64,000 bases of DNA. Source: Fibrobacteria bacterium. Its GTDB lineage: Bacteria; Fibrobacterota; Fibrobacteria; UBA11236. Both the position numbers and the translations under genes were made by a program. The stretch spans positions 1-64,000 of the forward strand of contig JANYDA010000001.1 in assembly GCA_025360005.1 (NCBI GenBank), written 5' to 3'. Positions 1 to 64,000 of this stretch are shown piece by piece. The first letter of the stretch is position 1; every line of letters starts with the position of its first letter. The notes beneath the pieces were generated by a model. That model was given only the letters and a program-made list of their open reading frames with translations. It did not search any database and had not been told where the DNA came from.

Positions 1-628
1 CATCGGCCGACGCGACATCGGCAAGGCACTGGAAATAGCCCGCGAGGGCAACGCGCCAATCGACCCCGACCTGCCAGGATCCGCCCTCGTCGGCGAAGAA
101 TACGACATCTTCTGAATCCGTGTCGAGGCGCCGGAGCAACGCGAACAACAACTCGAAAGCCTTGCGCACCTGTCCACGCGGGCCCTTGGCCGCAGCGCGA
201 ACGCACTTGGCGATGAGCCGTTCGAATTCCGAGATGAACGCATCCGTGCCCTCGGACTTCTTCATGAAATTCCCGGAGTCGACTTTGAAACTCTCGTAAT
301 ATTCGCCGTCGAGGCTTACTTTGTGGAATTTACGGACTTCGGTGAGCAACGGTACGACGCCCCGCTTCCTCTCTTCGATCTCTTCGATCCCAACCATGTC
401 GCCGATGAGCGCACCGAGCTTTGCCTTCGGCACGATTTCAATCGCCCGTTCGGCCACAATCAGTAGATGTCTACGATCCATCCGCCGCAGCGCCACACGC
501 AGCTTTTCGAGGTCTGGGTTGCCGACCTTCATGCGCCTATGCCTCGCCCGGCCGAAGTCGACGCATTGAAGGTGTGACGGCCCCGGTGCCTTTTCGGGAG
601 CGGTGCTGCTTCGCATCCGGATGTCCAT
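1..628 (-). CDS. Unrecognised protein, cut by the left edge
   Basis: An open frame reads leftward off the window edge for 209 codons without a stop. I do not recognise the family. The visible part is hydrophilic and helical, with many Arg/Lys/Glu residues, and no signal peptide or membrane segment. The ATG at 628 lies 10 bases after the stop of the CcbP-like gene, so the two are probably co-transcribed. An internal ATG at 532 begins a more protein-like stretch (MKVGNPDLEKLR) and may be the true start, since the first 32 residues look poorly constrained. Codon use (many GCC, CTC, GAG) matches its neighbours. It could be a cytoplasmic partner of the SWIM/SEC-C cluster upstream, but that is only inference from gene order. 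Confidence 0.6.
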   Translation of the reverse strand, partial: MDIRMRSSTAPEKAPGPSHLQCVDFGRARHRRMKVGNPDLEKLRVALRRMDRRHLLIVAERAIEIVPKAKLGALIGDMVGIEEIEERKRGVVPLLTEVRKFHKVSLDGEYYESFKVDSGNFMKKSEGTDAFISEFERLIAKCVRAAAKGPRGQVRKAFELLFALLRRLDTDSEDVVFFADEGGSWQVGVDWRVALAGYFQCLADVASAD

Positions 629-637
629 TTGTTTCTT

Positions 638-1006
638 TCAAAGTTCGTACCCCATTTCCACCCAATAGCGCCAATCCTGAATCGCCTGACGGTCGGCGGA
701 CTTGGCCTTGAGCGGTTCCAATTGCGATAGAGGAAGGCCCAACTTGCGGCCCTGCCAGCGTGCCAGCACAATCATTTCGCGCATGCAGTCATCCTCAGGG
801 GCCAAGCTCAGGACTTCGACCGTTTCGCCCTTTTTCAAAGGGGAGATGGCGCGGGGATGGATGCACTTGGCATGGAAAGGGAAGTCGAGCTTGTCATCCA
901 GATAGTTGTACCAGCCCATTGAGCGTTGTTCGGAGTCGCAAGCATCGACGACGATTTCGTAGTTGATGCGGCGCTCGCGGGCCGGGTTGGGTTTGGGGTT
1001 AGGCAT
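638..1006 (-). CDS. CcbP-type calcium-binding protein
   Basis: This 122-residue cytoplasmic protein matches the CcbP family, small acidic proteins first described as a calcium-binding protein in heterocyst-forming cyanobacteria. The family signatures I recognise are ERRINYEIVVDA near residues 11-22, MGWYNYLDDKLDFPF near 30-44, a central SPLKKGETVEVL stretch, and the C-terminal IQDWRYWVEMGY. The acidic pairs (DD, EDD) are the kind of residues that bind calcium in this family. There is a GGAG about 11 bases before the ATG. It sits 90 bases after the SWIM-protein stop and just before the truncated gene. Whether it buffers calcium here or serves the neighbouring zinc-finger protein is unknown. 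Confidence 0.85.
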   Translation of the reverse strand: MPNPKPNPARERRINYEIVVDACDSEQRSMGWYNYLDDKLDFPFHAKCIHPRAISPLKKGETVEVLSLAPEDDCMREMIVLARWQGRKLGLPLSQLEPLKAKSADRQAIQDWRYWVEMGYEL

Positions 1007-1096
1007 GGGGGCGAATCTCCAAAGTCACCAAACCTAAATCCACATCGCTGTCAAATATTGACCCCAAGTCAAAATCTTGGCGCGTCGCGCGGTACC

Positions 1097-2854
1097 TCAC
1101 TTCCACCTCCCTCGCTCCAACAACTTGATGAAGTTCCTCTTCTGCCTATTCCCCGCCCGCACCGACTCCAGATACCTCCCGAACTCCTTCTTCTTTCCCA
1201 ACCGCCCCATCAACCCCTGCACCTTTCTCAGCAATGCCACAGCCCGGCTGTATGCCTCGTTGTTCGTCTGCCCCAAGGTGGGTTCAATCAAGCGTTGGTA
1301 GATGGGCAGGGCCTCGGCCGGGTGGGCCTTCTCCCGCTTTTCCGCGAGTTGGAGCCATAGTGCAGGAGAACAGCCACCGGCCTTCGCTTCCCGCCAGGCG
1401 GCCTCCAGATCCCTTTGCCACAAAAGGATCCGTACCAATTCGGAGCGATCCTCCGGCGGCGACCCCGCCCAGGGCCCCGCATGCGTCGCCTTGGCCTTGG
1501 CTACGCGTCGCCGCAGGAATTCAACCGCCTTTAGCCGCCACTCCTTCCACCGGCCGGCCTTGCCCGCATGGCGCTTGAGTGTCTTATAGGGTTCAAGGGA
1601 CGGGTGGGCGGTGAAATACCCCCAGGCAATCGCCATCGCCTCATCATGCCGCTTGCGGCGGTGGTATTCATCGGCCAGGAATTCGAGCAATCGGAAATCG
1701 GCGTCCTTCGGAAAGGCCTTTCGTCCCGCTTCGGCCCATTCCAACGCCCCGTCGCCTTTCCCATTTTCCTTGTAGGCCTCGGCAATCCGGAGATAAGCCC
1801 GGGGCGAGGAACGGTCGCGCTTCCGGATGGTGACCAGGGCATCCACGTCCCCTGACTGTTTGGCCAAGTTCTCCATGAGCTGGGTGATCCGATAACGGCG
1901 GCCATATCCATCGGCATCGCGTTGGCCGCCTTGGAGGGGCGGCACCTTGGCCCATTCCGCCTCGGCCAGCTTCCGGAACTCAGCCAGCCCCTTTTTACCG
2001 AGCAGGGCCGCATAGGTCTCGGCCGTGCCATGGAAGGCGCCCCAATTGCCATGCAGTTCCCACTCGAAGAGGCGCCCCGCCAGGGTGACGGGATCCGGCT
2101 TTGCCTTGCGGGCGGCCTTGAGGTGGATGTCCTGGAGCCGTTCAAGCAGGCCGCCCACATGGCCATCGGAATCGTCCACCGACCCTATGGCCCCCTCAAG
2201 TGCCTGGAAGGCGTATTCGGAAAGCTCCAGGGCCTCGGAGGCCCGTCCTTCCTTGAGCAACTCATCAATCGAATCAATGCCTTCCCCGATGCCGGAAGCA
2301 TAGTTGTACACGTCCTGGTAGTCCTCGACCTCTTCATTCACGGCTTGGTCGATGGCCTTCCGGTAGGTGTCGAGATCGGGCCCCCGGGCGGATTTTTTGG
2401 CGACGGTGAACAGAAGCCGGCGGCGCAGCTTGTCATCGTCCATGGCCTGTTCCATGAGCATGCCCGCGAGAGTACTCTTGTCCTGTGAGAGGAGCCAGGC
2501 GCGAACATCTTCCATGGTCGCGCCCGAGGATCGAGCGGATTTCTTTCCCGGGGCCCGTCCAGGCTTCGCTTGCAGCCAGGCCAAACCGGCGGCCACGCCA
2601 TGTTTGCAAAAGACGCCGCCCTGTCCGAGCGGACAATTGCAGTCGCAGCGGATTCGACCCCGCACCATGAAGAGCTTCACCCGGTACGACCGGGTTCCTT
2701 GCACATTGGCCGCCAGAGTGCCTTCGTGCTCGACAAAGGAGCTTACTTTTCCGCTTTTGAAATAGCTATCCCCGCGTTCGAACGAGCGCGCTCCAGCCTC
2801 GCGGCGCAATGCAGCTCGACTCAATGGGTTGGCTCGGGTTGCTTTCGATTTCAA
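1097..2854 (-). CDS. SWIM zinc-finger protein with helical repeats
   Basis: The N-terminal third carries a SWIM zinc finger, with the CxCx(n)CxH pattern seen as CDCNCPLGQGGVFCKH, preceded by the usual FERGDSYFKSGKV segment. The remainder is alpha-helical, with TPR-like pairs of helices (for example ARVAELSEYAFQALE-like and AEAYKENGKGDGALEWAE segments), typical of the SWIM-plus-repeat proteins found in many bacteria, whose substrates are nucleic acid or protein. The frame is open further upstream to an ATG at 2905, but that start overlaps the SEC-C gene by 44 bases. I prefer a TTG at 2854, just behind the SEC-C stop and about 11 bases after AGAGGA. The product is cytoplasmic; its exact role is unknown. 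Confidence 0.8.
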   Translation of the reverse strand: MKSKATRANPLSRAALRREAGARSFERGDSYFKSGKVSSFVEHEGTLAANVQGTRSYRVKLFMVRGRIRCDCNCPLGQGGVFCKHGVAAGLAWLQAKPGRAPGKKSARSSGATMEDVRAWLLSQDKSTLAGMLMEQAMDDDKLRRRLLFTVAKKSARGPDLDTYRKAIDQAVNEEVEDYQDVYNYASGIGEGIDSIDELLKEGRASEALELSEYAFQALEGAIGSVDDSDGHVGGLLERLQDIHLKAARKAKPDPVTLAGRLFEWELHGNWGAFHGTAETYAALLGKKGLAEFRKLAEAEWAKVPPLQGGQRDADGYGRRYRITQLMENLAKQSGDVDALVTIRKRDRSSPRAYLRIAEAYKENGKGDGALEWAEAGRKAFPKDADFRLLEFLADEYHRRKRHDEAMAIAWGYFTAHPSLEPYKTLKRHAGKAGRWKEWRLKAVEFLRRRVAKAKATHAGPWAGSPPEDRSELVRILLWQRDLEAAWREAKAGGCSPALWLQLAEKREKAHPAEALPIYQRLIEPTLGQTNNEAYSRAVALLRKVQGLMGRLGKKKEFGRYLESVRAGNRQKRNFIKLLERGRWK

Positions 2855-2861
2855 CGGAGAA

Positions 2862-4310
2862 TCAGTCCTCTTCCATCCCGAGGCGCTTCCGCAATTCATC
2901 GACATCCATCACGACCATGGCTTGCCGATCGGTCGGGAGCCTGGCATTGGAGTTCTCGAATTCTTCGAGCAATTCATGCAGCCGCTTTCGGCCTGAAGGG
3001 GATTTGGAGGCTTGTATCGGCGTGATGCCTCCCAGGGCCGGCACGGGTTCGGAGATCCACCGAGACAGCATCATCTCCTTGACTTGCGGAAATATCGCAC
3101 TGAAGTCCGCATCCTTGAGGCCACCATGGGCGGGCATCCTTTGGGAACTGTCTTTTTCGGCGTTCCCACTGGGACCCTTTTTCATGGCCTTCGAAAGCAT
3201 GGAGGCGGAAGACTCCTCCTTTTTTCCCAGGAAGGTGATTTCACCCAGGCTTTTCAACTTTTTCTCCCATTTCTTGAATCGCTCCCTGGAATTGGTATCC
3301 AGCCGCAGTTCATTCGAGCCTTTTTTGATCCGCAAGGTCCCCATGACCATTCCCTTGGGATTGAGCCAGGTGAAGAGGCGTCCCCCTTTCTCCTCCTCAA
3401 TCTGGAAATTCCTTTGCCGCTCCAGGGCCGAGGCCAGAAGCCCGGAATCCGGAGTCGAAAAGCGGGCCTGGATGGAAACAAGTTCCTCGCCGTCCGAGGT
3501 GGCCAACTGAGGCATGGGAGGAAAACGGGAAGCATGCCAGATCCAGAGATCCACCCAATAGAAGACGATGGGATTGGCCTTGAGGAAACCGTGCAGGGGC
3601 AGTTCCGGAACCGGATCCAGCCGTTCATCCCCCCGCAAGAACTTCAACGCTTCCAGAAGCCGGTCCTTTTCGCGAGGAGGGATGACGCTTCCGCCCAGCG
3701 ACTCAAAGGCGAATCCGTCTTTACCGGGAATGGGCACCAATCGGCCGCAAATAATGTCGTAAAGTCGCCCCGTTGTCGATGCGCTTTTATCGAATAGGGT
3801 GAATCGCTTTCCGTCGAAAAGGTCCTCGACCACAAGTCGTCCGGTTTCGGGGGAAAATTCCCGGGCCTGGAAATAGGTCAACCGCGCGTCCTCGTAAGCT
3901 TGCAAGAATTCCCGTTCCACCAGCGAAAACCTGTCCGGCATTTGCGTCAGCGCGAACCGGGCTGGCGACTGGCCTTTCAAAACGAAGGCGTCGGAAAGGG
4001 AGGCCAACATCTGGTTGCTCAGCGCCTTGAACGACACCTCGTCCTGCCTCAACCTTTCCAGCTCGCCATCGTCGAGCAGGGGGGTGCCCCAATAGAAATC
4101 GGCATAGACCTGGATTTCCTCCTTGGTGGTATTTTGGGTGATGATCCGGTCCAGTTTTTCCGTCACGGCCCGACGCATCGCGAGATGGGATTCATAGCTG
4201 AAATCGAGGGCCTTCCGGCCATGGGTCTCAACATCATTTTGCAGACAGCACTTTTTGTATTTCTTGCCGCTTCCGCAATGGCAAGGTTCATTCCGACCCG
4301 GGTTTTCCAT
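2862..4310 (-). CDS. SEC-C motif protein
   Basis: The protein opens with a SEC-C zinc motif, PGRNEPCHCGSGKKYKKCC, at residues 4-22, the same motif that ends SecA and that occurs alone at the N-terminus of many uncharacterised proteins. The next 460 residues are soluble and mixed helix/strand, and I cannot place them in a named family. They end with a helical tail rich in Lys and Glu. The frame extends 31 codons further upstream, but those codons lie in the tRNA-fragment region and give a poor protein, so the ATG at 4310 is the start. It probably heads the minus-strand group with the SWIM and CcbP genes. Zinc binding is likely; function is not known. Confidence 0.8.
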   Translation of the reverse strand: MENPGRNEPCHCGSGKKYKKCCLQNDVETHGRKALDFSYESHLAMRRAVTEKLDRIITQNTTKEEIQVYADFYWGTPLLDDGELERLRQDEVSFKALSNQMLASLSDAFVLKGQSPARFALTQMPDRFSLVEREFLQAYEDARLTYFQAREFSPETGRLVVEDLFDGKRFTLFDKSASTTGRLYDIICGRLVPIPGKDGFAFESLGGSVIPPREKDRLLEALKFLRGDERLDPVPELPLHGFLKANPIVFYWVDLWIWHASRFPPMPQLATSDGEELVSIQARFSTPDSGLLASALERQRNFQIEEEKGGRLFTWLNPKGMVMGTLRIKKGSNELRLDTNSRERFKKWEKKLKSLGEITFLGKKEESSASMLSKAMKKGPSGNAEKDSSQRMPAHGGLKDADFSAIFPQVKEMMLSRWISEPVPALGGITPIQASKSPSGRKRLHELLEEFENSNARLPTDRQAMVVMDVDELRKRLGMEED

Positions 4311-4358
4311 CCTGGGAAAAATATGAAATAGGGTTATGCGGGGGTGGATTCGAACTCC

Positions 4359-4397
4359 AAAAAAAGGCCTGGCTTTTCTTGCGAAAAACCAAGCCTT
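4359..4397 (-). terminator. Rho-independent terminator behind the tRNA fragment
   Basis: On the minus strand a 15-pair stem (with G-U pairs) closes on a short loop and is followed by seven T. Arms are at 4364-4378 and 4383-4397, and the T run corresponds to A 4359-4365. It begins only 7 bases after the CCA of the tRNA 3' fragment. Confidence 0.85.
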
Positions 4398-4404
4398 CTT
4401 CATT

Positions 4405-4450
4405 TGGTCGGAATCGCAGGAGTCGAACCCGCGGCCCTTTGCTTGGGAAT
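4405..4450 (-). tRNA. tRNA 3' fragment (T arm, acceptor 3' strand, CCA)
   Basis: The minus strand carries a complete T arm (stem GCGGG/CCTGC with loop TTCGACT), a 7-base 3' acceptor strand GATTCCG, a discriminator A and an encoded CCA, directly followed by a terminator. No matching 5' acceptor (CGGAATC), D arm or anticodon stem precedes it. A C1-G72 acceptor with A73 is typical of proline tRNAs, while the stretch TTCCCAA just upstream would be a glycine CCC loop, so the identity is uncertain. It is best read as the 3' part left at an attachment site or a decayed tRNA gene, not a working tRNA. Confidence 0.6.
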
Positions 4451-4646
4451 CAAAACAGGAAAGACTTTTGCGACAATGGAACCAAGCTGGTCGATAGGAA
4501 ACGACCTTGAGTATTCGTTTAACCAGAAGTCCGCCCAGGATCCCCGGTTCATGTTTGGGAGGTCGCCAAGTGTACCCCGAGTGTACCCTTCTGCGTAAAA
4601 CTGGGTACGATTCGGTGGGGTTTCGTCGGGAGGGGCAGAAATAAGA

Positions 4647-4698
4647 AGGCCCTTCGAAGTTGTCAGTTCTCTAGGAGAATCAACAACTTGAAGGGCCT
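4647..4698 (-). terminator. Hairpin terminator of the initiator tRNA gene
   Basis: Two near-perfect complementary arms of 16-17 bases lie at 4647-4663 and 4683-4698, around a loop of about 19 bases, five bases beyond the tRNA 3' end. On the minus strand the stem is followed by CTTATTTCT, a weak T tract. Confidence 0.7.
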
Positions 4699-4703
4699 AA
4701 TGT

Positions 4704-4780
<77 letters not shown>

Positions 4781-4799
4781 CCGAATTTGGTGTAGGGCT

Positions 4800-4828
4800 A
4801 ATGTACTCCAAAACCGATCCGATGTCAA
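4800..4828 (-). promoter_or_regulatory. Sigma-70-type promoter of the initiator tRNA
   Basis: On the minus strand a perfect -35 TTGACA (4823-4828) is followed by a 17-base spacer and -10 TACATT (4800-4805). The start of transcription would fall about 12 bases before the tRNA 5' end, which fits RNase P processing of a short leader. Confidence 0.8.
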
Positions 4829-4855
4829 CCATTCTCTGGCTGATCCCGGGCGAAA

Positions 4856-5578
4856 TCATTCCGGCTTATCCAGCTCCCGGAACAAATCCCGCACCGCCCG
4901 ATCCGCTTCCAGGAATACCAGTTTTTCGGAAAGGTGGTTCAGCGCCAAGCGCGTGACATGGAAGGCCTGTCCCAAGGTCATGAAGATGGAAACCATCTCC
5001 ATCCTGCGCGCGATGTAATGGTGCCCGGCCATGCGGAAATGGGAAGCGCCCAATTCCTCATAGAAACGGAAACCCGGCGCCGCGCGGCGTTCCACGCGCC
5101 TTTGCAAATGACCGGGGAATATCCCCGACAAGAACAAGGCATAGTTCCCGATATGCGTTTGCATGGCGAAGCGGTCTTCCGCTTCCATGCGCTCCAATGC
5201 CTCCAGCATTTCATGCAGGTAATCCAGATGCCCGTCGTCATTGGGATTGGGATTCCGCAGCCTTTGCAGCAGGGAGAATTCGGCCAATACCTCGGCCACA
5301 TAATCGGCCACGTCTCTATCCAGGATCTCTTCGCGCATGAGCGCGTGCCTCACCAGCACGTAGAAATAGAAATGCAGGGAAACCCGCAGGCAACTCCGCA
5401 GTTCCAACACGGCCCGGAACAAGCGGGGTTGATCGAGAAGCCTGTCCAAGCTTCCCTGATCCTCCAGCAAGCGGATGATGCCTTGGGAAGGGCCTTGGCG
5501 CGCCGGAGAGACCGAAGCGATGAAATCATAGTCCGCAGCGGTGAACTGCGTGCGGCAATTGGGACGGATAACTTTCAT
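4856..5578 (-). CDS. Conserved-looking soluble protein of unknown function
   Basis: A 240-residue, mostly helical, cytoplasmic protein that I do not recognise. It starts MKVIRPNCRTQFTAADYDF and has a hydrophobic, aromatic segment, SLHFYFYVLVRHALM, at about residues 67-81, which could lie against a membrane or form a helical core, and a C-terminal acidic helix. There is no signal peptide. It stands alone between the tRNA promoter and the convergent end of the CxxCH gene, with about 140 bases upstream that contain an inverted repeat (5660-5696). Codon use is like the neighbouring genes, so it is very likely expressed, but no role can be given. Confidence 0.75.
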   Translation of the reverse strand: MKVIRPNCRTQFTAADYDFIASVSPARQGPSQGIIRLLEDQGSLDRLLDQPRLFRAVLELRSCLRVSLHFYFYVLVRHALMREEILDRDVADYVAEVLAEFSLLQRLRNPNPNDDGHLDYLHEMLEALERMEAEDRFAMQTHIGNYALFLSGIFPGHLQRRVERRAAPGFRFYEELGASHFRMAGHHYIARRMEMVSIFMTLGQAFHVTRLALNHLSEKLVFLEADRAVRDLFRELDKPE

Positions 5579-5659
5579 GGAAGCGGAGACCTCCTCTTTA
5601 TCTTATCGTCGAATCCTCGGTTTTAAACAAGCGGGTATGCGTATCGCGGCCCGTAAATC

Positions 5660-5696
5660 CGACCTAAAAGCCCAACTACCTAAATATTTTAGGTCG
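5660..5696. promoter_or_regulatory. Inverted repeats upstream of the 240-residue protein gene
   Basis: CGACCTAAAA (5660-5669) and TTTTAGGTCG (5687-5696) are a perfect 10-bp inverted repeat. Inside it CCTAAA-TAT-TTTAGG (5679-5693) is a second, tighter palindrome sharing the right arm. There is no T run after it on either strand, so a protein-binding site fits better than a terminator. It lies about 80-120 bases upstream of the gene at 5578. Confidence 0.4.
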
Positions 5697-5721
5697 TCTC
5701 CCCTCTCGGACGCAATGGAAT

Positions 5722-6558
5722 TCATCTGGGTTCGGCATTCCACAGGGACTTCAAATCGTCGGGAAGCCTATCCCAAGCCTTCACCAGGCCCTTGTCCAAC
5801 CGCGAATCCAAGGCTTCATCCAGGTCCATCTCGGCGCTGCGTTCCGAATATTCCATGGCCCACTCCGGGGTTCCGGCTGCAACGTTCCAAAGCAGCAAGG
5901 CGAAGGTCCACTCCAAACCGCCTTGGTGTGAGGTGGTGGAACGCGGCGCGACCCTTACCCGCATCCTGGCCGGCAAAAGCAGATAGGCCGCTCCCAGCAT
6001 GCCTCCCAATCGATCCAGGCGCTTGCGTGCGGCGGGATCGGTAGCCCGATCATGGGGACGATAGACAACCTGGTCTCCGGAATCGGACAACCATTTATCC
6101 CAAGGCACGGCGATGCCATCGAGATAGGACATCAGATCCAATTTTGATTCCAGCAAAGGCTGGTTGGGCGCGATCAATTCCACGGTCTTGGCGGGAAATC
6201 GCGCCGCCAACTTATCCTTTAAGTAGTTCTCCAGGAAGAATTCCATCCCGTTGGCCGAAAGGCGATGGCAGGAATCGCAGGATAGGGATTCCCGGTAGTC
6301 CTTGATCGAGATCGGCAAGATGGCGATCTTGTCCTTGCCCGGCGCGTTTCCGGCCGCAGCGGATTTGACGACGGAGCTTGCGGGCGCCAGACCTGCCAAC
6401 TGCGGCCAGAATAATTGGCGATCGGAAAAGACCGCGCTGCGGACGCGCGCTCCACCGGGCGGCGGAGCAGCGGCAGCGGCAAGAGCAGCGAGAGCCAAGC
6501 AGAAAACCACGCAAGCCGGGAAAACCGGGAAGGGAGGAAAAGACGATGGGCGCGGCAT
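5722..6558 (-). CDS. Secreted protein with one CxxCH motif
   Basis: The 278-residue product has a long hydrophobic signal peptide with an Ala-rich end (residues 12-31) and should be exported. At about residues 94-98 it has a single CDSCH, the c-type haem attachment pattern, in the context SLSCDSCHRLSANGMEFF. No distal Met ligand is obvious, so a haem is possible but unproven; the two Cys could instead form a disulfide or bind metal. The middle part (DKIAILPISIKDYRES) resembles the strand-rich start of periplasmic proteins that report on lipoproteins, but I cannot name a family. It begins 74 bases after the ChaN-like gene stop in the same direction, so the two may be one operon. Confidence 0.75.
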   Translation of the reverse strand: MPRPSSFPPFPVFPACVVFCLALAALAAAAAPPPGGARVRSAVFSDRQLFWPQLAGLAPASSVVKSAAAGNAPGKDKIAILPISIKDYRESLSCDSCHRLSANGMEFFLENYLKDKLAARFPAKTVELIAPNQPLLESKLDLMSYLDGIAVPWDKWLSDSGDQVVYRPHDRATDPAARKRLDRLGGMLGAAYLLLPARMRVRVAPRSTTSHQGGLEWTFALLLWNVAAGTPEWAMEYSERSAEMDLDEALDSRLDKGLVKAWDRLPDDLKSLWNAEPR

Positions 6559-6632
6559 GGATCAAAACTACACAAGCAGGGCCGGAAGGGCCAGCTAAAC
6601 GCGGGAAGCCGGGCGCGATTGCGGCAATCGCT

Positions 6633-8339
6633 TCACGCACTCGCCGCCAATGAGCGGGTGGGCTCTTCGCGCACGCCCGGGACCGGAGGCCGGATGCGCT
6701 TGAGCTGCTGGACGAACCGGGCATAGGCCGCGAAAGCCAGGCCGGGATGATCGAAATTTTCGTAGAACAGATCGCGGATATCCTTTAAGGGAATCAGCCC
6801 TTTCTTGACGGCGTAATATAGGCGGTTGCCCAGCATATACCCTAGCTGGGTGCTGAAGGTCTGCGGGAGGGCCGTACGCTCGGAAAAGACGGCCGCGAAT
6901 TTCTTGCGGAAGTCCATCTCCCGAGAGCTGCGCTTCTCCAGGTGTAAGTGTTGCAGGATCAAGCGGGAGATTTTCACCGTCTCCGCGTTGGGCGTTTCCA
7001 GGCCCTGCTTGGCCTTGCCCAAGAACAACCGAAGCGAGGATTCCGTAGGCGCCTTGCGCTTCTCGTTGATCATTTTCGACCCGAAGAACCCCAGCGCCTC
7101 CGTAAGCAGATTGGCATAGAAATAATCATGGCCCAGCGGCGCCTGCTTAAGCGGTCCGCGCAAGACCACGTTCATGAAATGGGTGGCCTCCTCCGCCGCC
7201 TGGTTGATGCTGGAGTTGGGCAGGTAGACGAGGTAGGAATCCATTCCCGCATCTTTGTACTCGATGAGGAAGCCTTCGCCCCGGCGTATCTTCTCGTTGA
7301 TGCGGCGGATCTGCCCGCGCAGTTCCGGAATGCTCTGGATCACTTCCGTGAAGTCCAGGTTGCGGGAGGAATAGACCGTGAGCCTCTCCATGGTTTCCAT
7401 GGGGAACCTGAACTGGAAAAGCGAATCCAGGTTCTGGATGATGGATTGCAATTGCGAGAAATAATTCTCGCCGGAAAGCTCCGCCCAGTTGCCGCGCACG
7501 GGGAAATACCCCTCTTCCGCGTATTCCAGCCAATCCAGATACGACTGCAGCTTAGTGGCTGGAACCGTATTCATAAGGCAAAAGCTGTCGACGCCGATTT
7601 GCAGCACGTCCGCTTCCTCTTTATGCTCGGCCGCCAGCATCCAATACAGGTTTTCGGCATTCTGGTAGATGAGCGTGCGCTGGGGAACCACGCCAAGCGG
7701 CAGCACCCGGGCATCCACCTCTTTAGGCAGGTGGTTGGGGGAAATATGGTAATCGCCGTCCACCACATAGACCAGGGCGCCCGGATGGCGTATCAACGCC
7801 TGTCCAATCACCTGGGCGGAAAAGATATCCCGCGCCTGCAAGGACATTTCCGGATTCTCGACTTGGGAATTGATCCCCAGCACCGGGATTCTCCGCTCGC
7901 GGCAGAAGTCGAGGATATGCCGCCAGGGATTCCAGTTGTACGCCCATTTCCGGGCGTAATGGATTTTATGGAGGAAAGCCTTTTCCTCCAGCTCGCCGGA
8001 CATGTAAAGGTCCACCCATTTCTGATCCTTGCCATGGAACATTTCCAGGCAAAGAATGATTTCGCGCTTGCCGGCCAGCTCCTGCAGCATTGCCAGGATG
8101 GAGCGTTGCGAGTGGCGCAAAGTATGATAGTCACCATGGTATACCACGTCGCTGGCGATAGCACGACGGAGTAATTCGGATTTATTGGAAATGGCCTGGT
8201 AGGATTTCAGATACCGATGGTATTCCCGGCCATACTTGGCGACAAAGGCATTGGATCCAAGGCTGCGCTTTACTTGGCGCTGGTTCTTTTCATAATTCTC
8301 GCGCTGGATGCGTAGAAGTTGCGCGCGTAGCCTAGCCAT
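6633..8339 (-). CDS. ChaN-family protein with long C-terminal extension
   Basis: Residues about 50-270 fit the ChaN/DUF399 family, haem-binding proteins of the TIKI-like fold: VVYHGDYHTLRHSQRSI, then LCLEMFHGKDQKWVDLYMSG, and later YVVDGDYHISPNHLPK. ChaN proteins are usually under 300 residues; this one has about 300 more, soluble and helical, of no family I know. There is no clear signal peptide or lipobox, unusual for ChaN, which is normally a lipoprotein, so it may act in the cytoplasm. Starts at 8390 (TTG), 8378 and 8363 lack a good ribosome site; the ATG at 8339 has CGGAG six bases upstream and is preferred. With the CxxCH gene behind it, a haem- or metal-related role is the natural guess. 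Confidence 0.75.
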   Translation of the reverse strand: MARLRAQLLRIQRENYEKNQRQVKRSLGSNAFVAKYGREYHRYLKSYQAISNKSELLRRAIASDVVYHGDYHTLRHSQRSILAMLQELAGKREIILCLEMFHGKDQKWVDLYMSGELEEKAFLHKIHYARKWAYNWNPWRHILDFCRERRIPVLGINSQVENPEMSLQARDIFSAQVIGQALIRHPGALVYVVDGDYHISPNHLPKEVDARVLPLGVVPQRTLIYQNAENLYWMLAAEHKEEADVLQIGVDSFCLMNTVPATKLQSYLDWLEYAEEGYFPVRGNWAELSGENYFSQLQSIIQNLDSLFQFRFPMETMERLTVYSSRNLDFTEVIQSIPELRGQIRRINEKIRRGEGFLIEYKDAGMDSYLVYLPNSSINQAAEEATHFMNVVLRGPLKQAPLGHDYFYANLLTEALGFFGSKMINEKRKAPTESSLRLFLGKAKQGLETPNAETVKISRLILQHLHLEKRSSREMDFRKKFAAVFSERTALPQTFSTQLGYMLGNRLYYAVKKGLIPLKDIRDLFYENFDHPGLAFAAYARFVQQLKRIRPPVPGVREEPTRSLAASA

Positions 8340-8571
8340 AGCCAGCTCCGGAGGAGAACCCATCCCAGCTAAGTCCATGATTATTATCAAGTTGGCTACA
8401 CATCGCTAGCATCCGCTTTATTATCCCATAAATCCGGCCACCTGGATACGGCGGACCTCCAACCCATTCTCCCCGTATTGAAAATAAATTCACAACCTAT
8501 GCGATAAAATCGTACTTTTTTTCGATTTCAAGCCAAAACCGTAAAATTCGGTTAAATAAGGGATATTCGCA

Positions 8572-9678
8572 ATGGGTTTCAAATGCGGCATCGTCGGTCT
8601 GCCAAACGTGGGCAAATCGACCATTTTCAATGCCTTGACCAGCGCCGGTGCGGAAGCGGCCAATTTCCCTTTTTGCACCAAAGAACCCAATGTAGGCATG
8701 GTAGGGATTCCGGACGGTCGCTTGCAAGAGCTTGCCAAGGTTTACAAACCGAAAAAAGGAATTATCCCCGCCGTCATGCAATTCGTCGATATCGCCGGCT
8801 TGGTCAAAGGCGCCTCCAAAGGCGAAGGCCTGGGCAATCAGTTCCTGTCCCATATCCGCGAGACGGACGCCATCATGCATGTGGTCCGCTGCTTCGAGGA
8901 CATCGACATCACCCACGTGGACGGTTCCATCAATCCGGTCCGGGACGCGGACGTGGTAAACATGGAGTTGGCGTTGCGGGACATGGATACCGTGGACAAG
9001 AAGCTGTCCAAGGACAAGAAGATGTCGGTGCTGGCCACCAAGGAAGCCAAAGAGGCCAAGGCCCGGGTGGAGGTTTTGGAAAAACTCAAGACCGCCCTTG
9101 ACGCCGGCAATCCCGCCCGCAGCGCCGGCTTGACGGACGACGAGAGCGCCCTGGTCAAGGACCTGGGACTCTTGACCCTGAAGCCGCAATTCTACTGCGC
9201 GAATGTGCGTGAAGAAGAAATCCATACCGGCAACGATCATGTCAAAGCCATGACCGCCTATGCCCTGACCCAAGGCAGCGAGGTCTTGGTGTTCAGCGGC
9301 AAGATCGAAAGCGAGATTGCGGAGCTGAACGAGGAGGAAAAAGTTTCCTTCCTGGAAGAGATGGGCCTGAAGGAATCGGGCCTGTCCATGGTCATCCGCA
9401 AGGGGTTCTCCATGCTTGGGTTGCAAACCTATTTCACCGCGGGCGAACAGGAAGTGCGCGCCTGGACCATCCACAAGGGTTGGACGGCTCCCAATGCGGC
9501 CGGCGTCATCCACAGCGATTTCGAACGCGGGTTCATCAGCGCGGAAACCCTGGCTTATCAGGACTTCACCAAGTTCGGCACCTGGCAGGCCGCCAAGGAA
9601 AAGGGCCTGGTCCGTAAGGAAGGCAAGGAATACATCGTCAAGGACGGCGATATCATGCATTTCCTCTTCAACGTCTGA
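8572..9678 (+). CDS. ychF: Ribosome-binding ATPase YchF
   Basis: A full-length 368-residue YchF/Obg-like ATPase. The P-loop GLPNVGKST is at residues 9-17, the G3-like motif DIAGLVKGASKGEG near 66-79, and the C-terminal TGS-type domain includes LQTYFTAGEQEVRAWTI and ends in KDGDIMHFLFNV, which is typical of the family. YchF binds ATP in preference to GTP through a changed specificity motif and associates with the ribosome in stress control. The ATG at 8572 follows an AT-rich stretch with a weak AAGGGATA. The DUF151 gene starts 17 bases behind its stop, so they form a unit. Confidence 0.97.
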   Translation: MGFKCGIVGLPNVGKSTIFNALTSAGAEAANFPFCTKEPNVGMVGIPDGRLQELAKVYKPKKGIIPAVMQFVDIAGLVKGASKGEGLGNQFLSHIRETDAIMHVVRCFEDIDITHVDGSINPVRDADVVNMELALRDMDTVDKKLSKDKKMSVLATKEAKEAKARVEVLEKLKTALDAGNPARSAGLTDDESALVKDLGLLTLKPQFYCANVREEEIHTGNDHVKAMTAYALTQGSEVLVFSGKIESEIAELNEEEKVSFLEEMGLKESGLSMVIRKGFSMLGLQTYFTAGEQEVRAWTIHKGWTAPNAAGVIHSDFERGFISAETLAYQDFTKFGTWQAAKEKGLVRKEGKEYIVKDGDIMHFLFNV

Positions 9679-9694
9679 CGCGGGAAAATCGATC

Positions 9695-10345
9695 ATGGCC
9701 ATGGAGGAAGAACCGGAAGAAAGCTTCGATCAGGATGAAGAGGAATACCTCGAAGCCCGCATCGACAATATTTCCGTCAGCAATCTGGGCTTCATCGTCT
9801 TCCTCAAAGCCATCGGCGACTCCCGGGTGCTGCCCATTTTCATCGGGGCCAATGAAGCCCAATCCATCGCCATCGCCTACAACAACCAGACCCCGCCCCG
9901 TCCCCTGACGCATGATCTGATGAAAAACGTGCTGGGGATGCTTGACGTGGAGGTCACGAAGATCCAAGTGACTTCGCTTTCCGAGAATACCTTCTACGGC
10001 CGAATCCATTTCAAGAAAGAAGGCATCGAGGATATGGATATCGATGCGCGCCCTTCGGACGCCATCGCTTTGGCCCTGCGCTATAAGGCGCCCATCTTCG
10101 TCCACAAGGACGTATATGAAAGCGCGGCGATAGTGGTCAAGGACGGCGGAGAAAACGCCGCCGAAGCCGCAAGCGATCCTGAATCCGATGAGGAGTCAAA
10201 GGGCGAAACCGATTCGGCCGGGGACACGCATATGTCCCAGCTGGAGCGGCTCAAGGAAAAACTACAGCGGGCCCTGAAGGCGGAGCATTACGAAGAAGCC
10301 GCGAGGATCCGGGATGAGCTGAAGCGGTTTGGGGAGGGGAACTGA
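9695..10345 (+). CDS. Bifunctional nuclease (DUF151) fused to a UVR domain
   Basis: Residues about 20-150 are a bifunctional nuclease (BFN/DUF151) domain, recognised by FIVFLKAIGDSRVLPIFIG, EAQSIA, and RPSDAIALALRYKAPIFV. The last 35 residues form a UVR helical hairpin (LKRALKAEHYEEAARIRDEL-type sequence), the module by which UvrB contacts UvrC and which is also attached to several BFN proteins. An acidic Ser/Asp/Glu linker joins the two. The frame runs upstream inside ychF; the ATG at 9695 behind GGGAAAATC is the sensible start (a second ATG is at 9701). The role of BFN proteins in bacteria is poorly known; nucleic-acid binding is likely. Confidence 0.9.
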   Translation: MAMEEEPEESFDQDEEEYLEARIDNISVSNLGFIVFLKAIGDSRVLPIFIGANEAQSIAIAYNNQTPPRPLTHDLMKNVLGMLDVEVTKIQVTSLSENTFYGRIHFKKEGIEDMDIDARPSDAIALALRYKAPIFVHKDVYESAAIVVKDGGENAAEAASDPESDEESKGETDSAGDTHMSQLERLKEKLQRALKAEHYEEAARIRDELKRFGEGN

Positions 10346-10355
10346 ATCCTCCCCC

Positions 10356-11198
10356 TTATCTTGGAGGCAGACCGAAATTGAGTTCATCGACACCCGCTGT
10401 TTTAGCGGTTGGACCATGATTACCATCACCGGGATTTTTATTTTTTTCCGGTGGAGTCATCAGAACCGCGGTCCCTACTCCAACCACGGCTAAAGCAGCT
10501 ACGCCTCCTGCGGCTTTCTTCCAGGTCCAGAAACCCGGGCTTTTATCCAGTAAGGCTTCCTTTTCCTTAGTGCTGAGGGCCCCGTCCGGACGATCAGCCT
10601 CAGATGCCTTGCGGTCCGTATTACCTTTGGTCAGATCCATGTTGTTGATTGCGTGCCAATTGGATTCCATGGCGTAAAGGCTTCCATCCGGGAGGATCAT
10701 GCCGGAGCTGCCCTTGAACCAACAATTGATGATTTTCACTTGGAAAGAAAAGGCGGTGATCGGCGTCGGCGCCTTCATCACGCCAGCGTATTCCATTTCC
10801 AGCCGGCCTCCTTCGGATACTTCTATGCCGCCCCAAGCGCGCCGCCCCGCCTCCACGCCGTTGCGGTTGCTGTCCAGGGATCCGCTGATGGAAACGTAGG
10901 AGTTCTTGGTCCCCTTAATGATGAGCGTACCTTCCACCTTGATAACGCTGTTCAAAGTGGGTTGGGCGAAATAAAGCATGGTGCCGGGATAGACCACGGT
11001 GGTAACGCCCTTGCGCACGAATACGGTATCGCAGTTGAGGGCGAACGGGAATTTGCCGACTTGGTCTTCCTTCCCAATCACGGTTGGCAGGCTTTGATAG
11101 AAATCCCGGTTCTCCAGGCAACTGGCGGCGCCGACATCTCCGGCCGCAGCGGCAAGCAAGAAGAGGGCTGGGACGATAAAACGGATTGTGCGGATCAT
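10356..11198 (-). CDS. Exported beta-helix-like protein with C-terminal membrane anchor
   Basis: The 280-residue product has a signal peptide (residues 1-24, ending in a GDVGAA site). After a Cys-containing start (SCLENRDFY) comes a short right-handed beta-helix-like stretch (residues about 60-170: VVYPGTMLYF, KVEGTLIIKG, WGGIEVSEGGRLEMEYA), the polymer-like repeats used in pectate-lyase-type solenoids. A transmembrane helix (AAGGVAALAVVGVGTAVLM) follows at about 230-248, leaving a polar tail. Its ATG overlaps the stop of the 1380-residue gene by four bases (ATGA), so the two are translationally coupled and probably interact. The fold is inferred; there is no catalytic motif that I can see. 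Confidence 0.8.
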   Translation of the reverse strand: MIRTIRFIVPALFLLAAAAGDVGAASCLENRDFYQSLPTVIGKEDQVGKFPFALNCDTVFVRKGVTTVVYPGTMLYFAQPTLNSVIKVEGTLIIKGTKNSYVSISGSLDSNRNGVEAGRRAWGGIEVSEGGRLEMEYAGVMKAPTPITAFSFQVKIINCWFKGSSGMILPDGSLYAMESNWHAINNMDLTKGNTDRKASEADRPDGALSTKEKEALLDKSPGFWTWKKAAGGVAALAVVGVGTAVLMTPPEKNKNPGDGNHGPTAKTAGVDELNFGLPPR

Positions 11199-14100
11199 GG
11201 GGAAACCAACATCCTTTTCTGTAGTCTGGCTTGTTTGCCGCCGGCAACCACGGTGAGCCGGTAGAGATAAATGCCCGGATTCCAGGCGGAGGCATCCAAC
11301 GTTACCACCTGATGCCCGACATGGATATCGTCCAAACGGGTGCGGGATACCGAACGGCCACGCATGTCCGAGACATCCAGGATGGCGTGACGCTCCCCAT
11401 TGTCCCAGGCGGGCCAGTCCAACGCCACATTGGTCTTGCCGCGGAACGGATTGGGGAAATTCTGCGACAGACCCAGCTCCTTGGGCGCTCCCGCCTGGAT
11501 GATCTGGATGCGTTCAGCGATAAAGGCCGCATCGCCGGACAGCAGGCGATAATCATTGGCGCCGGCGGTAATGGCAATCGATCGCAGCGAGGCTTCGTCG
11601 TATATCTTCCCCGATTTCATATCGACCAGGCGAACTTGGCGCTGGTTTGCGTCGATTCCTTGCAAGGCGCCCGGCCTGAGCGAGAACGCGGCATCCCCTG
11701 TATGGCCGGCCACTATTTCCACGCTTTCATCGACAGCATCCAGATTGGCGACCTTCTTGATCATAAAGCCGGACTTACCACCTACCCGGAGCTGGACACC
11801 CGCTCCGGGTGAGGGAAGGAAAGGGATATTTATCCGATCGGGATCGGCTATCAGATCCATGTGAGAGTCGCCCCAATCGGACTTCAACTCCAGCCGCAAA
11901 GTGCGGTTGAAAGCGAGTGCAGAGGGTTTTAAGGCCGGCTGGCCGGTGGTATCCGCGAAGGGATCGAAAACCAACTCATCCGGTTGCTCTGAATACACGG
12001 CATAGCCTTCGAAGTCGCGCAATACGGTGAAACCGTTTTCCCAGCTGTATTTGATTGCATTGGTTGCCGTCACGTTCGCATTGTAACCCAGTCGGAAGAA
12101 GACGGGATTTTTCTGCATGCCTGCATGGACGCGCGATGTCAGGATCCGCGCCGGATAGGGATTGGAAATGAAATTCCAGCCCATTCCAAGCGGGACCGAT
12201 TGGGACTTGGCGCTGATCAGACCCGAAATGGAATTCAATCGAAGGGTGCAGGTGCGCGAAGAAGCGAAAAGGTATGCGACTCCCGGTTTCACTTTCTCGG
12301 CATTGATATTCGGAATGCCGCTGAACTCCGAAATCGCTCCGTTCCATTTCAGGGTTACCAGAGAATCCCTGTCAGAAATTAGCGTGGTGTCGGGTGCGAC
12401 CGTTCCCCGAGCAACGATATTGTAAAAGTTCCCTTCAAAAGGAAAACCAATCAACCGCCATCGTTTCAAGGTCAAGGTATCGAGGTCCGAGGGTATTTCG
12501 ATTTTCAGTGACGGTCCTGATAATAGCTGGAATGGGCGCGTAATGGCATCCGTCCCCATATAGTAGCGTATCCGGTAGAAATACATGCTGGTGGGCGACA
12601 CGCTGAATACCGTCGAAGAATCGATGGGTTTTTGAACGCAGGAATCCATTTTCACCGCGCCCGTCTCATTGAATGATTTCAACTCCACGCAGTAGCCGGT
12701 TACCGGCTTGACCAGGCTATCCAGGGACTTGGAGAAGATGCTCAATAGATTGGTGGCCGGATCGAATGCGGGGGAGATTCGAGCGTAATTCTCCGGCGGG
12801 GCGAATTTCTCGATAACCACTATGAATTCATCTTGCGCGGGAACCTGCTTGAGGACTATGTGACCGAGCGTGGAAGATTGATCCACCGTCAGTTTCACCC
12901 ATTTGTTTCCATGAAAACCCCATGCGGCCACACTATCCTTGATCTTGTAGACGTTAACGGGGAATGAGAGCGAGTAGTTCCCGTACGGTATTAGATCCGT
13001 CTTCCCAATCGATCGCCCGCCCAAAAAGCGCGCGCTTGCCAGGTTGGTATCGATCTGCGCAGCCGAATCCAGGAAACCGGCGGTCAGCCTTACCGCCGAC
13101 AATCGACCTGAACTCGAGGAAGTGAAGCCTTCCAACACGGTGCTATCCCCAATGCCCTCGGTGGCGGAAGTGGTGGAAACCTGCGATATGACGTTGAATT
13201 TCATGGCCAGGAAAAAAACCTTTCCCGCGTCCAAGTTGCCGATAGAGATGGTGAAAAATCCGGTGGAGTCCGGCTTGATGGTATCCAACTTAGAAACGGC
13301 CGAACCGGTATTGACAAAGACATTCTGGTCTTTTGTTCCCGATAATCGAAGGATGATGCGATCGGAAGAATCGCGTCCGGTCCAAACGAACTTATAACCG
13401 CTGGAAACCCGGCCATACTGGGCCGTATCGATTTGTATGCCTTCGGATACGGTAAGCTGATACCCATTCTTGGTTATGGTTCGCAATGTCCCGCCCTTTA
13501 CAGGGTAAGTCGAATCGCCCCTGGGGGCGCTCAATCTTTCCACCAGATGCGCTATCATGCGACTGCCCGAAGCCGTGTTAAAGGGAACCTTTGCGGTAAA
13601 GCGGTTCACGGTATCCATAGCGACGGGCACTAGCAAACCGGATGCGGGGATATACCAAAACACGTTCGCCGGAGAAAAAGGGGCCGACTTGGCCGGCTTG
13701 GTCCCGAAAGTAACTGAATCCGACAGGCTCGCCGTGGTTTCAAAAGTGAAGTTAGTGCTTAGGCTGCGAAGATTATTAGGGAGAATCGCCGGCCCTTGTT
13801 CACTGACGATGGTGGCCCCCGCCGAATCGACTTTGGAAAAAACCAACTTGTCATTGGCTGTCAGCTTGGTTTCCGAATTCTGGGGGAGGACGATGTTGAA
13901 GCCCCGCATAGTATTGCCGGAATTGGCCAGCACGTAATACCGCGCCGTCAGCAATTTGTTCGCGAATAGGCTGGGGATGTCATTCAAGTTGCCGGAGACG
14001 GTTTGCAAGGCGGCTTGTCCCAGCGAGTCCTTCGCAAGCAGAATGGGTTGCCCGTATTTGGATGCGATATTGTATTTGATACTGTCGATCCGGAACGCAC

Positions 14101-15337
14101 CGAAGCCAACCCACTTGGAACTCGGATACAAGGGTCGGATGGCCGGCTGGATTTCAGCCCCGAAAAGGGTGGACGTGTCCAGAATGATTTCTTTAGGGAA
14201 TAAAGCGGGTTCAAAGAACGCGGTCAACCTTCCGCTCGGCAGATTCCAGCTGTGTTTTAGAGAATCCCCTGGAAAAACATTGTAGCGATTCGGCCGCTTT
14301 TGGCCGCCGGCCTGCATGCCGATTCCGGTGTCGAGGCTGGAATACCAGTTCCAAAGTTCAGAATTTGATTTCCCCAGTTTTGCCAAGTCAAATTTGACAT
14401 TCCTGAGAGTATCGGTTTTCCAGAGTGCATCAGTTTGTCCGGGCTGAAAATCGAAACTGTCCCAGGTAGTTCCCAGCCGGTTGTCCCGGACATTGGCATT
14501 GCTGACGTCGAAGTTTGTTTGCCAAAATACCGATTTTCCGGCAGTGCCAAAGGCGTCTACCGCGGGAGGAAAAGCGATCAAGTTCCGGTTGATGCGAAGT
14601 CCGGCCGGAATTTGAAGTTGAGAGTACTCGGCCGTGATCCGGAATTGGCTTCGATTAATGGTATTATAACCGATGTCCAGATTTTCGCTTGCACTAGCTT
14701 GGATGGATCCTGGAAAATTGAAAAGGTTGTTGTTGAGTACGATGGTTCCTGTCCTCAAATTTATAACCGCCGAACCCTTTCCATTCCTGGAAACGAAAAA
14801 GGTCCTTCGGAATGTCACATTGGAATTACCGTCGCCAAGCCAGCTCATAAATGTGTTGTCAAGAGAGTCCGCGAAGATAAGGCAATCTTCGATAAGAAGG
14901 GATTTATTGGCTTTGTTGTCTAAAGCCCCGGCGATTAAAACGGATCGAGGCCCGGCCAATTGGAAAGCCAAACCCCTGATTATGACTTTTCCCGGCATCG
15001 ACTTGACATCCATGAAGGTGGTATCGTTTCCCACCCTGATGACTTCATCTGAGTTCGCGTCCGCCCTCATAAGCATAAGGGAATCGATGTTGGAGCTGGG
15101 CATGTCCAACCTGAGCCTGCCCACATTGGCGTAGTTGCTGAAAAGAATGCTGTGAAAACCTTTGTCGGGAGTGGCCTGGAGAATATCCGACACCTGAGTC
15201 AGGTCTCCAGCTACCTTGATGGGATGCTGCAAGTCGGCCAACGCCGGAATAACCTTTAACGCGACCATGCAGGTGATGACCGCAATACGCTTCAATCTAT
15301 TTAGCGGCAAAGAAAGGTCTCCCATGCTAATTCCCAT
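11195..15337 (-). CDS. Very large secreted protein with type IX-like sorting domain
   Basis: The 1380-residue protein begins with a signal peptide (hydrophobic core IAVITCMVALKVIPALA). Residues about 30-330 are beta-helix-like (VIRGLAFQLAGPRSVLI, NNLFNFPGSIQA, NTINRSQFRI), the middle is a chain of Ig/FN3-like beta domains, and the last 100 residues match a type A C-terminal sorting domain: LGLSQNFPNPFRGKTNVALDW, DVSDMRGRSV, and PGIYLYRLTV. Such domains send proteins through the type IX system to the cell surface. No glycosidase motif is visible, so adhesion or surface structure is more likely than catalysis. AAGGAT lies six bases before the ATG at 15337; the frame is open to 15448, but that extension is not protein-like. 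It is coupled by a 4-base overlap to the anchored partner. Confidence 0.85.
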   Translation of the reverse strand: MGISMGDLSLPLNRLKRIAVITCMVALKVIPALADLQHPIKVAGDLTQVSDILQATPDKGFHSILFSNYANVGRLRLDMPSSNIDSLMLMRADANSDEVIRVGNDTTFMDVKSMPGKVIIRGLAFQLAGPRSVLIAGALDNKANKSLLIEDCLIFADSLDNTFMSWLGDGNSNVTFRRTFFVSRNGKGSAVINLRTGTIVLNNNLFNFPGSIQASASENLDIGYNTINRSQFRITAEYSQLQIPAGLRINRNLIAFPPAVDAFGTAGKSVFWQTNFDVSNANVRDNRLGTTWDSFDFQPGQTDALWKTDTLRNVKFDLAKLGKSNSELWNWYSSLDTGIGMQAGGQKRPNRYNVFPGDSLKHSWNLPSGRLTAFFEPALFPKEIILDTSTLFGAEIQPAIRPLYPSSKWVGFGAFRIDSIKYNIASKYGQPILLAKDSLGQAALQTVSGNLNDIPSLFANKLLTARYYVLANSGNTMRGFNIVLPQNSETKLTANDKLVFSKVDSAGATIVSEQGPAILPNNLRSLSTNFTFETTASLSDSVTFGTKPAKSAPFSPANVFWYIPASGLLVPVAMDTVNRFTAKVPFNTASGSRMIAHLVERLSAPRGDSTYPVKGGTLRTITKNGYQLTVSEGIQIDTAQYGRVSSGYKFVWTGRDSSDRIILRLSGTKDQNVFVNTGSAVSKLDTIKPDSTGFFTISIGNLDAGKVFFLAMKFNVISQVSTTSATEGIGDSTVLEGFTSSSSGRLSAVRLTAGFLDSAAQIDTNLASARFLGGRSIGKTDLIPYGNYSLSFPVNVYKIKDSVAAWGFHGNKWVKLTVDQSSTLGHIVLKQVPAQDEFIVVIEKFAPPENYARISPAFDPATNLLSIFSKSLDSLVKPVTGYCVELKSFNETGAVKMDSCVQKPIDSSTVFSVSPTSMYFYRIRYYMGTDAITRPFQLLSGPSLKIEIPSDLDTLTLKRWRLIGFPFEGNFYNIVARGTVAPDTTLISDRDSLVTLKWNGAISEFSGIPNINAEKVKPGVAYLFASSRTCTLRLNSISGLISAKSQSVPLGMGWNFISNPYPARILTSRVHAGMQKNPVFFRLGYNANVTATNAIKYSWENGFTVLRDFEGYAVYSEQPDELVFDPFADTTGQPALKPSALAFNRTLRLELKSDWGDSHMDLIADPDRINIPFLPSPGAGVQLRVGGKSGFMIKKVANLDAVDESVEIVAGHTGDAAFSLRPGALQGIDANQRQVRLVDMKSGKIYDEASLRSIAITAGANDYRLLSGDAAFIAERIQIIQAGAPKELGLSQNFPNPFRGKTNVALDWPAWDNGERHAILDVSDMRGRSVSRTRLDDIHVGHQVVTLDASAWNPGIYLYRLTVVAGGKQARLQKRMLVSP

Positions 15338-15552
15338 TCGGGGATCCTTAGGAAAAATGCCTAAATCAAGGGGATATTGCAATCTAACCGAATGGTTCTC
15401 CGCGAAATAAACCATACGGCTCAAGGGTTGGTCGAAACCACGCGGCAAACGGGGAGCCCATGGCGCCTATTCTCGGGGGATTTTGGCTAAACCATAGGCT
15501 GCATTTTGCTTTTCATGGAACTGGGGATGTTCGGGCTTTGCCCATTCCATCC

Positions 15553-16218
15553 TTAGGACCGTTTGGCCTTGGGTTTGGCCGCCGGTTTTCTGACGGCCGC
15601 CGTCCCCACCGTCCGGCACAACTCGCATTGGAGGGGATGGTGGTTGCGGGCGGGGCAGTGTTCCCGTCCATAATAAATCATTTGCAAATGGAGCTTGGAC
15701 CATTTTTCCTTGGGGAAAACCGCTTTCAAATCCTTTTCCGTCTGCGCTACGTTTTTTCCGTTGGAAAGTCCCCAGCGCTCGGCTAGTCGATGGATATGCG
15801 TGTCCACTGCAAATGCCGGTTCCCCGAATACCTGACTCATCACCACGGAGGCGGTCTTGTGCCCCACCCCAGGCAACTCTTCCAACTCCCCCATGGTCCG
15901 GGGCAAACGGCCGCCATGCTTTTCCAGTAGGATACGCGAAAGGTTCCAGACGTTGCGGCTCTTGGTTTTGGATAGGCCCACCCGGCTGATAAAGGATTGG
16001 ATCTTTTCCGGGGACAGCTTGACCATGGCCGCGGGATTGTCGGCCAAGGCGAACAAAGCCGGGGTGGCCAAGTTCACCGACTTGTCCGTGGCCTGCGCCG
16101 AAAGCAATACGGCTACGCACATGGTGAAGCCGTTGGTATGGTACAGGGGGATGGGCGGATCGGGATAAAGCCTATCCAAACACGCTTGAATGGCCCGGGC
16201 CTTTTCTATCCTGGTCAT
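15553..16218 (-). CDS. nth: Endonuclease III, atypical cluster loop
   Basis: A 221-residue DNA glycosylase/AP lyase of the endonuclease III family. The helix-hairpin-helix LPGVGHKTAS carries the catalytic Lys121, and FAVDTHIHRLAERWGL carries Asp139. The usual C-terminal iron-sulfur loop has four Cys (C-x6-C-x2-C-x5-C). Here Cys188, Cys198 and Cys201 occur with a nine-residue first gap (CPARNHHPLQCELC), and no fourth Cys follows; the tail is a basic Lys/Ala/Pro stretch. The cluster may be absent or may use another ligand such as a His of the NHH segment. The gene is divergent from hldD, 83 bases away, and stands downstream of no other gene. Confidence 0.93.
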   Translation of the reverse strand: MTRIEKARAIQACLDRLYPDPPIPLYHTNGFTMCVAVLLSAQATDKSVNLATPALFALADNPAAMVKLSPEKIQSFISRVGLSKTKSRNVWNLSRILLEKHGGRLPRTMGELEELPGVGHKTASVVMSQVFGEPAFAVDTHIHRLAERWGLSNGKNVAQTEKDLKAVFPKEKWSKLHLQMIYYGREHCPARNHHPLQCELCRTVGTAAVRKPAAKPKAKRS

Positions 16219-16301
16219 GCTCGATCTCTCCCCTTGTTCCCGAGTAGTAAATTAACAATACTGGGAGAGGGAATACCCCCAGCCTCCGGGATGGAACCGA
16301 C

Positions 16302-17306
16302 ATGACGGGAACGCGACCAATCATAATCATCACGGGAGCGGCCGGATTCATCGGCAGCGCATTGGCATGGCGATTGAACCAACGCGGCCGGAACAACCTG
16401 CTTCTGGTGGACGAACTGGATCGTTCCTCCAAATGGAAGAACCTGGTACCCCTGGCCTATCATGATTATCTGGACAAGACCGATTTCCTGAAACGGATCG
16501 TCGAAGGGAGCTTGGATGGAGCCAGCGTGGAAGCGGTTTTGCACATGGGGGCTTGTTCAGCGACGACGGAAACCGACGCTGGTTATCTGGGGCGGAACAA
16601 TTTCGAATACAGCAAGACCTTGGCCGAATGGTGCTTGCGGCAGAATCCTCCGGTGCGCTTCGTCTATGCATCCTCGGCCGCCACCTATGGGGACGGCAAG
16701 CAAGGCTACCGCGACGATCATATGCTCCTCCCCGCCCTGCGCCCGCTCAACCCTTACGGCTATTCCAAGCATATGTTCGATTTGTGGAACCTGAGGCAAG
16801 GCCATTTGGATAAAGTGGTGGGCCTGAAGTTCTTCAACGTATTCGGACCCAACGAATATCATAAGGACGATATGCGCAGCATGGCGGTGAAGGCTTTCGA
16901 GCAGATCCGGGAAACCGGGCGCGTACGGCTATTCAAATCCCATCGCCCGGACTATCGTGACGGTCAGCAACTGCGGGACTTCCTCTATATCAAGGATGCG
17001 GTGGATATGGCCTTGTTTTTCCTGGAACCGGATCGCCCCGGCGGCATCTACAATGTAGGGACGGGGCAAACCCGCAGTTGGCTGGAACTGGTCTCCGCTT
17101 TGTTCCAGGTCTTGGGGCTGCCATCCAAGGTGGACTTCATTCCCATGCCCGAATCGATACGGGACAAATACCAGTATCACACAAAAGCCGAGTTGGCAAA
17201 AATCCGTTCCGTCGGATACACCGCGCCCGTCCTCTCCCTTGAAGAAGCCCTGGCCGACTATGCGCCCTATCTGGAAAACGGAAACAAGAACCTGGGTTGG
17301 TCATGA
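16302..17306 (+). CDS. hldD: ADP-L-glycero-D-manno-heptose 6-epimerase
   Basis: A 334-residue short-chain dehydrogenase-type epimerase that turns ADP-D-glycero-D-manno-heptose into the L-glycero form for the LPS core. The nucleotide-binding ITGAAGFIGSALAW is at the N-terminus. GACSATTETD and the YGYSK catalytic pair are hallmarks of HldD/RfaD, together with FFNVFGPNEYHK. Its presence argues for an LPS-bearing outer membrane. The ATG at 16302 follows a GACATG context with only a modest ribosome site. The gene is monocistronic, facing the Fur-family gene across a 78-base gap with a hairpin. Confidence 0.95.
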   Translation: MTGTRPIIIITGAAGFIGSALAWRLNQRGRNNLLLVDELDRSSKWKNLVPLAYHDYLDKTDFLKRIVEGSLDGASVEAVLHMGACSATTETDAGYLGRNNFEYSKTLAEWCLRQNPPVRFVYASSAATYGDGKQGYRDDHMLLPALRPLNPYGYSKHMFDLWNLRQGHLDKVVGLKFFNVFGPNEYHKDDMRSMAVKAFEQIRETGRVRLFKSHRPDYRDGQQLRDFLYIKDAVDMALFFLEPDRPGGIYNVGTGQTRSWLELVSALFQVLGLPSKVDFIPMPESIRDKYQYHTKAELAKIRSVGYTAPVLSLEEALADYAPYLENGNKNLGWS

Positions 17307-17337
17307 TGATACTGCCGCGGTGCGGGAGCATCATTCA

Positions 17338-17362
17338 GGAGTTCCGGCCGCGCCGAAACTCC
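17338..17362. terminator. Hairpin between convergent hldD and fur-family genes
   Basis: GGAGTT-c-CGGC pairs with GCCG-a-AACTCC around a CGC loop. There is no T run on either side, so it is a weak or factor-assisted terminator serving both convergent genes. Confidence 0.4.
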
Positions 17363-17384
17363 CCGGGGACTTGCTCAGGCTTCC

Positions 17385-17876
17385 TCATTTGCAATTCCCG
17401 CATACGCCCTTGAATTCCAGGTGGTGTTCCGTGATGCGGAAACCGGAAGCATCCTCCACCTTGCCCATCAGACCGGCTGGAACGCAAATGTCCAGGTGCG
17501 ATACCAAGCCGCAATCCCGGCAGACGATATGGTGATGATGATGCGGATGCGCGCGCGTCTTGGCGCCCAGGCCGCGCGCGCCCGGAGCGGCGGATTTTTC
17601 GGGATGCTTGATGAGCGAGAAGAAGGTCTCCTTTTCCCCCGGCAAGCGGAACTCTTCCAGCAAGCCCGAGGTCCGCAAGGCGGATAAAGCGCGATAAACG
17701 GAACTCAAATCGAATTCGCGCCCTAAACTACGGTGGAGGCTTTGCAGAGTCCAGGGCTTGTCCCCTTCCAGGAACCGGCCCAGCACGCGCTGGCGGTTGG
17801 CGGTGACCTTGACCTTGGCCTTGCGCAGCCTGTCCAGGTAAGGCGCAGCGGGGTCTACGGGCTCGCCGCGCTTCAT
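17385..17876 (-). CDS. Fur-family metal regulator, probably zinc-type
   Basis: A 163-residue Fur-superfamily repressor: N-terminal winged helix (LRKAKVKVTANRQRVLGRFL, then SSVYRALSALRTSGLLEEF) and a C-terminal dimer and metal domain. The metal region is His-rich (HPHHHHHIVCRDCG), and a second CxxC, CGNC, ends the protein, giving the four-Cys structural zinc site of Fur/Zur/PerR proteins. Its start overlaps the ZIP transporter stop by four bases, so regulator and transporter form one operon. That points to Zur-like zinc control, though Fur or Mur type cannot be excluded from sequence. A 21-bp palindrome over the ZIP promoter is the likely target. Confidence 0.9.
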   Translation of the reverse strand: MKRGEPVDPAAPYLDRLRKAKVKVTANRQRVLGRFLEGDKPWTLQSLHRSLGREFDLSSVYRALSALRTSGLLEEFRLPGEKETFFSLIKHPEKSAAPGARGLGAKTRAHPHHHHHIVCRDCGLVSHLDICVPAGLMGKVEDASGFRITEHHLEFKGVCGNCK

Positions 17877-18694
17877 GGGAGCGGCGGGTTGGCAAGGGTG
17901 CCCGCCGGAGCATCGGCCGCATCCATTTTATGGTGCAGGGCGGTATGCCAGAAACCCAGCAAGACGGAAACCAGGAAGGCGGCCGCGAATCCATACGCGG
18001 TGCGCGGGCGGCGCCGTATGATGGCGCGCGCATGCGGCACCAGGCTCACCAGGGTGACATAAGCCAGCAGGCCCGCGCTGAACGCGAGCAGTAGTTCGCT
18101 ATCCGGCATGCCGCGCACCCAAGGACTGCCGGCAATGAGATAGGCTGCAGGGCTGATCAAGGTGTAGCCGATTCCAAAAGCCGCCAAACCCGGACCCCGG
18201 AAGCCCGTCCGCTTGAGGACCTGTACGATGGCGAAGGAGGAACTGATCTTGTGCACCAGCATTCCCAGATTGAGGCCGGAGAACCAGGAAGGGCCGAGCA
18301 ATCCGATCAGAAGCCCGTCGTTCAGCGAGCACACGGCCATGGCCGCCAGGGACATGATCCCGAAACCGCGATGATCGTGACCGGTCTCGCAACATGGATC
18401 CCTTTTGAAGACGAATCTGGAAAGCAACGCCATCACGGAGATGCCAGCGACGAAGGCGGCGAGGGAGCCCTTGGAGTGGGAAAGCGCGTCGGGAACCAGG
18501 GTGGAGAAAACGAAGCCCGCGAAGAAAGCCACCGCCAACGGATACAAGTAATCGATGACGTCCTGGGCATCGTCGCGGCCGGTCTGCCCATCGCGCTTGC
18601 GGAAGAGGCGGAACAATGCGGAAGGCCGGGCCCCCAGTCCAAAACCCAGGGCGCCGCTGATTAAGAGTCCCAGGGGGAGAGCGATTCCGTCCAT
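17873..18694 (-). CDS. ZIP-family metal permease
   Basis: About 273 residues with eight predicted membrane helices and a polar loop (KRDPCCETGHDHRGFG) after helix 3. Two metal-site helices resemble ZIP transporters: SLNDGLLIGL (helix 4, where others have HNFPEG or a variant) and HKISSSFAIVQVL (helix 5, where others have HEIPQEIGDFAVL). The usual first His of helix 4 is replaced by Asn/Asp, so metal preference may differ. I take the ATG at 18694 over a TTG at 18700. A promoter-like TTGCAT-N17-TATCTT would place transcription start at or next to this ATG, so the message may be leaderless. It is followed by the Fur-family gene with overlap. Confidence 0.8.
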   Translation of the reverse strand: MDGIALPLGLLISGALGFGLGARPSALFRLFRKRDGQTGRDDAQDVIDYLYPLAVAFFAGFVFSTLVPDALSHSKGSLAAFVAGISVMALLSRFVFKRDPCCETGHDHRGFGIMSLAAMAVCSLNDGLLIGLLGPSWFSGLNLGMLVHKISSSFAIVQVLKRTGFRGPGLAAFGIGYTLISPAAYLIAGSPWVRGMPDSELLLAFSAGLLAYVTLVSLVPHARAIIRRRPRTAYGFAAAFLVSVLLGFWHTALHHKMDAADAPAGTLANPPLP

Positions 18695-18721
18695 CGGCAA
18701 AAGATAATCGTACCTCGCTCT

Positions 18722-18742
18722 AAATGCAACTAACTTGCAATT
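18722..18742. promoter_or_regulatory. 21-bp Fur-family-like operator
   Basis: AAaTGCAA-CTAAC-TTGCAaTT is a 21-bp palindrome broken by one outer mismatch pair. A further perfect 12-bp palindrome, TTGCAATTGCAA, overlaps its right half (18735-18746). On the minus strand the presumed -35 (TTGCAT) of the ZIP promoter lies inside it, so binding would block that promoter. The same site is just upstream of the rightward DUF3810 gene. Size and symmetry fit Fur/Zur-type sites; the sequence is not a standard Fur box. Confidence 0.55.
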
Positions 18743-18884
18743 GCAATGGGCGGTTGTCTTGGCGGATTGCTACTTTAGCCCGGTGGCCACGTTATTCCCA
18801 TGCTATTGGCGCTTATTGGGATTGCCTCTTTCCAAAGCCAAAGGCCTGATAGTCGACCGGATACCATTTTCCCTGGTGGAAACC

Positions 18885-19808
18885 ATGATCTGGATCGGCG
18901 CCGCTTGCTTGCTGATCCTGGTCGCCGCCGCCGCTCTCGGCCGGTGGAAAAACATCCGCAGTTCCGGTGCGCCTTTCTTCCTTTTGCTGGCCGGACCCAT
19001 CCTGCTGCTTTTGATGGCGTTGGGCCAGGGCGCGTTCCCCTTGAGTCTCGCCCCCTCCGCTTGGAGGCTCCCGCTGGCGCAGGCGTTCACGGGGCCTCCC
19101 CTTCCCTACCAGGAATTCCGCCGCTCGCTGGAGCGGCGCGAAAACCGGCTCATGCAAACGTTCTCTCCGGCATACTACGAATCGCTCGGCGAGGAGGAAA
19201 TCCTGTTCGGCTGCGATCGCGCGCTCGATACCGTGTTAGCGGATCTGGGGTTGGCTCCGGGACGCCGGGTGACGAAGATGAAACCTATGGGACCGCTGAC
19301 AACCTTGCTTGGCCTGAGCTATGGAGGCCCGGCGTTCCACGATCCATTCTTCGGGGAAATGGCCATGGTCCGTCCGCAGGTCCACCCGGCCCCCCGCTAC
19401 TGGCGGTTGATCGGAATCTGCCATGAGACCGCTCATGCGAAAGGTTTTACCCGGGAAATGGACGCCGAGATACTGACGCAGTTGGCGCTGAGCGGATCCG
19501 CGGATCCGCGCTATCGCATGCTGGGGGACATCATGTTCCTGCGGAAATCCGGAGAGCGCGTCCATTATCCGGAATACCTGCGAAGGGAAATCCGCTCCAG
19601 TTGGGACAGCTTGCAAGCCGTGGAAGCGCGTCAGCCAGCCGTCCGCTTCCTGAAAAAAGCGGCGGTGAAATTGGGTTTCCAGAATTCCAACGGCAAGTAC
19701 GGGAGCCGGGAAGGTTCCGAGCATTGGGATCCCGCGCATCCGTTCTACGCAACCATCGCCGGGTTGATGGCAACGACGCACGCTAAACGGTACGCGGATG
19801 GGCCGTAA
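18885..19808 (+). CDS. DUF3810 membrane protein with HEXXH-type motif
   Basis: The product (307 residues from the ATG at 18885) has two N-terminal membrane helices (ACLLILVAAAALG and FFLLLAGPILLLLMAL) and a large domain with CHETAHAKGFTREMDAEI. This HETAH plus downstream Glu is the metal-peptidase-like pattern of the DUF3810 family, whose substrate is unknown. The frame is open upstream to a TTG at 18735 inside the palindromic operator, but the ATG at 18885, behind CTGGTGGAAACC, gives the more usual helix-first start. A zinc-dependent enzyme beside a zinc-type regulator and transporter is suggestive. The Smr gene overlaps its end by 11 bases. Confidence 0.75.
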   Translation: MIWIGAACLLILVAAAALGRWKNIRSSGAPFFLLLAGPILLLLMALGQGAFPLSLAPSAWRLPLAQAFTGPPLPYQEFRRSLERRENRLMQTFSPAYYESLGEEEILFGCDRALDTVLADLGLAPGRRVTKMKPMGPLTTLLGLSYGGPAFHDPFFGEMAMVRPQVHPAPRYWRLIGICHETAHAKGFTREMDAEILTQLALSGSADPRYRMLGDIMFLRKSGERVHYPEYLRREIRSSWDSLQAVEARQPAVRFLKKAAVKLGFQNSNGKYGSREGSEHWDPAHPFYATIAGLMATTHAKRYADGP

Positions 19809-20190
19809 GCGTAGGCGGGGATCTGTCTCCCGGAGCAATCACGATGGAGCCGAAAAGCCGCCGGGGGAAAAATCCGCGCCCGTGCGCGCCGCCGCCGGGT
19901 CCGCCTCCCGCTCCGCCCGCTTTGGATTGCCCCCGCAGGTGGAAGAGGAAATCGATTTGCATGGACTGGCCATCGATGAAGCCATGGTGCAAGTGGAACT
20001 GGCTTTGGCCCGTTGGCGCAACCGTCCCGGGGCCTGCATCCGCGTCATTCATGGGCAAAGTTCCGGCAGCAAGATATCCATCAAAGGCATGCTCAAGCGA
20101 AATCTGGAAACGCAATGGAAGGGCCGCATCCGGTCCTTCCGCCCGGAGCTGGGGAATCCCGGAGCCACGCTGGTTTTCCTACCCGGATAG
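19798..20190 (+). CDS. Smr-domain protein
   Basis: A 130-residue protein with a basic, disordered N-terminus (MGRKRRRGSV, then Ala/Ser-rich) and a C-terminal Smr domain, as in the tail of MutS2. The EIDLHGLAIDEAM start and the IRVIHGQSSGSK loop give the DLHG and HGxxxG landmarks, and NPGATLVFL closes the domain. Smr domains nick or bind nucleic acid and, in some proteins, cleave RNA on ribosomes. The second landmark is usually HGKGxG; here it is HGQSSG, so activity may be altered. Translation overlaps the DUF3810 end, implying one mRNA. Confidence 0.85.
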   Translation: MGRKRRRGSVSRSNHDGAEKPPGEKSAPVRAAAGSASRSARFGLPPQVEEEIDLHGLAIDEAMVQVELALARWRNRPGACIRVIHGQSSGSKISIKGMLKRNLETQWKGRIRSFRPELGNPGATLVFLPG

Positions 20191-20292
20191 GAATCCGGCA
20201 ATCTTGAATTCCCGCGGATTTAAAGGTATTTCTAAGGCCTTTCGGCCCCGGATCCGGTACGCCGGCAAGTCCCGTTCTCGCTTGGAGCCTTG

Positions 20293-21669
20293 ATGAAATT
20301 CGAAAAAAACATCCTTTGCATCGGCGCCGGATACGTTGGCGGCCCCACCATGAGCATGATCGCCCACAAGTGCCCGCAATACAAGGTCACGGTGGTGGAT
20401 ATCAACAAGGATCGCATCGATGCCTGGAACAGCGGGACCTGCCCCATCTATGAACCCGGCCTGGACGAGGTGGTAGCCAAGACCCGCGGCCGCAACCTCT
20501 TCTTCTCAACGGAAACCGACAAGGGCATTCGCGAAGCCGATATCATTTTCGTATCCGTAAACACGCCCACCAAATCCTTCGGCCAGGGCGCAGGTCAAGC
20601 CGCCGATTTGCAATACTGGGAAAAGACCGCGCGCCAAATCCTGGCCAACTCGGATAGCGACAAGATCATCATCGAAAAATCGACCTTGCCCGTGCGCACC
20701 GCGGAAGCCATGGAACGCATCCTCAATGCCAACACCAAAGGCGTCCATTTCGAGGTCCTCTCCAACCCGGAGTTCCTGGCCGAAGGCAGCGCCATCCAGG
20801 ATCTGGAAAAACCCGATCGGGTCCTGATCGGATCGCGCGAGACCCCGGAGGGTACCAAGGCGCGCAAGGAAGTCGTCGAGATTTACGCCAATTGGGTTTC
20901 CAAGGCCAACATCATCGAATCGAACGTGTGGAGCGCGGAGCTTTCCAAGCTCACCGCCAATGCTTTCCTGGCGCAACGCATCTCGTCCATCAACTCCATC
21001 TCCGCGCTGTGCGAGAAGACCGAAGCGGACGTGGACGAAGTCGCCTACGCCATCGGTACGGACTCGCGCATCGGTCCCCGCTTCCTTAAGGCCAGCGTTG
21101 GCTTCGGAGGCTCCTGCTTCCAAAAGGACATCCTCAACCTGGTCTACATCTGCCACGGCTACGGCTTGCACGAAGTCGCCGAATATTGGGAGTCGGTGGT
21201 CAAGCTCAACCAATGGCAGCAGAAGCGGTTCATCCACAACATGCTGGGCAGCATGTTCAACACCGTCGCCGGCAAGCGCATAGCCCTCTTCGGGTTCGCC
21301 TTCAAAGCCAACACGGGCGACACGCGGGAATCCCCCGCCCTGGCCATCGCGCGCGGGCTGCTGGAAGAGCATGCCGAAGTCATTATCACCGATCCCAAAG
21401 CCCTGCCCCATGCCAAGGACGATTTGAAGGATGTGAAGTCCGGAGTCACCTTCGAGCCCGATCCTTACAAGGCCGCGCAGGGGGCCCATGCGATCGCGGT
21501 GATGACGGAGTGGAAATTGTACGCGGAGCTGGACTACGAAAAGATCTTCGCGGCCATGTCGCAACCGGCCTTCATTTTCGACGGCCGGAACATCCTCGAT
21601 CACCGGCGCTTGTTCAAACTGGGGTTCAACGTCTTCCCCATAGGTAAGGCCCCGTTGAAGCATTTTTAA
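20293..21669 (+). CDS. ugd: UDP-glucose 6-dehydrogenase
   Basis: A 458-residue UDP-glucose dehydrogenase making UDP-glucuronate for envelope polysaccharide. The NAD site [13 protein letters not shown] is near residues 7-19, and the catalytic Cys275 sits in [10 protein letters not shown]. The protein has the longer form with [16 protein letters not shown] and [21 protein letters not shown] that is also found in animals and plants, rather than the short E. coli type. The ATG at 20293 has GGAG five bases upstream. A strong hairpin with five T follows. The gene converges on flgI. Confidence 0.96.
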
Positions 21670-21717
21670 GAAGGCGATGCGCGGATCCCGGCGCAGCCGG
21701 AGCAGCATTTGAATAGT

Positions 21718-21739
21718 GCGGCGCCCGGCGCCGCTTTTT
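21718..21739 (+). terminator. Terminator of ugd
   Basis: GCGGCGC-CCG-GCGCCGC is a perfect 7-bp stem followed by TTTTT (21735-21739). It lies 49 bases after the ugd stop. Confidence 0.9.
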
Positions 21740-21753
21740 CATTCCCGGCGGAA

Positions 21754-22878
21754 TTACATCACTATGAGTTCGGCGTTCAAGGCGCCGGCGCGCTTGATGG
21801 CCTGGAAAATGGCGATGATATCGCGAGGCGAAACCCCCAGGGTGTTCAGGGACTTGGCCAGGTCCGCCACGTTGGAGCTGGTGGGCAAAACTTTCATTTC
21901 CGGCTTGGGCTCGTCCACCTTGATGTCTTCCGATTGGGTGCTGCTGGATGCTTGCGTGGTTCCGCCGAAAGGGGCCGCGGCATTGGAAACCTGGGCCTGT
22001 TGGTTGTCCTTGACCTGGATGGTGATGCTGCCTTGCGAGACCGCCACTTCCGAGATGCTGACGTTGCCGCCCGCGATCACGGTGCCGGTCTTTTCGTTCA
22101 GCACCACCTTGGCCACGGTGGAAACCAGGAAATCCAGGTTCTCCACTTCCGCGATGAACTCCATGCGCTTAGTCTTGAAATCATCGGGGATGGCGATGGC
22201 GATGGTGACGGGATCCTTGGCTTCCGCCACCGGCTTCTTGAAGTTGGCGTTGATGGCTTTGGCCATGGCCACGGCGGAACTGAAATCCGGATTGGACAGG
22301 GAAATGCGCACTTCATCGGACGTCATCAGTCCGCCGGGAGCTTCCTTCTGAATGATGGCGCCGTTGGGGATTTCCCCTACCAGGGCATGGTTCTTGGTGT
22401 AGGATGATTTGCCCTGCGGGCCGTCCTTGTTGATACCGCCGATGCTCAGAGCGCCTTGGGCCAAAGCGTAGATTTCCCCGTCGGTGGCCTGCAAGGGCGA
22501 CATCAACAGGGTGCCGCCTTCCAGGCTTTTGGCGTCCCCTATGCTGGAGACGGTGACATCGATATTGGATCCCCGTTTCATGAACGGGCTCAGCTTGGAG
22601 GTGACCATCACCGCGGCCACGTTGCGCACCTGGATGCGTTCGCGGGGCACTTCGATGCCCGTATTGCGCAGCATGTTGACCACACTCTGGGTGGTGAATT
22701 GCGTGCGAGGCCCATCGCCTGTGCTGCGGAGGCCCACCACCAGACCGTAACCTATAAGTTGCGTCTCGGCCAAGCCGTCCAGCTTGGCTACGTCCTTGAT
22801 GCGCGACGCATCGACGGTGATCGCGGCGACGAGGCCCAATGCGCAGATGAATTTCATGGTCGATGTTCCGGTTTTCAT
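21754..22878 (-). CDS. flgI: Flagellar P-ring protein FlgI
   Basis: This 374-residue periplasmic protein forms the P ring around the flagellar rod in the peptidoglycan layer. After a signal peptide (residues about 1-24) the family core is clear: RIKDVAKLDGLAETQLIGYGLVVGL-type N-terminus, GTGDG-like RSTGDGP, VVNMLRNTGIEVP, RNVAAVMVT, and the C-terminal LAKSLNTLGVSPRDIIAIFQAIKRAGALNAEL. The ATG at 22878 has GAGG six bases upstream, and it follows the flgH stop by 11 bases. It is the last gene of the flgF-G-A-H-I unit and converges on ugd. Confidence 0.97.
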   Translation of the reverse strand: MKTGTSTMKFICALGLVAAITVDASRIKDVAKLDGLAETQLIGYGLVVGLRSTGDGPRTQFTTQSVVNMLRNTGIEVPRERIQVRNVAAVMVTSKLSPFMKRGSNIDVTVSSIGDAKSLEGGTLLMSPLQATDGEIYALAQGALSIGGINKDGPQGKSSYTKNHALVGEIPNGAIIQKEAPGGLMTSDEVRISLSNPDFSSAVAMAKAINANFKKPVAEAKDPVTIAIAIPDDFKTKRMEFIAEVENLDFLVSTVAKVVLNEKTGTVIAGGNVSISEVAVSQGSITIQVKDNQQAQVSNAAAPFGGTTQASSSTQSEDIKVDEPKPEMKVLPTSSNVADLAKSLNTLGVSPRDIIAIFQAIKRAGALNAELIVM

Positions 22879-22889
22879 ATTCGCCTCGC

Positions 22890-23486
22890 TCAGAAAATCC
22901 AGTTGATGAACCGCGCCAGCAGCCCGGGGCGGGCGGCTTGGTGGTTGTCGCCCTGGCCGGTGTATTGGATGCGGGCATCGGCGATTTTCTCGGACAGCAC
23001 GGTGTTGTCGGGGGATATGTCCTCCGGCCGAACGATGCCGGAAACCCTGAGGATTTCCTTTTCGCTGTTGACCTCCACTTCCTTGTTCCCTTCGATCAAA
23101 AGGTTCCCGTTGTCGTATACCGCCACGATGCGGGCCGACAGGGTGGCCTTGACTAAGCCCGCGCGAGAGGTTTGCCCGGCGCCTTGGTATTTCTGCTGCA
23201 TGCCGCCTCCGAAGCCCACCGCGGGACTGTAGCCCTTGGCGGCCGCGCCGGGCCAGGTCACGTTGAACGGCTTCATGTCGATGGACGCGTCCTGGGACTT
23301 GTCCGTGCTGGTCTTGGCATCGTTGCTGGCCTTGGCATCCTCCACGATGAGAACGGTGATCACGTCTTCGGCGCGCTTCGCCTTTTTATCGGTATACAGG
23401 GAATAGTTATGGGGCATGGCCTGGGCCAGCGCCGAACCCGCACAGGCTCCCAACATCGCCATGGTGAACATCGTTCTCAGTTTCAT
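22890..23486 (-). CDS. flgH: Flagellar L-ring protein FlgH
   Basis: About 198 residues. FlgH builds the outer-membrane L ring, so the flagellum crosses a true outer membrane here. The signal peptide contains LGAC (residues 11-14), which may serve as a lipobox as in other FlgH lipoproteins, although ALA-QA further on would suit signal peptidase I. Family landmarks are SLYTDKKAKRAEDVITVLIVE, RIVAVYDNGNLLIEGNKEV, and RVSGIVRPEDISPDNTV. The frame is open to 23588 inside flgA, but AAGGAG just before the ATG at 23486 and the signal peptide settle the start. Confidence 0.95.
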   Translation of the reverse strand: MKLRTMFTMAMLGACAGSALAQAMPHNYSLYTDKKAKRAEDVITVLIVEDAKASNDAKTSTDKSQDASIDMKPFNVTWPGAAAKGYSPAVGFGGGMQQKYQGAGQTSRAGLVKATLSARIVAVYDNGNLLIEGNKEVEVNSEKEILRVSGIVRPEDISPDNTVLSEKIADARIQYTGQGDNHQAARPGLLARFINWIF

Positions 23487-23556
23487 ACCCGCTCCTTGAA
23501 TTCCATCCGGCCGCAAGCGGCCTTTGATCGCCCGGCTATTGGCCGGAGCGGTTGCT

Positions 23557-24561
23557 TCAACCGCCAGGGACCGGCTCCAGCCAGCCATCCTCGGTCACGC
23601 GCACCCGCACCAGCCGCTGGCTGGCCAGGCTCTTGGCCATAATGATCTGTCCCGGCAATCCGTCCTGCCTGCATACCGCATCCGCGGTGATGCTGACGCC
23701 GCCGGTGCGGTACACTATTTTCGCTTCCTGCCCCCGCTTTACGGCGGGCGGCATGGCCACCACGCGCGGCGTGATGATGCGTCCGGGGTTGATGGTGACC
23801 TTGGCCAGGAACCCGATCAGTTTCTTGGGATTGCCTACCGCGATTTCGTTCATCTGGGTGGTCTCGCGCATTTCCACCGCCACGTTGCCGGCATCCAGCG
23901 GCATGTCCCTGCCGATTTGCCTGGTCGCCACCAGCACCGGTTCTTCCACGCGCAGGTTAATGGTAATCGGTATGTTACGTAACACACGCGTTTCGTTGCG
24001 GACGGCCAGGTTCATATCCACCTTGCCCTTGCGCTTGGAACCGGCAAAGGCGAGCTCCAGGCCGTGCGGGGCGATGGGGACGAGGATTTCCGCGGGCGCA
24101 CGCGCCAATTCCCAATGGCGGATCTCGCCGGAGCGTTTGGGCAGGTCGGCCACGAACGCCTCGATCAGCTTGGCCAGGGAATCGGAAGGCAACTTGTCGG
24201 CGCGGGTGGAAATACGGATGGTCTTATGATCGAAATCGAAAGCGAAGCGGTCGCTGAGCGGCTGAAGAAAGCGCGCGAAGAGGACGTCCGTATCCAGGCT
24301 GCGGGTAAGGCCGAAACCGGCGCTCTTGGCCACTTCCAGGGTTTCCAATTCCGCCACGGCATGTCCTCCGCCGGCAACGATGCGGGCGATATCGCCCAAG
24401 CGGATTCGCTCGCCATCCACGGTGGACTGATCGCGAAAACGGATGGACACCTGGGAGAGCGCGGCGGCATCCGGGATCTGGCCGGGGGATGCGATGGAAA
24501 CGTCCAGGCCGGCTCGCAATCCGAGCGCAACCAGGAACCATACGGCGCGCGTACCCATCAT
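23557..24561 (-). CDS. flgA: P-ring assembly chaperone FlgA
   Basis: A 334-residue periplasmic protein with an N-terminal signal peptide. The C-terminal half contains the SAF/FlgA domain: RQIGRDMPLDAGNVAVEMRE, the INPGRIITPRVV block, VKRGQEAKIVYRTGGVSI, and a final RVRVTEDGWLEPV. FlgA helps FlgI assemble into the P ring. It is longer than the E. coli protein because of an added N-terminal region. Its ATG overlaps the flgG stop by four bases (ATGA). Confidence 0.93.
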   Translation of the reverse strand: MMGTRAVWFLVALGLRAGLDVSIASPGQIPDAAALSQVSIRFRDQSTVDGERIRLGDIARIVAGGGHAVAELETLEVAKSAGFGLTRSLDTDVLFARFLQPLSDRFAFDFDHKTIRISTRADKLPSDSLAKLIEAFVADLPKRSGEIRHWELARAPAEILVPIAPHGLELAFAGSKRKGKVDMNLAVRNETRVLRNIPITINLRVEEPVLVATRQIGRDMPLDAGNVAVEMRETTQMNEIAVGNPKKLIGFLAKVTINPGRIITPRVVAMPPAVKRGQEAKIVYRTGGVSITADAVCRQDGLPGQIIMAKSLASQRLVRVRVTEDGWLEPVPGG

Positions 24562-25346
24562 CCCTTCAATTGGTTGGCGAGTTGCAGCATACTGTCCGAA
24601 GTCTGGATGGCCTTGGCGGAAATTTCATACGCTCGCTGGGCCACTATCATGTTCACCATCTCTTCCACCAATTCCACGTTGGAAGCCTCCAGGAATCCTT
24701 GCGCCAAGGTGCCCAAACCGTTGGTGCCGGGCGTACCCGCCTCCGGTTCGCCGCTGGCGGGGGAAACCTGGTAAAGGTTGTTGCCCATGGATTTGAGACC
24801 GCCTTCGTTCAGGAACTTCACCAATTCGATCTGGCCTATCTCCTCGGTGGTGCCGGTATCCGTCATTTGCACGGAGACCTTGCCGCCGGCGTCGATCTGG
24901 ATATCGTGCGCGCCGTCCGGGACGGTGATCTGCGGTTCCAGCGGAAAGCCCTGCGAAGTCACCAAGGTGCCGTCGTTGGAGACCTTGAAGGAACCGTCGC
25001 GGGTATAGGCCACTTCCCCGCTGGGCATCTGCACTTGCAAAAAGCCGCTGCCGGTGATGGCCATGTCGAAAGGATTCTTGGTCTCTTGCAGGTTACCCTG
25101 CCCGAAAATCTTCTGATTGGCCACGCTGCGCACGCCCAGGCCCAATTGCAAACCGGCCGGGGACTTGGCCCCGTCGGCCGCTCCCGACCCGGGGTCGACG
25201 ATGGTCTGGTAGAGCAGCTCCTGGAATTCCAATTTGGATTTCTTATAGCCGGTGGTGTTCACGTTGGCGAGATTGTTGGAGATGTTGTCGATGTAAAGCT
25301 GGTTGGCTTTCATCCCCGTCGCCGATGTATATAAGCTGCGTATCAT
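24558..25346 (-). CDS. flgG: Distal rod protein FlgG
   Basis: A 262-residue rod protein with the expected length. The N-terminal helix MIRSLYTSATGMKANQL and NISNNLANVNTTGYKK pattern, the ITGSGFLQVQMPSG core, and the C-terminal EEMVNMIVAQRAYEISAKAI helix are typical FlgG. There is no signal peptide, as expected for a substrate of the flagellar export apparatus. It lies 39 bases behind flgF and overlaps flgA. Confidence 0.97.
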   Translation of the reverse strand: MIRSLYTSATGMKANQLYIDNISNNLANVNTTGYKKSKLEFQELLYQTIVDPGSGAADGAKSPAGLQLGLGVRSVANQKIFGQGNLQETKNPFDMAITGSGFLQVQMPSGEVAYTRDGSFKVSNDGTLVTSQGFPLEPQITVPDGAHDIQIDAGGKVSVQMTDTGTTEEIGQIELVKFLNEGGLKSMGNNLYQVSPASGEPEAGTPGTNGLGTLAQGFLEASNVELVEEMVNMIVAQRAYEISAKAIQTSDSMLQLANQLKG

Positions 25347-25385
25347 ATCCTACCCCTTAGGTCCCTCGCGGGCCCGATTGCCGTC

Positions 25386-26123
25386 CTAGACCCGGCCCAC
25401 TTCGGTCACGGCCTGGTGCAAGGTGTCATCGACCGCCTTCAATGCTTTTTGATCCGCTTCATAGTTGCGGTAATCCGTTATCATGTTCACCATGGTGGAA
25501 ACGGGATCGGCGTTGGATCCTTCCAGGAATCCCTGCATCAGCCCCACGGTTTTAGGAGCCATGGGCGGGTTTTCCTTGGGATCGGAATTTCCGAACAAGC
25601 CGTCCTGCCCGTATTGGAGCTTCTTGGTATCGGGAAAATCCACTATCCCCATGGTAGCCGTCTTGCGGCCGTCCATATAAATCCCGCCGTCCTGGAGGAA
25701 TTGGACCGAGTCGCCTTTAAGGACAATGGGCTGGCCGCTTTCATCGAGCACGCGCTTGCCGGAAAGGGTGACCAGTTCCCCATAAGAGTTGAGGCTCATG
25801 CCGCCGTTGCGGGTATAGCGGGTGCCGCCGTCGGCCGCTTCCACGGAAAAGAATCCGGTTGAAGAAAGAGCCAAATCATAATTGTTGCCGGTGCGGACCA
25901 TGGGCCCCTGGGTGAAGCTGGTGTAGACTTCGCTCAGATTCTGCATCTCCTTCTGCCGCAATTCACCGTCGTCATTGCGCCCGATGCTCACTTCCGTCTT
26001 ATTCACCAGGCGGGCCATCTTGAATCCGTTCGTGCTGGTATTGGCCAGGTTCTGCGCATGGATATCCTGTTTGGCCAGGATGTTGGTCATGCCTCGCGAT
26101 GCCGTGTATAGTCCGTTAACCAT
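25386..26123 (-). CDS. flgF: Proximal rod-type protein FlgF
   Basis: A 245-residue flagellar basal-body rod protein of the FlgF/FlhO group. It begins MVNGLYTASRGMTNILAKQD with the DIHAQNLANTSTNGFK motif, has the LSSTGFFSVEAADGGTRYTR core, and ends in STMVNMITDYRNYEADQKAL. The frame extends 64 codons upstream, but GGAGG eight bases before the ATG at 26123 and the family start fix it. It is the first gene of the unit; a sigma-54-like promoter lies about 30 bases upstream. Confidence 0.93.
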   Translation of the reverse strand: MVNGLYTASRGMTNILAKQDIHAQNLANTSTNGFKMARLVNKTEVSIGRNDDGELRQKEMQNLSEVYTSFTQGPMVRTGNNYDLALSSTGFFSVEAADGGTRYTRNGGMSLNSYGELVTLSGKRVLDESGQPIVLKGDSVQFLQDGGIYMDGRKTATMGIVDFPDTKKLQYGQDGLFGNSDPKENPPMAPKTVGLMQGFLEGSNADPVSTMVNMITDYRNYEADQKALKAVDDTLHQAVTEVGRV

Positions 26124-26151
26124 GGATTCCGCCTCCGTCCTACGGAAGGAA

Positions 26152-26167
26152 AGCAAGAACCAGACCA
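26152..26167 (-). promoter_or_regulatory. Sigma-54-like promoter of the flagellar unit
   Basis: On the minus strand TGG-TCTGGTTCT-TGCT keeps the invariant GG and GC at ten bases spacing and TTGCT at the -12 block. Sigma-54 commonly drives rod and hook genes. Transcription would start close to 26141, about 18 bases before the flgF ATG. Confidence 0.45.
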
Positions 26168-26289
26168 AATGCGGGAGGGATGCTGGAGGCGGATTAACGG
26201 GGTGGTTTAGCGCTGCATCCGCGCGGGCTGGCAATTTATGCCCGGACTTGGGTTGGTTGGGAAAAAACTTCCCTGGAAGTTTCCCTTTA

Positions 26290-26330
26290 ATTCCCGCTTC
26301 GGGAATCAATTCCACTTCGGAATCTATTCC
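26290..26330. repeat. Three short inverted repeats upstream of flgF
   Basis: ATTCCCG-CTT-CGGGAAT (26290-26306) is followed by GGAAT-CA-ATTCC (26302-26313) and GGAAT-CT-ATTCC (26319-26330). The last two begin 17 bases apart and share flanking ACTTCGG/GCTTCGG sequence, so they look like a duplicated operator. They lie 120-160 bases upstream of the sigma-54-like site, the usual distance for an activator. Confidence 0.5.
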
Positions 26331-26402
26331 GCTTGGAAATACCGGAGGCGGCTTTCGCCTGGGGATGATCCGCTCCGAATCCGAATCCGAATAAACCCCA
26401 GC

Positions 26403-27260
26403 TTAAACCTGGCCCCGCACCTTGTCCAGTCCAAACGCACGTTGCCGTTCCAGGAAGAATGCCGCCGCGGCTTCGCCTTCCAAGCCGATATCGCGGGTAA
26501 ATGCGTTCACGTACAAATCGATATGCGCTCGCAGAACGGGTTCAGCCATGGATTGCGAATGCGATCGACACAGGCGCATGGCGGCTTGCGGATGCGCGTA
26601 CGACCAAGCCAGGCTGGCCCGGATCGCCGCCTCTACGGCTTCCGCCAAACCGGGCCGTTGCGGTTCCAGGCTTTTGCGCAACGCGACCGCTCCCAGGGGA
26701 ATGGGATACCCGGTGGCTTGCTCCCAGTATCCCCCCAAGTCCCGCACCAGATGCAGCCCATCGGCCGCATAGGTGAAACGCATTTCATGGATCACCACCC
26801 CCTGGCAGGGTTCCGATGCCTGCAGGCGCCGGTATAGCTCATCGAAAGGAAGGAACCGCTTGCGCAACCGCGCGGGCGCGGACCCGGCACTGCCGGAAGC
26901 GGCGAAGAACTCCAGCAGGAAGTTGGCTGTGGTATGTTCTCCGGGAACCAAAACCGGAGCCGCGGGATCCCAAGCGCCGGCGGCTGCGCCCGGCCGGTTG
27001 GAGAGCAGCAAGGGTCCGCAGCCCCTTCCCAAGGCCCCACCGCACCGGAGCAGCCGGTATTCGGAGGCGCAAAATACGTGGTTGGCATAGCTGATCTTGG
27101 CCATATCCCATAGGCCCTTTTGCGCGTCCCGGTTCAAGGTTTCCAGGTCATGGTAGTCGAATTGGAACTCCAAGCCGGGCGCGGGGACTTGGCCCTCTAT
27201 GAGGCCGGCGAAAATAAATACGTCATTGGGGCAAGGCGAGATGGCGGCCCTTATTTTCAT
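26403..27260 (-). CDS. mqnD: Menaquinone biosynthesis enzyme MqnD
   Basis: About 285 residues, MqnD type: converts cyclic de-hypoxanthine futalosine to 1,4-dihydroxy-6-naphthoate in the futalosine route to menaquinone. The start MKIRAAISPCPNDVFIFAGLI is diagnostic of this solute-binding-protein-like fold, as are LWDMAKISYANHVF, VLVPGEHTTANFLL and GVVIHEMRFTY. The frame is open upstream inside mqnB; the ATG at 27260 overlaps the mqnB stop by four bases. It is the last gene of the three-gene unit. Confidence 0.95.
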   Translation of the reverse strand: MKIRAAISPCPNDVFIFAGLIEGQVPAPGLEFQFDYHDLETLNRDAQKGLWDMAKISYANHVFCASEYRLLRCGGALGRGCGPLLLSNRPGAAAGAWDPAAPVLVPGEHTTANFLLEFFAASGSAGSAPARLRKRFLPFDELYRRLQASEPCQGVVIHEMRFTYAADGLHLVRDLGGYWEQATGYPIPLGAVALRKSLEPQRPGLAEAVEAAIRASLAWSYAHPQAAMRLCRSHSQSMAEPVLRAHIDLYVNAFTRDIGLEGEAAAAFFLERQRAFGLDKVRGQV

Positions 27261-27955
27261 GCGTTCCTCCCCAGCCAGCGGCCCATGTAAACCCGCAGAT
27301 TGGCCAGGGCCGTTTCCACGTTGGCAGACCGGAAATCCCGCGTGGAGGCGTGATTGCTGATGGCGCGCACTTCGCAGACCGGGATCCCGGCCTCCCGCCC
27401 GGCCCAGGCAACCGCCGCGCCCTCCATGGTTTCGAAATCGGCGCCGAAAATTTCCCGACGTAACTTGCCGGTTTCCTCCAGTCCGGTGCAAGCATTCACC
27501 GTGCAGCCGCGCGCGGCCCGCAGATCGGGCTTATCCCCGTTTCCCGGACTTTCCCGCAAAGGATCCAGCGTCAAGGGCAACGGCAGGCGGTATTCCTCAT
27601 CCGACCATGGAAAGCCCGCCAATGGAAGGAACCTTTCCGCGTCCGGGGTTTGCATTCCAAGATCGCCGAACACCTCCGATTCGCCCGCGACAACCTCGCC
27701 CAGCGCCAGACCGGAACCGGGGTAGGCTCCCGCGATCCCCAGGTTCAGGATGAGGCCGGGTTTGCTTTCGGTCAGCAGGGAGGTCAGCCGCGACATTGTG
27801 ATGGGAGTGCCCACCCCCGTCACCGCATAGGTTACTTTGCCGAGGCGGCGGACCCAAGGCCTTGCGCCCGCTTGCGGCAACTCCTGGAAGCTCAATCCGA
27901 TCGATGCCAAACAGGCTCGCATTTCCATCTGCGTGGCCGCGCAAACCAGCATCAT
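27257..27955 (-). CDS. mqnB: Futalosine hydrolase MqnB
   Basis: A 232-residue nucleoside phosphorylase-like hydrolase that releases hypoxanthine from futalosine. Landmarks are the start LVCAATQMEM, TGVGTPITMSRLTSLL, LNLGIAGAYPGSGL, and the catalytic region FETMEGAAVAWAGREAGIPV, followed by VRAISNHASTRDF. Together with MqnD it marks the futalosine pathway; MqnA, MqnC and later genes are not in this window. It overlaps the sugar-kinase stop by four bases. Confidence 0.93.
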   Translation of the reverse strand: MMLVCAATQMEMRACLASIGLSFQELPQAGARPWVRRLGKVTYAVTGVGTPITMSRLTSLLTESKPGLILNLGIAGAYPGSGLALGEVVAGESEVFGDLGMQTPDAERFLPLAGFPWSDEEYRLPLPLTLDPLRESPGNGDKPDLRAARGCTVNACTGLEETGKLRREIFGADFETMEGAAVAWAGREAGIPVCEVRAISNHASTRDFRSANVETALANLRVYMGRWLGRNA

Positions 27956-28887
27956 GCCAGCGTCCGGGCCAGGGGAAGCAAGCGCTCCACCTCTTCATCA
28001 CGGTATTCCGCGGGAAGCCGTTCCAGGCAACTGGCCGAACCGAATGCCAGGGCGCGCCGGAACGCCTCCGCCATGTCCAATCCCGCGAGCAGGAAATGGG
28101 TCACCGCGGCCGTGACGGTATCCCCCGCCCCGATGGGATTCACGACCAGGGGCAGCACCGGCGGCGATATCCTCGCCAGGCGCTCCCCCCCCAGTAACAC
28201 GCATGCTTCCCCGCCTCCGGAAGTCAGCAGGAATCGGGCTTGCGCGCTCGCGGTGTCGCCCAGGCTTCGCTTCAGGGCCGCATATTCGGTTCGGTTCACT
28301 TTCAGGCAGGTGGCCTTGGCCAGGGAATCGGGCCGCATTCCCTGCCAGGCGTCCACTACGGAAACGGAGGGACGATAGCGCGCCAGCAGGGTATCATACA
28401 GGCCCTCCCCGGCTCCAGAAGGCACGGTGCCGCAAAGCACCAGGGCATCGAAGGCGTCCGCTTGCGACGGCAGCGTCTCCAGTAGCCGGCGAGTTACGCC
28501 GGGATCCGCTATGTGGAAAGGTTCGATGATTTCCGTGGCCGCTCCCGCGCCGTCGGGATCCAATCGGGGGAGCCGGGCGCCTTCCCGCGCTTCCCGGTGC
28601 AACAGGGTGATGCATTGGCGCGTTTCCGTTTCCACCCAGGCATGCAGGCTGCGCAGCCCCAAGGCTTCGCAGCCCGCCAGGCACTTGCGGCCGTTATCGC
28701 CTCCCAGGACCTGCAGGAGGGAGACATCGTGGCCCAAGCGTTTCAGCACCTTACCGGCATTGAATCCCTTGCCGGAGGCCAGCGTGGTCCGCGATTGCGC
28801 GCGGTTGACTTCGCCCGGAAGGAAATCGGAAAAGCCCAACACCGTTTGCCATGCGGGGTTCAAACCCGCAACGAGGATCTTGGCCAT
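27952..28887 (-). CDS. PfkB-family sugar or sugar-phosphate kinase
   Basis: A 311-residue ribokinase-like kinase. It starts MAKILVAGLNPAWQTVL; LASGKGFNAGKVLKRLG is the first PfkB signature, and NPIGAGDTVTAAV near residues 250-262 is the second, with the catalytic Asp. The KGFNAGKVL form is closest to 1-phosphofructokinase or tagatose-6-phosphate kinase enzymes. It is translationally coupled to mqnB with a 4-base overlap, an unexpected partner for menaquinone genes. The ATG at 28887 is preferred over upstream starts, which are not conserved-looking. Confidence 0.88.
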   Translation of the reverse strand: MAKILVAGLNPAWQTVLGFSDFLPGEVNRAQSRTTLASGKGFNAGKVLKRLGHDVSLLQVLGGDNGRKCLAGCEALGLRSLHAWVETETRQCITLLHREAREGARLPRLDPDGAGAATEIIEPFHIADPGVTRRLLETLPSQADAFDALVLCGTVPSGAGEGLYDTLLARYRPSVSVVDAWQGMRPDSLAKATCLKVNRTEYAALKRSLGDTASAQARFLLTSGGGEACVLLGGERLARISPPVLPLVVNPIGAGDTVTAAVTHFLLAGLDMAEAFRRALAFGSASCLERLPAEYRDEEVERLLPLARTLA

Positions 28888-29261
28888 ACCGGAAAAGGTA
28901 CCAAGGGATGAAGGCGGGCGCAAGGATGAGGGACCAAGAGGGAAGAGAAGGCGGAGCTGCCGGAGATGTTTGGAATTGGAGGGGAGGATTGTGGCGGGCG
29001 TTTCGTCGGGCGAAGGGCGGCGGGCGCAAAAACCGGGACACTACGCAGATGCGTAGGCTCCCAGCAATCTCCCGTTTTCGCCACCGCTTTTTTTCTTGTC
29101 CTAACGCCCGTCGTCCGACGCCGAGGCGCCAAGCCGATGGCGTTTAAAAGTTGCGCGGATACGCGCCGGTCGCCCTACAAAACGCACACTCCAAGCATCT
29201 CAAGTCGATTTCCCGAAAACATCCCCGATCTCTTTTAGACCGCAACAGCCGGCCCCCAGGT
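28888..29261. other. 374-base gene-free stretch between the kinase and GGDEF genes
   Basis: I see no coding signal here. The only clear element is the minus-strand terminator at 29028-29062. The remaining 140 bases next to the kinase gene should hold the promoter of the mqnB/mqnD unit, but no convincing -35/-10 pair stands out. Confidence 0.5.
29028..29062 (-). terminator. Terminator downstream of the GGDEF gene
   Basis: Minus-strand stem GGGA-gc-CTACGCA / TGCGTAG-tg-TCCC with a two-base loop region is followed by GG and TTTTT (A 29028-29032 on the plus strand). It is about 200 bases past the GGDEF stop. Confidence 0.7.
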
Positions 29262-31460
29262 CTAATGCGACGGCACAGCCGAAGCCTGTATCAGCTTTAC
29301 CTGGGAGAAATACGATACTTGGTTGCGGCCGTTCTGCTTGGAGGAGTACATGGCCTTGTCCGCGTTGTCTATGAGTTCCTGCTTGTTGGCCGCATCGACC
29401 TGGTAGGTGGCGCTGCCGATGCTCACGGTGACCCGCAATACCCTGCCGTCATTCTCGATTTGCAGGGATTCCACGGCCTTGCGGATGCGCTCCGCCAAGA
29501 TACGGGACTGCGCTTCGTCCGCCTGGATGAGAACTACCACGAACTCTTCGCCGCCGTAACGGGCGCAATAGTCCGTATTGCGGATGGAGCCTTGCAGGGC
29601 CTTGGCCACCATCTGCAACACCAGGTCCCCCACAGGATGCCCATAGGTGTCGTTGAACTTCTTGAAATGATCGATGTCCATCAGCAACAGGGTCAGCGGC
29701 GTATTGTAACGTTGAGACCGCTCCAATTCCATGGTCATGATGTCCTGGAACTTGCGGTGGTTGGCGATCTGGGTCAGGCCGTCGATGGTGGCCAGCTTTT
29801 CCATCTCCGTATACATGCGTGCCTTGGTCAGCGCCGTGGTCACGTTGGCCATGATGGTCTTGAGCAATTGCAATTCGGTCTGGGAATATACCCCGGCCCG
29901 GTTGGACTCCAGTCCCACCACGGCCCATACGGATTGGCGATCGTCGTGGATAGGCGCTATCAGGATGTCCTGCGGCTTGGCTTCCTCGGGTTCGTCCCGG
30001 TCGAAACGCACGAAACGCGTTTCCAAGCGGAACCCCTGGCTCACAACCGATTTCCGGTTGCGGAATACGCTTCCGTACAGGCTCCGGTTGTCATGGATGT
30101 CGAACTCCATGCCCTCCGTGAGGGCTCCGGGATCGCCGATGATGCGCCATACGGCGCCCTTGGCGGTGGCGGAATTATAGGCCACGATAATCAGCCGATC
30201 ATGCTCGAAGGTTCGCATCAAAGATTGCGTGAGAACGTCGATGACTTCCTCCACCTTGAGGGATTCGGAAAGCTTTTTCGCGATCTCGTACTGCAGATCG
30301 GCCTGGATAGCCACCTTGTTCATCTGGTAGGTCAACTTCGCGCTCGTGATCATGGCCGAGGCGATTTGCGTGAATCGGTACATCAGCTCTTTATGCTCGT
30401 CCGTGAAGGCGCGCATGTTCTCCGAGTCCACCAGCAACAATCCCTGGATTCGCTTGCTTTGGTTGTCCATCACGCGCATGATCATCATCGAGTTGATGTT
30501 TTCCTGCTCGGTATAGTATTCCAGTTCGCCCGTATAGGAACGCAGGTTGCCCGTGATGAAGCCGGCGGGCTTGTTCACCGCGGATCCGATGGTGCCTTTG
30601 CCGAATTCGATCACGCAATCGTAATTGAGGTTGCGGCTCTTGGTCACCACGGCGTTGAGGGTGAGCTTATCCCCAAGCTCCGACACCAGGAATCCCAGCG
30701 ATGTGTAGGCCTTGAAATTGCGGCTCATGAAATACACCACGGTGTTCAGGATGTCCTTCATGTCCTTGAGGGCTTGATCCCCCTGGTTCTCCAGATAGAC
30801 TCGATTGAAGAACTGGGTGGCCTGGGACGTTTCCACCAGCTTGTCCTCCCCGGACATGATGACCGAACCCTGGGGAGTGGGCCGATCGGCGGCCGCTTGC
30901 AGCGGGGATACCGGCGCCTCCGGAGGAGGTACCGGCTTGGGCAATACCATCTTGCCGCGTTTGAAACCGAGCAGGACCACCTGGAACAGGGTGACGCTGA
31001 CTACGGGGAAGAAGATGGAGAAGACATATTCGGGTATATTCTGCACCGTGGAGGGCGGAGTCCCCGGCAAGAATCCATACAAATGGTTGGTCACGATGGA
31101 TACCGCACCGGCGATGGTGAGCAGGATGATATAGACCGAATGCACCGGATGGGACTGGGTGCCGATCAAAGCCGCCGTCGCCAAGGCGATGGTCAGGTTC
31201 AACTTGTATTGCACGCCGCCCAGCAAATGCATGGCGACCCATGCGAAGGCGAACAGCCAGACCGCCTGGCTGAAGGTGGCGATGCGATATTGGGAATCCG
31301 TGGAGCGGGTCAGGAAAAGGAAAAATATCGCTTCCGCCACCAGTGTCCCCGTCAAAGCCGCCTCATAATGGGGAACGGCGGGAACGGGCAACATAGGAGC
31401 CCCCACCAGGCTCAAAAGAAGGGCAGGAATGATTTGCAGAACGGTCAGGAATACCATCAT
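29262..31460 (-). CDS. Membrane diguanylate cyclase (GAF-like, GGDEF)
   Basis: A 732-residue sensor: about six or seven N-terminal membrane helices (residues about 1-185), a linker with Pro-rich LPKPVPPPEAPVSP, a GAF-like region (about 240-560: two alpha/beta segments such as SLYGSVFRNRKSVVSQGF), and a C-terminal GGDEF domain. The active motif is GGEEF at 636-640, and an upstream RNTD matches the RxxD product-inhibition site, so it should make and sense cyclic di-GMP. It could link motility, attached growth on cellulose and the flagellar genes to the left, but that is inference. It is divergent from the GT9-like gene. Confidence 0.92.
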   Translation of the reverse strand: MMVFLTVLQIIPALLLSLVGAPMLPVPAVPHYEAALTGTLVAEAIFFLFLTRSTDSQYRIATFSQAVWLFAFAWVAMHLLGGVQYKLNLTIALATAALIGTQSHPVHSVYIILLTIAGAVSIVTNHLYGFLPGTPPSTVQNIPEYVFSIFFPVVSVTLFQVVLLGFKRGKMVLPKPVPPPEAPVSPLQAAADRPTPQGSVIMSGEDKLVETSQATQFFNRVYLENQGDQALKDMKDILNTVVYFMSRNFKAYTSLGFLVSELGDKLTLNAVVTKSRNLNYDCVIEFGKGTIGSAVNKPAGFITGNLRSYTGELEYYTEQENINSMMIMRVMDNQSKRIQGLLLVDSENMRAFTDEHKELMYRFTQIASAMITSAKLTYQMNKVAIQADLQYEIAKKLSESLKVEEVIDVLTQSLMRTFEHDRLIIVAYNSATAKGAVWRIIGDPGALTEGMEFDIHDNRSLYGSVFRNRKSVVSQGFRLETRFVRFDRDEPEEAKPQDILIAPIHDDRQSVWAVVGLESNRAGVYSQTELQLLKTIMANVTTALTKARMYTEMEKLATIDGLTQIANHRKFQDIMTMELERSQRYNTPLTLLLMDIDHFKKFNDTYGHPVGDLVLQMVAKALQGSIRNTDYCARYGGEEFVVVLIQADEAQSRILAERIRKAVESLQIENDGRVLRVTVSIGSATYQVDAANKQELIDNADKAMYSSKQNGRNQVSYFSQVKLIQASAVPSH

Positions 31461-31542
31461 AGGCGTGTGCCGATTTCCATATTGAGGATGGCGTGGATAA
31501 TATTCAATCCCTCAAGAATTATCTTTAGCTAGTATAAGACAT

Positions 31543-32622
31543 ATGGCCCGCCGAAAACTAGGCCGCGAACCCGAAATCGGGAAACGGTGGCCATATAAAA
31601 CCCTGAATTACCTTGCTCCAAACCAGCTTTGGAAGTTCCTGACCTGGAAATCCGGCGGGAACCTGCCGGACGCGCCCTTCCAATTGGGCAAGGTCCTTTC
31701 CGACAAGATCAGGCTGCTTATCCTGCTGCCGGAGGATTTTCAACAGGTTCTCCTCGCTTTCCCCGTGGTGCAAAGCCTGATCAACGACCTTCCCGGTTCC
31801 GAGTTCCTGTTGCTGGCCCCGCAGCCATTAGCCGGTTTCCTGGGGGCCCTTTTCGGCACCCATCGGGTGGCGGCCATTCGCGATGAGGACTTCCATTGGG
31901 GAGAACCGCATTTCCAGGAAATGCTCCGGACCGTTGCCGCTTTCCGGCCCGGCATGTCCATCAACCTGCGCCGGGAAACCCATCCCTTGATGCATTTCCT
32001 GGTGCGCTCCAGCGGCGCCGCCATGCGCGTCCAGATTTCCGGGGGGATTCGGAAGCCTTTCGCCAATATCTTCCTGCAGCCGCAAGATCCGGTCAACCAT
32101 CTGCGCCGCCATCTGCTGGCCTTGCGGCTCTGGGATTTTTCCGAACGCCCCGTCGTTCCCAAATGGAGCCGGCTGGGAGCCAGTCCCGAGAACCTGAAAG
32201 AAGCCTTTGCCTGCCTGGCAGCCAAGGGATTGCGTCCCGAAAGCAGCCGACTGTTCCTATGGCAGGGGGTTTCCCCGCAACGGGAGCGGGAACTTTTCCA
32301 AGCCACGGTGCGGGAGCGCGCAAACCAGGGCGCGACGCAAGCGCTGGTGGTCATAACCGCAACCGGTCCGCTCTGGAACGCCCCGCCGCCGCCCCAAGAT
32401 TTGATCCTGAGCCTGCCTGCCCTGGAAGTCGAGTCCACCGGATTGCTGCTCGGGTTGTTCGCCCAAAGCGCCCGCAGCATCGGCACCAATGGCCCTTTGC
32501 TGCACCTGGCCGGGATTGCGGACACGGACGTGAACGGTCACTTTACCGCGGAGGACGAGCCCTGGGACACCGGCTTCCTGAATCCCAGGTTCAAGGTCAG
32601 CTACGACCTTCGGCCGGATTGA
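31543..32622 (+). CDS. GT9-like (heptosyltransferase-type) protein
   Basis: A 359-residue protein resembling GT9 glycosyltransferases: the N-terminal Rossmann segment KIRLLILLPEDFQQVLLAFPVVQSL, a mid-chain RRHLLALRLW, and a C-terminal nucleotide-sugar region with SARSIGTNGPLLHLAGIAD, which resembles the usual SxDSGPxHxAAA motif. The catalytic D of that motif is changed (GTNGP), so it may be inactive or have a shifted substrate. No signal peptide is present. It stands near manC and upstream of LPS-type functions; a role in LPS or glycan assembly is likely. Confidence 0.7.
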   Translation: MARRKLGREPEIGKRWPYKTLNYLAPNQLWKFLTWKSGGNLPDAPFQLGKVLSDKIRLLILLPEDFQQVLLAFPVVQSLINDLPGSEFLLLAPQPLAGFLGALFGTHRVAAIRDEDFHWGEPHFQEMLRTVAAFRPGMSINLRRETHPLMHFLVRSSGAAMRVQISGGIRKPFANIFLQPQDPVNHLRRHLLALRLWDFSERPVVPKWSRLGASPENLKEAFACLAAKGLRPESSRLFLWQGVSPQRERELFQATVRERANQGATQALVVITATGPLWNAPPPPQDLILSLPALEVESTGLLLGLFAQSARSIGTNGPLLHLAGIADTDVNGHFTAEDEPWDTGFLNPRFKVSYDLRPD

Positions 32623-32633
32623 TCGCCCTGATT

Positions 32634-33713
32634 TCAGACGAACTTTTTCAACTTCCCGTTCTTCTGCACCAGCTTGACGATTTCCTTCAAGCGGGACGCC
32701 TTATCTTTGGGCAGTACCAGGGTGACCCCTCCGGTTTGCACGATCAGAAGATCGGAAACGCCGAAGGCGGCCACCAAGCCGTTCTCGCAGAATAAGGTAT
32801 TGTTGCCCGACTCCAGGGAAAGGCACTGGCCCACAAGGCGGTTGCCGTCCCCATCCGGCTTATGCAGGCGATCGAGCGCGGACCAGGAACCGATATCGTC
32901 CCAGCTGAATTGCGGGATCACCACGCGGATGCGATCGGCCTTTTCCATGATGCCGTTATCGATGGATATTTCCGGAACGGTCTTATAGATCTTCCGCAGT
33001 TTCCCGGCGAAAGCGGGGCTCTTGGGATTCAGATCGCCGGCCGCCTCGAACACGCGCGCGATTACCGGTTGATGCTTGCGGAATTGTTCCCACAGGTAAT
33101 CCACCCTCCAGGCGAACATGCCGCTGTTCCAAAAGAACCGGCCCGAATCCACATAGGCTTGGGCGGTGGCGCGATCCGGTTTTTCCACGAAACGCTTCAC
33201 CGCGAAGCTGTCCAGCCCATCCACTTTGCGGCCACCTCCGTCCGTCTCAATATAACCGAAGCCCACTTCCGGACGATCCGGTCGGATGCCGAAAGTAACC
33301 AGGGAGTTACCCTCCTCGGCCACTGCGGAAGCGGCCCGCATGGCTTGGGCGAACTTCTCCGGCGGCGCGATGGCATGATCGGCCGTCAGCACCAGCATCA
33401 CCCCTTTGGGATCTTCGCGCTGGATAAGCCGGCAGGCCAACGCCACCGCGGCCGCGGTATTGCGGCCCATGGGTTCCGCCACCACTTCCACCCCGGGCCG
33501 CTTCCCCATAAGCTTCTTAACGGGTTGCTCCAGGTTCTTGCCGATGACGAGCCGGACCTTTACCCCTTTCTTGAATTTCCGGAGGTTTTCCAGGGTGTCT
33601 TCCAACATGGTTTTTTGGGTGACCAGGGGAAGCAATTGCTTGGGGTGCTCGGCATTACTGTAAGGCCAAAAGCGTTCGCCTCGGCCGCCGGCCATCACTA
33701 TGGGGTGTATCAT
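32634..33713 (-). CDS. manC: Mannose-1-phosphate guanylyltransferase
   Basis: A 359-residue enzyme making GDP-mannose. IVMAGGRGERFWPYSNAEHPKQ contains the nucleotide-binding loop (GGRGERFWP) and the PKQ signature; EPMGRNTAAAVALAC and TADHAI follow, and FVEKPD lies in the middle. It is the short form without the isomerase domain. The frame is open to a TTG at 33725, but the ATG at 33713 gives MIHPIVMAGG, as in the family. It converges on the GT9-like gene and diverges from the PHP gene. Confidence 0.95.
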   Translation of the reverse strand: MIHPIVMAGGRGERFWPYSNAEHPKQLLPLVTQKTMLEDTLENLRKFKKGVKVRLVIGKNLEQPVKKLMGKRPGVEVVAEPMGRNTAAAVALACRLIQREDPKGVMLVLTADHAIAPPEKFAQAMRAASAVAEEGNSLVTFGIRPDRPEVGFGYIETDGGGRKVDGLDSFAVKRFVEKPDRATAQAYVDSGRFFWNSGMFAWRVDYLWEQFRKHQPVIARVFEAAGDLNPKSPAFAGKLRKIYKTVPEISIDNGIMEKADRIRVVIPQFSWDDIGSWSALDRLHKPDGDGNRLVGQCLSLESGNNTLFCENGLVAAFGVSDLLIVQTGGVTLVLPKDKASRLKEIVKLVQKNGKLKKFV

Positions 33714-33727
33714 TGGAGTCTTCAATC

Positions 33728-33755
33728 TTAAAAAAGGTGGAAATCGGCCTATAAT
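33728..33755 (+). promoter_or_regulatory. Promoter of the PHP gene
   Basis: A perfect -10 TATAAT (33750-33755) has a partial -35 TTAAAA 16 bases upstream. On the opposite strand TTTACC-N17-TATAGG, sharing the same TATA core, would serve manC, so the two promoters overlap back to back. Confidence 0.45.
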
Positions 33756-33759
33756 TTAC

Positions 33760-33825
33760 TGCCCCTGAAGGGTAAATCCAACCCCGCCGGGACCGCCTGG
33801 GACGCAAAGGATGCGTAGTATTGCG
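33760..33825 (+). ncRNA. Structured leader upstream of the PHP gene
   Basis: The predicted transcript begins with GCCCC, which can pair with GGGGC about 65 bases later; ATCC with GGAT and ACGCA with TGCGT can nest inside. The segment GGTAAATCC ... GGGACGCAAAG resembles the core of cyclic di-GMP-I (GEMM) riboswitches, but the GGTAGCNGGGTT-type 3' element is missing, so I do not call it one. Confidence 0.3.
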
Positions 33826-33891
33826 GGGCCTATTGTATTATAATGGATAAAGTCCGGAGGTCACTTTTCGGGCGGATTCAGGCAAATCGGA

Positions 33892-34773
33892 ATGAAATCC
33901 AGCAAATTCGCGAGCGAAGTAAAGGATGCCTCCGTCAAAGAGTTCGTGGATTTGCATATGCACTCCACTTTCTCGGACGGCGCTCTGCAGGTCAAGGATC
34001 TAATCGATCTTTGCCGGTCGCAGGGGCTCTCCGCCATCTCCATTACCGACCATGACAATATCGACTCCTACGAAGAAGGCAAGGAGTACGCGTGGGCCAG
34101 CGGGATAGAATACATCCCCGGCGTTGAAATCAGCTCTTCCGTGGACGGCAGCGACATCCACATCCTGGGTTACCTCTTCGATCCCACCCACCTCAAGCTG
34201 AACAAGACCCTGGTGGAATTACGGGCCCGCCGCGTGGATCGCGCAAGGAAAATCGTGGATAGGCTGGAAGAAAAAGGCGTGAGGTTGAATTACGATAAAG
34301 TGGTGGCCAGGGCCCATGGAGGTAGCGTCGGCCGGGCGCATATCGCAGCCCAATTGATGGAAGAGGAATTCGTCGCCACCTTCCAGGACGCCTTCACCAA
34401 ATACCTAGGCAACGAATCCGAACTGATGATGGATTTGGATACCGTCAAGCTATCCCCGGCCGAAGCCATCGGCCTGATCCGGGAAGCCGGCGGCATCCCC
34501 GTGATGGCCCACCCCTCCAAGACCAACCGGGATGACTTGCTGGACTTGCTGGTGGAATGGGGGTTGATGGGAATCGAAACCTATTGCCATGGCCAGACGA
34601 ATGCGACGCTGCAGAGGTATAAGACCTTCGCCCAAAAGCATAATCTCCTTTGCACCGGCGGTGCGGATTTCCATGTAAAGCGCTATGATGGACGCAACTC
34701 CCCGGGTAGCCTGCGGATCCCCTACCAAGTGCTTTCTACCATGAAGGAAGCTAAGGGGACCAAGGCGCTCTAA
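33892..34773 (+). CDS. PHP-domain phosphoesterase (TrpH/YciV-like)
   Basis: A 293-residue metal-dependent phosphoesterase. The PHP motifs are in order: DLHMHSTFSDG (residues 20-30), ITDHDN (about 47-52), PGVEIS, PVMAHPSK (about 203-210), and GGADFH near the end. This architecture fits the RNase AM/TrpH group, which removes 3'-5' or 5' nucleotides or hydrolyses pAp. There is no polymerase domain. It has a 130-base leader with predicted structure. Confidence 0.9.
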   Translation: MKSSKFASEVKDASVKEFVDLHMHSTFSDGALQVKDLIDLCRSQGLSAISITDHDNIDSYEEGKEYAWASGIEYIPGVEISSSVDGSDIHILGYLFDPTHLKLNKTLVELRARRVDRARKIVDRLEEKGVRLNYDKVVARAHGGSVGRAHIAAQLMEEEFVATFQDAFTKYLGNESELMMDLDTVKLSPAEAIGLIREAGGIPVMAHPSKTNRDDLLDLLVEWGLMGIETYCHGQTNATLQRYKTFAQKHNLLCTGGADFHVKRYDGRNSPGSLRIPYQVLSTMKEAKGTKAL

Positions 34774-34820
34774 GCGCCGCGCCAGCTCTTGAATCGGTTC
34801 AGCATGGACCGTGCAATCCC

Positions 34821-35741
34821 TTATTTAACATCCTCTTGTAAAGAAGATGACCAGGCGGGATGAAAACGCCCCTCGGCATCCAGGATTAAGCCTTCGTCCC
34901 CGCGGTTTTCATTCCCGAAATAATCGATGCTGTCATTTTCCTTGGCGAAGAGCCGTAGCTCACTGCGATGGAAATCCAATGACAATGTCACCTTTCCCTG
35001 ACGCTCCAGGACACATGGCTCCCCGGCCACATCGATTTGCAATTCTCCTTGTTGGTAGAAGCGGATAGAGGCTTTCCGCAGGCATTGTTCCATACAGGCC
35101 TTTAGGTCGTCGATGCGGAAAACCGTGCGGACCTGGTACCATCGGCCGAAACTGATCCCGAAGGCGACGAGTATGGCAAAGGTCGATAAACCGGTGAAGG
35201 GGACTTTGGAAATGCGCGCCTCCATCACATCCGGCTCCACGGTTTGATCCCGCATCCGGCTGCGGGCATCATCAAGGACCTCCTTCAGCCTTTCCCTTGT
35301 GCCTTTGGTTTTAAGCCAGAATGTCCTGCCCAGCCAACGGATTATCAGGATCCAGATGATGAAGTCAAGCCATACCGTGGTTTTGAAAACCGTTTCATTC
35401 CACTGGAAAACCAAGGTGAAATCGATGGAAGCGAGAACCACTAAGATAAGGTTGAGGAAGGGGTTAACCCAGGAATCCTTACGGACTTTCTCGGTCTGGA
35501 AAACCTTCTTGGCCACCCGGTTATAGGACTCCACCAAGCTCTCGAAACTGCGCTGGGAGCGGAAGGACAGATAGCGGATGAAAAGTACTGAGGCGAACCC
35601 CAAATAGCAGGCTTTGATCGAATGCACGCCTATCCTGCCCCACTCCAAATGATGGGAACGATCCAGGATCAAGGCGGAGATCTGCAGGCAGATGAACAGG
35701 CCAAGCCACCAGCCCAGCACCAGGATATTCCGCATTCTCAT
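34821..35741 (-). CDS. Membrane protein of unknown function
   Basis: About 306 residues with four predicted membrane helices (ILVLGWWLGLFICLQISALI, ACYLGFASVLFIRYL, FLNLILVVLASIDFTLVF, WLDFIIWILIIRWLG), then a helical cytoplasmic stretch, a fifth hydrophobic segment (LSTFAILVAFGISFG) and a beta-rich C-terminal domain of about 90 residues. I do not know the family. A TTG start at 35780 is possible; the ATG at 35741 precedes the first helix directly. It is divergent from the M23 peptidase gene, and a joint role in cell-wall work is only a guess. Confidence 0.7.
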   Translation of the reverse strand: MRMRNILVLGWWLGLFICLQISALILDRSHHLEWGRIGVHSIKACYLGFASVLFIRYLSFRSQRSFESLVESYNRVAKKVFQTEKVRKDSWVNPFLNLILVVLASIDFTLVFQWNETVFKTTVWLDFIIWILIIRWLGRTFWLKTKGTRERLKEVLDDARSRMRDQTVEPDVMEARISKVPFTGLSTFAILVAFGISFGRWYQVRTVFRIDDLKACMEQCLRKASIRFYQQGELQIDVAGEPCVLERQGKVTLSLDFHRSELRLFAKENDSIDYFGNENRGDEGLILDAEGRFHPAWSSSLQEDVK

Positions 35742-35893
35742 AACTGGGCCATGGTACCAATTTACCAGCCGGCCGAGCAAGCTTTCCCAAAGTAATCGTC
35801 ATTTTCCTAAAACCCGGCCTTCAGGACACTTACAAGGAAGATTTTTCCTTGACTAGATGCGAGCCCGGCATTAAACTTTTGAGGCCTTTCATA

Positions 35894-36877
35894 ATGGACC
35901 GACACATAAAAAAACCTGGCTTCAGCGAAACCGTTTTCGCCAAACTCTTCAACATTGTCGCGGGCAAGGACTACCTTGTCTCGGTTGAATGGGACGCCCG
36001 ACGCGGATCGCAATTTTTCCCACTCAATAGCCGGCTCAAGAACTGGGTGTTGTTTGGCGCCGGCTTGGTTTCCCTTGGAATTCTCGGTTTGGTGGGCGAA
36101 TCAGGCGCCTGGATGTATCGGGAAGTTTCCCTGCAATACCGGTACGAGGAAAATGCATCCCTGAAGTCCGAGTTGAATTCGGTTCTACAGGTGCAAGGCT
36201 CGGTGGAATCCAGCCTCGACAGCCTGAGCCGATTGGAAGAAAAAATCCGCGCCCTATATGGCATGAACGGCCACGACAAATCCTTCCTCGCCTTTGGAAT
36301 GGGTGGACGGAGGCCGGATCTGTCCGGACAACCCTTCGCCTCGGCAGTGTCGGAACAGATCCTGAGTTCAAGCCTGAAGAACCGGCAGATACAGAGCAAG
36401 ATCTCCTACACCAGTTCCAGCTTCAAGCAAATCGATGAGTTCGTCCGCTTCCGGCACAACCTATGGGAACATACCCCCTTTGTACTCCCGGCCAAAGGCC
36501 AGATCACCAGCGGCTTCGGCTATCGCCTGCATCCCGTAACGGGCGAAAATGCCATGCACGAAGGCCTGGACATCGCCAACAGCCGATGGACCCCTATTTT
36601 CGCCACCGCGGACGGCATCGTGGTCACTTGCAACCAAAGCGGGACTTTCGGAAACCTGGTGGTGCTGGACCACGGCAACGGCTACCTGACCAAGTTCGGG
36701 CACATGACCAAGATCATGGTGGAAAAGGGCCAGTTGGTGAAACGCTACGGCCTGATAGGATACATGGGCGATTCCGGACGTGCCACGGGCATCCATTTGC
36801 ATTATGAAGTGCATCGCGACGGTACCCCGCAAAACCCCGAGAAATACATTTTGCCTTCGGGCATCCTGGTAGATTAA
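35894..36877 (+). CDS. M23 (LytM-type) metallopeptidase
   Basis: A 327-residue membrane-anchored peptidase or peptidase-like factor. One membrane helix at about residues 50-68 is followed by a coiled coil (about 75-122), and then the M23 domain. Zinc ligands are intact: His222 and Asp226 in HEGLDIAN and His303 in HLHYEVH, with His270 as the usual catalytic His. The signature GYRLHPVTG precedes it. Such proteins cut peptidoglycan cross-bridges or activate amidases through the coiled coil. The ATG at 35894 is preferred to the TTG at 35849. Confidence 0.92.
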   Translation: MDRHIKKPGFSETVFAKLFNIVAGKDYLVSVEWDARRGSQFFPLNSRLKNWVLFGAGLVSLGILGLVGESGAWMYREVSLQYRYEENASLKSELNSVLQVQGSVESSLDSLSRLEEKIRALYGMNGHDKSFLAFGMGGRRPDLSGQPFASAVSEQILSSSLKNRQIQSKISYTSSSFKQIDEFVRFRHNLWEHTPFVLPAKGQITSGFGYRLHPVTGENAMHEGLDIANSRWTPIFATADGIVVTCNQSGTFGNLVVLDHGNGYLTKFGHMTKIMVEKGQLVKRYGLIGYMGDSGRATGIHLHYEVHRDGTPQNPEKYILPSGILVD

Positions 36878-36915
36878 AATCTCAGCAGAGCAAAATCCCG
36901 TCGCATGACTATGCG

Positions 36916-37989
36916 GTGGACGCAGCGGATGCGGACACCCATTCCCATGCGGTCTTCCCTGGAGCGCTGCTGGTGCCATTGCTGATCTTGATCCTGCTCT
37001 TGGCCGCAGCACGGCCGCGCGGCGAGGAGTTTTCCGGCGAACCGTTCTTGCTGGGTTCCAGCGTAGCGGACAACGGCACCTCCGGCGCTATCCCTTCCCG
37101 ATTATACACGGCCACGCAGTTCTTGGATTTCCCCGCCGATTTCGGAGACGCCAATACCTTGCGGTTGGAGCTGGCGGATCTTCCCATCTTCGGGGATTTG
37201 AGCCAAAGCTGGGACGGCGCGCTGGGATATTCCCTGGATGCCAAAACCCATCTTTCCGTTTACGGGCAACTGGTCAGTACCCCCGATATCCCGGTACTAC
37301 CGCTGCTGCGTGGTTCCAAGGAGGATCGCCTGAACGATCCCGGCTTCCGTCCAGTGGCCTGCGATGGCTGCCAAGAGATGCGGGATATGGTCTATCTGGT
37401 AAGCATGAACTTCATGCGCAAATACGACACCGAGTTCCCACGCCTGGACGCGTTCAGCCGTCCCATCCCCATCCAATTGAGCGCCGGACTCACGGCCAAG
37501 TACTTCTACGAGGAATTGGAGGGCGGCGACTATATCGCCCAGAATATGAACCTGGATGCCGGCGCCTGCATGAAGTTCTTCTGGGGCTTCAATCCTAGCA
37601 CTGGCCTATCCGACAGGAACATCAAGATCCAGTTCTCGGGATTTGAAATACTCCCGACCCGTCAGCAAAGCGAGTTCGGCGGCGCGCAGGTTTACGAGAA
37701 GATGGATTACCGCTGGCGCATGTCCGCCAACTGGGAGGAGGGATTCCCGGATCTGGCCAGTACGGTATCGGCCGGGTTCTCGCAGAAATCGGAAGGCGGC
37801 AACTACCCCGCGGTGGGATTGGAATGGGATCTCAAGGAAACGCTTTTCCTTCGCGCCGGTATGGACAGGGATTTCATCAGCGCAGGGGCTTCGCTGGCAT
37901 GGCGCTGGGCATCCGTCCACTACGCCTTCCGCTACCACGAATTGGCTTCTTCCCTGTACCAGGTATCGTGCCAGGTGCAGGTGCCTTGA
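36916..37989 (+). CDS. Exported beta-rich protein, possible outer-membrane barrel
   Basis: About 357 residues with an N-terminal hydrophobic stretch (ALLVPLLILILLLAAARP) serving as a signal peptide. The rest is a run of alternating amphipathic beta strands with many aromatic residues (for example AGLTAKYFYEELEGGDYIAQNMNLDAG and WRMSANWEEGFPDLASTVSAGF), like outer-membrane barrels of the PorV/PorQ or FadL kind, though the C-terminal residue is Pro, not aromatic. One pair of Cys (VACDGCQEM) may form a disulfide or bind metal. The GTG start at 36916 is uncertain. It ends at a bidirectional terminator. Confidence 0.6.
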   Translation: MDAADADTHSHAVFPGALLVPLLILILLLAAARPRGEEFSGEPFLLGSSVADNGTSGAIPSRLYTATQFLDFPADFGDANTLRLELADLPIFGDLSQSWDGALGYSLDAKTHLSVYGQLVSTPDIPVLPLLRGSKEDRLNDPGFRPVACDGCQEMRDMVYLVSMNFMRKYDTEFPRLDAFSRPIPIQLSAGLTAKYFYEELEGGDYIAQNMNLDAGACMKFFWGFNPSTGLSDRNIKIQFSGFEILPTRQQSEFGGAQVYEKMDYRWRMSANWEEGFPDLASTVSAGFSQKSEGGNYPAVGLEWDLKETLFLRAGMDRDFISAGASLAWRWASVHYAFRYHELASSLYQVSCQVQVP

Positions 37990-38002
37990 AGCCGGGGAGG
38001 TC

Positions 38003-38032
38003 AAATGCAAAAGGCTTTTGCCTTTTACATTT
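38003..38032. terminator. Bidirectional terminator
   Basis: AAATGcAAAAGGC-TTTT-GCCTTTTaCATTT is symmetric, with A and T runs on both sides, and sits between the convergent beta-rich protein gene and the GH1 gene. Confidence 0.8.
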
Positions 38033-38035
38033 CCC

Positions 38036-39397
38036 TCACACCACTCCCGACCTGATTATTTCCCGGTAGAGGAACGCGCTTTCCTTGGGAATGCGCTCCT
38101 GGGTTTCATAGTCCACGTAGACGATGCCGAAGCGCTTGAGGTAGCCCTCCGCCCATTCGAAGTTGTCCATCAGGCTCCACTGGAAGAAACCGGCCAACCC
38201 TAAACCTTCGCGCACGGCGCGGTGCGCCTCGCGGACATGGTTGCGCATCCATTGCACTCTGTCCAGATCGATGATGCGGCCTTTTTCGTCGCGGATATCC
38301 TCACAGGCGCAGCCCGTTTCCGAGATGTAGGATTTGTTCACGCCGTAGGCTTCCCGATAATAGCGGGTGCACCAGTACAGGGCCTGCGGCACCGGCTTGA
38401 GCCAATCCAACGCCAGGTGCGGATAACCGTTGGGGAAAGGCAGCATGCGGTAGCCGGCGGCATCATCTGCGGGCTCCACGAAAAAACCAGAGTATACGTT
38501 GATACCGATGAAATCCGTGGGCGAGGAAATGAGCTTCATGTCCCCATCCTTAATCACCGGGGCGTCGGCGCCTTGCTCCTCCAGCCACCAGGGCGCGTAG
38601 GCCCCTTTGAAGATGGGATCGTTAAGGTAGGAACCAATGCGGACAAAGGCCTTCTGGGCCGCTTCCTCATGCGCGGGCGTTTCCACCAGGGGAACGGGGA
38701 TGATGGGGTTGTTGACCAGGCCCACTTCCGCGTCTTTGCGCGCGAATTGGCGGACGATGCGGACGGCCATGCCGTGGGTGAGAAAGGCGTTGTGATAGGC
38801 CGCGTTCAGATCCTTCCGCGGCACGATGAGTCCGGGCGCATGGCGGCCATCCCCGTAGCCCATCCCGATGAAGCAAGGGATTTCATTATGCGTCATCCAG
38901 TTCTTGACGCGATCGCCCAAGCGTTTGACCACCGCTTCCGCATAGGGCCCGAAAGCTTCCACGATATCGCGGTTGACCCAACCGCCCTGGTCCTGGAGCG
39001 ATTGCGGCAGATCCCAATGGAACAAGGTGGTGAAGGGGACGATACCCGCTTCCAGGAGACCGTCCACCAAACGATCATAGAAATCCAGCCCGGCCTTGTT
39101 GACGGGACCTCGGCCCCCGGGAATCACGCGCGGCCAGGCGGTGCTGAACCGGTAGGCCTGTATCCCCAACTCCTTCATCAGGCGGATGTCCTTTTTCCAT
39201 AGATGATAATGATCGCAAGCGACATCCCCGTTATGGCCCAAAGCGACCTTGCCGGGAGTGCGGCAGAACTTGTCCCAAATGCTTTCCCCGCGTCCGTCGG
39301 TCCAGGCCGCGCCTTCCACTTGGAAAGAGGCCGTGGCGCAACCCCATAAAAACCCTTCCGGAAACCAATCCTTATCCACCCTGGGTCTAATCGACAT
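38036..39397 (-). CDS. GH1 beta-glucosidase
   Basis: A 453-residue cytoplasmic family 1 glycoside hydrolase: FLWGCATASFQVEGA at the start, YRFSTAWPRVIPGG, and LFHWDLPQSLQDQGGW. The acid/base Glu172 is in THNEI (the family usually has NEP) and the nucleophile Glu360 in YISETG (usually TENG). Both acids are present and the substitutions are within the family range. The lack of a signal peptide means it cleaves cellobiose or cellodextrins after import. It is divergent from the ABC transporter genes, sharing a 196-base control region with them. Confidence 0.95.
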   Translation of the reverse strand: MSIRPRVDKDWFPEGFLWGCATASFQVEGAAWTDGRGESIWDKFCRTPGKVALGHNGDVACDHYHLWKKDIRLMKELGIQAYRFSTAWPRVIPGGRGPVNKAGLDFYDRLVDGLLEAGIVPFTTLFHWDLPQSLQDQGGWVNRDIVEAFGPYAEAVVKRLGDRVKNWMTHNEIPCFIGMGYGDGRHAPGLIVPRKDLNAAYHNAFLTHGMAVRIVRQFARKDAEVGLVNNPIIPVPLVETPAHEEAAQKAFVRIGSYLNDPIFKGAYAPWWLEEQGADAPVIKDGDMKLISSPTDFIGINVYSGFFVEPADDAAGYRMLPFPNGYPHLALDWLKPVPQALYWCTRYYREAYGVNKSYISETGCACEDIRDEKGRIIDLDRVQWMRNHVREAHRAVREGLGLAGFFQWSLMDNFEWAEGYLKRFGIVYVDYETQERIPKESAFLYREIIRSGVV

Positions 39398-39440
39398 GAG
39401 TCCTTCCTGCCGGCGCCTGTATTGAGTCCGGAAAATGCGG

Positions 39441-39470
39441 GGTTATGCGGTTATTTACCGTTATTTAGTG
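39441..39470. repeat. Tandem GGTTAT-type repeats in the GH1/ABC control region
   Basis: Three direct copies follow each other: GGTTATGC, GGTTATTTAC, CGTTATTTAG, at 8-10 base spacing. Direct repeats on one face of the helix suit an activator or repressor binding as a row of monomers. They lie about 45 bases upstream of the GH1 start and 125 bases upstream of the ATPase gene. Confidence 0.5.
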
Positions 39471-39593
39471 GCGAAAGGAACGCCTTCGGTTCCGGCGGGG
39501 GCCCGATTGTCGCGCGGGCCGAAATCTCACATTACGCGAACCGGTTTTCCCTTTTTCCCACTAACCCCAGTGCGCCCCTATGCGGTGGGAAGG

Positions 39594-40676
39594 ATGCGTT
39601 CCGTGGCAGAAGTCGTTCTGAAGCATATCCATAAGGTCTACGACGGAGGTGTCGTAGCGGTCCAGGACCTTTCCTTTGAGGTCCAGGACAAGGAATTCCT
39701 GGTCCTGGTGGGACCATCCGGCTGCGGCAAGTCCACTCTTTTGCGTATGATCGCGGGCCTGGAGGAAATCACTTCCGGGGACCTGTTCATCGACGGCAAG
39801 CGCTGTAATGACGTGGCGCCCAAGGACAGGGACATCGCCATGGTGTTCCAGAACTATGCACTGTACCCCCACATGACCGTGGAAGAGAACCTGGCCTTCG
39901 GCCTAAAGCTGCGGAAGCTGCCCAAGGATGAGATCAGGCGCCGCGTGGGCGAAGCCGCGGAGATGCTGGGCATCACGGCTTATCTATCCCGCAAGCCTAA
40001 AGCCCTGTCCGGAGGCCAGCGCCAGCGCGTGGCCCTGGGCCGCGCCATAGTCCGCAAGCCCAAGGTATTCCTGTTCGATGAACCGCTTTCCAACCTGGAC
40101 GCCAAGATGCGCGTGCAGATGCGCGTTGAGATTTCCCGTCTGTCCGGGCAACTGCAGACCACGATGATCTACGTGACCCACGACCAGACCGAAGCCATGA
40201 CCATGGGCCATCGCATCGTGTGCATGAAAGACGGGGTGATCCAGCAATACGGGACCCCGATGGAATTGTATAAGCATCCCACCAATAAATTCGTGGCCGG
40301 CTTTATCGGCATGCCCCCCATGAATTTCCTGCCTTGCGAATGGAACGGCGAGTCCTTAGCGATCACCGGCGCCGGGGCAACGGGGGTGTACGCCACCGAT
40401 TTCAAAACGCATCCGGCCGCAAAACCCATCCTGGGAGTGCGCCCGGAGCATTTGCGCCTGGAGCGCATGGCCAACGATGGCGGCAAAGGCGAAGCGCGGG
40501 CGGGAATAGCCGCCGAAGTGGAAGTGGTAGAACCTTTGGGGGCCGAGACCCTTGTGTATTGCCGGGCCGGCCAGCATCGGGCCGTGGCGCGCATCCATCC
40601 GGATATGCTGGTGGGTCGGGGCGACCGGGTCACCTTGATTCCCGATGCCGCGCATTTGCATTTCTTCGATGCCTGA
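39594..40676 (+). CDS. Sugar ABC transporter ATPase (MsmK/UgpC type)
   Basis: A 360-residue ATPase of the carbohydrate uptake group 1 family. Walker A GPSGCGKST, Q loop VFQNYALYPHMTV, signature LSGGQRQRVALGRAI, Walker B VFLFDEPLSNLD and the His switch YVTHDQTEAM are all intact; a regulatory TOBE/OB domain follows (about 245-360, with LGVRPEHLRLE). Such ATPases can drive several sugar importers. The frame is open to 39435, but the ATG at 39594 behind GGTGGGAAGG gives the usual start. First gene of the locus; the binding-protein gene follows 30 bases later. Confidence 0.95.
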   Translation: MRSVAEVVLKHIHKVYDGGVVAVQDLSFEVQDKEFLVLVGPSGCGKSTLLRMIAGLEEITSGDLFIDGKRCNDVAPKDRDIAMVFQNYALYPHMTVEENLAFGLKLRKLPKDEIRRRVGEAAEMLGITAYLSRKPKALSGGQRQRVALGRAIVRKPKVFLFDEPLSNLDAKMRVQMRVEISRLSGQLQTTMIYVTHDQTEAMTMGHRIVCMKDGVIQQYGTPMELYKHPTNKFVAGFIGMPPMNFLPCEWNGESLAITGAGATGVYATDFKTHPAAKPILGVRPEHLRLERMANDGGKGEARAGIAAEVEVVEPLGAETLVYCRAGQHRAVARIHPDMLVGRGDRVTLIPDAAHLHFFDA

Positions 40677-40706
40677 AATTTCCGATCCGAATCGCAGGGA
40701 GCCAGT

Positions 40707-42161
40707 ATGAATTATCCGGGTGCCGTAAAAACCGTTGTCTCCGCCTTGGCATTGGCGGCGTTAAGCCTGTTGGCAGGATGCAACAAATCCGCGGCCGGCG
40801 CAAAAGGCGAAAAGGGCGAGGCCGCCGCCGCCAGCGTGCCCAACGGTCCCGGCGAATTGCTGGTCTGGGTGATGCCCAACTCCCCGAAGCCGGAAAAGGA
40901 CATGGAGTCTTTGCTGGAGCCATTCAAGGCAGCGCATCCGGACGTGACCGTGAAAGTCTCCGTGCTGGACTGGGGCAGCGCCTGGACCAAACTCACCACC
41001 GCCGCCATCTCCGGCGACGGTCCGGACGTGGTCCAGCTCGGCACCACCTGGTGTCCTTTCATGACGGACCTGGGGGCCTTGCTCCCGCTGGACGACTTGG
41101 ACGCGGAAATCCACGTGCAGCAATCCTTCCTGGCCAGCACCTGGGCGGCCGCGAAGCCGCGGACTTCCGAGCATGTGACCTCGGTTCCCTGGTTCATCGA
41201 CGTGCGCCCCATGTTCTATCGCACGGACGTATTCGCCCAGGCCAAGGTGGATCCCAAATCCACGGCCACTTGGGACGGCTACCTGGCAGCATTGGAAAAG
41301 ATCAAAGCCGCCGGCATCAAGAACAACGGCGAATCGGTCTCTCCCATAGGCTTTCCGGGCAAGAACGACTGGAACGTGGTGCACAACTTCGCTCCCTGGA
41401 TCTGGAGCGCGGGCGGCGACTTCCTGAGTCCGATGGGAGATAAATGCGTGCTGAACAGCCCGGAGGCCATGAAAGGCATCCTCTTCTACCTGGACATGGT
41501 CCGCAAAGGCCTTAATCCCAAGACCAACATGGAGAAGAACACGGCCCAGGTCTCGGCGGACTTCGATGCGGGCCGCCTGGCCACCTTTTTTGAATCGACC
41601 ATAAAAAATGTCTACCTGCAACGGCCCCCGGAGCAGGGCGGTTCCGCCGGCAGCCACGTGGCCGGCAATTACGGCGTTCTTATGCCCCCCGCCGGGCCCG
41701 TCAAACGCTCCCTGTTCATGGGCGGATCGCATCTGGCGGTATTCAAATCCTCCAAGCGCCCGGACCTGGCGAAAATGCTGGTGCGTTACATGGCCGCCGA
41801 CAGCTCGGCGCAATTGGCCTACGCGGACATCTCCGGATTCCTTCCCGCGCTCAAGAGCGCTTTCGCCAGCCCCTACTTCACGGCCGATGCCAAGCGCAGC
41901 GTGTTCAAGGACATGGTGCAATACGGCCGATGCTATCCGGCCGTGCCCTACTGGGGCGAGATTGAAACAGCCATCCTGATGAAGCGCCTGGGCAACCTCT
42001 TCGACATCGCAGCGGAAGTGAACGGCCCGTATTCGGAAGCGCTGGTGAAGGCGGAGGTGGATGCGGCGGTTAAGGACATCGACGGCCAGATCGAAACCCA
42101 TTTCAAGAGCCATCCCGAGCAAAGGGAATTGCTCCAGAAATCGCTGGCTGCGGCGGAATAG
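40707..42161 (+). CDS. Sugar ABC transporter solute-binding lipoprotein
   Basis: A 484-residue extracellular binding protein (family 1, the maltose-binding fold). The signal peptide ends in the lipobox LLAGC with Cys25, so it is tethered to a membrane. The body starts LLVWVMPNSPKPEKDMESLLE, and there are the expected VKVSVLDWGSAWTKLTTAAI and GDGPDVVQLGTTW loops, with aromatic sugar-stacking residues (WTW-type patches). AGGGAGCC precedes the ATG. It should deliver oligosaccharides, probably cellodextrins given the neighbours, to the permease pair. Confidence 0.93.
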   Translation: MNYPGAVKTVVSALALAALSLLAGCNKSAAGAKGEKGEAAAASVPNGPGELLVWVMPNSPKPEKDMESLLEPFKAAHPDVTVKVSVLDWGSAWTKLTTAAISGDGPDVVQLGTTWCPFMTDLGALLPLDDLDAEIHVQQSFLASTWAAAKPRTSEHVTSVPWFIDVRPMFYRTDVFAQAKVDPKSTATWDGYLAALEKIKAAGIKNNGESVSPIGFPGKNDWNVVHNFAPWIWSAGGDFLSPMGDKCVLNSPEAMKGILFYLDMVRKGLNPKTNMEKNTAQVSADFDAGRLATFFESTIKNVYLQRPPEQGGSAGSHVAGNYGVLMPPAGPVKRSLFMGGSHLAVFKSSKRPDLAKMLVRYMAADSSAQLAYADISGFLPALKSAFASPYFTADAKRSVFKDMVQYGRCYPAVPYWGEIETAILMKRLGNLFDIAAEVNGPYSEALVKAEVDAAVKDIDGQIETHFKSHPEQRELLQKSLAAAE

Positions 42162-42166
42162 GCCTG

Positions 42167-43102
42167 ATGTTCAAAAAGCTGCTGCGTTCCATTTCCCGGA
42201 ACCGCGTCCCGTATTTTTTCCTGTTGCCCACCATTATCGGGATGTTGGTGCTGCAGGCCGCGCCCATCCTCCAGGGTTTGTATCTGGGCTTCTTGCGCAG
42301 CCGCAAGGACAAACTTTTGGATTATCTCTCCGCGCCCTGGGCGGGACTGGACAATTACCGGGAGATACTCTTCAATCCCAACAGCCCCATCCGTTCCGGC
42401 CTGTGGGACGCGGTCCGCAACACCGCCTGCTACACCGTGGCCGTTACCATCGGCACTTTGGCCGTGGGCACCGCGGCCGCCTTGCTGGTCAACCGGGAAT
42501 TCCGTTTCCGGGCCGCGGCCCGCACCCTGATGCTTTTCCCCTGGATTGTACCCACTTATGTGGTCGGCCTGTTGTGGGGGTTCCTGTGGCAGCGCGAAGT
42601 GGGCCTCATCAATATCGTGCTGGTGGATTGGCTGCATCTCTTCGCCGTGAAGCCCACCTGGCTCATCGGCCCCAATACCCTTTGGGCCATCATCATTCCC
42701 ACCATCTGGCGGCAATGGCCGTTTTCCATGCTCATGCTGTTGGCCGGCCTGCAAGGCATCCCCAAGGACGTCTACGAAGCCGCGGAAATCGACGGCGCCA
42801 ACAAATGGCAGGCGTTCCGCCGCATCACCTGGCCCTTGCTGAAACCGGTTTGGGCCATCCTCATCCTGCACGGGCTCATCTTCAACGTCTACTCCTTCAA
42901 CATCGTGATCATGATGTTCGGCAACGGCGCCGGATATCCCGGCAAGCACGGGGATCTTTTGATGACGGATCTGTTCCGCAACTCGTTCCAGATGTGGGAT
43001 TTCGGCACCGGAGCGGCCATGTCCTCCCTGCTGATGCTCGCCATGATGACCCTGGTTTTCATCTGGTACCGCATCTTCCGGGACCAGCTCACGGGGAAAT
43101 GA
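42167..43102 (+). CDS. Sugar ABC transporter permease, MalF type
   Basis: A 311-residue permease with six membrane helices and the EAA coupling motif (EAAEIDGANKWQAFRRI) at residues 204-220, which docks into the ATPase Q loop. The first helix is preceded by RNRVPYFFLLPTIIGM, typical of the MalF/UgpA type. It has normal length and no inserted domain. Its start is only five bases behind the binding-protein stop, and the second permease follows 11 bases after, so the four genes form one message. Confidence 0.95.
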   Translation: MFKKLLRSISRNRVPYFFLLPTIIGMLVLQAAPILQGLYLGFLRSRKDKLLDYLSAPWAGLDNYREILFNPNSPIRSGLWDAVRNTACYTVAVTIGTLAVGTAAALLVNREFRFRAAARTLMLFPWIVPTYVVGLLWGFLWQREVGLINIVLVDWLHLFAVKPTWLIGPNTLWAIIIPTIWRQWPFSMLMLLAGLQGIPKDVYEAAEIDGANKWQAFRRITWPLLKPVWAILILHGLIFNVYSFNIVIMMFGNGAGYPGKHGDLLMTDLFRNSFQMWDFGTGAAMSSLLMLAMMTLVFIWYRIFRDQLTGK

Positions 43103-43113
43103 CCGGTTAAAAC

Positions 43114-44952
43114 ATGCAACCCAAAAGCCGCAAACCCTTAAGCCGCCTCATTACCGGATTGACCTGGTTCCTGGTCGCCGTCCACCTGGTCCCCATCGTG
43201 TGGATGGTGTATTGCGGGCTGAAGGACAATCAGGAAATCCTTTCCGGCAAAGTGATGCCGGGCCGCCGCCAGAACGAGATCGTGTTCCTCAGGGAAATGC
43301 CGCAAGGCTACTTGGCCGGCACCGCGGACGGCGGCATCACCTTGTTCGACAGGCAGGTGCTGAAGAAAATCCGCCATGCGGAATTGGGAACCTTCGCCAC
43401 CGGATTCCTTTTGGAGGGAGGTACCTTGTGGGCCGCCTCCAGCAACCGCGGCTTGCAGGAAATCGACGCGACCGATCTGAGCGTGCGCCATACCTACGGG
43501 GTGGAAAAGATAGCCGCGGCCTATGGGAGCGCCTGGAGCACGTTGTGGGTGAACGAAGTGGCCGGTTCCTCCCTGGCCCGGCACGGGGACACCCTGTTCC
43601 TATCGTACCAGATCAAGGGTTACCCCGGTGTTACGGCCTTCATTCCCGCGTCGGGACGCTTCCTGCCCATGCCCGGATTTGCGACCAAGGAGGGCGGCGT
43701 GGTGCGTTCGATGACGCGGCCTCCCCAGGATTCCGGAAAGCAGGGAAACCTGGTGCTGGCGACGGAGCAAGGTATTTTCCTCCGCGCCCTGGATTCCGAT
43801 CGGCCGGACAAATTGTACCGGGCCGGGAAATTGCCTTCCGTGCCGGAACGCCTCTGCGCCATCGATTCCCATCGCTTGCTGTTGAGCGCGGATTCGCGCG
43901 CCTTCGTTTTTGATCTGGGTGGCGATTCCGTCCTGGCCTGGCTGGACCGGAAGCCCGGCAGCGGCATCATCACCGCTTTCGCGGCCGATCGCGGACGCAT
44001 CTGGCTGGGGGATTCCCGGGGCGCCACTTCCCTGGCGGACACGGCCATCGGGGATTCCAATGCTGCGGTCTCGGTATTTGAACCCCGGTTCCCGGCCGTT
44101 GCGGGAACCTCAGGCGATATCACCTCCTTCCGCATCACGTCCATCCTGCCCCTGGCTACCGGAGGCGTACTGCTGGGCGGACCCAATGGAACATTGTCCA
44201 TGCTCGATGCCTACGGCAAACCCGTGGCGCAGGCTTTGGCGCCCCGGCCCTCCATCTATATCCATTGGCGCAACTACGTAGACCTATGGCGCAACATCGA
44301 CTTCGGCCTGTACCTAAAGAACAGCTTTATCGTCTGTTTCGGCGTCATGGTCTTGGCCATGGTGCTGGCATCCATGGGCGGCTATGCGTTGGCGCGCTAC
44401 AACTTCCCCGGCAAAAACCTCTTCGGCTATTCCGTGCTGGCTACGCAGATGGTGCCGGGCATTATGCTATTGCTGCCTCTATACCTGATGTTCATCAGCT
44501 TCAGCCGCGCCACCGGGCTCATCGTCAAAGGCACCTATAGCGGTTTGATCCTGACCTACGCGGCCTACTTCGTGCCCTTTTCGATCTGGATCCTGCGCGG
44601 ATTTTTCGCATCCTTGCCCAAGGAGCTGGAAGAAGCGGCCTTGGTGGACGGGTGCGGGCCCATCCAGGCCTTCTTCCGCATCATCATCCCTTCCGCGCTC
44701 CCCGGCATCATCGCCACCGGCGTCTACGTTTTCCTTTCCGCCTGGGACGAGTTGATGTTCGCCTGGGTGCTGACCGACGAGAAAACCTATACTATCCCGG
44801 TGGGGATACGACTGTTTGTCGGGAATTTCCAGAACCGGTATGATTTGATGATGGCGGCCGCTACGGTATCCACCATACCCGTAATGATTCTTTTCTTCTT
44901 GATGCAAAAGCATATCGTTTCCGGCCTCACGGCAGGGGCAGTCAAGGAATAA
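43114..44952 (+). CDS. MalG-type permease with inserted beta-propeller
   Basis: A 612-residue permease, about twice the family's 280. The first helix (about 15-34) leads into the canonical CGLKDNQEILSG; the fold resumes at IHWRNYVDLWRNIDFGLYLKN (residue 383 on), followed by five helices and the EAA motif (EEAALVDGCGPIQAFFRIII, 506-525). Between them, residues about 45-383 hold a soluble domain with seven repeats of the strand pattern of beta-propellers, at about 66-80, 104-119, 160-180, 212-227, 253-269, 295-309 and 351-366; clear examples are TLWAASSNRGLQEIDA, RIWLGDSRGATSLAD and GVLLGGPNGTLSMLDA. By topology it lies in the periplasm, near the binding-protein dock. I know no permease of this build. 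It may sense or gate sugar uptake. Confidence 0.9.
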   Translation: MQPKSRKPLSRLITGLTWFLVAVHLVPIVWMVYCGLKDNQEILSGKVMPGRRQNEIVFLREMPQGYLAGTADGGITLFDRQVLKKIRHAELGTFATGFLLEGGTLWAASSNRGLQEIDATDLSVRHTYGVEKIAAAYGSAWSTLWVNEVAGSSLARHGDTLFLSYQIKGYPGVTAFIPASGRFLPMPGFATKEGGVVRSMTRPPQDSGKQGNLVLATEQGIFLRALDSDRPDKLYRAGKLPSVPERLCAIDSHRLLLSADSRAFVFDLGGDSVLAWLDRKPGSGIITAFAADRGRIWLGDSRGATSLADTAIGDSNAAVSVFEPRFPAVAGTSGDITSFRITSILPLATGGVLLGGPNGTLSMLDAYGKPVAQALAPRPSIYIHWRNYVDLWRNIDFGLYLKNSFIVCFGVMVLAMVLASMGGYALARYNFPGKNLFGYSVLATQMVPGIMLLLPLYLMFISFSRATGLIVKGTYSGLILTYAAYFVPFSIWILRGFFASLPKELEEAALVDGCGPIQAFFRIIIPSALPGIIATGVYVFLSAWDELMFAWVLTDEKTYTIPVGIRLFVGNFQNRYDLMMAAATVSTIPVMILFFLMQKHIVSGLTAGAVKE

Positions 44953-44991
44953 GGGAACATCGGCGGAAAAAGAATGTCGATAGAAAAAATA

Positions 44992-45064
44992 GGCGGGAGG
45001 ACAAACCCGCCGTCCCAATCCGGACACCAATAGGAAACGGAACGGGAGCCCTGGGACGAGGGCT
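44992..45064 (+). other. Two hairpins between the permease and barrel genes
   Basis: GGCGGG-AGGACAAA-CCCGCC (44992-45011) and AGCCCT-GGGACG-AGGGCT (45047-45064) are perfect six-pair stems without T runs. They could protect the mRNA of either side or partly end transcription within the operon. Confidence 0.45.
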
Positions 45065-45094
45065 GAACAACTTGTCCGAGCCTTGGGAATCGCA

Positions 45095-47440
45095 ATGATA
45101 CGAATCTGCCATGCAAACAGGTACCTGGCCCTCTTTTGCACCTCCTTGTTGGGTTTGCTCCCATGCAAGGCGGCCGCCGAAGTGGCTGCGGACCCGGATA
45201 CGTCCGGCATGGGGCTTCCGCCCATGGATGCGCTGGAGTCCAAAGTCCGTTCCACCCTTCTGTTCGGCGGTTCCAGCCCGGTCTCCTTCTCCGGCGAAGG
45301 CCGCCTCAAAATCCAAGAGCATGACTACTCGAACTATCCCAGCTACCTGGACAAGGATCAAACCTGGACCCAGGCCAATTATGAAGGCAACGAGTCCATG
45401 CTCCGCCTGTCCATGGTGGTGCACGCCAACCGCAATGCCGTACTCTGGTCCAAGATCGGATTCCAGAATACCTTGCCGGGAATTTTTGTGAATCACAGCG
45501 CCGCCTCCAGGGATACCTTCGGCTTCGTCCGCGAACAGAACCGCCATGACAAGAGCGACATCACCGCGAACATCCACGAGGACATGGCCGCGGGCCTGGC
45601 CATCCGCACCGTGCCGGCTTCGTTCTGGTTGCGCATGGGGAACATCCTCTGGACGGAAGCATCGCCGCTGACGATTTGGAAAGATCAGCCCCGCACCTTC
45701 GCCTGGGATTATCTCCCCTTTGAAGTGGAGCAGCCGGTATCTCGTTACTACGAATACAATATCGCCAAAGGCGAGAAATCCGGCCGGGCCGCCTGGAACA
45801 AAAAGGCCTTCAACGGCGTGGACTTCCGCAGCATCGATCTTCCCGCGCGACTGCAAGTGAATCTTCTCTGGGCCGCGTTCGAGCGTTACGACAACTTCGA
45901 GCGCGAGTACGTGGACTTTTCCAATGACCTGGGATTGGCCGAGCTGGGCACGGATGCCAAGCAAATCGGCATCGGTGATTCCTTTCGCCACATGTACCAT
46001 GGCAGGCTGGCGCAGGAAAAGGTCCTGGGCAGCGAATTGACCCTGGGGCTCAACATGGTCGGCATCGTTTATAAAAACGATATCGTAGCCTCCGATTTGT
46101 GGATCAAGGATTTCGGCCTCCTCCAGAAAACCTACCGGGACTCCACTACCCTCACGCCCCATTCCTACCGGGTGGGCGAAGGTTTCTTCAAGGAACCCAA
46201 GGTCCTTTCGATAGACTTGCGTGGACCCATCAACGACAAGCTGGAAATCCATTTCGATGCCGCCGTGGGCGTAATGGACACGGTTTGGATGCGCTACACA
46301 GTGGACTCCAGTTCCAGCGCAGCCACCGCGCCCAAGACATTCCTGGGCGCTTCCCAACGGGAATCGGTCCGCGCCAATCCGGCGCCGGCGTTGTATGCCC
46401 GCATCTCTTCCAAATACCTGGTGCCCGTGCGCACGGATATCGCCTACATCGCCAAAGGCTTCTACTCCCCATTCTCCTTCGCAGCGCCGGTGGACGCCTT
46501 CATCCCTTACGGCTCCAACCTGGTGGGCGCGGGGAAATTCATCGCGCGGGGGGAAGGGTCCCCGTATACGCAGAACATGGCCGGCATCAACATCGCCGTC
46601 TCCCCCAATGTGGGGTACGGACATCTCCGCTTCGCTTACGGCCAGCATTTCCAACCGCAAAAGGCGCGCGACGTGCTGTTCTTCCCTTACCGCCTCAACG
46701 GCCAGGACTACAGCAGCACCATACAATCCTCCTACAACCGCTGGGGCAATGATCTGGTGGACGTTTCCCTGGGCGCGCCGTATAAATACCGGCTGGGCGA
46801 TGAAAGCTACAAGACCACCGCTTTCAACAACCGTTCCGGCCCCGAAGGCGGCGGCCTCCACAGCGACTACCTCTCGATATTCGAAGGTTTCGTCCCTTAC
46901 GAAAGCGCCGCGCAGGCGGACACCAACCAGATGCAGAGCACATCCATCACTACGCGGCCCAGGGGATTTCCCACCCACCAGAAATGGACCTATAATATGG
47001 AACTGGACGGCGCCTGGGATCTGGGACCGACCATCGGATATGGTCATGATCTTTTCCTTAGCGGCTATGGCGCCCTGAACGGCATTTCTTCCCAGGTGAA
47101 GGCCCTGTCCCTCAGCCCCAAGGACATGATGCTCTGGGGAGTGTACCTCCGTGCGGAACCGGCCATTGCGCTCTCGGACAAGTTTTACATCCTGGGCCTG
47201 GCGGGATACGAGAACTGGCGTTCGGACATGGCCTATATGCTGGACCCGGCGTCCGGCGCGTCCATGCGCGTTCCCATCGACTATAAGGACTATGCCTGGG
47301 GCTTGGGCTTCGATTGGGATTTCGCTTCCCGGGTAGGCCTGCATGGCCGCTACAAGCAGATGTGGCATAAAGACAGATTCTACGACGCCAATGATTGGAC
47401 CAACACCTTGGTCTCGGCGGAAATCAAGATGTGGTTTTAA
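45095..47440 (+). CDS. Large outer-membrane barrel protein, unrecognised
   Basis: A 781-residue exported protein (signal peptide about 1-24, ending in AAAEVA). The whole body is built of amphipathic beta strands with aromatic girdles (MLRLSMVVHANRNAVLWSKIGF, DLFLSGYGALNGISSQVKAL) and ends KMWF, the aromatic C-terminus used by the barrel-assembly machinery. There is no TonB box, plug domain or sugar-porin signature that I recognise. Its place directly after the importer genes suggests an outer-membrane route or receptor for oligosaccharides. The ATG at 45095 is preferred to a TTG at 45083. Confidence 0.7.
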   Translation: MIRICHANRYLALFCTSLLGLLPCKAAAEVAADPDTSGMGLPPMDALESKVRSTLLFGGSSPVSFSGEGRLKIQEHDYSNYPSYLDKDQTWTQANYEGNESMLRLSMVVHANRNAVLWSKIGFQNTLPGIFVNHSAASRDTFGFVREQNRHDKSDITANIHEDMAAGLAIRTVPASFWLRMGNILWTEASPLTIWKDQPRTFAWDYLPFEVEQPVSRYYEYNIAKGEKSGRAAWNKKAFNGVDFRSIDLPARLQVNLLWAAFERYDNFEREYVDFSNDLGLAELGTDAKQIGIGDSFRHMYHGRLAQEKVLGSELTLGLNMVGIVYKNDIVASDLWIKDFGLLQKTYRDSTTLTPHSYRVGEGFFKEPKVLSIDLRGPINDKLEIHFDAAVGVMDTVWMRYTVDSSSSAATAPKTFLGASQRESVRANPAPALYARISSKYLVPVRTDIAYIAKGFYSPFSFAAPVDAFIPYGSNLVGAGKFIARGEGSPYTQNMAGINIAVSPNVGYGHLRFAYGQHFQPQKARDVLFFPYRLNGQDYSSTIQSSYNRWGNDLVDVSLGAPYKYRLGDESYKTTAFNNRSGPEGGGLHSDYLSIFEGFVPYESAAQADTNQMQSTSITTRPRGFPTHQKWTYNMELDGAWDLGPTIGYGHDLFLSGYGALNGISSQVKALSLSPKDMMLWGVYLRAEPAIALSDKFYILGLAGYENWRSDMAYMLDPASGASMRVPIDYKDYAWGLGFDWDFASRVGLHGRYKQMWHKDRFYDANDWTNTLVSAEIKMWF

Positions 47441-47451
47441 CAGGAGCCCCC

Positions 47452-49440
47452 ATGTTACCTTCCCTATACAAGGCAGCCCTTTTCCAAGCCCTGGCGATAG
47501 GCCTGGCAGGCTGGTTGCCCGCCGCCGCGCTTACCGGCGCGGACTCGGCCGGCACGGGCGCCGGCGATGCCGGCATCCAGAAAACCCTAGACAACATCCT
47601 GGCCAAGGAAGGGATTTCCATGGGCGGGGCCTTCCGGTCCCAGTACCTGCATTCATCCATCTCCGGTCCTTCCACGGTGGATACGCGCCGCTCGGAAGAA
47701 GGCGTGGAATATACCTCGGTGGATTTCGACATCCGCGCTCGGCCCAACACCGCCACGCAAGGCCGCCTGATCGTGCGCATGCACCAGGATTGGCGCAACT
47801 TCTTCTCCGATATCGGCAATCCCATCAATACCCGCTGGATCAGCATCGACGGGAACATGAAGGGGATGTACCGCTACAACGCGGGGGACTACAAGCAGAA
47901 ATACAGCCCGCTGACCCTGTATACGGCGGAACCCGATGTAATGTACGAACCGACCATCTTCGCCTCGGACCGCCAGGAGGCCATGGACGAGGCCTTTGTG
48001 GGCGGTCACGAGCGCCTTCTCCAGGGCGTGAACCTGAACTTCGACGCTGCCTTGGATCGGGGATCGAATCCCCTGTTGCGCGAAATCCACTTCAACCTGA
48101 TGGGCTCGCGCCTGCGCAACGTGGACATCAGCATCCAGAACGGCAACAAGACAACGGACAATGTGGAAGCCGCCAACGCGGAAAAATACCTGGCCGCTTC
48201 CAACTTGGATTTGACGCTTCCCGTGGGAGCCTCCCTGGGCGGCAGCTACCTGCTCATCTTCGATAAGAAGGGAAGCTTCGCGTCCACGGGCGGGAACCCG
48301 GATACCGCTGCGCAATGGACCTCGATAGTCGCGGGAAGGGCGGGTTATGATCTGGCCACCTTGACCGGCGCCAAGGATTGGAACATCGGCATCTCGGCGG
48401 AATACGCCATGTCCAAGGACGATACCAATTGGTTCGCGGCCCCGAACGATTCGGCGCTGACCAAAAGCACCATCGACGGCTCCGCCTTGCTGGCCCGCCT
48501 GTACGGCAGTTGGAAGCCGGGTAGGGCCTTCGGCGTGAAGGTTGGCGTCAACTACCTTAAGAACGAAGCCAATTACCGCAACGAGCTGGCGCAAAGCCCC
48601 GTTTTCATCGGCGAACGGATCCTGAATATCGAGAACGATTCCACCCCGTTGCTGCGGCGCACGGACGACGTGCGCACCCGCAATTACTCCACCTTCGACG
48701 CCATGTACCAGCACGTCTTCAAATTCTCCCCTTCCGCGGCGACCAATCTCTGGCAGAAGGCGCCCTTTTCCAAAAATGCCTACAACAGTTCCATCATGAC
48801 GCAAGGGGAAATGGCCGCCTTCGCCGCCTTGCGGGCGGATACCGCCTTGCAGTTGATCATGCCCTTTGGCCCGGCGACGCCCAATCGCGGCGGCATCCAA
48901 TCCGACGTCACCTTGTCCTTTCTGGACGATCGCATCGAGGCGCAGGCCCTGTTCGCAAGCCTGGAAAACGTGACCGGGGTGAAGGTCGATTCGGTCCGCG
49001 CGCTGCCCGTCACCAAGTTCGCCCAGATGGGAGGAGGCCTGAAAATCGAAGCGGGCGCGCTCATCGGGCTCAGCCTGCCGTTCACGCTCTCCGGCAGCTT
49101 TATCCGCTCCAGCGCCGAAAACGGCGGCATCGCGGCGGATACCTCGCATCCTTCTCTCAAGGTCACCAGCGATTTCATCAACGCCGGCATGCAGTATTCG
49201 TTCTGGAAGCGCTTCGCCCTGCTGGGCGGTTACCAGAAAATCGAAAACACCATCAATCATGGTGGTACGGAGGCCAAGCAGACCCAGATCCATTACGCCG
49301 GCGGACTGGACTATAAGGTCGCCGCGGGCGCGCATTTGCTGTTTTCCCTGGGGCGCGTCTCGGTGGATAATCCCGCCGGTCCCGTGGATACGGACTTCTC
49401 CCAATTGCAAACCGACCTTTTCCTGACCGTCCATTTCTGA
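47452..49440 (+). CDS. Second outer-membrane barrel protein, unrecognised
   Basis: A 662-residue exported barrel-type protein with a signal peptide (about 1-27) and a strand-rich body ending LFLTVHF. The first mature part GISMGGAFRSQYLHSS and strands such as EIHFNLMGSRLRNVDISIQNG are similar in style to the preceding protein but not an obvious duplicate. Its ATG lies 11 bases behind the first barrel's stop with AGGAG before it, and the GH51 gene follows 16 bases later, so it is cotranscribed. It may form a channel or display scaffold for the cellulases. Confidence 0.7.
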   Translation: MLPSLYKAALFQALAIGLAGWLPAAALTGADSAGTGAGDAGIQKTLDNILAKEGISMGGAFRSQYLHSSISGPSTVDTRRSEEGVEYTSVDFDIRARPNTATQGRLIVRMHQDWRNFFSDIGNPINTRWISIDGNMKGMYRYNAGDYKQKYSPLTLYTAEPDVMYEPTIFASDRQEAMDEAFVGGHERLLQGVNLNFDAALDRGSNPLLREIHFNLMGSRLRNVDISIQNGNKTTDNVEAANAEKYLAASNLDLTLPVGASLGGSYLLIFDKKGSFASTGGNPDTAAQWTSIVAGRAGYDLATLTGAKDWNIGISAEYAMSKDDTNWFAAPNDSALTKSTIDGSALLARLYGSWKPGRAFGVKVGVNYLKNEANYRNELAQSPVFIGERILNIENDSTPLLRRTDDVRTRNYSTFDAMYQHVFKFSPSAATNLWQKAPFSKNAYNSSIMTQGEMAAFAALRADTALQLIMPFGPATPNRGGIQSDVTLSFLDDRIEAQALFASLENVTGVKVDSVRALPVTKFAQMGGGLKIEAGALIGLSLPFTLSGSFIRSSAENGGIAADTSHPSLKVTSDFINAGMQYSFWKRFALLGGYQKIENTINHGGTEAKQTQIHYAGGLDYKVAAGAHLLFSLGRVSVDNPAGPVDTDFSQLQTDLFLTVHF

Positions 49441-49456
49441 ACCGCAGGGAGATGCC

Positions 49457-52400
49457 GTGGCAGCCGTGAATCCGATCCGAAATACCAGCCGCGTTTACGA
49501 ACTAACCGGACTAACCGGGCTAGCCGCACGATCGGGAAAGGCCGCAAAAAACGGCCTGGCCGGCGCCGTCGCTGCCGCCGCGATGGCTTTGCTATGCGGC
49601 TGCGCGCTCCAATTCAAGCCGCTGCCTTCGGCCTCCGCCGCGGGCGGGGACGGCGTCTCCCATGGAGATCCGCGCACGGTGGCGCGCTTCTTCGACGACG
49701 ATTTCGTGGCGGGAGGCTACCAGTATACCTATCCGGACGCGGCCAAGATCTTCATTCCGGAGGAATCCGGGCATGAGAGCGAAGTGTCCCTGCAATTCGA
49801 TCTGGTCGCCAATGATTATTCCGGCGGATCGGTATGCCTCTACAACCTGATGTACGATCTGACGCCGTACTATTCCCGCGGGGCTTTGCAATTCTGGATC
49901 AAGGGCGCGCGCGGCGGCGAAATCGCCTGGGTGGCCCTGGTCGATGACGAGAACCGCGACAGCAAGAAAACCGTGGTGCGCCTGCCCTTGAACGATCTGG
50001 GAGGCATCGGCAACGAGTGGAAACTGGTGAGCATCCCCTTGGCCAAGTTCGGCCGCAAGGGCGTGTATTGGGACGCCAAGAAACGCATCGAAGTGCCCAA
50101 CGCTTTCGACTGGAACGCGGTGACGGAATTCCGCATCGAAATCAAGAAAGCGGAAAACCCCTCCTTCCGGGTCTGGGTCGACGACATCAAGGTGCTCCGC
50201 GACGTGTTCGACGCGGCCGAAGAGAAGCCGACCGACGACTGGCAGGATAAGCAGGAAACCATCCCCATGCCCGTGACGCAAGCCAATCACGGCAAGGTGC
50301 TGCATACTTTGTTCCAGGATGCCTTGCCGGAAGGCGGCTTCACCTATCTTTACGGCGGCAAGACCGCGGCGAAGGTGCAACCGGGGCCCAAGCCGGAGCA
50401 AGGCGTATTGGCTTCCTACCTGGACGGCAATGAATATTCCGGCGTGACGCTGGCGCTGGGCGAAGGCAAGAACATCGATCTGCGCAATCCCCGCTCCGCC
50501 CGCGGAGCCCTTTGTTTCTGGGCCAAAGCCGCGCCCGGCGTGCGCAGCATCTACGTAGGCCTGCTGGACAGCCGCCCGGACGGCATCAAGGTACAGACCA
50601 AACAGGTGCTGGGAGACTACGGCCCCGTCGACACGGTGTGGAATTATTTCCAGATCCCTCTCAAGAAATTCGGCGCCACCGGCTTGTATTGGGACGCCGG
50701 TAAGATGGCGGAGATTTCCGCGGCCATGAAATGGGACCAGATCAACGAAGTGCGTTTCTCGGAGAACAAGGACGAGAATAAAACGCCGGCGGGACAGCCG
50801 ATTTCATTTTACGCCAAGGACATCGTGATCACCGATGACATCCCCGGATACGTGGATCCGGACGAATACTGGACCTCATTCAAATCCTCCGAGCCGGACA
50901 TGCTTTTGCACGATTTCGAAGCGGGTGCGCAAGGCTGGGAAAGCGGCAAGGGTCCCAAGTCGGAAGTGGCTTTCGCCGTGGATGCCCTGAAGGGTATTCC
51001 GGGCAAATCCCTGGCCATCACCTATCGCCTGGCCGATTGGTGCGACGTACTCTACCGTTACGATACCAACGCCAGCCCGGCGCGCATGCGCGATTGGACC
51101 AAGCATTACGGCATCCGCGTTTCCATCTATACGCCTAAGGCCTTCCAAGGGGTGACCATCCAGGTGCATGACGCCGGCAACGAAGTGTTCGTGGCCAATA
51201 CCGGCGCCACTCGCGGCTGGAACGACATCCTGGTGCCCTTCCGAAACTTCGTCAAGTTCCCGTATTACCAGCCGCCGGACGCGGTCCAGAACGGAAAATT
51301 CGATCTGGGCGCCGTGCGCGTGCTGGACTTCAAGCCCGCCGGGGACGGCACCAGCGGCTCCTTCCGCGTGGACAACGTGGCGCTGACCAATATGCGCGAG
51401 GCGCCCAAGCATGTTGCGCCCGCGCGCCGCGAATTCAAGGTCGCCGGAGACTTCAACAAAACCGTCACGGCCAAGATCAACGATGGCCTGTTCGGCATCA
51501 ACGCCGCGTTGTGGGACGGGGATTTACTGAATTCCAGGACCAAGGACTACGTCAAAGCGGTGAAGCATCAAGTGGTGCGCTATCCGGGCGGCTTACGCGC
51601 CGATGATGATCATTGGAAGCAGGTATTGGATAAAAAAGACGGACTGGTGGACACGGATGAATTCCTGGCCTGGCTGCAGGAGACCGGCAACGAAGGCATG
51701 TTCACGGTCAATTTCGGAAAAGGAACCCCGCAAGAGGCCGCCGATTGGGTGCGCTATGTGAACGTCACCAAGCATGCGCATGTGCAGTTGTGGGAAGTGG
51801 GCAATGAACTCTACGGCGATTGGCATCCCCAGCATACCACGGGCGATGACTACGGCAAGCGCGCCGCCGAATTCATCCAGGCCATGAAGGCGGCCGACCC
51901 GACCATCAAGGTGGCCGTGGTGGGCGTGTTGGACGGCGAGTGGAACAAGCAGGTCCTCAACTCCACCAAGGATTTGGCCGATGCCCTCATCATCCACCAT
52001 TATCCCCAGCACAGCGGCGAAGAGAACGACCAGGCCTTGCTGGCCTCGCCGCAAAGCCTGGACGAGATTATTCCCAGCGTGCGCAAGCAGATCAAGGAAT
52101 ACGGGACTCCGGGCAAGAGCTACGGAATCTGGCTGACGGAATGGAACTCCGTGGACTTCAAACCCGGACCGCAAACCCTGTCGCTGGCAAACGGCCTGTT
52201 CGCGGCGGACTACCTGGGCATGCTGGCCAAGCACAACATCGATCAGGCGGACTACTGGGACATACACAACAACCTTACCGAGCAAGGCGGCGACTACGGC
52301 TACCTGTCCCGCTCCGGCGCCGCCGACGGCGATCTGGTTCCGCGCCCCTCCTACCACGCTTTCAAGCTGGCGAGCGAAGCCCTGCGCGGCCGGATGGCTG

Positions 52401-52672
52401 AATGCAAGGTGCTGGGCGACGAAAGCGATGTCACTTGCTACCTGACGGAAAGGCCGGGCGGAGGCAAGTCCATCCTTCTCATCAACAAGCATCCGGTGAC
52501 GGAAGCGGTGGTAACCTTGGCGATACCCGGTTTCAAAGGGGCCGGCACATTGAAAAAGTTGGATGCTTCCGATGCCAAACCGGGCCCCGGCCAAGGCGAA
52601 CGCGTGAACCTCTCCGAAACCATGAAGGTGACTTTGCCCGCGTATTCCGCGGTCGCAATTTTCCAAAACTGA
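49457..52672 (+). CDS. GH51-type endoglucanase lipoprotein with three CBM11-like modules
   Basis: A 1071-residue enzyme resembling the Fibrobacter endoglucanase F/Cel51A type. A lipobox-like LLCGC (about residues 45-49) suggests lipid anchoring. Three CBM11-like beta-sandwich modules follow at about 70-250, 280-470 and 490-650; each ends in a VDDIKVL/VDNVALT-type strand. The catalytic domain starts near FGINAALWDGDLLN (about 680); Glu784 in VGNELYG is the acid/base and Glu895 in WLTEWNS the nucleophile. CBM11 binds beta-glucans, so cellulose or mixed-linkage glucan is the likely target. The GTG start at 49457 has AGGGAG upstream; GH44/GH79-like folds are the alternatives. Confidence 0.85.
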   Translation: MAAVNPIRNTSRVYELTGLTGLAARSGKAAKNGLAGAVAAAAMALLCGCALQFKPLPSASAAGGDGVSHGDPRTVARFFDDDFVAGGYQYTYPDAAKIFIPEESGHESEVSLQFDLVANDYSGGSVCLYNLMYDLTPYYSRGALQFWIKGARGGEIAWVALVDDENRDSKKTVVRLPLNDLGGIGNEWKLVSIPLAKFGRKGVYWDAKKRIEVPNAFDWNAVTEFRIEIKKAENPSFRVWVDDIKVLRDVFDAAEEKPTDDWQDKQETIPMPVTQANHGKVLHTLFQDALPEGGFTYLYGGKTAAKVQPGPKPEQGVLASYLDGNEYSGVTLALGEGKNIDLRNPRSARGALCFWAKAAPGVRSIYVGLLDSRPDGIKVQTKQVLGDYGPVDTVWNYFQIPLKKFGATGLYWDAGKMAEISAAMKWDQINEVRFSENKDENKTPAGQPISFYAKDIVITDDIPGYVDPDEYWTSFKSSEPDMLLHDFEAGAQGWESGKGPKSEVAFAVDALKGIPGKSLAITYRLADWCDVLYRYDTNASPARMRDWTKHYGIRVSIYTPKAFQGVTIQVHDAGNEVFVANTGATRGWNDILVPFRNFVKFPYYQPPDAVQNGKFDLGAVRVLDFKPAGDGTSGSFRVDNVALTNMREAPKHVAPARREFKVAGDFNKTVTAKINDGLFGINAALWDGDLLNSRTKDYVKAVKHQVVRYPGGLRADDDHWKQVLDKKDGLVDTDEFLAWLQETGNEGMFTVNFGKGTPQEAADWVRYVNVTKHAHVQLWEVGNELYGDWHPQHTTGDDYGKRAAEFIQAMKAADPTIKVAVVGVLDGEWNKQVLNSTKDLADALIIHHYPQHSGEENDQALLASPQSLDEIIPSVRKQIKEYGTPGKSYGIWLTEWNSVDFKPGPQTLSLANGLFAADYLGMLAKHNIDQADYWDIHNNLTEQGGDYGYLSRSGAADGDLVPRPSYHAFKLASEALRGRMAECKVLGDESDVTCYLTERPGGGKSILLINKHPVTEAVVTLAIPGFKGAGTLKKLDASDAKPGPGQGERVNLSETMKVTLPAYSAVAIFQN

Positions 52673-52678
52673 CCTTCG

Positions 52679-52704
52679 CCGGGCCCGTCAAGATGGGGGC
52701 CCGG
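52679..52704 (+). terminator. Weak hairpin after the GH51 gene
   Basis: CCGGGCCC and GGGCCCGG form an 8-pair stem seven bases behind the stop. The following bases are AAAAC, not T, so readthrough into the GH9 gene is likely. A second small hairpin, GGCCGT-TTTT-ACGGCC, is at 52745-52760. Confidence 0.4.
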
Positions 52705-52829
52705 AAAACGGCTTGGGTTATTAGACGGGAACGGCTTGGGAGCGGGCCGTTTTTACGGCCTTTCCGTGAACCCGGATCGCTTGGCTACATACTAATCCCA
52801 CTGACCCCGATTCCCAAGAAAGACCGAAT

Positions 52830-55800
52830 ATGGGTTCTTTGAAACGATCGGGGCGGCGGATCCCCATGCGAAGCATTCTTGCGGCCCTGGCCCTGGTTTT
52901 TTCCCCGGTGCTCCTGCGCGCGCAAGTGAATGTCGACAAGACCTGCGCGGCCTGCTCGCGCCTCAAGAACGACTCCCTTAATATCCAGGTAAGGAAAATC
53001 CGCCTCAACCAGGTCGGCTACCTGCCCCAGGACCAGAACAAGGCCGCCTTCATCGCCAACCCCGTGGGCACCTCTTTCGACGTGGTGACCGCGGGAACCG
53101 GCCAAGTGGTATTCACCGGGGCCCTAAAGGATGTGGGCAGCCAGACCGAAGGCGCCATCGACATATTCACCTATTACAATTCCATCACCCCGCTGGTGGA
53201 TTTGCACCGGCCCGCGGCCAATGAACACCTGTACCGGGCGGACTTCTCGGCCTATAAGACCCCGGGGAATTATCTCCTCAAATGCGGTGCCGACACTTCC
53301 GCGCATTTCGAGATCGATCCCAAGGTTTACAACTTCGTGTTCGAGACCACCATGAAATTCTTCGGCGCCCAGCGCTGCGGCAAGACCGACAGTTGGCTGC
53401 ACGCCGCCTGCCATCTCAAGGACGGCGATTTCCTGGGCGCGAAATATTCCGGCGCCCTCTCGGGCGGATGGCACGATTGCGGCGATCATATCAAGGTCGG
53501 GGAAACCACCGCCTACGCAGCCGTGGTCTTGGGGATGACCTACGCCTTCTGGCCGGATAAGGCCGAGGACTTCTACGGAAAGTCCTATAACGATACGCTT
53601 CCCTTCGGCACGGACGGCGTGCCCGACGTGCTGTACGAATCCAAGATCGGCGCCGACTATATCCTCAAGCTGTACAACGTGAGCAAAGAACTGGGGATGA
53701 TCGAAAAGCACAACATGTTCCACAGCATCATCGACGGCGAGGACCACTCCTACTGGGACGTTCCCGAACATCAGGATGCCGCGCCCCACAGCAAAGGCGG
53801 CCCTCCGCGCACGCCCCGGGACGGCATCGGATCCGACGTGGCGGGCATGTACGCTGCCGCGCTGGCCTTCTTCTCCAAGAGCTGGGAGCCATTCGATCCG
53901 GCCTATGCCAAAGCCTGCCTCCTGGCCTCCAAGGACATGTATGACAACCTGGTTATCAACCGGCGCGGCACCCCCACCCTCAACGAGCAGGGCTTCTACA
54001 CCGCCGGATCCGGGCCGCAAGTGGACGATGAGGCGTTGGCTGCCTTCGCATTGTGGTATGCCACCAAGGATCCCCGCTACCGCAAGGACTTGTTGGAAGA
54101 CCCGGCCATGGGCGCCAATCCCCTGAGCATGTACAACCAAGGCACCTTCCCCACCGGCCTCTTGGCCAACAAGAACAGCGTTCCTTTCCACGCGGGAGGA
54201 TGGCCCACCGATTTCCAGAACACGCATGCTTACACGCTGTTCGGATTGGTGAAGCTGATCCTGGACAAGCCGGATGTCGCGGCCGCCTACGGTCTCACAG
54301 CCGCTACGGCCGATTCGCTGAAACAGGACGCCATCGCGGCCCTGAAATACTCCATCAAGGTGGCCAGCGGAGGCGCCGCCAAGTTCGGCGACATCAACGC
54401 CAATGAACCTTACCACGACCTCTTCTCGGAAAAGTGGGGCTACAACCGGTACAACATGGGCGTGGTCCTGGAGCTCTTCCTCTATTGGGATCTGACCCAT
54501 GATCAGAACTATTACAACATCGGATTGGACAATCTCAACTATGTGCTGGGGATGAACCCCTGGGACATCAGCTTCATCATGGGCGCGGGCGAGAAGAACC
54601 TCCAGCATCCCCACAACCGGGCGTCAAACCCGGAAGGCTATAATGCCGGCGGTTTCCCCTATCCCTACCGCTCTCCCAAAGGGGCCTTGATGGGAGGCAG
54701 CAAGCCCACCGATCCGCTGCGGGACTTCTGGCTGGAATACGACAACACGGAAACCTGCATCGACTTCTCCGCGCAAATCCTGATGCCCACCCAGATCCTG
54801 GCCGCGAACCTGCCGCCGGATACGGAGGGACCCAAGTTCCGCTCCGTAAACATCTTCCCGGAGGAACGTAGCGCGCTGGTTACCTGGACCACGGATGAGA
54901 TCTCCCGCGACACGGTTTTCCTGCTGGATTCCCCGGGCGGAAAGCTGTTGCAAACCCTGCCCGCGGCGCAATTGGCGCGCAACAAGCAGGTGGACATCCA
55001 GGGCTTGACGCCCAACACCACCTACTACATCTACTTCGCCGGTATCGACGTGCGCCGCAACTACACGGTGGATATGAACAACGGCGCCTTTTGGAAGTTC
55101 ACCACCAAGACCTCCACGGTGGCGGCAGCCATCACCGACGTCAAGGTCTGCAACGAGACCCATGAGTCCGCGCTGGTGACCTGGTGGACCAAGAACGGCT
55201 ACTATCCCAGCGAAGTGGACTACGGAAAGACCACGGCATTGGGCCTTACCCAGTCTCCCGACGATGCGGGCATCCCCACCCTGTTCCATCGTGTTACCCT
55301 GAAGGATCTGGAAGCGGCCACGCCGTATTTTTTCCAGGCCGTCTCGGGCGCAAGCAAGGACGATAACGGGGGCAAGGACTACCAATTCTCCACCACCCAG
55401 GTGCTCGTCAACTATACCGTGCGCATCAAGCCCACCAACAAGGCTTCCGGAGGCAAGAGCACGCATTTCTACATCGACGTGGCCAACAACGAAAGCAAAC
55501 CTTATTTCGGCTTGGAGATGCGATACTATTTCACCGCCGATGCCACCGCCGCCGCAGGCTTGATCGCCACCGGGTACGACAACCAGATATTCGACGTAGG
55601 CGGGAACGCGCACCAGTTGGCGGTGGGTTCCACCATAATATTCGGCGCCGCCAAGCAGGTTTCCGGCATGGCCGACCAATGGTATTTCCCCATCACCCTG
55701 AACGATACCCTGCCCGTGGCCGGCCGGGCCCGCTTCGAGCTCCAGATCAACACGCGGGGCGCCAACAATACCACCGGAGACGAACCGTTTTCCTTTTTCG

Positions 55801-57776
55801 ACAATGCCTGGTCCGTCCGGCCCCATCAGCAACCGCCGGACCCGGCGGCTTTCGACGGCGTGGACCTTTCCAAAGGCGCCACCGGCGTCTATAAGGATCC
55901 GGAAATGGTGGTGGCCGTCAACGGCAAGAATGTACTCACCTATACGGAAGACCCCTATATCACCGCCTATTATAAGGGCGTGCACGTTTTCGGGTACGGG
56001 CCCGATTACCGGACCACGGACAAATTGGTGGTGAGCCGCAAGGCTTCGCTGACCCTCACCCAGCCGGTGACCAGCCCCCTCGATCGTTACGATCTCAGGC
56101 AAGAGGCGGGCACCATGATCCTGGCGGGCAAGGCATCCAGCGATCCGGACGGCCGCATCGATGCTATCGTCATCAATGGGGAAACCCTCGACGAAAGCCG
56201 GCTCCAACGCTCCGCCGCGGGAGTGGAATTCAGTCGCTCCTATACCTTGACGGAAGGAACCAATGTTTTCGACGTGATCGCATGGGACACCTCCAACTGC
56301 GCGGTGGAATCCCGCAAGCTGATCGTGAATTGGATGAAAGCCCCTCCCCTGCCGCCGCCGCAAGTCGCCAAGCCCTTCGCCGATCCCGCGGGCAAGGCCG
56401 GTAAGGACTCCTTCCTGGTCAACCTCGCCACCGCCACCCCGGGCGCCGCCATCTGGTACACAGTGGACGGGAGCGTTCCGGTTCCCGGCTCGGCGGGCAG
56501 TTCGGCCTATACTGGCCCCATCCTGATCAAGGACGCCCTAACGCTTAAAGCCATCGCGGTCAAGCCGGATTGGCTGCCCAGCGCCGTGATGGAGGAGAAG
56601 TACGAGATTTCCAGGTTCGCCACCGTCAATATCAAGCAGGCCGTCTTCCGGGACGCCGATGCCGACGGGTATGCCGATGCCGTGGAACTGCTCCTGGATA
56701 CGGCCCTGGGCCGTCCCGACGCAAAGGTGATCGATGGGCAGATGGCGGGGGCGAAGCTGACCTCCGGACTGGAACTCGCCGGTTACCGTATCACCGGAGA
56801 TACCCTGGTGGCCGCCCTCAGGCCCAACACGGCTTCCCTGATCGACGGCAAGGAAACCCTCTCCATCCCGCGCCCCGCGGCCGATGCGGATGGTATGCTT
56901 CATGCCGGGACCCTGCCCATCAAGGACGGAATAGCACCCGTGATCCGTCGCGCGGTCCTGCGCCGCGGGACCGCAGGCGCCCCGGACTCCCTGCAGGTAT
57001 TCTTTTCGGAAGAGCTCGCCGCAAGCGCGCAGGCGCCTTCGCCTTTCCTGGCTTTGCATGCCGCCGATGGCGCGCACTATGCCTTCGTCCTCACCGGAGG
57101 GCAGGCTTCCCCCGCCAACGCGGACAATCTTTCCCCCTGGCTCTACGTCATCCAATCGGTCCTCGCCGATGCCGGCGGGCCGTCCTCCCCTCCCATGGCC
57201 GGGGACTCCGTTTGGATCGGCCCGCTGGCGGGCCTGGCGGATAAATACGGCAATGCGCAGTCGAATCCCGCCAACGTGCGCGTGCCGTTGCGGATTTGGA
57301 CATCCCTGGTCTATACCATCGAGCCCGTGGCCCCGGGAGGCGTATCCCAGGTTTCCTCTGCGCCCCAGGGCCCGGCCTGGTCCGTTTACGTCGGGCCCGG
57401 ATCCGGCCCCTCCATAGGCACGGCCCCGGCGGCCTTGCCCACCACTCCTCTGGTTCCCGATCGCCCCCATTCCGGAGGGCTGGTACTGGATGCGACCCAT
57501 CCCTTCTCTCTGGTGTTGCGCGTGCACGACAACCTGGGCCATTTCGTTTCCAAGGTGCGCCTGGACATCGCCGATAACGATTTGCTCCGGCTCCCCCAGG
57601 GTAACTTGCCGGGTACCCATCGCTTGTACCTGCTCTGGAATGGAACCGCCGATACCGGCGGCCCGACGGGCACGGGGGCCTACGTGTATGTATGGAACAT
57701 CGCGTTCTTCCCCACCGAAGGTCCGCCGCAAACCTCCGCGGGCAAACGCATATTCGGGATGCTCCGCAACCGATAA
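52830..57776 (+). CDS. Multidomain GH9 cellulase
   Basis: A 1648-residue secreted enzyme. After a signal peptide comes an Ig-like CelD_N domain (about 50-150, RLNQVGYLPQDQNKAAFI), then the GH9 domain (about 165-660): Asp216 and Asp219 in GWHDCGDHIKVG and the acid Glu641 in DNTETCIDFSA. Two FN3 domains (about 665-855) follow, then a CBM3-like module (RIKPTNKASGG near 865), beta domains, a chitobiase-type Ig domain (IWYTVDGSVP near 1205), and a C-terminal FlgD/sorting-like domain (about 1556-1648, LVLRVHDNLGHFVSKVRLDI). The length and tail suggest surface display. The ATG at 52866 is an alternative start. Confidence 0.93.
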   Translation: MGSLKRSGRRIPMRSILAALALVFSPVLLRAQVNVDKTCAACSRLKNDSLNIQVRKIRLNQVGYLPQDQNKAAFIANPVGTSFDVVTAGTGQVVFTGALKDVGSQTEGAIDIFTYYNSITPLVDLHRPAANEHLYRADFSAYKTPGNYLLKCGADTSAHFEIDPKVYNFVFETTMKFFGAQRCGKTDSWLHAACHLKDGDFLGAKYSGALSGGWHDCGDHIKVGETTAYAAVVLGMTYAFWPDKAEDFYGKSYNDTLPFGTDGVPDVLYESKIGADYILKLYNVSKELGMIEKHNMFHSIIDGEDHSYWDVPEHQDAAPHSKGGPPRTPRDGIGSDVAGMYAAALAFFSKSWEPFDPAYAKACLLASKDMYDNLVINRRGTPTLNEQGFYTAGSGPQVDDEALAAFALWYATKDPRYRKDLLEDPAMGANPLSMYNQGTFPTGLLANKNSVPFHAGGWPTDFQNTHAYTLFGLVKLILDKPDVAAAYGLTAATADSLKQDAIAALKYSIKVASGGAAKFGDINANEPYHDLFSEKWGYNRYNMGVVLELFLYWDLTHDQNYYNIGLDNLNYVLGMNPWDISFIMGAGEKNLQHPHNRASNPEGYNAGGFPYPYRSPKGALMGGSKPTDPLRDFWLEYDNTETCIDFSAQILMPTQILAANLPPDTEGPKFRSVNIFPEERSALVTWTTDEISRDTVFLLDSPGGKLLQTLPAAQLARNKQVDIQGLTPNTTYYIYFAGIDVRRNYTVDMNNGAFWKFTTKTSTVAAAITDVKVCNETHESALVTWWTKNGYYPSEVDYGKTTALGLTQSPDDAGIPTLFHRVTLKDLEAATPYFFQAVSGASKDDNGGKDYQFSTTQVLVNYTVRIKPTNKASGGKSTHFYIDVANNESKPYFGLEMRYYFTADATAAAGLIATGYDNQIFDVGGNAHQLAVGSTIIFGAAKQVSGMADQWYFPITLNDTLPVAGRARFELQINTRGANNTTGDEPFSFFDNAWSVRPHQQPPDPAAFDGVDLSKGATGVYKDPEMVVAVNGKNVLTYTEDPYITAYYKGVHVFGYGPDYRTTDKLVVSRKASLTLTQPVTSPLDRYDLRQEAGTMILAGKASSDPDGRIDAIVINGETLDESRLQRSAAGVEFSRSYTLTEGTNVFDVIAWDTSNCAVESRKLIVNWMKAPPLPPPQVAKPFADPAGKAGKDSFLVNLATATPGAAIWYTVDGSVPVPGSAGSSAYTGPILIKDALTLKAIAVKPDWLPSAVMEEKYEISRFATVNIKQAVFRDADADGYADAVELLLDTALGRPDAKVIDGQMAGAKLTSGLELAGYRITGDTLVAALRPNTASLIDGKETLSIPRPAADADGMLHAGTLPIKDGIAPVIRRAVLRRGTAGAPDSLQVFFSEELAASAQAPSPFLALHAADGAHYAFVLTGGQASPANADNLSPWLYVIQSVLADAGGPSSPPMAGDSVWIGPLAGLADKYGNAQSNPANVRVPLRIWTSLVYTIEPVAPGGVSQVSSAPQGPAWSVYVGPGSGPSIGTAPAALPTTPLVPDRPHSGGLVLDATHPFSLVLRVHDNLGHFVSKVRLDIADNDLLRLPQGNLPGTHRLYLLWNGTADTGGPTGTGAYVYVWNIAFFPTEGPPQTSAGKRIFGMLRNR

Positions 57777-57821
57777 CCGCCCGGGATTGAACCGGCCGGG
57801 GTTAAAAAACACTAACCGGTC

Positions 57822-59654
57822 ATGCATCCCCACATTTCGCGCCGCCACGCCTTATTTTCCATCCCATTTTCGCTTTCCGCCTTCGCAGTTGTTACTGCGG
57901 TCGGATGTTTCGATCGTGACAATGCCACTGAGGTTCCTGCTGCCGTTGTGAATGCGGATTTCCCCTCCGCAGCCAGCCTCAATGCCAAACTGGGGCGCGG
58001 TATCAATTTCGGAAACGCCTTGGATGCGCCGCACGAAGGCGCTTGGGGCGTCACCCTGCAGCCGGAATGGTTCCAATGGATCGCGGATTCCGGATTCGCC
58101 ACCGTGCGAATCCCCGTGAGCTGGTCCACCCATTCCCAATCCGTTCCGCCCTATGCCATCGACTCCGCCTTCATGGCGCGGGTGGTTTGGGCCGTGGACC
58201 GGGCCCTGGCCGCCAAGCTCAACGTGATCATCGACATGCATCATTATGACTCGCTCACGGCGGAACCGGAAGCGGAACGCCCGCGCTTCCTGGCCATGTG
58301 GCGGCAAATCGCGTCCCGCTTTGCGGGCTATCCGCCCCAATTGCTGCTGGAAATCCTGAACGAACCCAGCGGCAAGGTGGACGCGGCCACCTGGAACTCT
58401 TTGTTGAACCAGGCCATCGATACCATTCGCGCCATCCAACCGCGGCGCACCTTGATCGTGGGCACGACGCCTTGGGGCGGTCTGAGCGGACTGGCTGATC
58501 TGGATCTTCCGGCCGATAGTAACATCATTGTTACGGTACATTATTACGAGCCGTTCCGGTTCACCCATCAGGGCGCAGCCTTCTATCCGGGCGCCGATGC
58601 CTGGCTGGGAACCCTTTGGCGGGCCACCCCGGCCGAGCGCGCCCAGGCGGATGACGACATCAAAATCATCCGCACTTGGGCGGAAGCGCATCATCGGCCC
58701 ATCTTCCTGGGCGAGTTCGGAACCTATGAAAAGGTGGATTCGGTTTCCCGGGCGTTGTATACGGAGTATTTGACAACGCATTTTTCCCAGGCCGGATTCA
58801 GCTGGGCCTTATGGAATTTCGGTTCCGACTTCGGCGTTTGGGTGGATGGGAGCAAGACCTGGCACGGCGGCTTGATGCAGGCGATGCTGCGTCCCGGGCA
58901 TAACGCTTATCTGGACTCAATCCTGAACGCGACGCAAAAACTCGACTTGGGCAAGTACCTGGTCTTCGACGATTTCGAGGACAGCCTGAAGGATATTCCC
59001 ACCTCTTCCTCGGACTGGCAAGCCAAGCTGGGGAGGCCTTTGCCGCAAGCCCCCTCCCACTATTACACGTTCTATTCGGAATCTTCCCTGGTCACCGATC
59101 CCGCGGGAACGCGCTTGTTGAGATACAACGAGGTGGGGCCTGACAAGGCGCCCTCCAATTTCGGCTTGGCCCAAGGCCCATGGGGGTTCCAGAGCCAGGG
59201 ATTGCATGTCAAGATGAAACTGGCGGGCGGGAACTACCCCTTCGCCGGATTCGGCGCGGGTTTGTTCGCCGGCTGGGACTCCTCCTTCACCGATCTGACG
59301 AACATGACCGCGGTGCAATTCCGGGCCAAGGGCCGGGGCGAATGGAACCTGCAGATCGTTTCCGATTCCGCCTACAATAAGGCTCCTCCGGACAGCAACT
59401 GGGGGCAAATGTACGTGCATTTCATCCTTACCGATCAATGGGAGACCTACGTGTTTCCGGCGGATTTCTTCGTACCCAAGAAATACTCCAAACAGGAGGC
59501 CGATAAGCTGACCTGGGAAGCCGTGCGCGACAAGATCATCGCCCTGGAATTCATGAACGGCCAATCCTACGGCGAAAAGCCGAATGACAGCCTGGAAATC
59601 TGGATCGACGACATCCGCATTGTCGGGGTCGAAAAAAAGAATTTCGGGCTCTGA
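57822..59654 (+). CDS. GH5 endoglucanase lipoprotein with C-terminal CBM11-like module
   Basis: A 610-residue enzyme. The lipobox AVGC (Cys29) suggests a lipoprotein. The GH5 domain (about 50-370) begins LGRGINFGNALDA; Glu181 in LEILNEPSG is the acid/base and Glu298 in FLGEFGTY the nucleophile, with DMHHYD carrying the conserved His. A beta-sandwich module (about 385-605) follows, ending in EIWIDDIRIVGV, similar to the CBM11-like modules of the GH51 protein. It starts 45 bases after the GH9 gene, so the enzymes are likely coexpressed. Confidence 0.95.
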   Translation: MHPHISRRHALFSIPFSLSAFAVVTAVGCFDRDNATEVPAAVVNADFPSAASLNAKLGRGINFGNALDAPHEGAWGVTLQPEWFQWIADSGFATVRIPVSWSTHSQSVPPYAIDSAFMARVVWAVDRALAAKLNVIIDMHHYDSLTAEPEAERPRFLAMWRQIASRFAGYPPQLLLEILNEPSGKVDAATWNSLLNQAIDTIRAIQPRRTLIVGTTPWGGLSGLADLDLPADSNIIVTVHYYEPFRFTHQGAAFYPGADAWLGTLWRATPAERAQADDDIKIIRTWAEAHHRPIFLGEFGTYEKVDSVSRALYTEYLTTHFSQAGFSWALWNFGSDFGVWVDGSKTWHGGLMQAMLRPGHNAYLDSILNATQKLDLGKYLVFDDFEDSLKDIPTSSSDWQAKLGRPLPQAPSHYYTFYSESSLVTDPAGTRLLRYNEVGPDKAPSNFGLAQGPWGFQSQGLHVKMKLAGGNYPFAGFGAGLFAGWDSSFTDLTNMTAVQFRAKGRGEWNLQIVSDSAYNKAPPDSNWGQMYVHFILTDQWETYVFPADFFVPKKYSKQEADKLTWEAVRDKIIALEFMNGQSYGEKPNDSLEIWIDDIRIVGVEKKNFGL

Positions 59655-59697
59655 TTCCCGCTCCCCACCGGGGCGGCAATATGATTAGTTTTGGCTC

Positions 59698-60366
59698 ATG
59701 CCCAAGCGAATCATCATCACGGGAGCGACGGGCCTGGCGGGTTCCGAAGCCGTACGCCAAGCCTTGCTGGACGAAGAGATTTCCGTGGTCACCGCCATCG
59801 TGAGGCGGCCGCCGGCCATCCAGGATCCCAAATTGAATATCGTTCTCCACGATAATTTCCGGGACTACTCCAGCCTAACGGAAATCTTCGCTTCGCATGA
59901 CGCCTGCTTGTGGTGCCTTGGGATTTCCCAGACCCAAGTGACGGAAGCGGAGTATATCAGGATCACCTACGAGTATGTCATTACCGCCGCGCAAGCCATG
60001 TTGCACGCCAATCCGGGAATCGGCTTCGTTTTCCTCAGCGGTATGGGCGCGGATTCGCAAGAGAAGAGCAGTACGCTTTTCGCGCGCATCAAAGGGAAAA
60101 CGGAAAACAATCTCAAGCGGCTGCCTTTCAAGAAGCTGGCCATCGTGCGCCCGGGCGGCATCATCCCCGTTCACAAGAAGGAGAACGCGGCTTTTTTTGA
60201 AAAGCTGCTTCTCCCTTTCTATCCCATCATCCAATACCTGGTGCCCTTCGCCATGATCTCCTCCGTGGTGCTGGCCAAAGCCATGCTCCACTTGGCCAAG
60301 CACGGCTCGGACAAGACCATCCTTGAGAATATGACCCTCAAAAAGCTTGTCGGCGCCGCCAAGTAA
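59698..60366 (+). CDS. NAD(P)-binding Rossmann protein
   Basis: A 222-residue short-chain dehydrogenase-like protein (NmrA/YwnB or epimerase type): RIIITGATGLAGSEAVRQAL is the GxxGxxG nucleotide loop, then CLWCLGISQ and FVFLSGMGADS. The catalytic YxxxK is not seen, so it may be a reductase of the atypical group, a regulator or a binding protein. It has no signal peptide. It sits 43 bases after the GH5 gene and is followed by the terminator cluster, so it may be a passenger of the locus. Confidence 0.8.
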   Translation: MPKRIIITGATGLAGSEAVRQALLDEEISVVTAIVRRPPAIQDPKLNIVLHDNFRDYSSLTEIFASHDACLWCLGISQTQVTEAEYIRITYEYVITAAQAMLHANPGIGFVFLSGMGADSQEKSSTLFARIKGKTENNLKRLPFKKLAIVRPGGIIPVHKKENAAFFEKLLLPFYPIIQYLVPFAMISSVVLAKAMLHLAKHGSDKTILENMTLKKLVGAAK

Positions 60367-60484
60367 TCGCGGCGGCCACGGCATGGCGTCGCATCCGCCG
60401 ATGATTCCCCGAAGTCAAATCCCGACGTGGGCATAGTGTCCTACAGCCTGGGGAACGATGACTAATGGATCCGAAAGGATTCCC

Positions 60485-60545
60485 GGTCCGGGTTTTTTGA
60501 GTCGGCCAGTCCGTCGCCGCCCAAAAAACCCCGGTCCGGAAAAAA
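60485..60545 (+). terminator. GC-rich hairpin with T run, part of a terminator cluster
   Basis: A CCGGTCCGGG stretch is followed by six T at 60493-60498 and faces a complementary CAAAAAACCC-CGGTCCGG at 60521-60540. It can act on the plus strand; on the minus strand the same stretch also carries T runs. Confidence 0.5.
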
Positions 60546-60596
60546 ATGAGACTCCGCCATGCTTCCACTAGAGGGGGTTGGGAAGCAGGCGGAGTC
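60540..60596 (-). terminator. Strong minus-strand terminator of the GH9 gene
   Basis: GACTCCGCC-a-TGCTTCC (60550-60566) pairs with GGAAGCA-GGCGGAGTC (60581-60596). On the minus strand the stem is followed by TCA and a T run (A 60540-60546). It ends the GH9 gene at 60676. Confidence 0.9.
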
Positions 60597-60600
60597 CGAG

Positions 60601-60629
60601 GGCCCTAGAGAGGGGGTCTAGGGCCTTTT
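60601..60629 (+). terminator. Terminator after the NAD(P)-binding protein gene
   Basis: GGCCCTAGA and TCTAGGGCC form a perfect 9-bp stem around a 7-base loop, followed by TTTT. The loop shares TAGA/GGGGG sequence with the neighbouring hairpin. Confidence 0.8.
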
Positions 60630-60675
60630 CCAAATTCACCGATAAATGCGCTCTAACATCTTACGAGGTGTACCT

Positions 60676-63261
60676 TCACGGTCCTTCCGCGCCGACCAGG
60701 ATGCCGTTGATGAACTCCCGTTTTTCTCCCGGAGTGGCATGCCGGATGAAGTACCAGCCGGGATTCAGATGCAAACCCTTAATACTGACCGCCTGCCCTA
60801 TCCCCAGCGGCTGGAGGGCGCGGACGGCTACCGTACGGCCGGTAAAGTCCATGACTTCCGCGGTCCAAATCCTTTTCGATCCTTCGGCGGGGATGAAGCG
60901 GTAGCTCAAGTCCCCCTTTTCGGCCTTGAGCAAGGCGAATTCCTTGGGCCGAGCAAGGCCGTAGGAGCGCAATGGGGCGCCTCCGACGGTCAGGTTTTCA
61001 ATGCGGACATTGTCCAGGTTGAAACGTACGCTGGAGGTGCCATAATAGGTGAAGCGCAATCCGGTCACCGAAGATAGGCTCACCGCTTTGGCCGTGGTTT
61101 TCCAATCGGGTTGCGTCATGGCGCTGAAGGGAATGCGGATGCGCATCCAAGTGTCTCCGGCGAAATCGATCTTCTTCCCGTTATAGGCCTTGTCGGCGAT
61201 ATCCGATTGCTCCAGCTCCACCCAAAGGCTGCTGCCCGCCGTGGACTTGACATCGAATATCACGCTGGTGGCCGCGCCCAGACTCACCGCGGTGGCGGCC
61301 GCATTGAAGGTGGCGCGCACGCCCGCGTAGGGATGGGGCGCTCCGGCGCTGCCTATCAGCCGGATGGAAAGGCCGCGGGAAGCGGATTCGCCTTCTCCTG
61401 CGACGATGGCTGCGGCCATGGTGGCTGGATTGCTGGAAGACGTGCCCGTGGGCTTGTCATTGAAAATCTTCCAGGGCCCTCCCTGCTTGGACAGGCTGTC
61501 CGTGTCCTCGAAGTCGTCCACCAGCACGTCCGTGGCCTTGAAGGTTTCCTTCTTCAGCCCCGTTACATAGAATACCGTCGTAGCGCGGCTGGCATGATAG
61601 GGCGCGATATTGGGGATGTCCAACTTCACGTCCACCGCTTCGCCCGTGACAAAACTTCCGGAATCGACTTCCCCGGCCCAGGTGGCGGAAATGGCGGCGC
61701 CGGTCCCCCCGATGGTCCGCTTGGCTCCGCTGATCCTCCCTTTCAGGACGATCTTCCAGGCCGCGGAAGCCGCCAAAGCTCCGCTGATGACGGCGGATTG
61801 GGTATTCAAATCGACATTGCCGGGCGTCACCGTAAGCGGCGTGGCTATGCGCACCAGCCCCGCAGGGGGATTATCATAGTCCCGCAGGAAGCCGACCAGG
61901 CCCACCATGCCGGCGTTGTAATTGAGGGCCACTTCCGTATTCTTATAGTTGTTGGCATCGCTGCCGTTGAAGCTCCAAGCGGAGTTTTCCGGCTTAGTCG
62001 CGTCGAAGGCGCCGTTGGGCGAAGGACCGGACACAACGCCCCCTTTCAGACGCACGCCGTTCAGCCGGGCCACGTCATTGCGGTGATGGGGGGCCGTCGG
62101 GCCGTTTCCGAAACCCACCACGTAGGACTGGGTAAAGGGCGGCAACCCCGCCACCCAATGCGCCTGGTTGCGCGCGAAATCCAGGTATTGACCGTCTCCG
62201 GTGATCATGAACGCCAGCGCCGCGCTGAACCCGGCGCAAGCCGCGTTGCCGGCATTGCCCCAATCGGAATTGATGAAGGCGCCCTTGATGAGGGCGGAAG
62301 CATTGGCCGCCTTGACGACCCGGCCCATGGTAAAAGACACGTCGGATAACCAGGGACCGCTGGCGTTTTCACCCAGACGCGTGAGTTCGAATGCGGAGAT
62401 ATCTCCCACATTGGCGTATCCCAGCACGAAGAAATGCTGGCCTACCTTGCCTTGGAAGGATTTCGCTTGGGCGAAATAAGCCGTATCCTTGGTGGCGCGG
62501 TAAAGTTCCACCGCCGCGCAAGCCATCTTGTCCAGGAAAGTGGTGCATTTGTAGAACTCGCCATTATTCTGTTGCGTGGAAAGCCTCTGATTGGCCACGG
62601 CGAATTGGAACGCCTCCTTGGCCTTGGCCAGACAGGCTGACGCGTAGGCTGCGTCGTACGGCTTGTACAGAACCGACATCAAAGCCAGGCTGGCGGAATA
62701 CAGTCCCGCGATGTCGGCGCCGCCGCCGGTATAAACCGGGCGCGGGCTGGTGCGCTGGGAATTGGCATAACCGCTTTCGCCCAAAGCCTGATGGTCGGCG
62801 CCGGCATTGCCCACATCCACGACGATTTGCGACGGGGATATCACCGCGCGCATCATGTAGTCGGTGGCGATCTTGACTTCCCCCAATATGTCCGGGATTT
62901 GATCGGGCGCGCCTTTATAGTCCCACGAGGTAGCATCGTCGTAACCCCGGGGAAACACATCGTATCCCTTCAGGAGGCAGTAAGTGGAGAAGCTGAAAGG
63001 CAAACCGAACTTCACGAAATCGCCTGCGTCGTACCAACCGGAACTCAGATCCTTGCCATTGAGATTATCCCCGCTGTGCGGGAACGGGGAAGTCTTGTAG
63101 AACGGATTCTTATTGTCGATGGTTTTATCGCCGGCGCGTTGATAACCATAAAATTGGATGAGAAGGTTGTGCAGGTTTTGATAGTTGGGGTTCTGGGCCC
63201 CGGCATCAAGGGCCAGAGCCAAGAACGCCAACCACTGCACATATCGCAATGACTTGAACAT
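60676..63261 (-). CDS. GH9 cellulase with CBM11-like module and sorting-type tail
   Basis: An 861-residue secreted endoglucanase. A signal peptide (about 1-22) leads directly into the GH9 domain (about 25-465), with no Ig domain ahead: Asp78 and Asp81 in GWYDAGDFVKFG, His-rich APHHRNDV, and the acid Glu443 in NTEVALNYNAG. A beta domain (about 470-590), a CBM11-like module (about 590-760, VDDFEDTDSLSKQGGPW) and a C-terminal sorting-like domain (MDFTGRTVAVRAL, GWYFIRH) follow. AGGAG is nine bases before the ATG at 63261; the ATG at 63270 touches that site and is unlikely. It is read away from the other cellulases and ends at the terminator cluster. Confidence 0.95.
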   Translation of the reverse strand: MFKSLRYVQWLAFLALALDAGAQNPNYQNLHNLLIQFYGYQRAGDKTIDNKNPFYKTSPFPHSGDNLNGKDLSSGWYDAGDFVKFGLPFSFSTYCLLKGYDVFPRGYDDATSWDYKGAPDQIPDILGEVKIATDYMMRAVISPSQIVVDVGNAGADHQALGESGYANSQRTSPRPVYTGGGADIAGLYSASLALMSVLYKPYDAAYASACLAKAKEAFQFAVANQRLSTQQNNGEFYKCTTFLDKMACAAVELYRATKDTAYFAQAKSFQGKVGQHFFVLGYANVGDISAFELTRLGENASGPWLSDVSFTMGRVVKAANASALIKGAFINSDWGNAGNAACAGFSAALAFMITGDGQYLDFARNQAHWVAGLPPFTQSYVVGFGNGPTAPHHRNDVARLNGVRLKGGVVSGPSPNGAFDATKPENSAWSFNGSDANNYKNTEVALNYNAGMVGLVGFLRDYDNPPAGLVRIATPLTVTPGNVDLNTQSAVISGALAASAAWKIVLKGRISGAKRTIGGTGAAISATWAGEVDSGSFVTGEAVDVKLDIPNIAPYHASRATTVFYVTGLKKETFKATDVLVDDFEDTDSLSKQGGPWKIFNDKPTGTSSSNPATMAAAIVAGEGESASRGLSIRLIGSAGAPHPYAGVRATFNAAATAVSLGAATSVIFDVKSTAGSSLWVELEQSDIADKAYNGKKIDFAGDTWMRIRIPFSAMTQPDWKTTAKAVSLSSVTGLRFTYYGTSSVRFNLDNVRIENLTVGGAPLRSYGLARPKEFALLKAEKGDLSYRFIPAEGSKRIWTAEVMDFTGRTVAVRALQPLGIGQAVSIKGLHLNPGWYFIRHATPGEKREFINGILVGAEGP

Positions 63262-63377
63262 GTATCGCATCTCCTGTTCCGTGTTAGTGGCTTGCCGTGT
63301 GGTTTAGGTTCGGAAGGGAGACGGGCTTTTATGCGCGGCCCGGTGGAAGCCTTGTGGCGCGGCGGTGAGGCCCCATG

Positions 63378-63408
63378 AAAAAGGCCCCCTTGGACAGGGG
63401 GCCTTTCC
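63378..63408 (-). terminator. Terminator of the edge-truncated gene
   Basis: On the minus strand GGCCCCCTGTCC-type stem (CAGGGGGCC at 63396-63404 pairing with GGCCCCCTTG at 63383-63392) is followed by TTTTT. It lies about 50 bases past the partial gene's stop and also precedes the GH9 gene. Confidence 0.8.
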
Positions 63409-63454
63409 GGGAAGCGGAAGGGACGCGTCCCTTCCATTTACAAACAATCCGGGA

Positions 63455-64000
63455 TTATTTGAGCAAGGTGACCGGCGCGCTTTCGCTGACTTTGCCGTGA
63501 CGGACTTGCAGGGTATAGAGGCCGCTATGCAGATCCTGGGTGTCCAGGGTGGCCTGCAACAAGCCTTTGCCGGAAAGGCTGCGGCTGGCGGCGACCGATC
63601 CCTTGAGGTCGATGAGCCGGAGCACGACGCCGTCTGCGCCTGCGGGAAGGGTGTAGGCCACCTGGATGCCGCCGGCAACCTGGGACATACGCAACCCATT
63701 GATGGACTTGGAGCCATGATTCACGATCCCGAGAGCCGGGAAGGTGGTCATGCCCATCATCTTCACGTTGTCGATGGCCACTGCGCCCGTGGTCCTGGGA
63801 GCATCCTGGATGGCCCATTGGAACTTTTCCAGCGCCGAGGTCTTGAGGGGGTTAGTGGCCAACGCCGGAGCATCCGCCCAATCCGGCAGGACCAGCTTGG
63901 TCCAGGGAACGGTGGCGCTTTTCCAGATACCGGCCGTGGCGGGCAACATGACATAATGGACAACGCCTTTGTTGGCTCCCAGATCCTGGTTGGCTTTGAC
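63455..64000 (-). CDS. Secreted protein fragment with carbohydrate-module-like part and sorting tail, cut by the right edge
   Basis: The last 181 residues of a protein whose start lies outside the window. The visible first part ends in FQWAIQDAPRTTGAVAIDNVKM, the closing strand of CBM11-like or similar beta-sandwich modules, and the final 80 residues are a sorting-domain-like unit: INGLRMSQVAGGIQVAYTL, LRLIDLKGSVAASRSL, SGLYTLQVRHG. The pattern matches secreted cellulose-degrading proteins of this locus, so an upstream catalytic domain is likely but unseen. It reads in the same direction as the GH9 gene, 193 bases ahead of it. Confidence 0.85.
   Translation of the reverse strand, partial: VKANQDLGANKGVVHYVMLPATAGIWKSATVPWTKLVLPDWADAPALATNPLKTSALEKFQWAIQDAPRTTGAVAIDNVKMMGMTTFPALGIVNHGSKSINGLRMSQVAGGIQVAYTLPAGADGVVLRLIDLKGSVAASRSLSGKGLLQATLDTQDLHSGLYTLQVRHGKVSESAPVTLLK

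Follow-up and report, generated by a model that had tools for sequence, protein, structure and literature searches.

Little is understood of sugar uptake in Fibrobacterota, although these bacteria are major cellulose degraders; type I importers, for their part, are a textbook transport system. In the window analysed here, a stretch of 64,000 nucleotides from a Fibrobacteria bacterium (contig JANYDA010000001.1), one permease gene of such an importer is far longer than expected, and this raises the question of what its additional segment is, where it lies and what it may contribute to uptake. On the evidence of sequence comparison and structure models, we consider it highly probable (about 0.93) that the gene product is the MalG-type half of a beta-glucoside/cello-oligosaccharide importer of the CUT1 class (type I), with a complete seven-bladed beta-propeller inserted in the periplasmic loop P1.

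The permease and its inserted domain

The gene at 43114..44952 (plus strand) is a single uninterrupted frame of 612 amino acids, recognised as a MalG-type permease by its domain matches. Specifically, Pfam BPD_transp_1 (PF00528) matches residues 421-604 (E 1.2e-18), and the MalG and SugB relatives in the PDB align to residues 384-611 only. The putative first transmembrane region (TM1, about residues 10-37, with the TM1 region taken as residues 4-35; 43123..43218, plus strand), placed from the model and the sequence, has a basic N-terminus and a presumably cytoplasmic N-end. The remaining transmembrane part, from the WxNY motif to the C-terminus (residues 384-612; 44263..44949, plus strand), contains an intact EAA coupling motif, EEAALVDG, at residues 506-513 (44629..44652, plus strand). 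Approximately 330 residues without a known domain separate TM1 from the W-x-N-Y motif. When aligned with the propeller-less MalG proteins of Thermus thermophilus (285 aa) and T. oshimai, the insertion spans residues 54-383 (43273..44262, plus strand), the junction reading FPKTPQ-WGNY in Thermus and MPGRRQ-[insertion]-HWRNY in the window. The first-pass annotation had proposed a real, continuous gene with an intact EAA motif and an insertion at about residues 45-383; the gene, the motif and the end at 383 all stand, while the start has to be moved nearer to residue 54.

In addition to BPD_transp_1 and the EAA motif, the operon itself, with a MalF-type permease, a family-1 solute-binding protein (SBP) and a MalK/UgpC-type ATPase, agrees with assignment to the CUT1/MalG-type permeases. 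The short P1 loop of characterised MalG and SugB proteins, a usual rather than family-defining trait, is absent, and the insertion takes its place. In the MalG family the N-terminus is cytoplasmic and the TM1-TM2 loop is periplasmic. Since homology to MalG thus makes this loop periplasmic, and the basic N-terminus fits, the propeller is predicted to lie on the outer side of the membrane, in the first periplasmic loop and at the binding-protein dock, as originally suggested.

A permease gene joined artificially to a propeller gene during assembly or annotation could in principle give the same picture. This explanation was rejected, and we regard its probability as close to negligible: the frame has no stops or frameshifts, GC3 is alike in the insert (0.78) and its flanks (0.79), and an equal architecture is conserved in 28 genomes, from assemblies of 28 species that include the cultured Fibrobacter intestinalis ATCC 43854.

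An AlphaFold2 model of the window permease, built on a 12-sequence alignment, gave 28 strands within residues 56-375. Following strand order, these group into seven blades of four strands each. Blade 1 comprises residues 56-90 (43279..43383), blade 2 residues 97-128 (43402..43497), blade 3 residues 149-185 (43558..43668), blade 4 residues 197-236 (43702..43821), blade 5 residues 246-277 (43849..43944), blade 6 residues 288-322 (43975..44079) and blade 7 residues 343-375 (44140..44238), all on the plus strand. The most conserved motif of the domain, W141-x3-W145-V-N-E-V-x-x-S152 (43534..43569, plus strand), leads into blade 3. The pLDDT is about 57-92 in the propeller, and falls below this in some stretches of the transmembrane region. 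A separate model took the F. intestinalis homologue (32% identical overall) as its own query; with blades assigned in the same way, it also gave 28 strands in a 7x4 arrangement, with propeller pLDDT mostly of 80-94, although both models share the same twelve sequences and are thus not fully independent. This second model has an extra helical subdomain of approximately 120 residues between blades 2 and 3, and a subdomain of about this size is found directly before the W141-S152 block in many other Fibrobacterota, belonging to the other of the two families described below.

Foldseek searches matched propellers with both models; for the window permease these were WD40, BamB and two-component-sensor propellers (E down to 2e-11), while the transmembrane part of that model matched SugB and MalG. 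The seven-bladed propeller that had been suspected from sequence repeats alone is thus supported by structure prediction. The further suggestion of two-component-regulator-type repeats holds in part. The fold does match sensor propellers, and a profile of the domain family reaches the Bacteroides sensor propellers BT4663 and BT4673 with whole-sequence E-values of 2e-8 and 4e-6, summed over weak repeats; the single-domain E-values, however, are weak (0.35 and 0.005), and Pfam Reg_prop stays below cut-off (at best E 0.2, reached by one member out of 11). Weak matches to Pfam PQQ_2 were seen in 5/11 members (best E 3e-6). No propeller family of Pfam or NCBIfam rises above cut-off on the insertion, and membership of a known family of these databases was consequently rejected.

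Distribution and evolution of the insertion

Searching for the architecture across Fibrobacterota, as the first-pass annotation had advised, recovered the propeller-bearing MalG in 28 of 168 genomes, distributed over eight genera and two families and encoded in frames without internal stops (E<=1e-8); the remaining 140 gave no match. Among good-quality Fibrobacterota genomes the count is 17/89. A scan of GTDB genomes with two patterns of conserved peptides, which diverged relatives can escape, returned 11 loci: ten come from genomes titled Fibrobacteres, Fibrobacteria or Fibrobacter, including F. intestinalis ATCC 43854, and the eleventh is a truncated copy (L043) in a metagenome-assembled genome titled 'bacterium'. 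None of the 2,856 plasmid records matching the permease covered 80% of it. A stand-alone propeller that could have served as donor was not found in the organism's own genome. Long frames examined as candidates for further insertion-bearing MalG proteins in the genus (L091-L093, L027) proved to be ordinary permeases.

The number of blades seems to vary among homologues, as far as their sequences indicate, and seven would not be universal. In genera g5 and g7 the loop, by inspection, is shorter or interrupted and blades are apparently missing. Open frames of 603 to 809 aa with a shortened or interrupted propeller, and apparent loss of blades, were observed in Fibrobacterota genera other than that of the window (L072, L073, L075, L077, L085, L086 and L088).

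Within the genus, pairwise dN/dS is 0.16-0.31 for the propeller versus 0.016-0.04 for the transmembrane part; comparisons between the window and its relatives gave 0.05-0.06 (MalF), 0.085-0.10 (the SBP and the GH1 enzyme described below) and 0.09-0.22 (two outer-membrane-barrel-like proteins encoded downstream). All of these ratios are rough, since dS lies close to 1 or higher. Purifying selection acts on the insertion, but its rate of evolution is about ten times that of the transmembrane part; it is constrained, yet the fastest-evolving part of the importer. Few propeller residues are invariant; across 18 aligned sequences the invariant positions include G73, L105, S109, W141, W145, S152, P171, G172, G220, G238, L240, G359 and P377.

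Such a pattern might be expected if the insertion were a tolerated decoration with no particular function, maintained just because it has to fold. Its fast evolution, its variation in length, the apparent blade loss in g5 and g7 and the many Fibrobacterota genomes without a match all point in that direction, but dN/dS is well below 1, the domain has been kept with intact frames in eight genera of two families, and one branch possesses and retains the additional 120-aa helical subdomain. We therefore judge decoration to be improbable. A domain that evolves fast under constraint, with few invariant residues, fits no less well with a scaffold or dock than with a ligand sensor.

Operon context and possible roles of the propeller

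The propeller-bearing permease closes an operon whose order, ATPase-SBP-MalF-MalG, is kept wherever the contig reaches, with no ATPase matched in the operon of L043. In the window, the ATPase, of the MalK/UgpC/MsmX type, lies at 39435..40676 (plus strand), its true start probably being downstream of the listed one. It is followed by an SBP with a lipobox (LLAGC; 40707..42161, plus strand) and by a MalF-type permease of 311 aa (42167..43102, plus strand), which is 51% identical to the 313-aa Thermus MalF over its whole length and has neither the insertion, as had been noted at first reading, nor a domain of the MalF-P2 type. A GH1 beta-glucosidase gene is divergently oriented upstream (38036..39397, minus strand).

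The SBP is homologous over its full length to the Thermus beta-glucoside-binding protein betaGlyBP (PDB 7c63; 41% identity, E 1e-101) and, next, to CbpB (7x0i; E 2e-87), which binds the cellodextrins G2-G5 (PMC9601137). Because of this kinship and of the GH1 genes beside both the window and the Thermus operons, beta-glucosides and cello-oligosaccharides are the most likely predicted substrates, in line with the cello-oligosaccharide class suggested earlier.

What the propeller does can be approached through the partners of the importer. Daus et al. 2007 (ref. 89 of PMC3150292) report that MalE of E. coli/Salmonella contacts the periplasmic loops MalF-P2 and MalG-P1. Since MalG P1 of E. coli touches its binding protein, and MalF here is without a P2 dock, we favour, tentatively and at somewhat less than even odds, a propeller that serves as a platform on which the binding protein docks or is retained. 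Standing above the translocation pathway, it would serve as a protein-protein dock, holding the lipid-anchored SBP close to the importer, perhaps along with another partner from the periplasm or outer membrane. At MalG P1 it would thus do the job performed by MalF-P2 in E. coli, and would raise the local concentration of loaded SBP while not binding sugar itself.

The binding proteins are compatible with docking. A lipobox-like cysteine was present in 9/9 SBP N-termini inspected at propeller loci (the window, L034-L037 and L040-L043), some of the starts having been placed by eye ahead of the first ATG, whereas the two Thermus SBPs have a plain signal peptide without a lipobox. Predicted lipoprotein SBPs thus accompany the propeller, and the soluble Thermus orthologue pairs with a propeller-less MalG, a linkage that draws on one propeller-less outgroup genus. 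Against docking, one might expect a dock to change in step with its SBP, yet conservation is far higher in the SBP than in the propeller; moreover, signalling genes adjoining the operon in other lineages fit sensing better.

These signalling genes are of three kinds. Six loci of the other family (L034:3891-4367, L035:4019-4504, L036:4019-4504, L037:4099-4587, L039:4101-4586 and L040:4115-4603) have, immediately before the ATPase gene of the importer, a gene for a degenerate receiver-like protein of approximately 160 aa. At L034, a gene for a HisKA-receiver histidine kinase (10197-11357) starts a few bases after the propeller-bearing malG. A GGDEF gene lies upstream of the SBP gene at L043. They lend some weight to the idea, raised in part by the first-pass annotation, that the propeller is a sensor, which would bind oligosaccharide or read SBP occupancy and, by relaying this state through the permease, either gate uptake or signal to cytoplasmic regulators, as do the weak profile match to the Bacteroides sensor propellers and the invariance of W141 and W145 in the W-rich motif. 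In the window and its genus relatives, however, none of the genes beside the operon was recognised as a signalling gene, the single-domain scores against the sensors are poor, and no other part of the importer is as weakly conserved as the propeller, with blades apparently lost in some lineages. A sensing role of this kind is, in our opinion, unlikely. Its more elaborate form, in which a built-in sensor of periplasmic cello-oligosaccharide or SBP occupancy would control the importer allosterically and, in some lineages, pass a signal on to the receiver-like, kinase or GGDEF proteins encoded nearby, appears less likely still; if true, one complex would both import sugar and report it.

The genes downstream of the operon suggest a third possibility, namely that the propeller ties the importer to periplasmic and outer-membrane partners, such as barrels and glycosidases, in a trans-envelope uptake complex. 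Directly after the operon, the window and the loci L041 and L044 have a pair of outer-membrane-barrel-like genes together with a CBM30/CBM11 glycosidase-like gene, and part of the set is present at L042, where the contig ends. The dN/dS ranges of propeller and barrels are similar, and both the structural comparison and the Pfam near matches bring up BamB, a propeller that acts as an envelope scaffold. Against such a complex, loci belonging to the other family have the propeller, but no barrel genes were found beside their operons; we consider it doubtful. The window's glycosidase-like gene (49457-52672), downstream of the two barrel-like genes, encodes a 1071-aa protein with CBM30, CBM11 and a weak GH79-type match.

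In conclusion, docking of the binding protein is the role that we tentatively prefer, and a propeller at that position raises the question of how importers recruit lipid-anchored binding proteins.

Comparison with known systems

The importer shares its permease family and EAA coupling with E. coli MalFGK2-MalE (2r6g, 3puv) and the mycobacterial LpqY-SugABC (7cad, 8ja7), but E. coli MalG and mycobacterial SugB have a short P1. E. coli MalFGK2 also carries an extra periplasmic domain in a permease loop, although there it is MalF-P2 and not a propeller.

With respect to the propeller, resemblances extend outside transport. The Bacteroides hybrid two-component sensors BT4663 (4a2l/4a2m) and BT4673 (3ott) share the fold, blade-level profile similarity and a glycan-related periplasmic setting; they are sensor kinases that combine two propellers with a Y_Y_Y domain, and not transport proteins. 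BamB, a periplasmic scaffold propeller of the PQQ_2 type, was reached by Foldseek and by the weak Pfam matches mentioned above; it is an eight-bladed, soluble lipoprotein of the BAM complex.

Among permeases, a parallel exists in PstC of the phosphate importer family, as opposed to the sugar-permease family of the window protein. Large gammaproteobacterial PstC proteins, of 749 aa in Aeromonas caviae (L060:2243-4492) and 677 aa in Pseudomonas aeruginosa (L095:1768-3801), have a WD40-like insertion of approximately 370 aa (PF25173, E 8e-5) between TM1 and the permease domain, the two being 36% identical over the WD40-like stretch. The P. aeruginosa coding sequence as annotated seems to start after TM1. 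No homology between the PstC and MalG insertions was detectable (hhalign probability 0.5%), and a common origin was rejected for lack of signal; the two insertions are probably independent, which suggests repeated gain of propellers by the P1 loops of permeases. The literature searched, where general-term matches were judged from titles and abstract openings, contained no paper joining a propeller with MalG/MalF, PstC or Fibrobacterota transporters. The first-pass annotation had supposed that no such permease is described: the propeller-bearing MalG is indeed absent from the literature searched, while its design has a sequence precedent in the equivalent loop of gammaproteobacterial PstC.

The closest propeller-less relative found is the beta-glucoside importer of Thermus thermophilus (TTH_RS10405-10420, pTT27), of which betaGlyBP is the operon's own SBP. 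In addition to the SBP identity given above, the transmembrane part of MalG is 62% identical, MalF, in T. oshimai, is 51% identical, and a GH1 beta-glucosidase gene adjoins the operon as in the window. In T. thermophilus HB8, malF of this operon is split by an ISTth4 transposase gene (L056:4661-6847). The Thermus system differs in its 285-aa MalG with an empty insertion site, its SBP without a lipobox and a cluster without an ATPase gene. A conserved propeller at the SBP dock, together with so closely related an importer that manages without it, makes a clean excision experiment possible.
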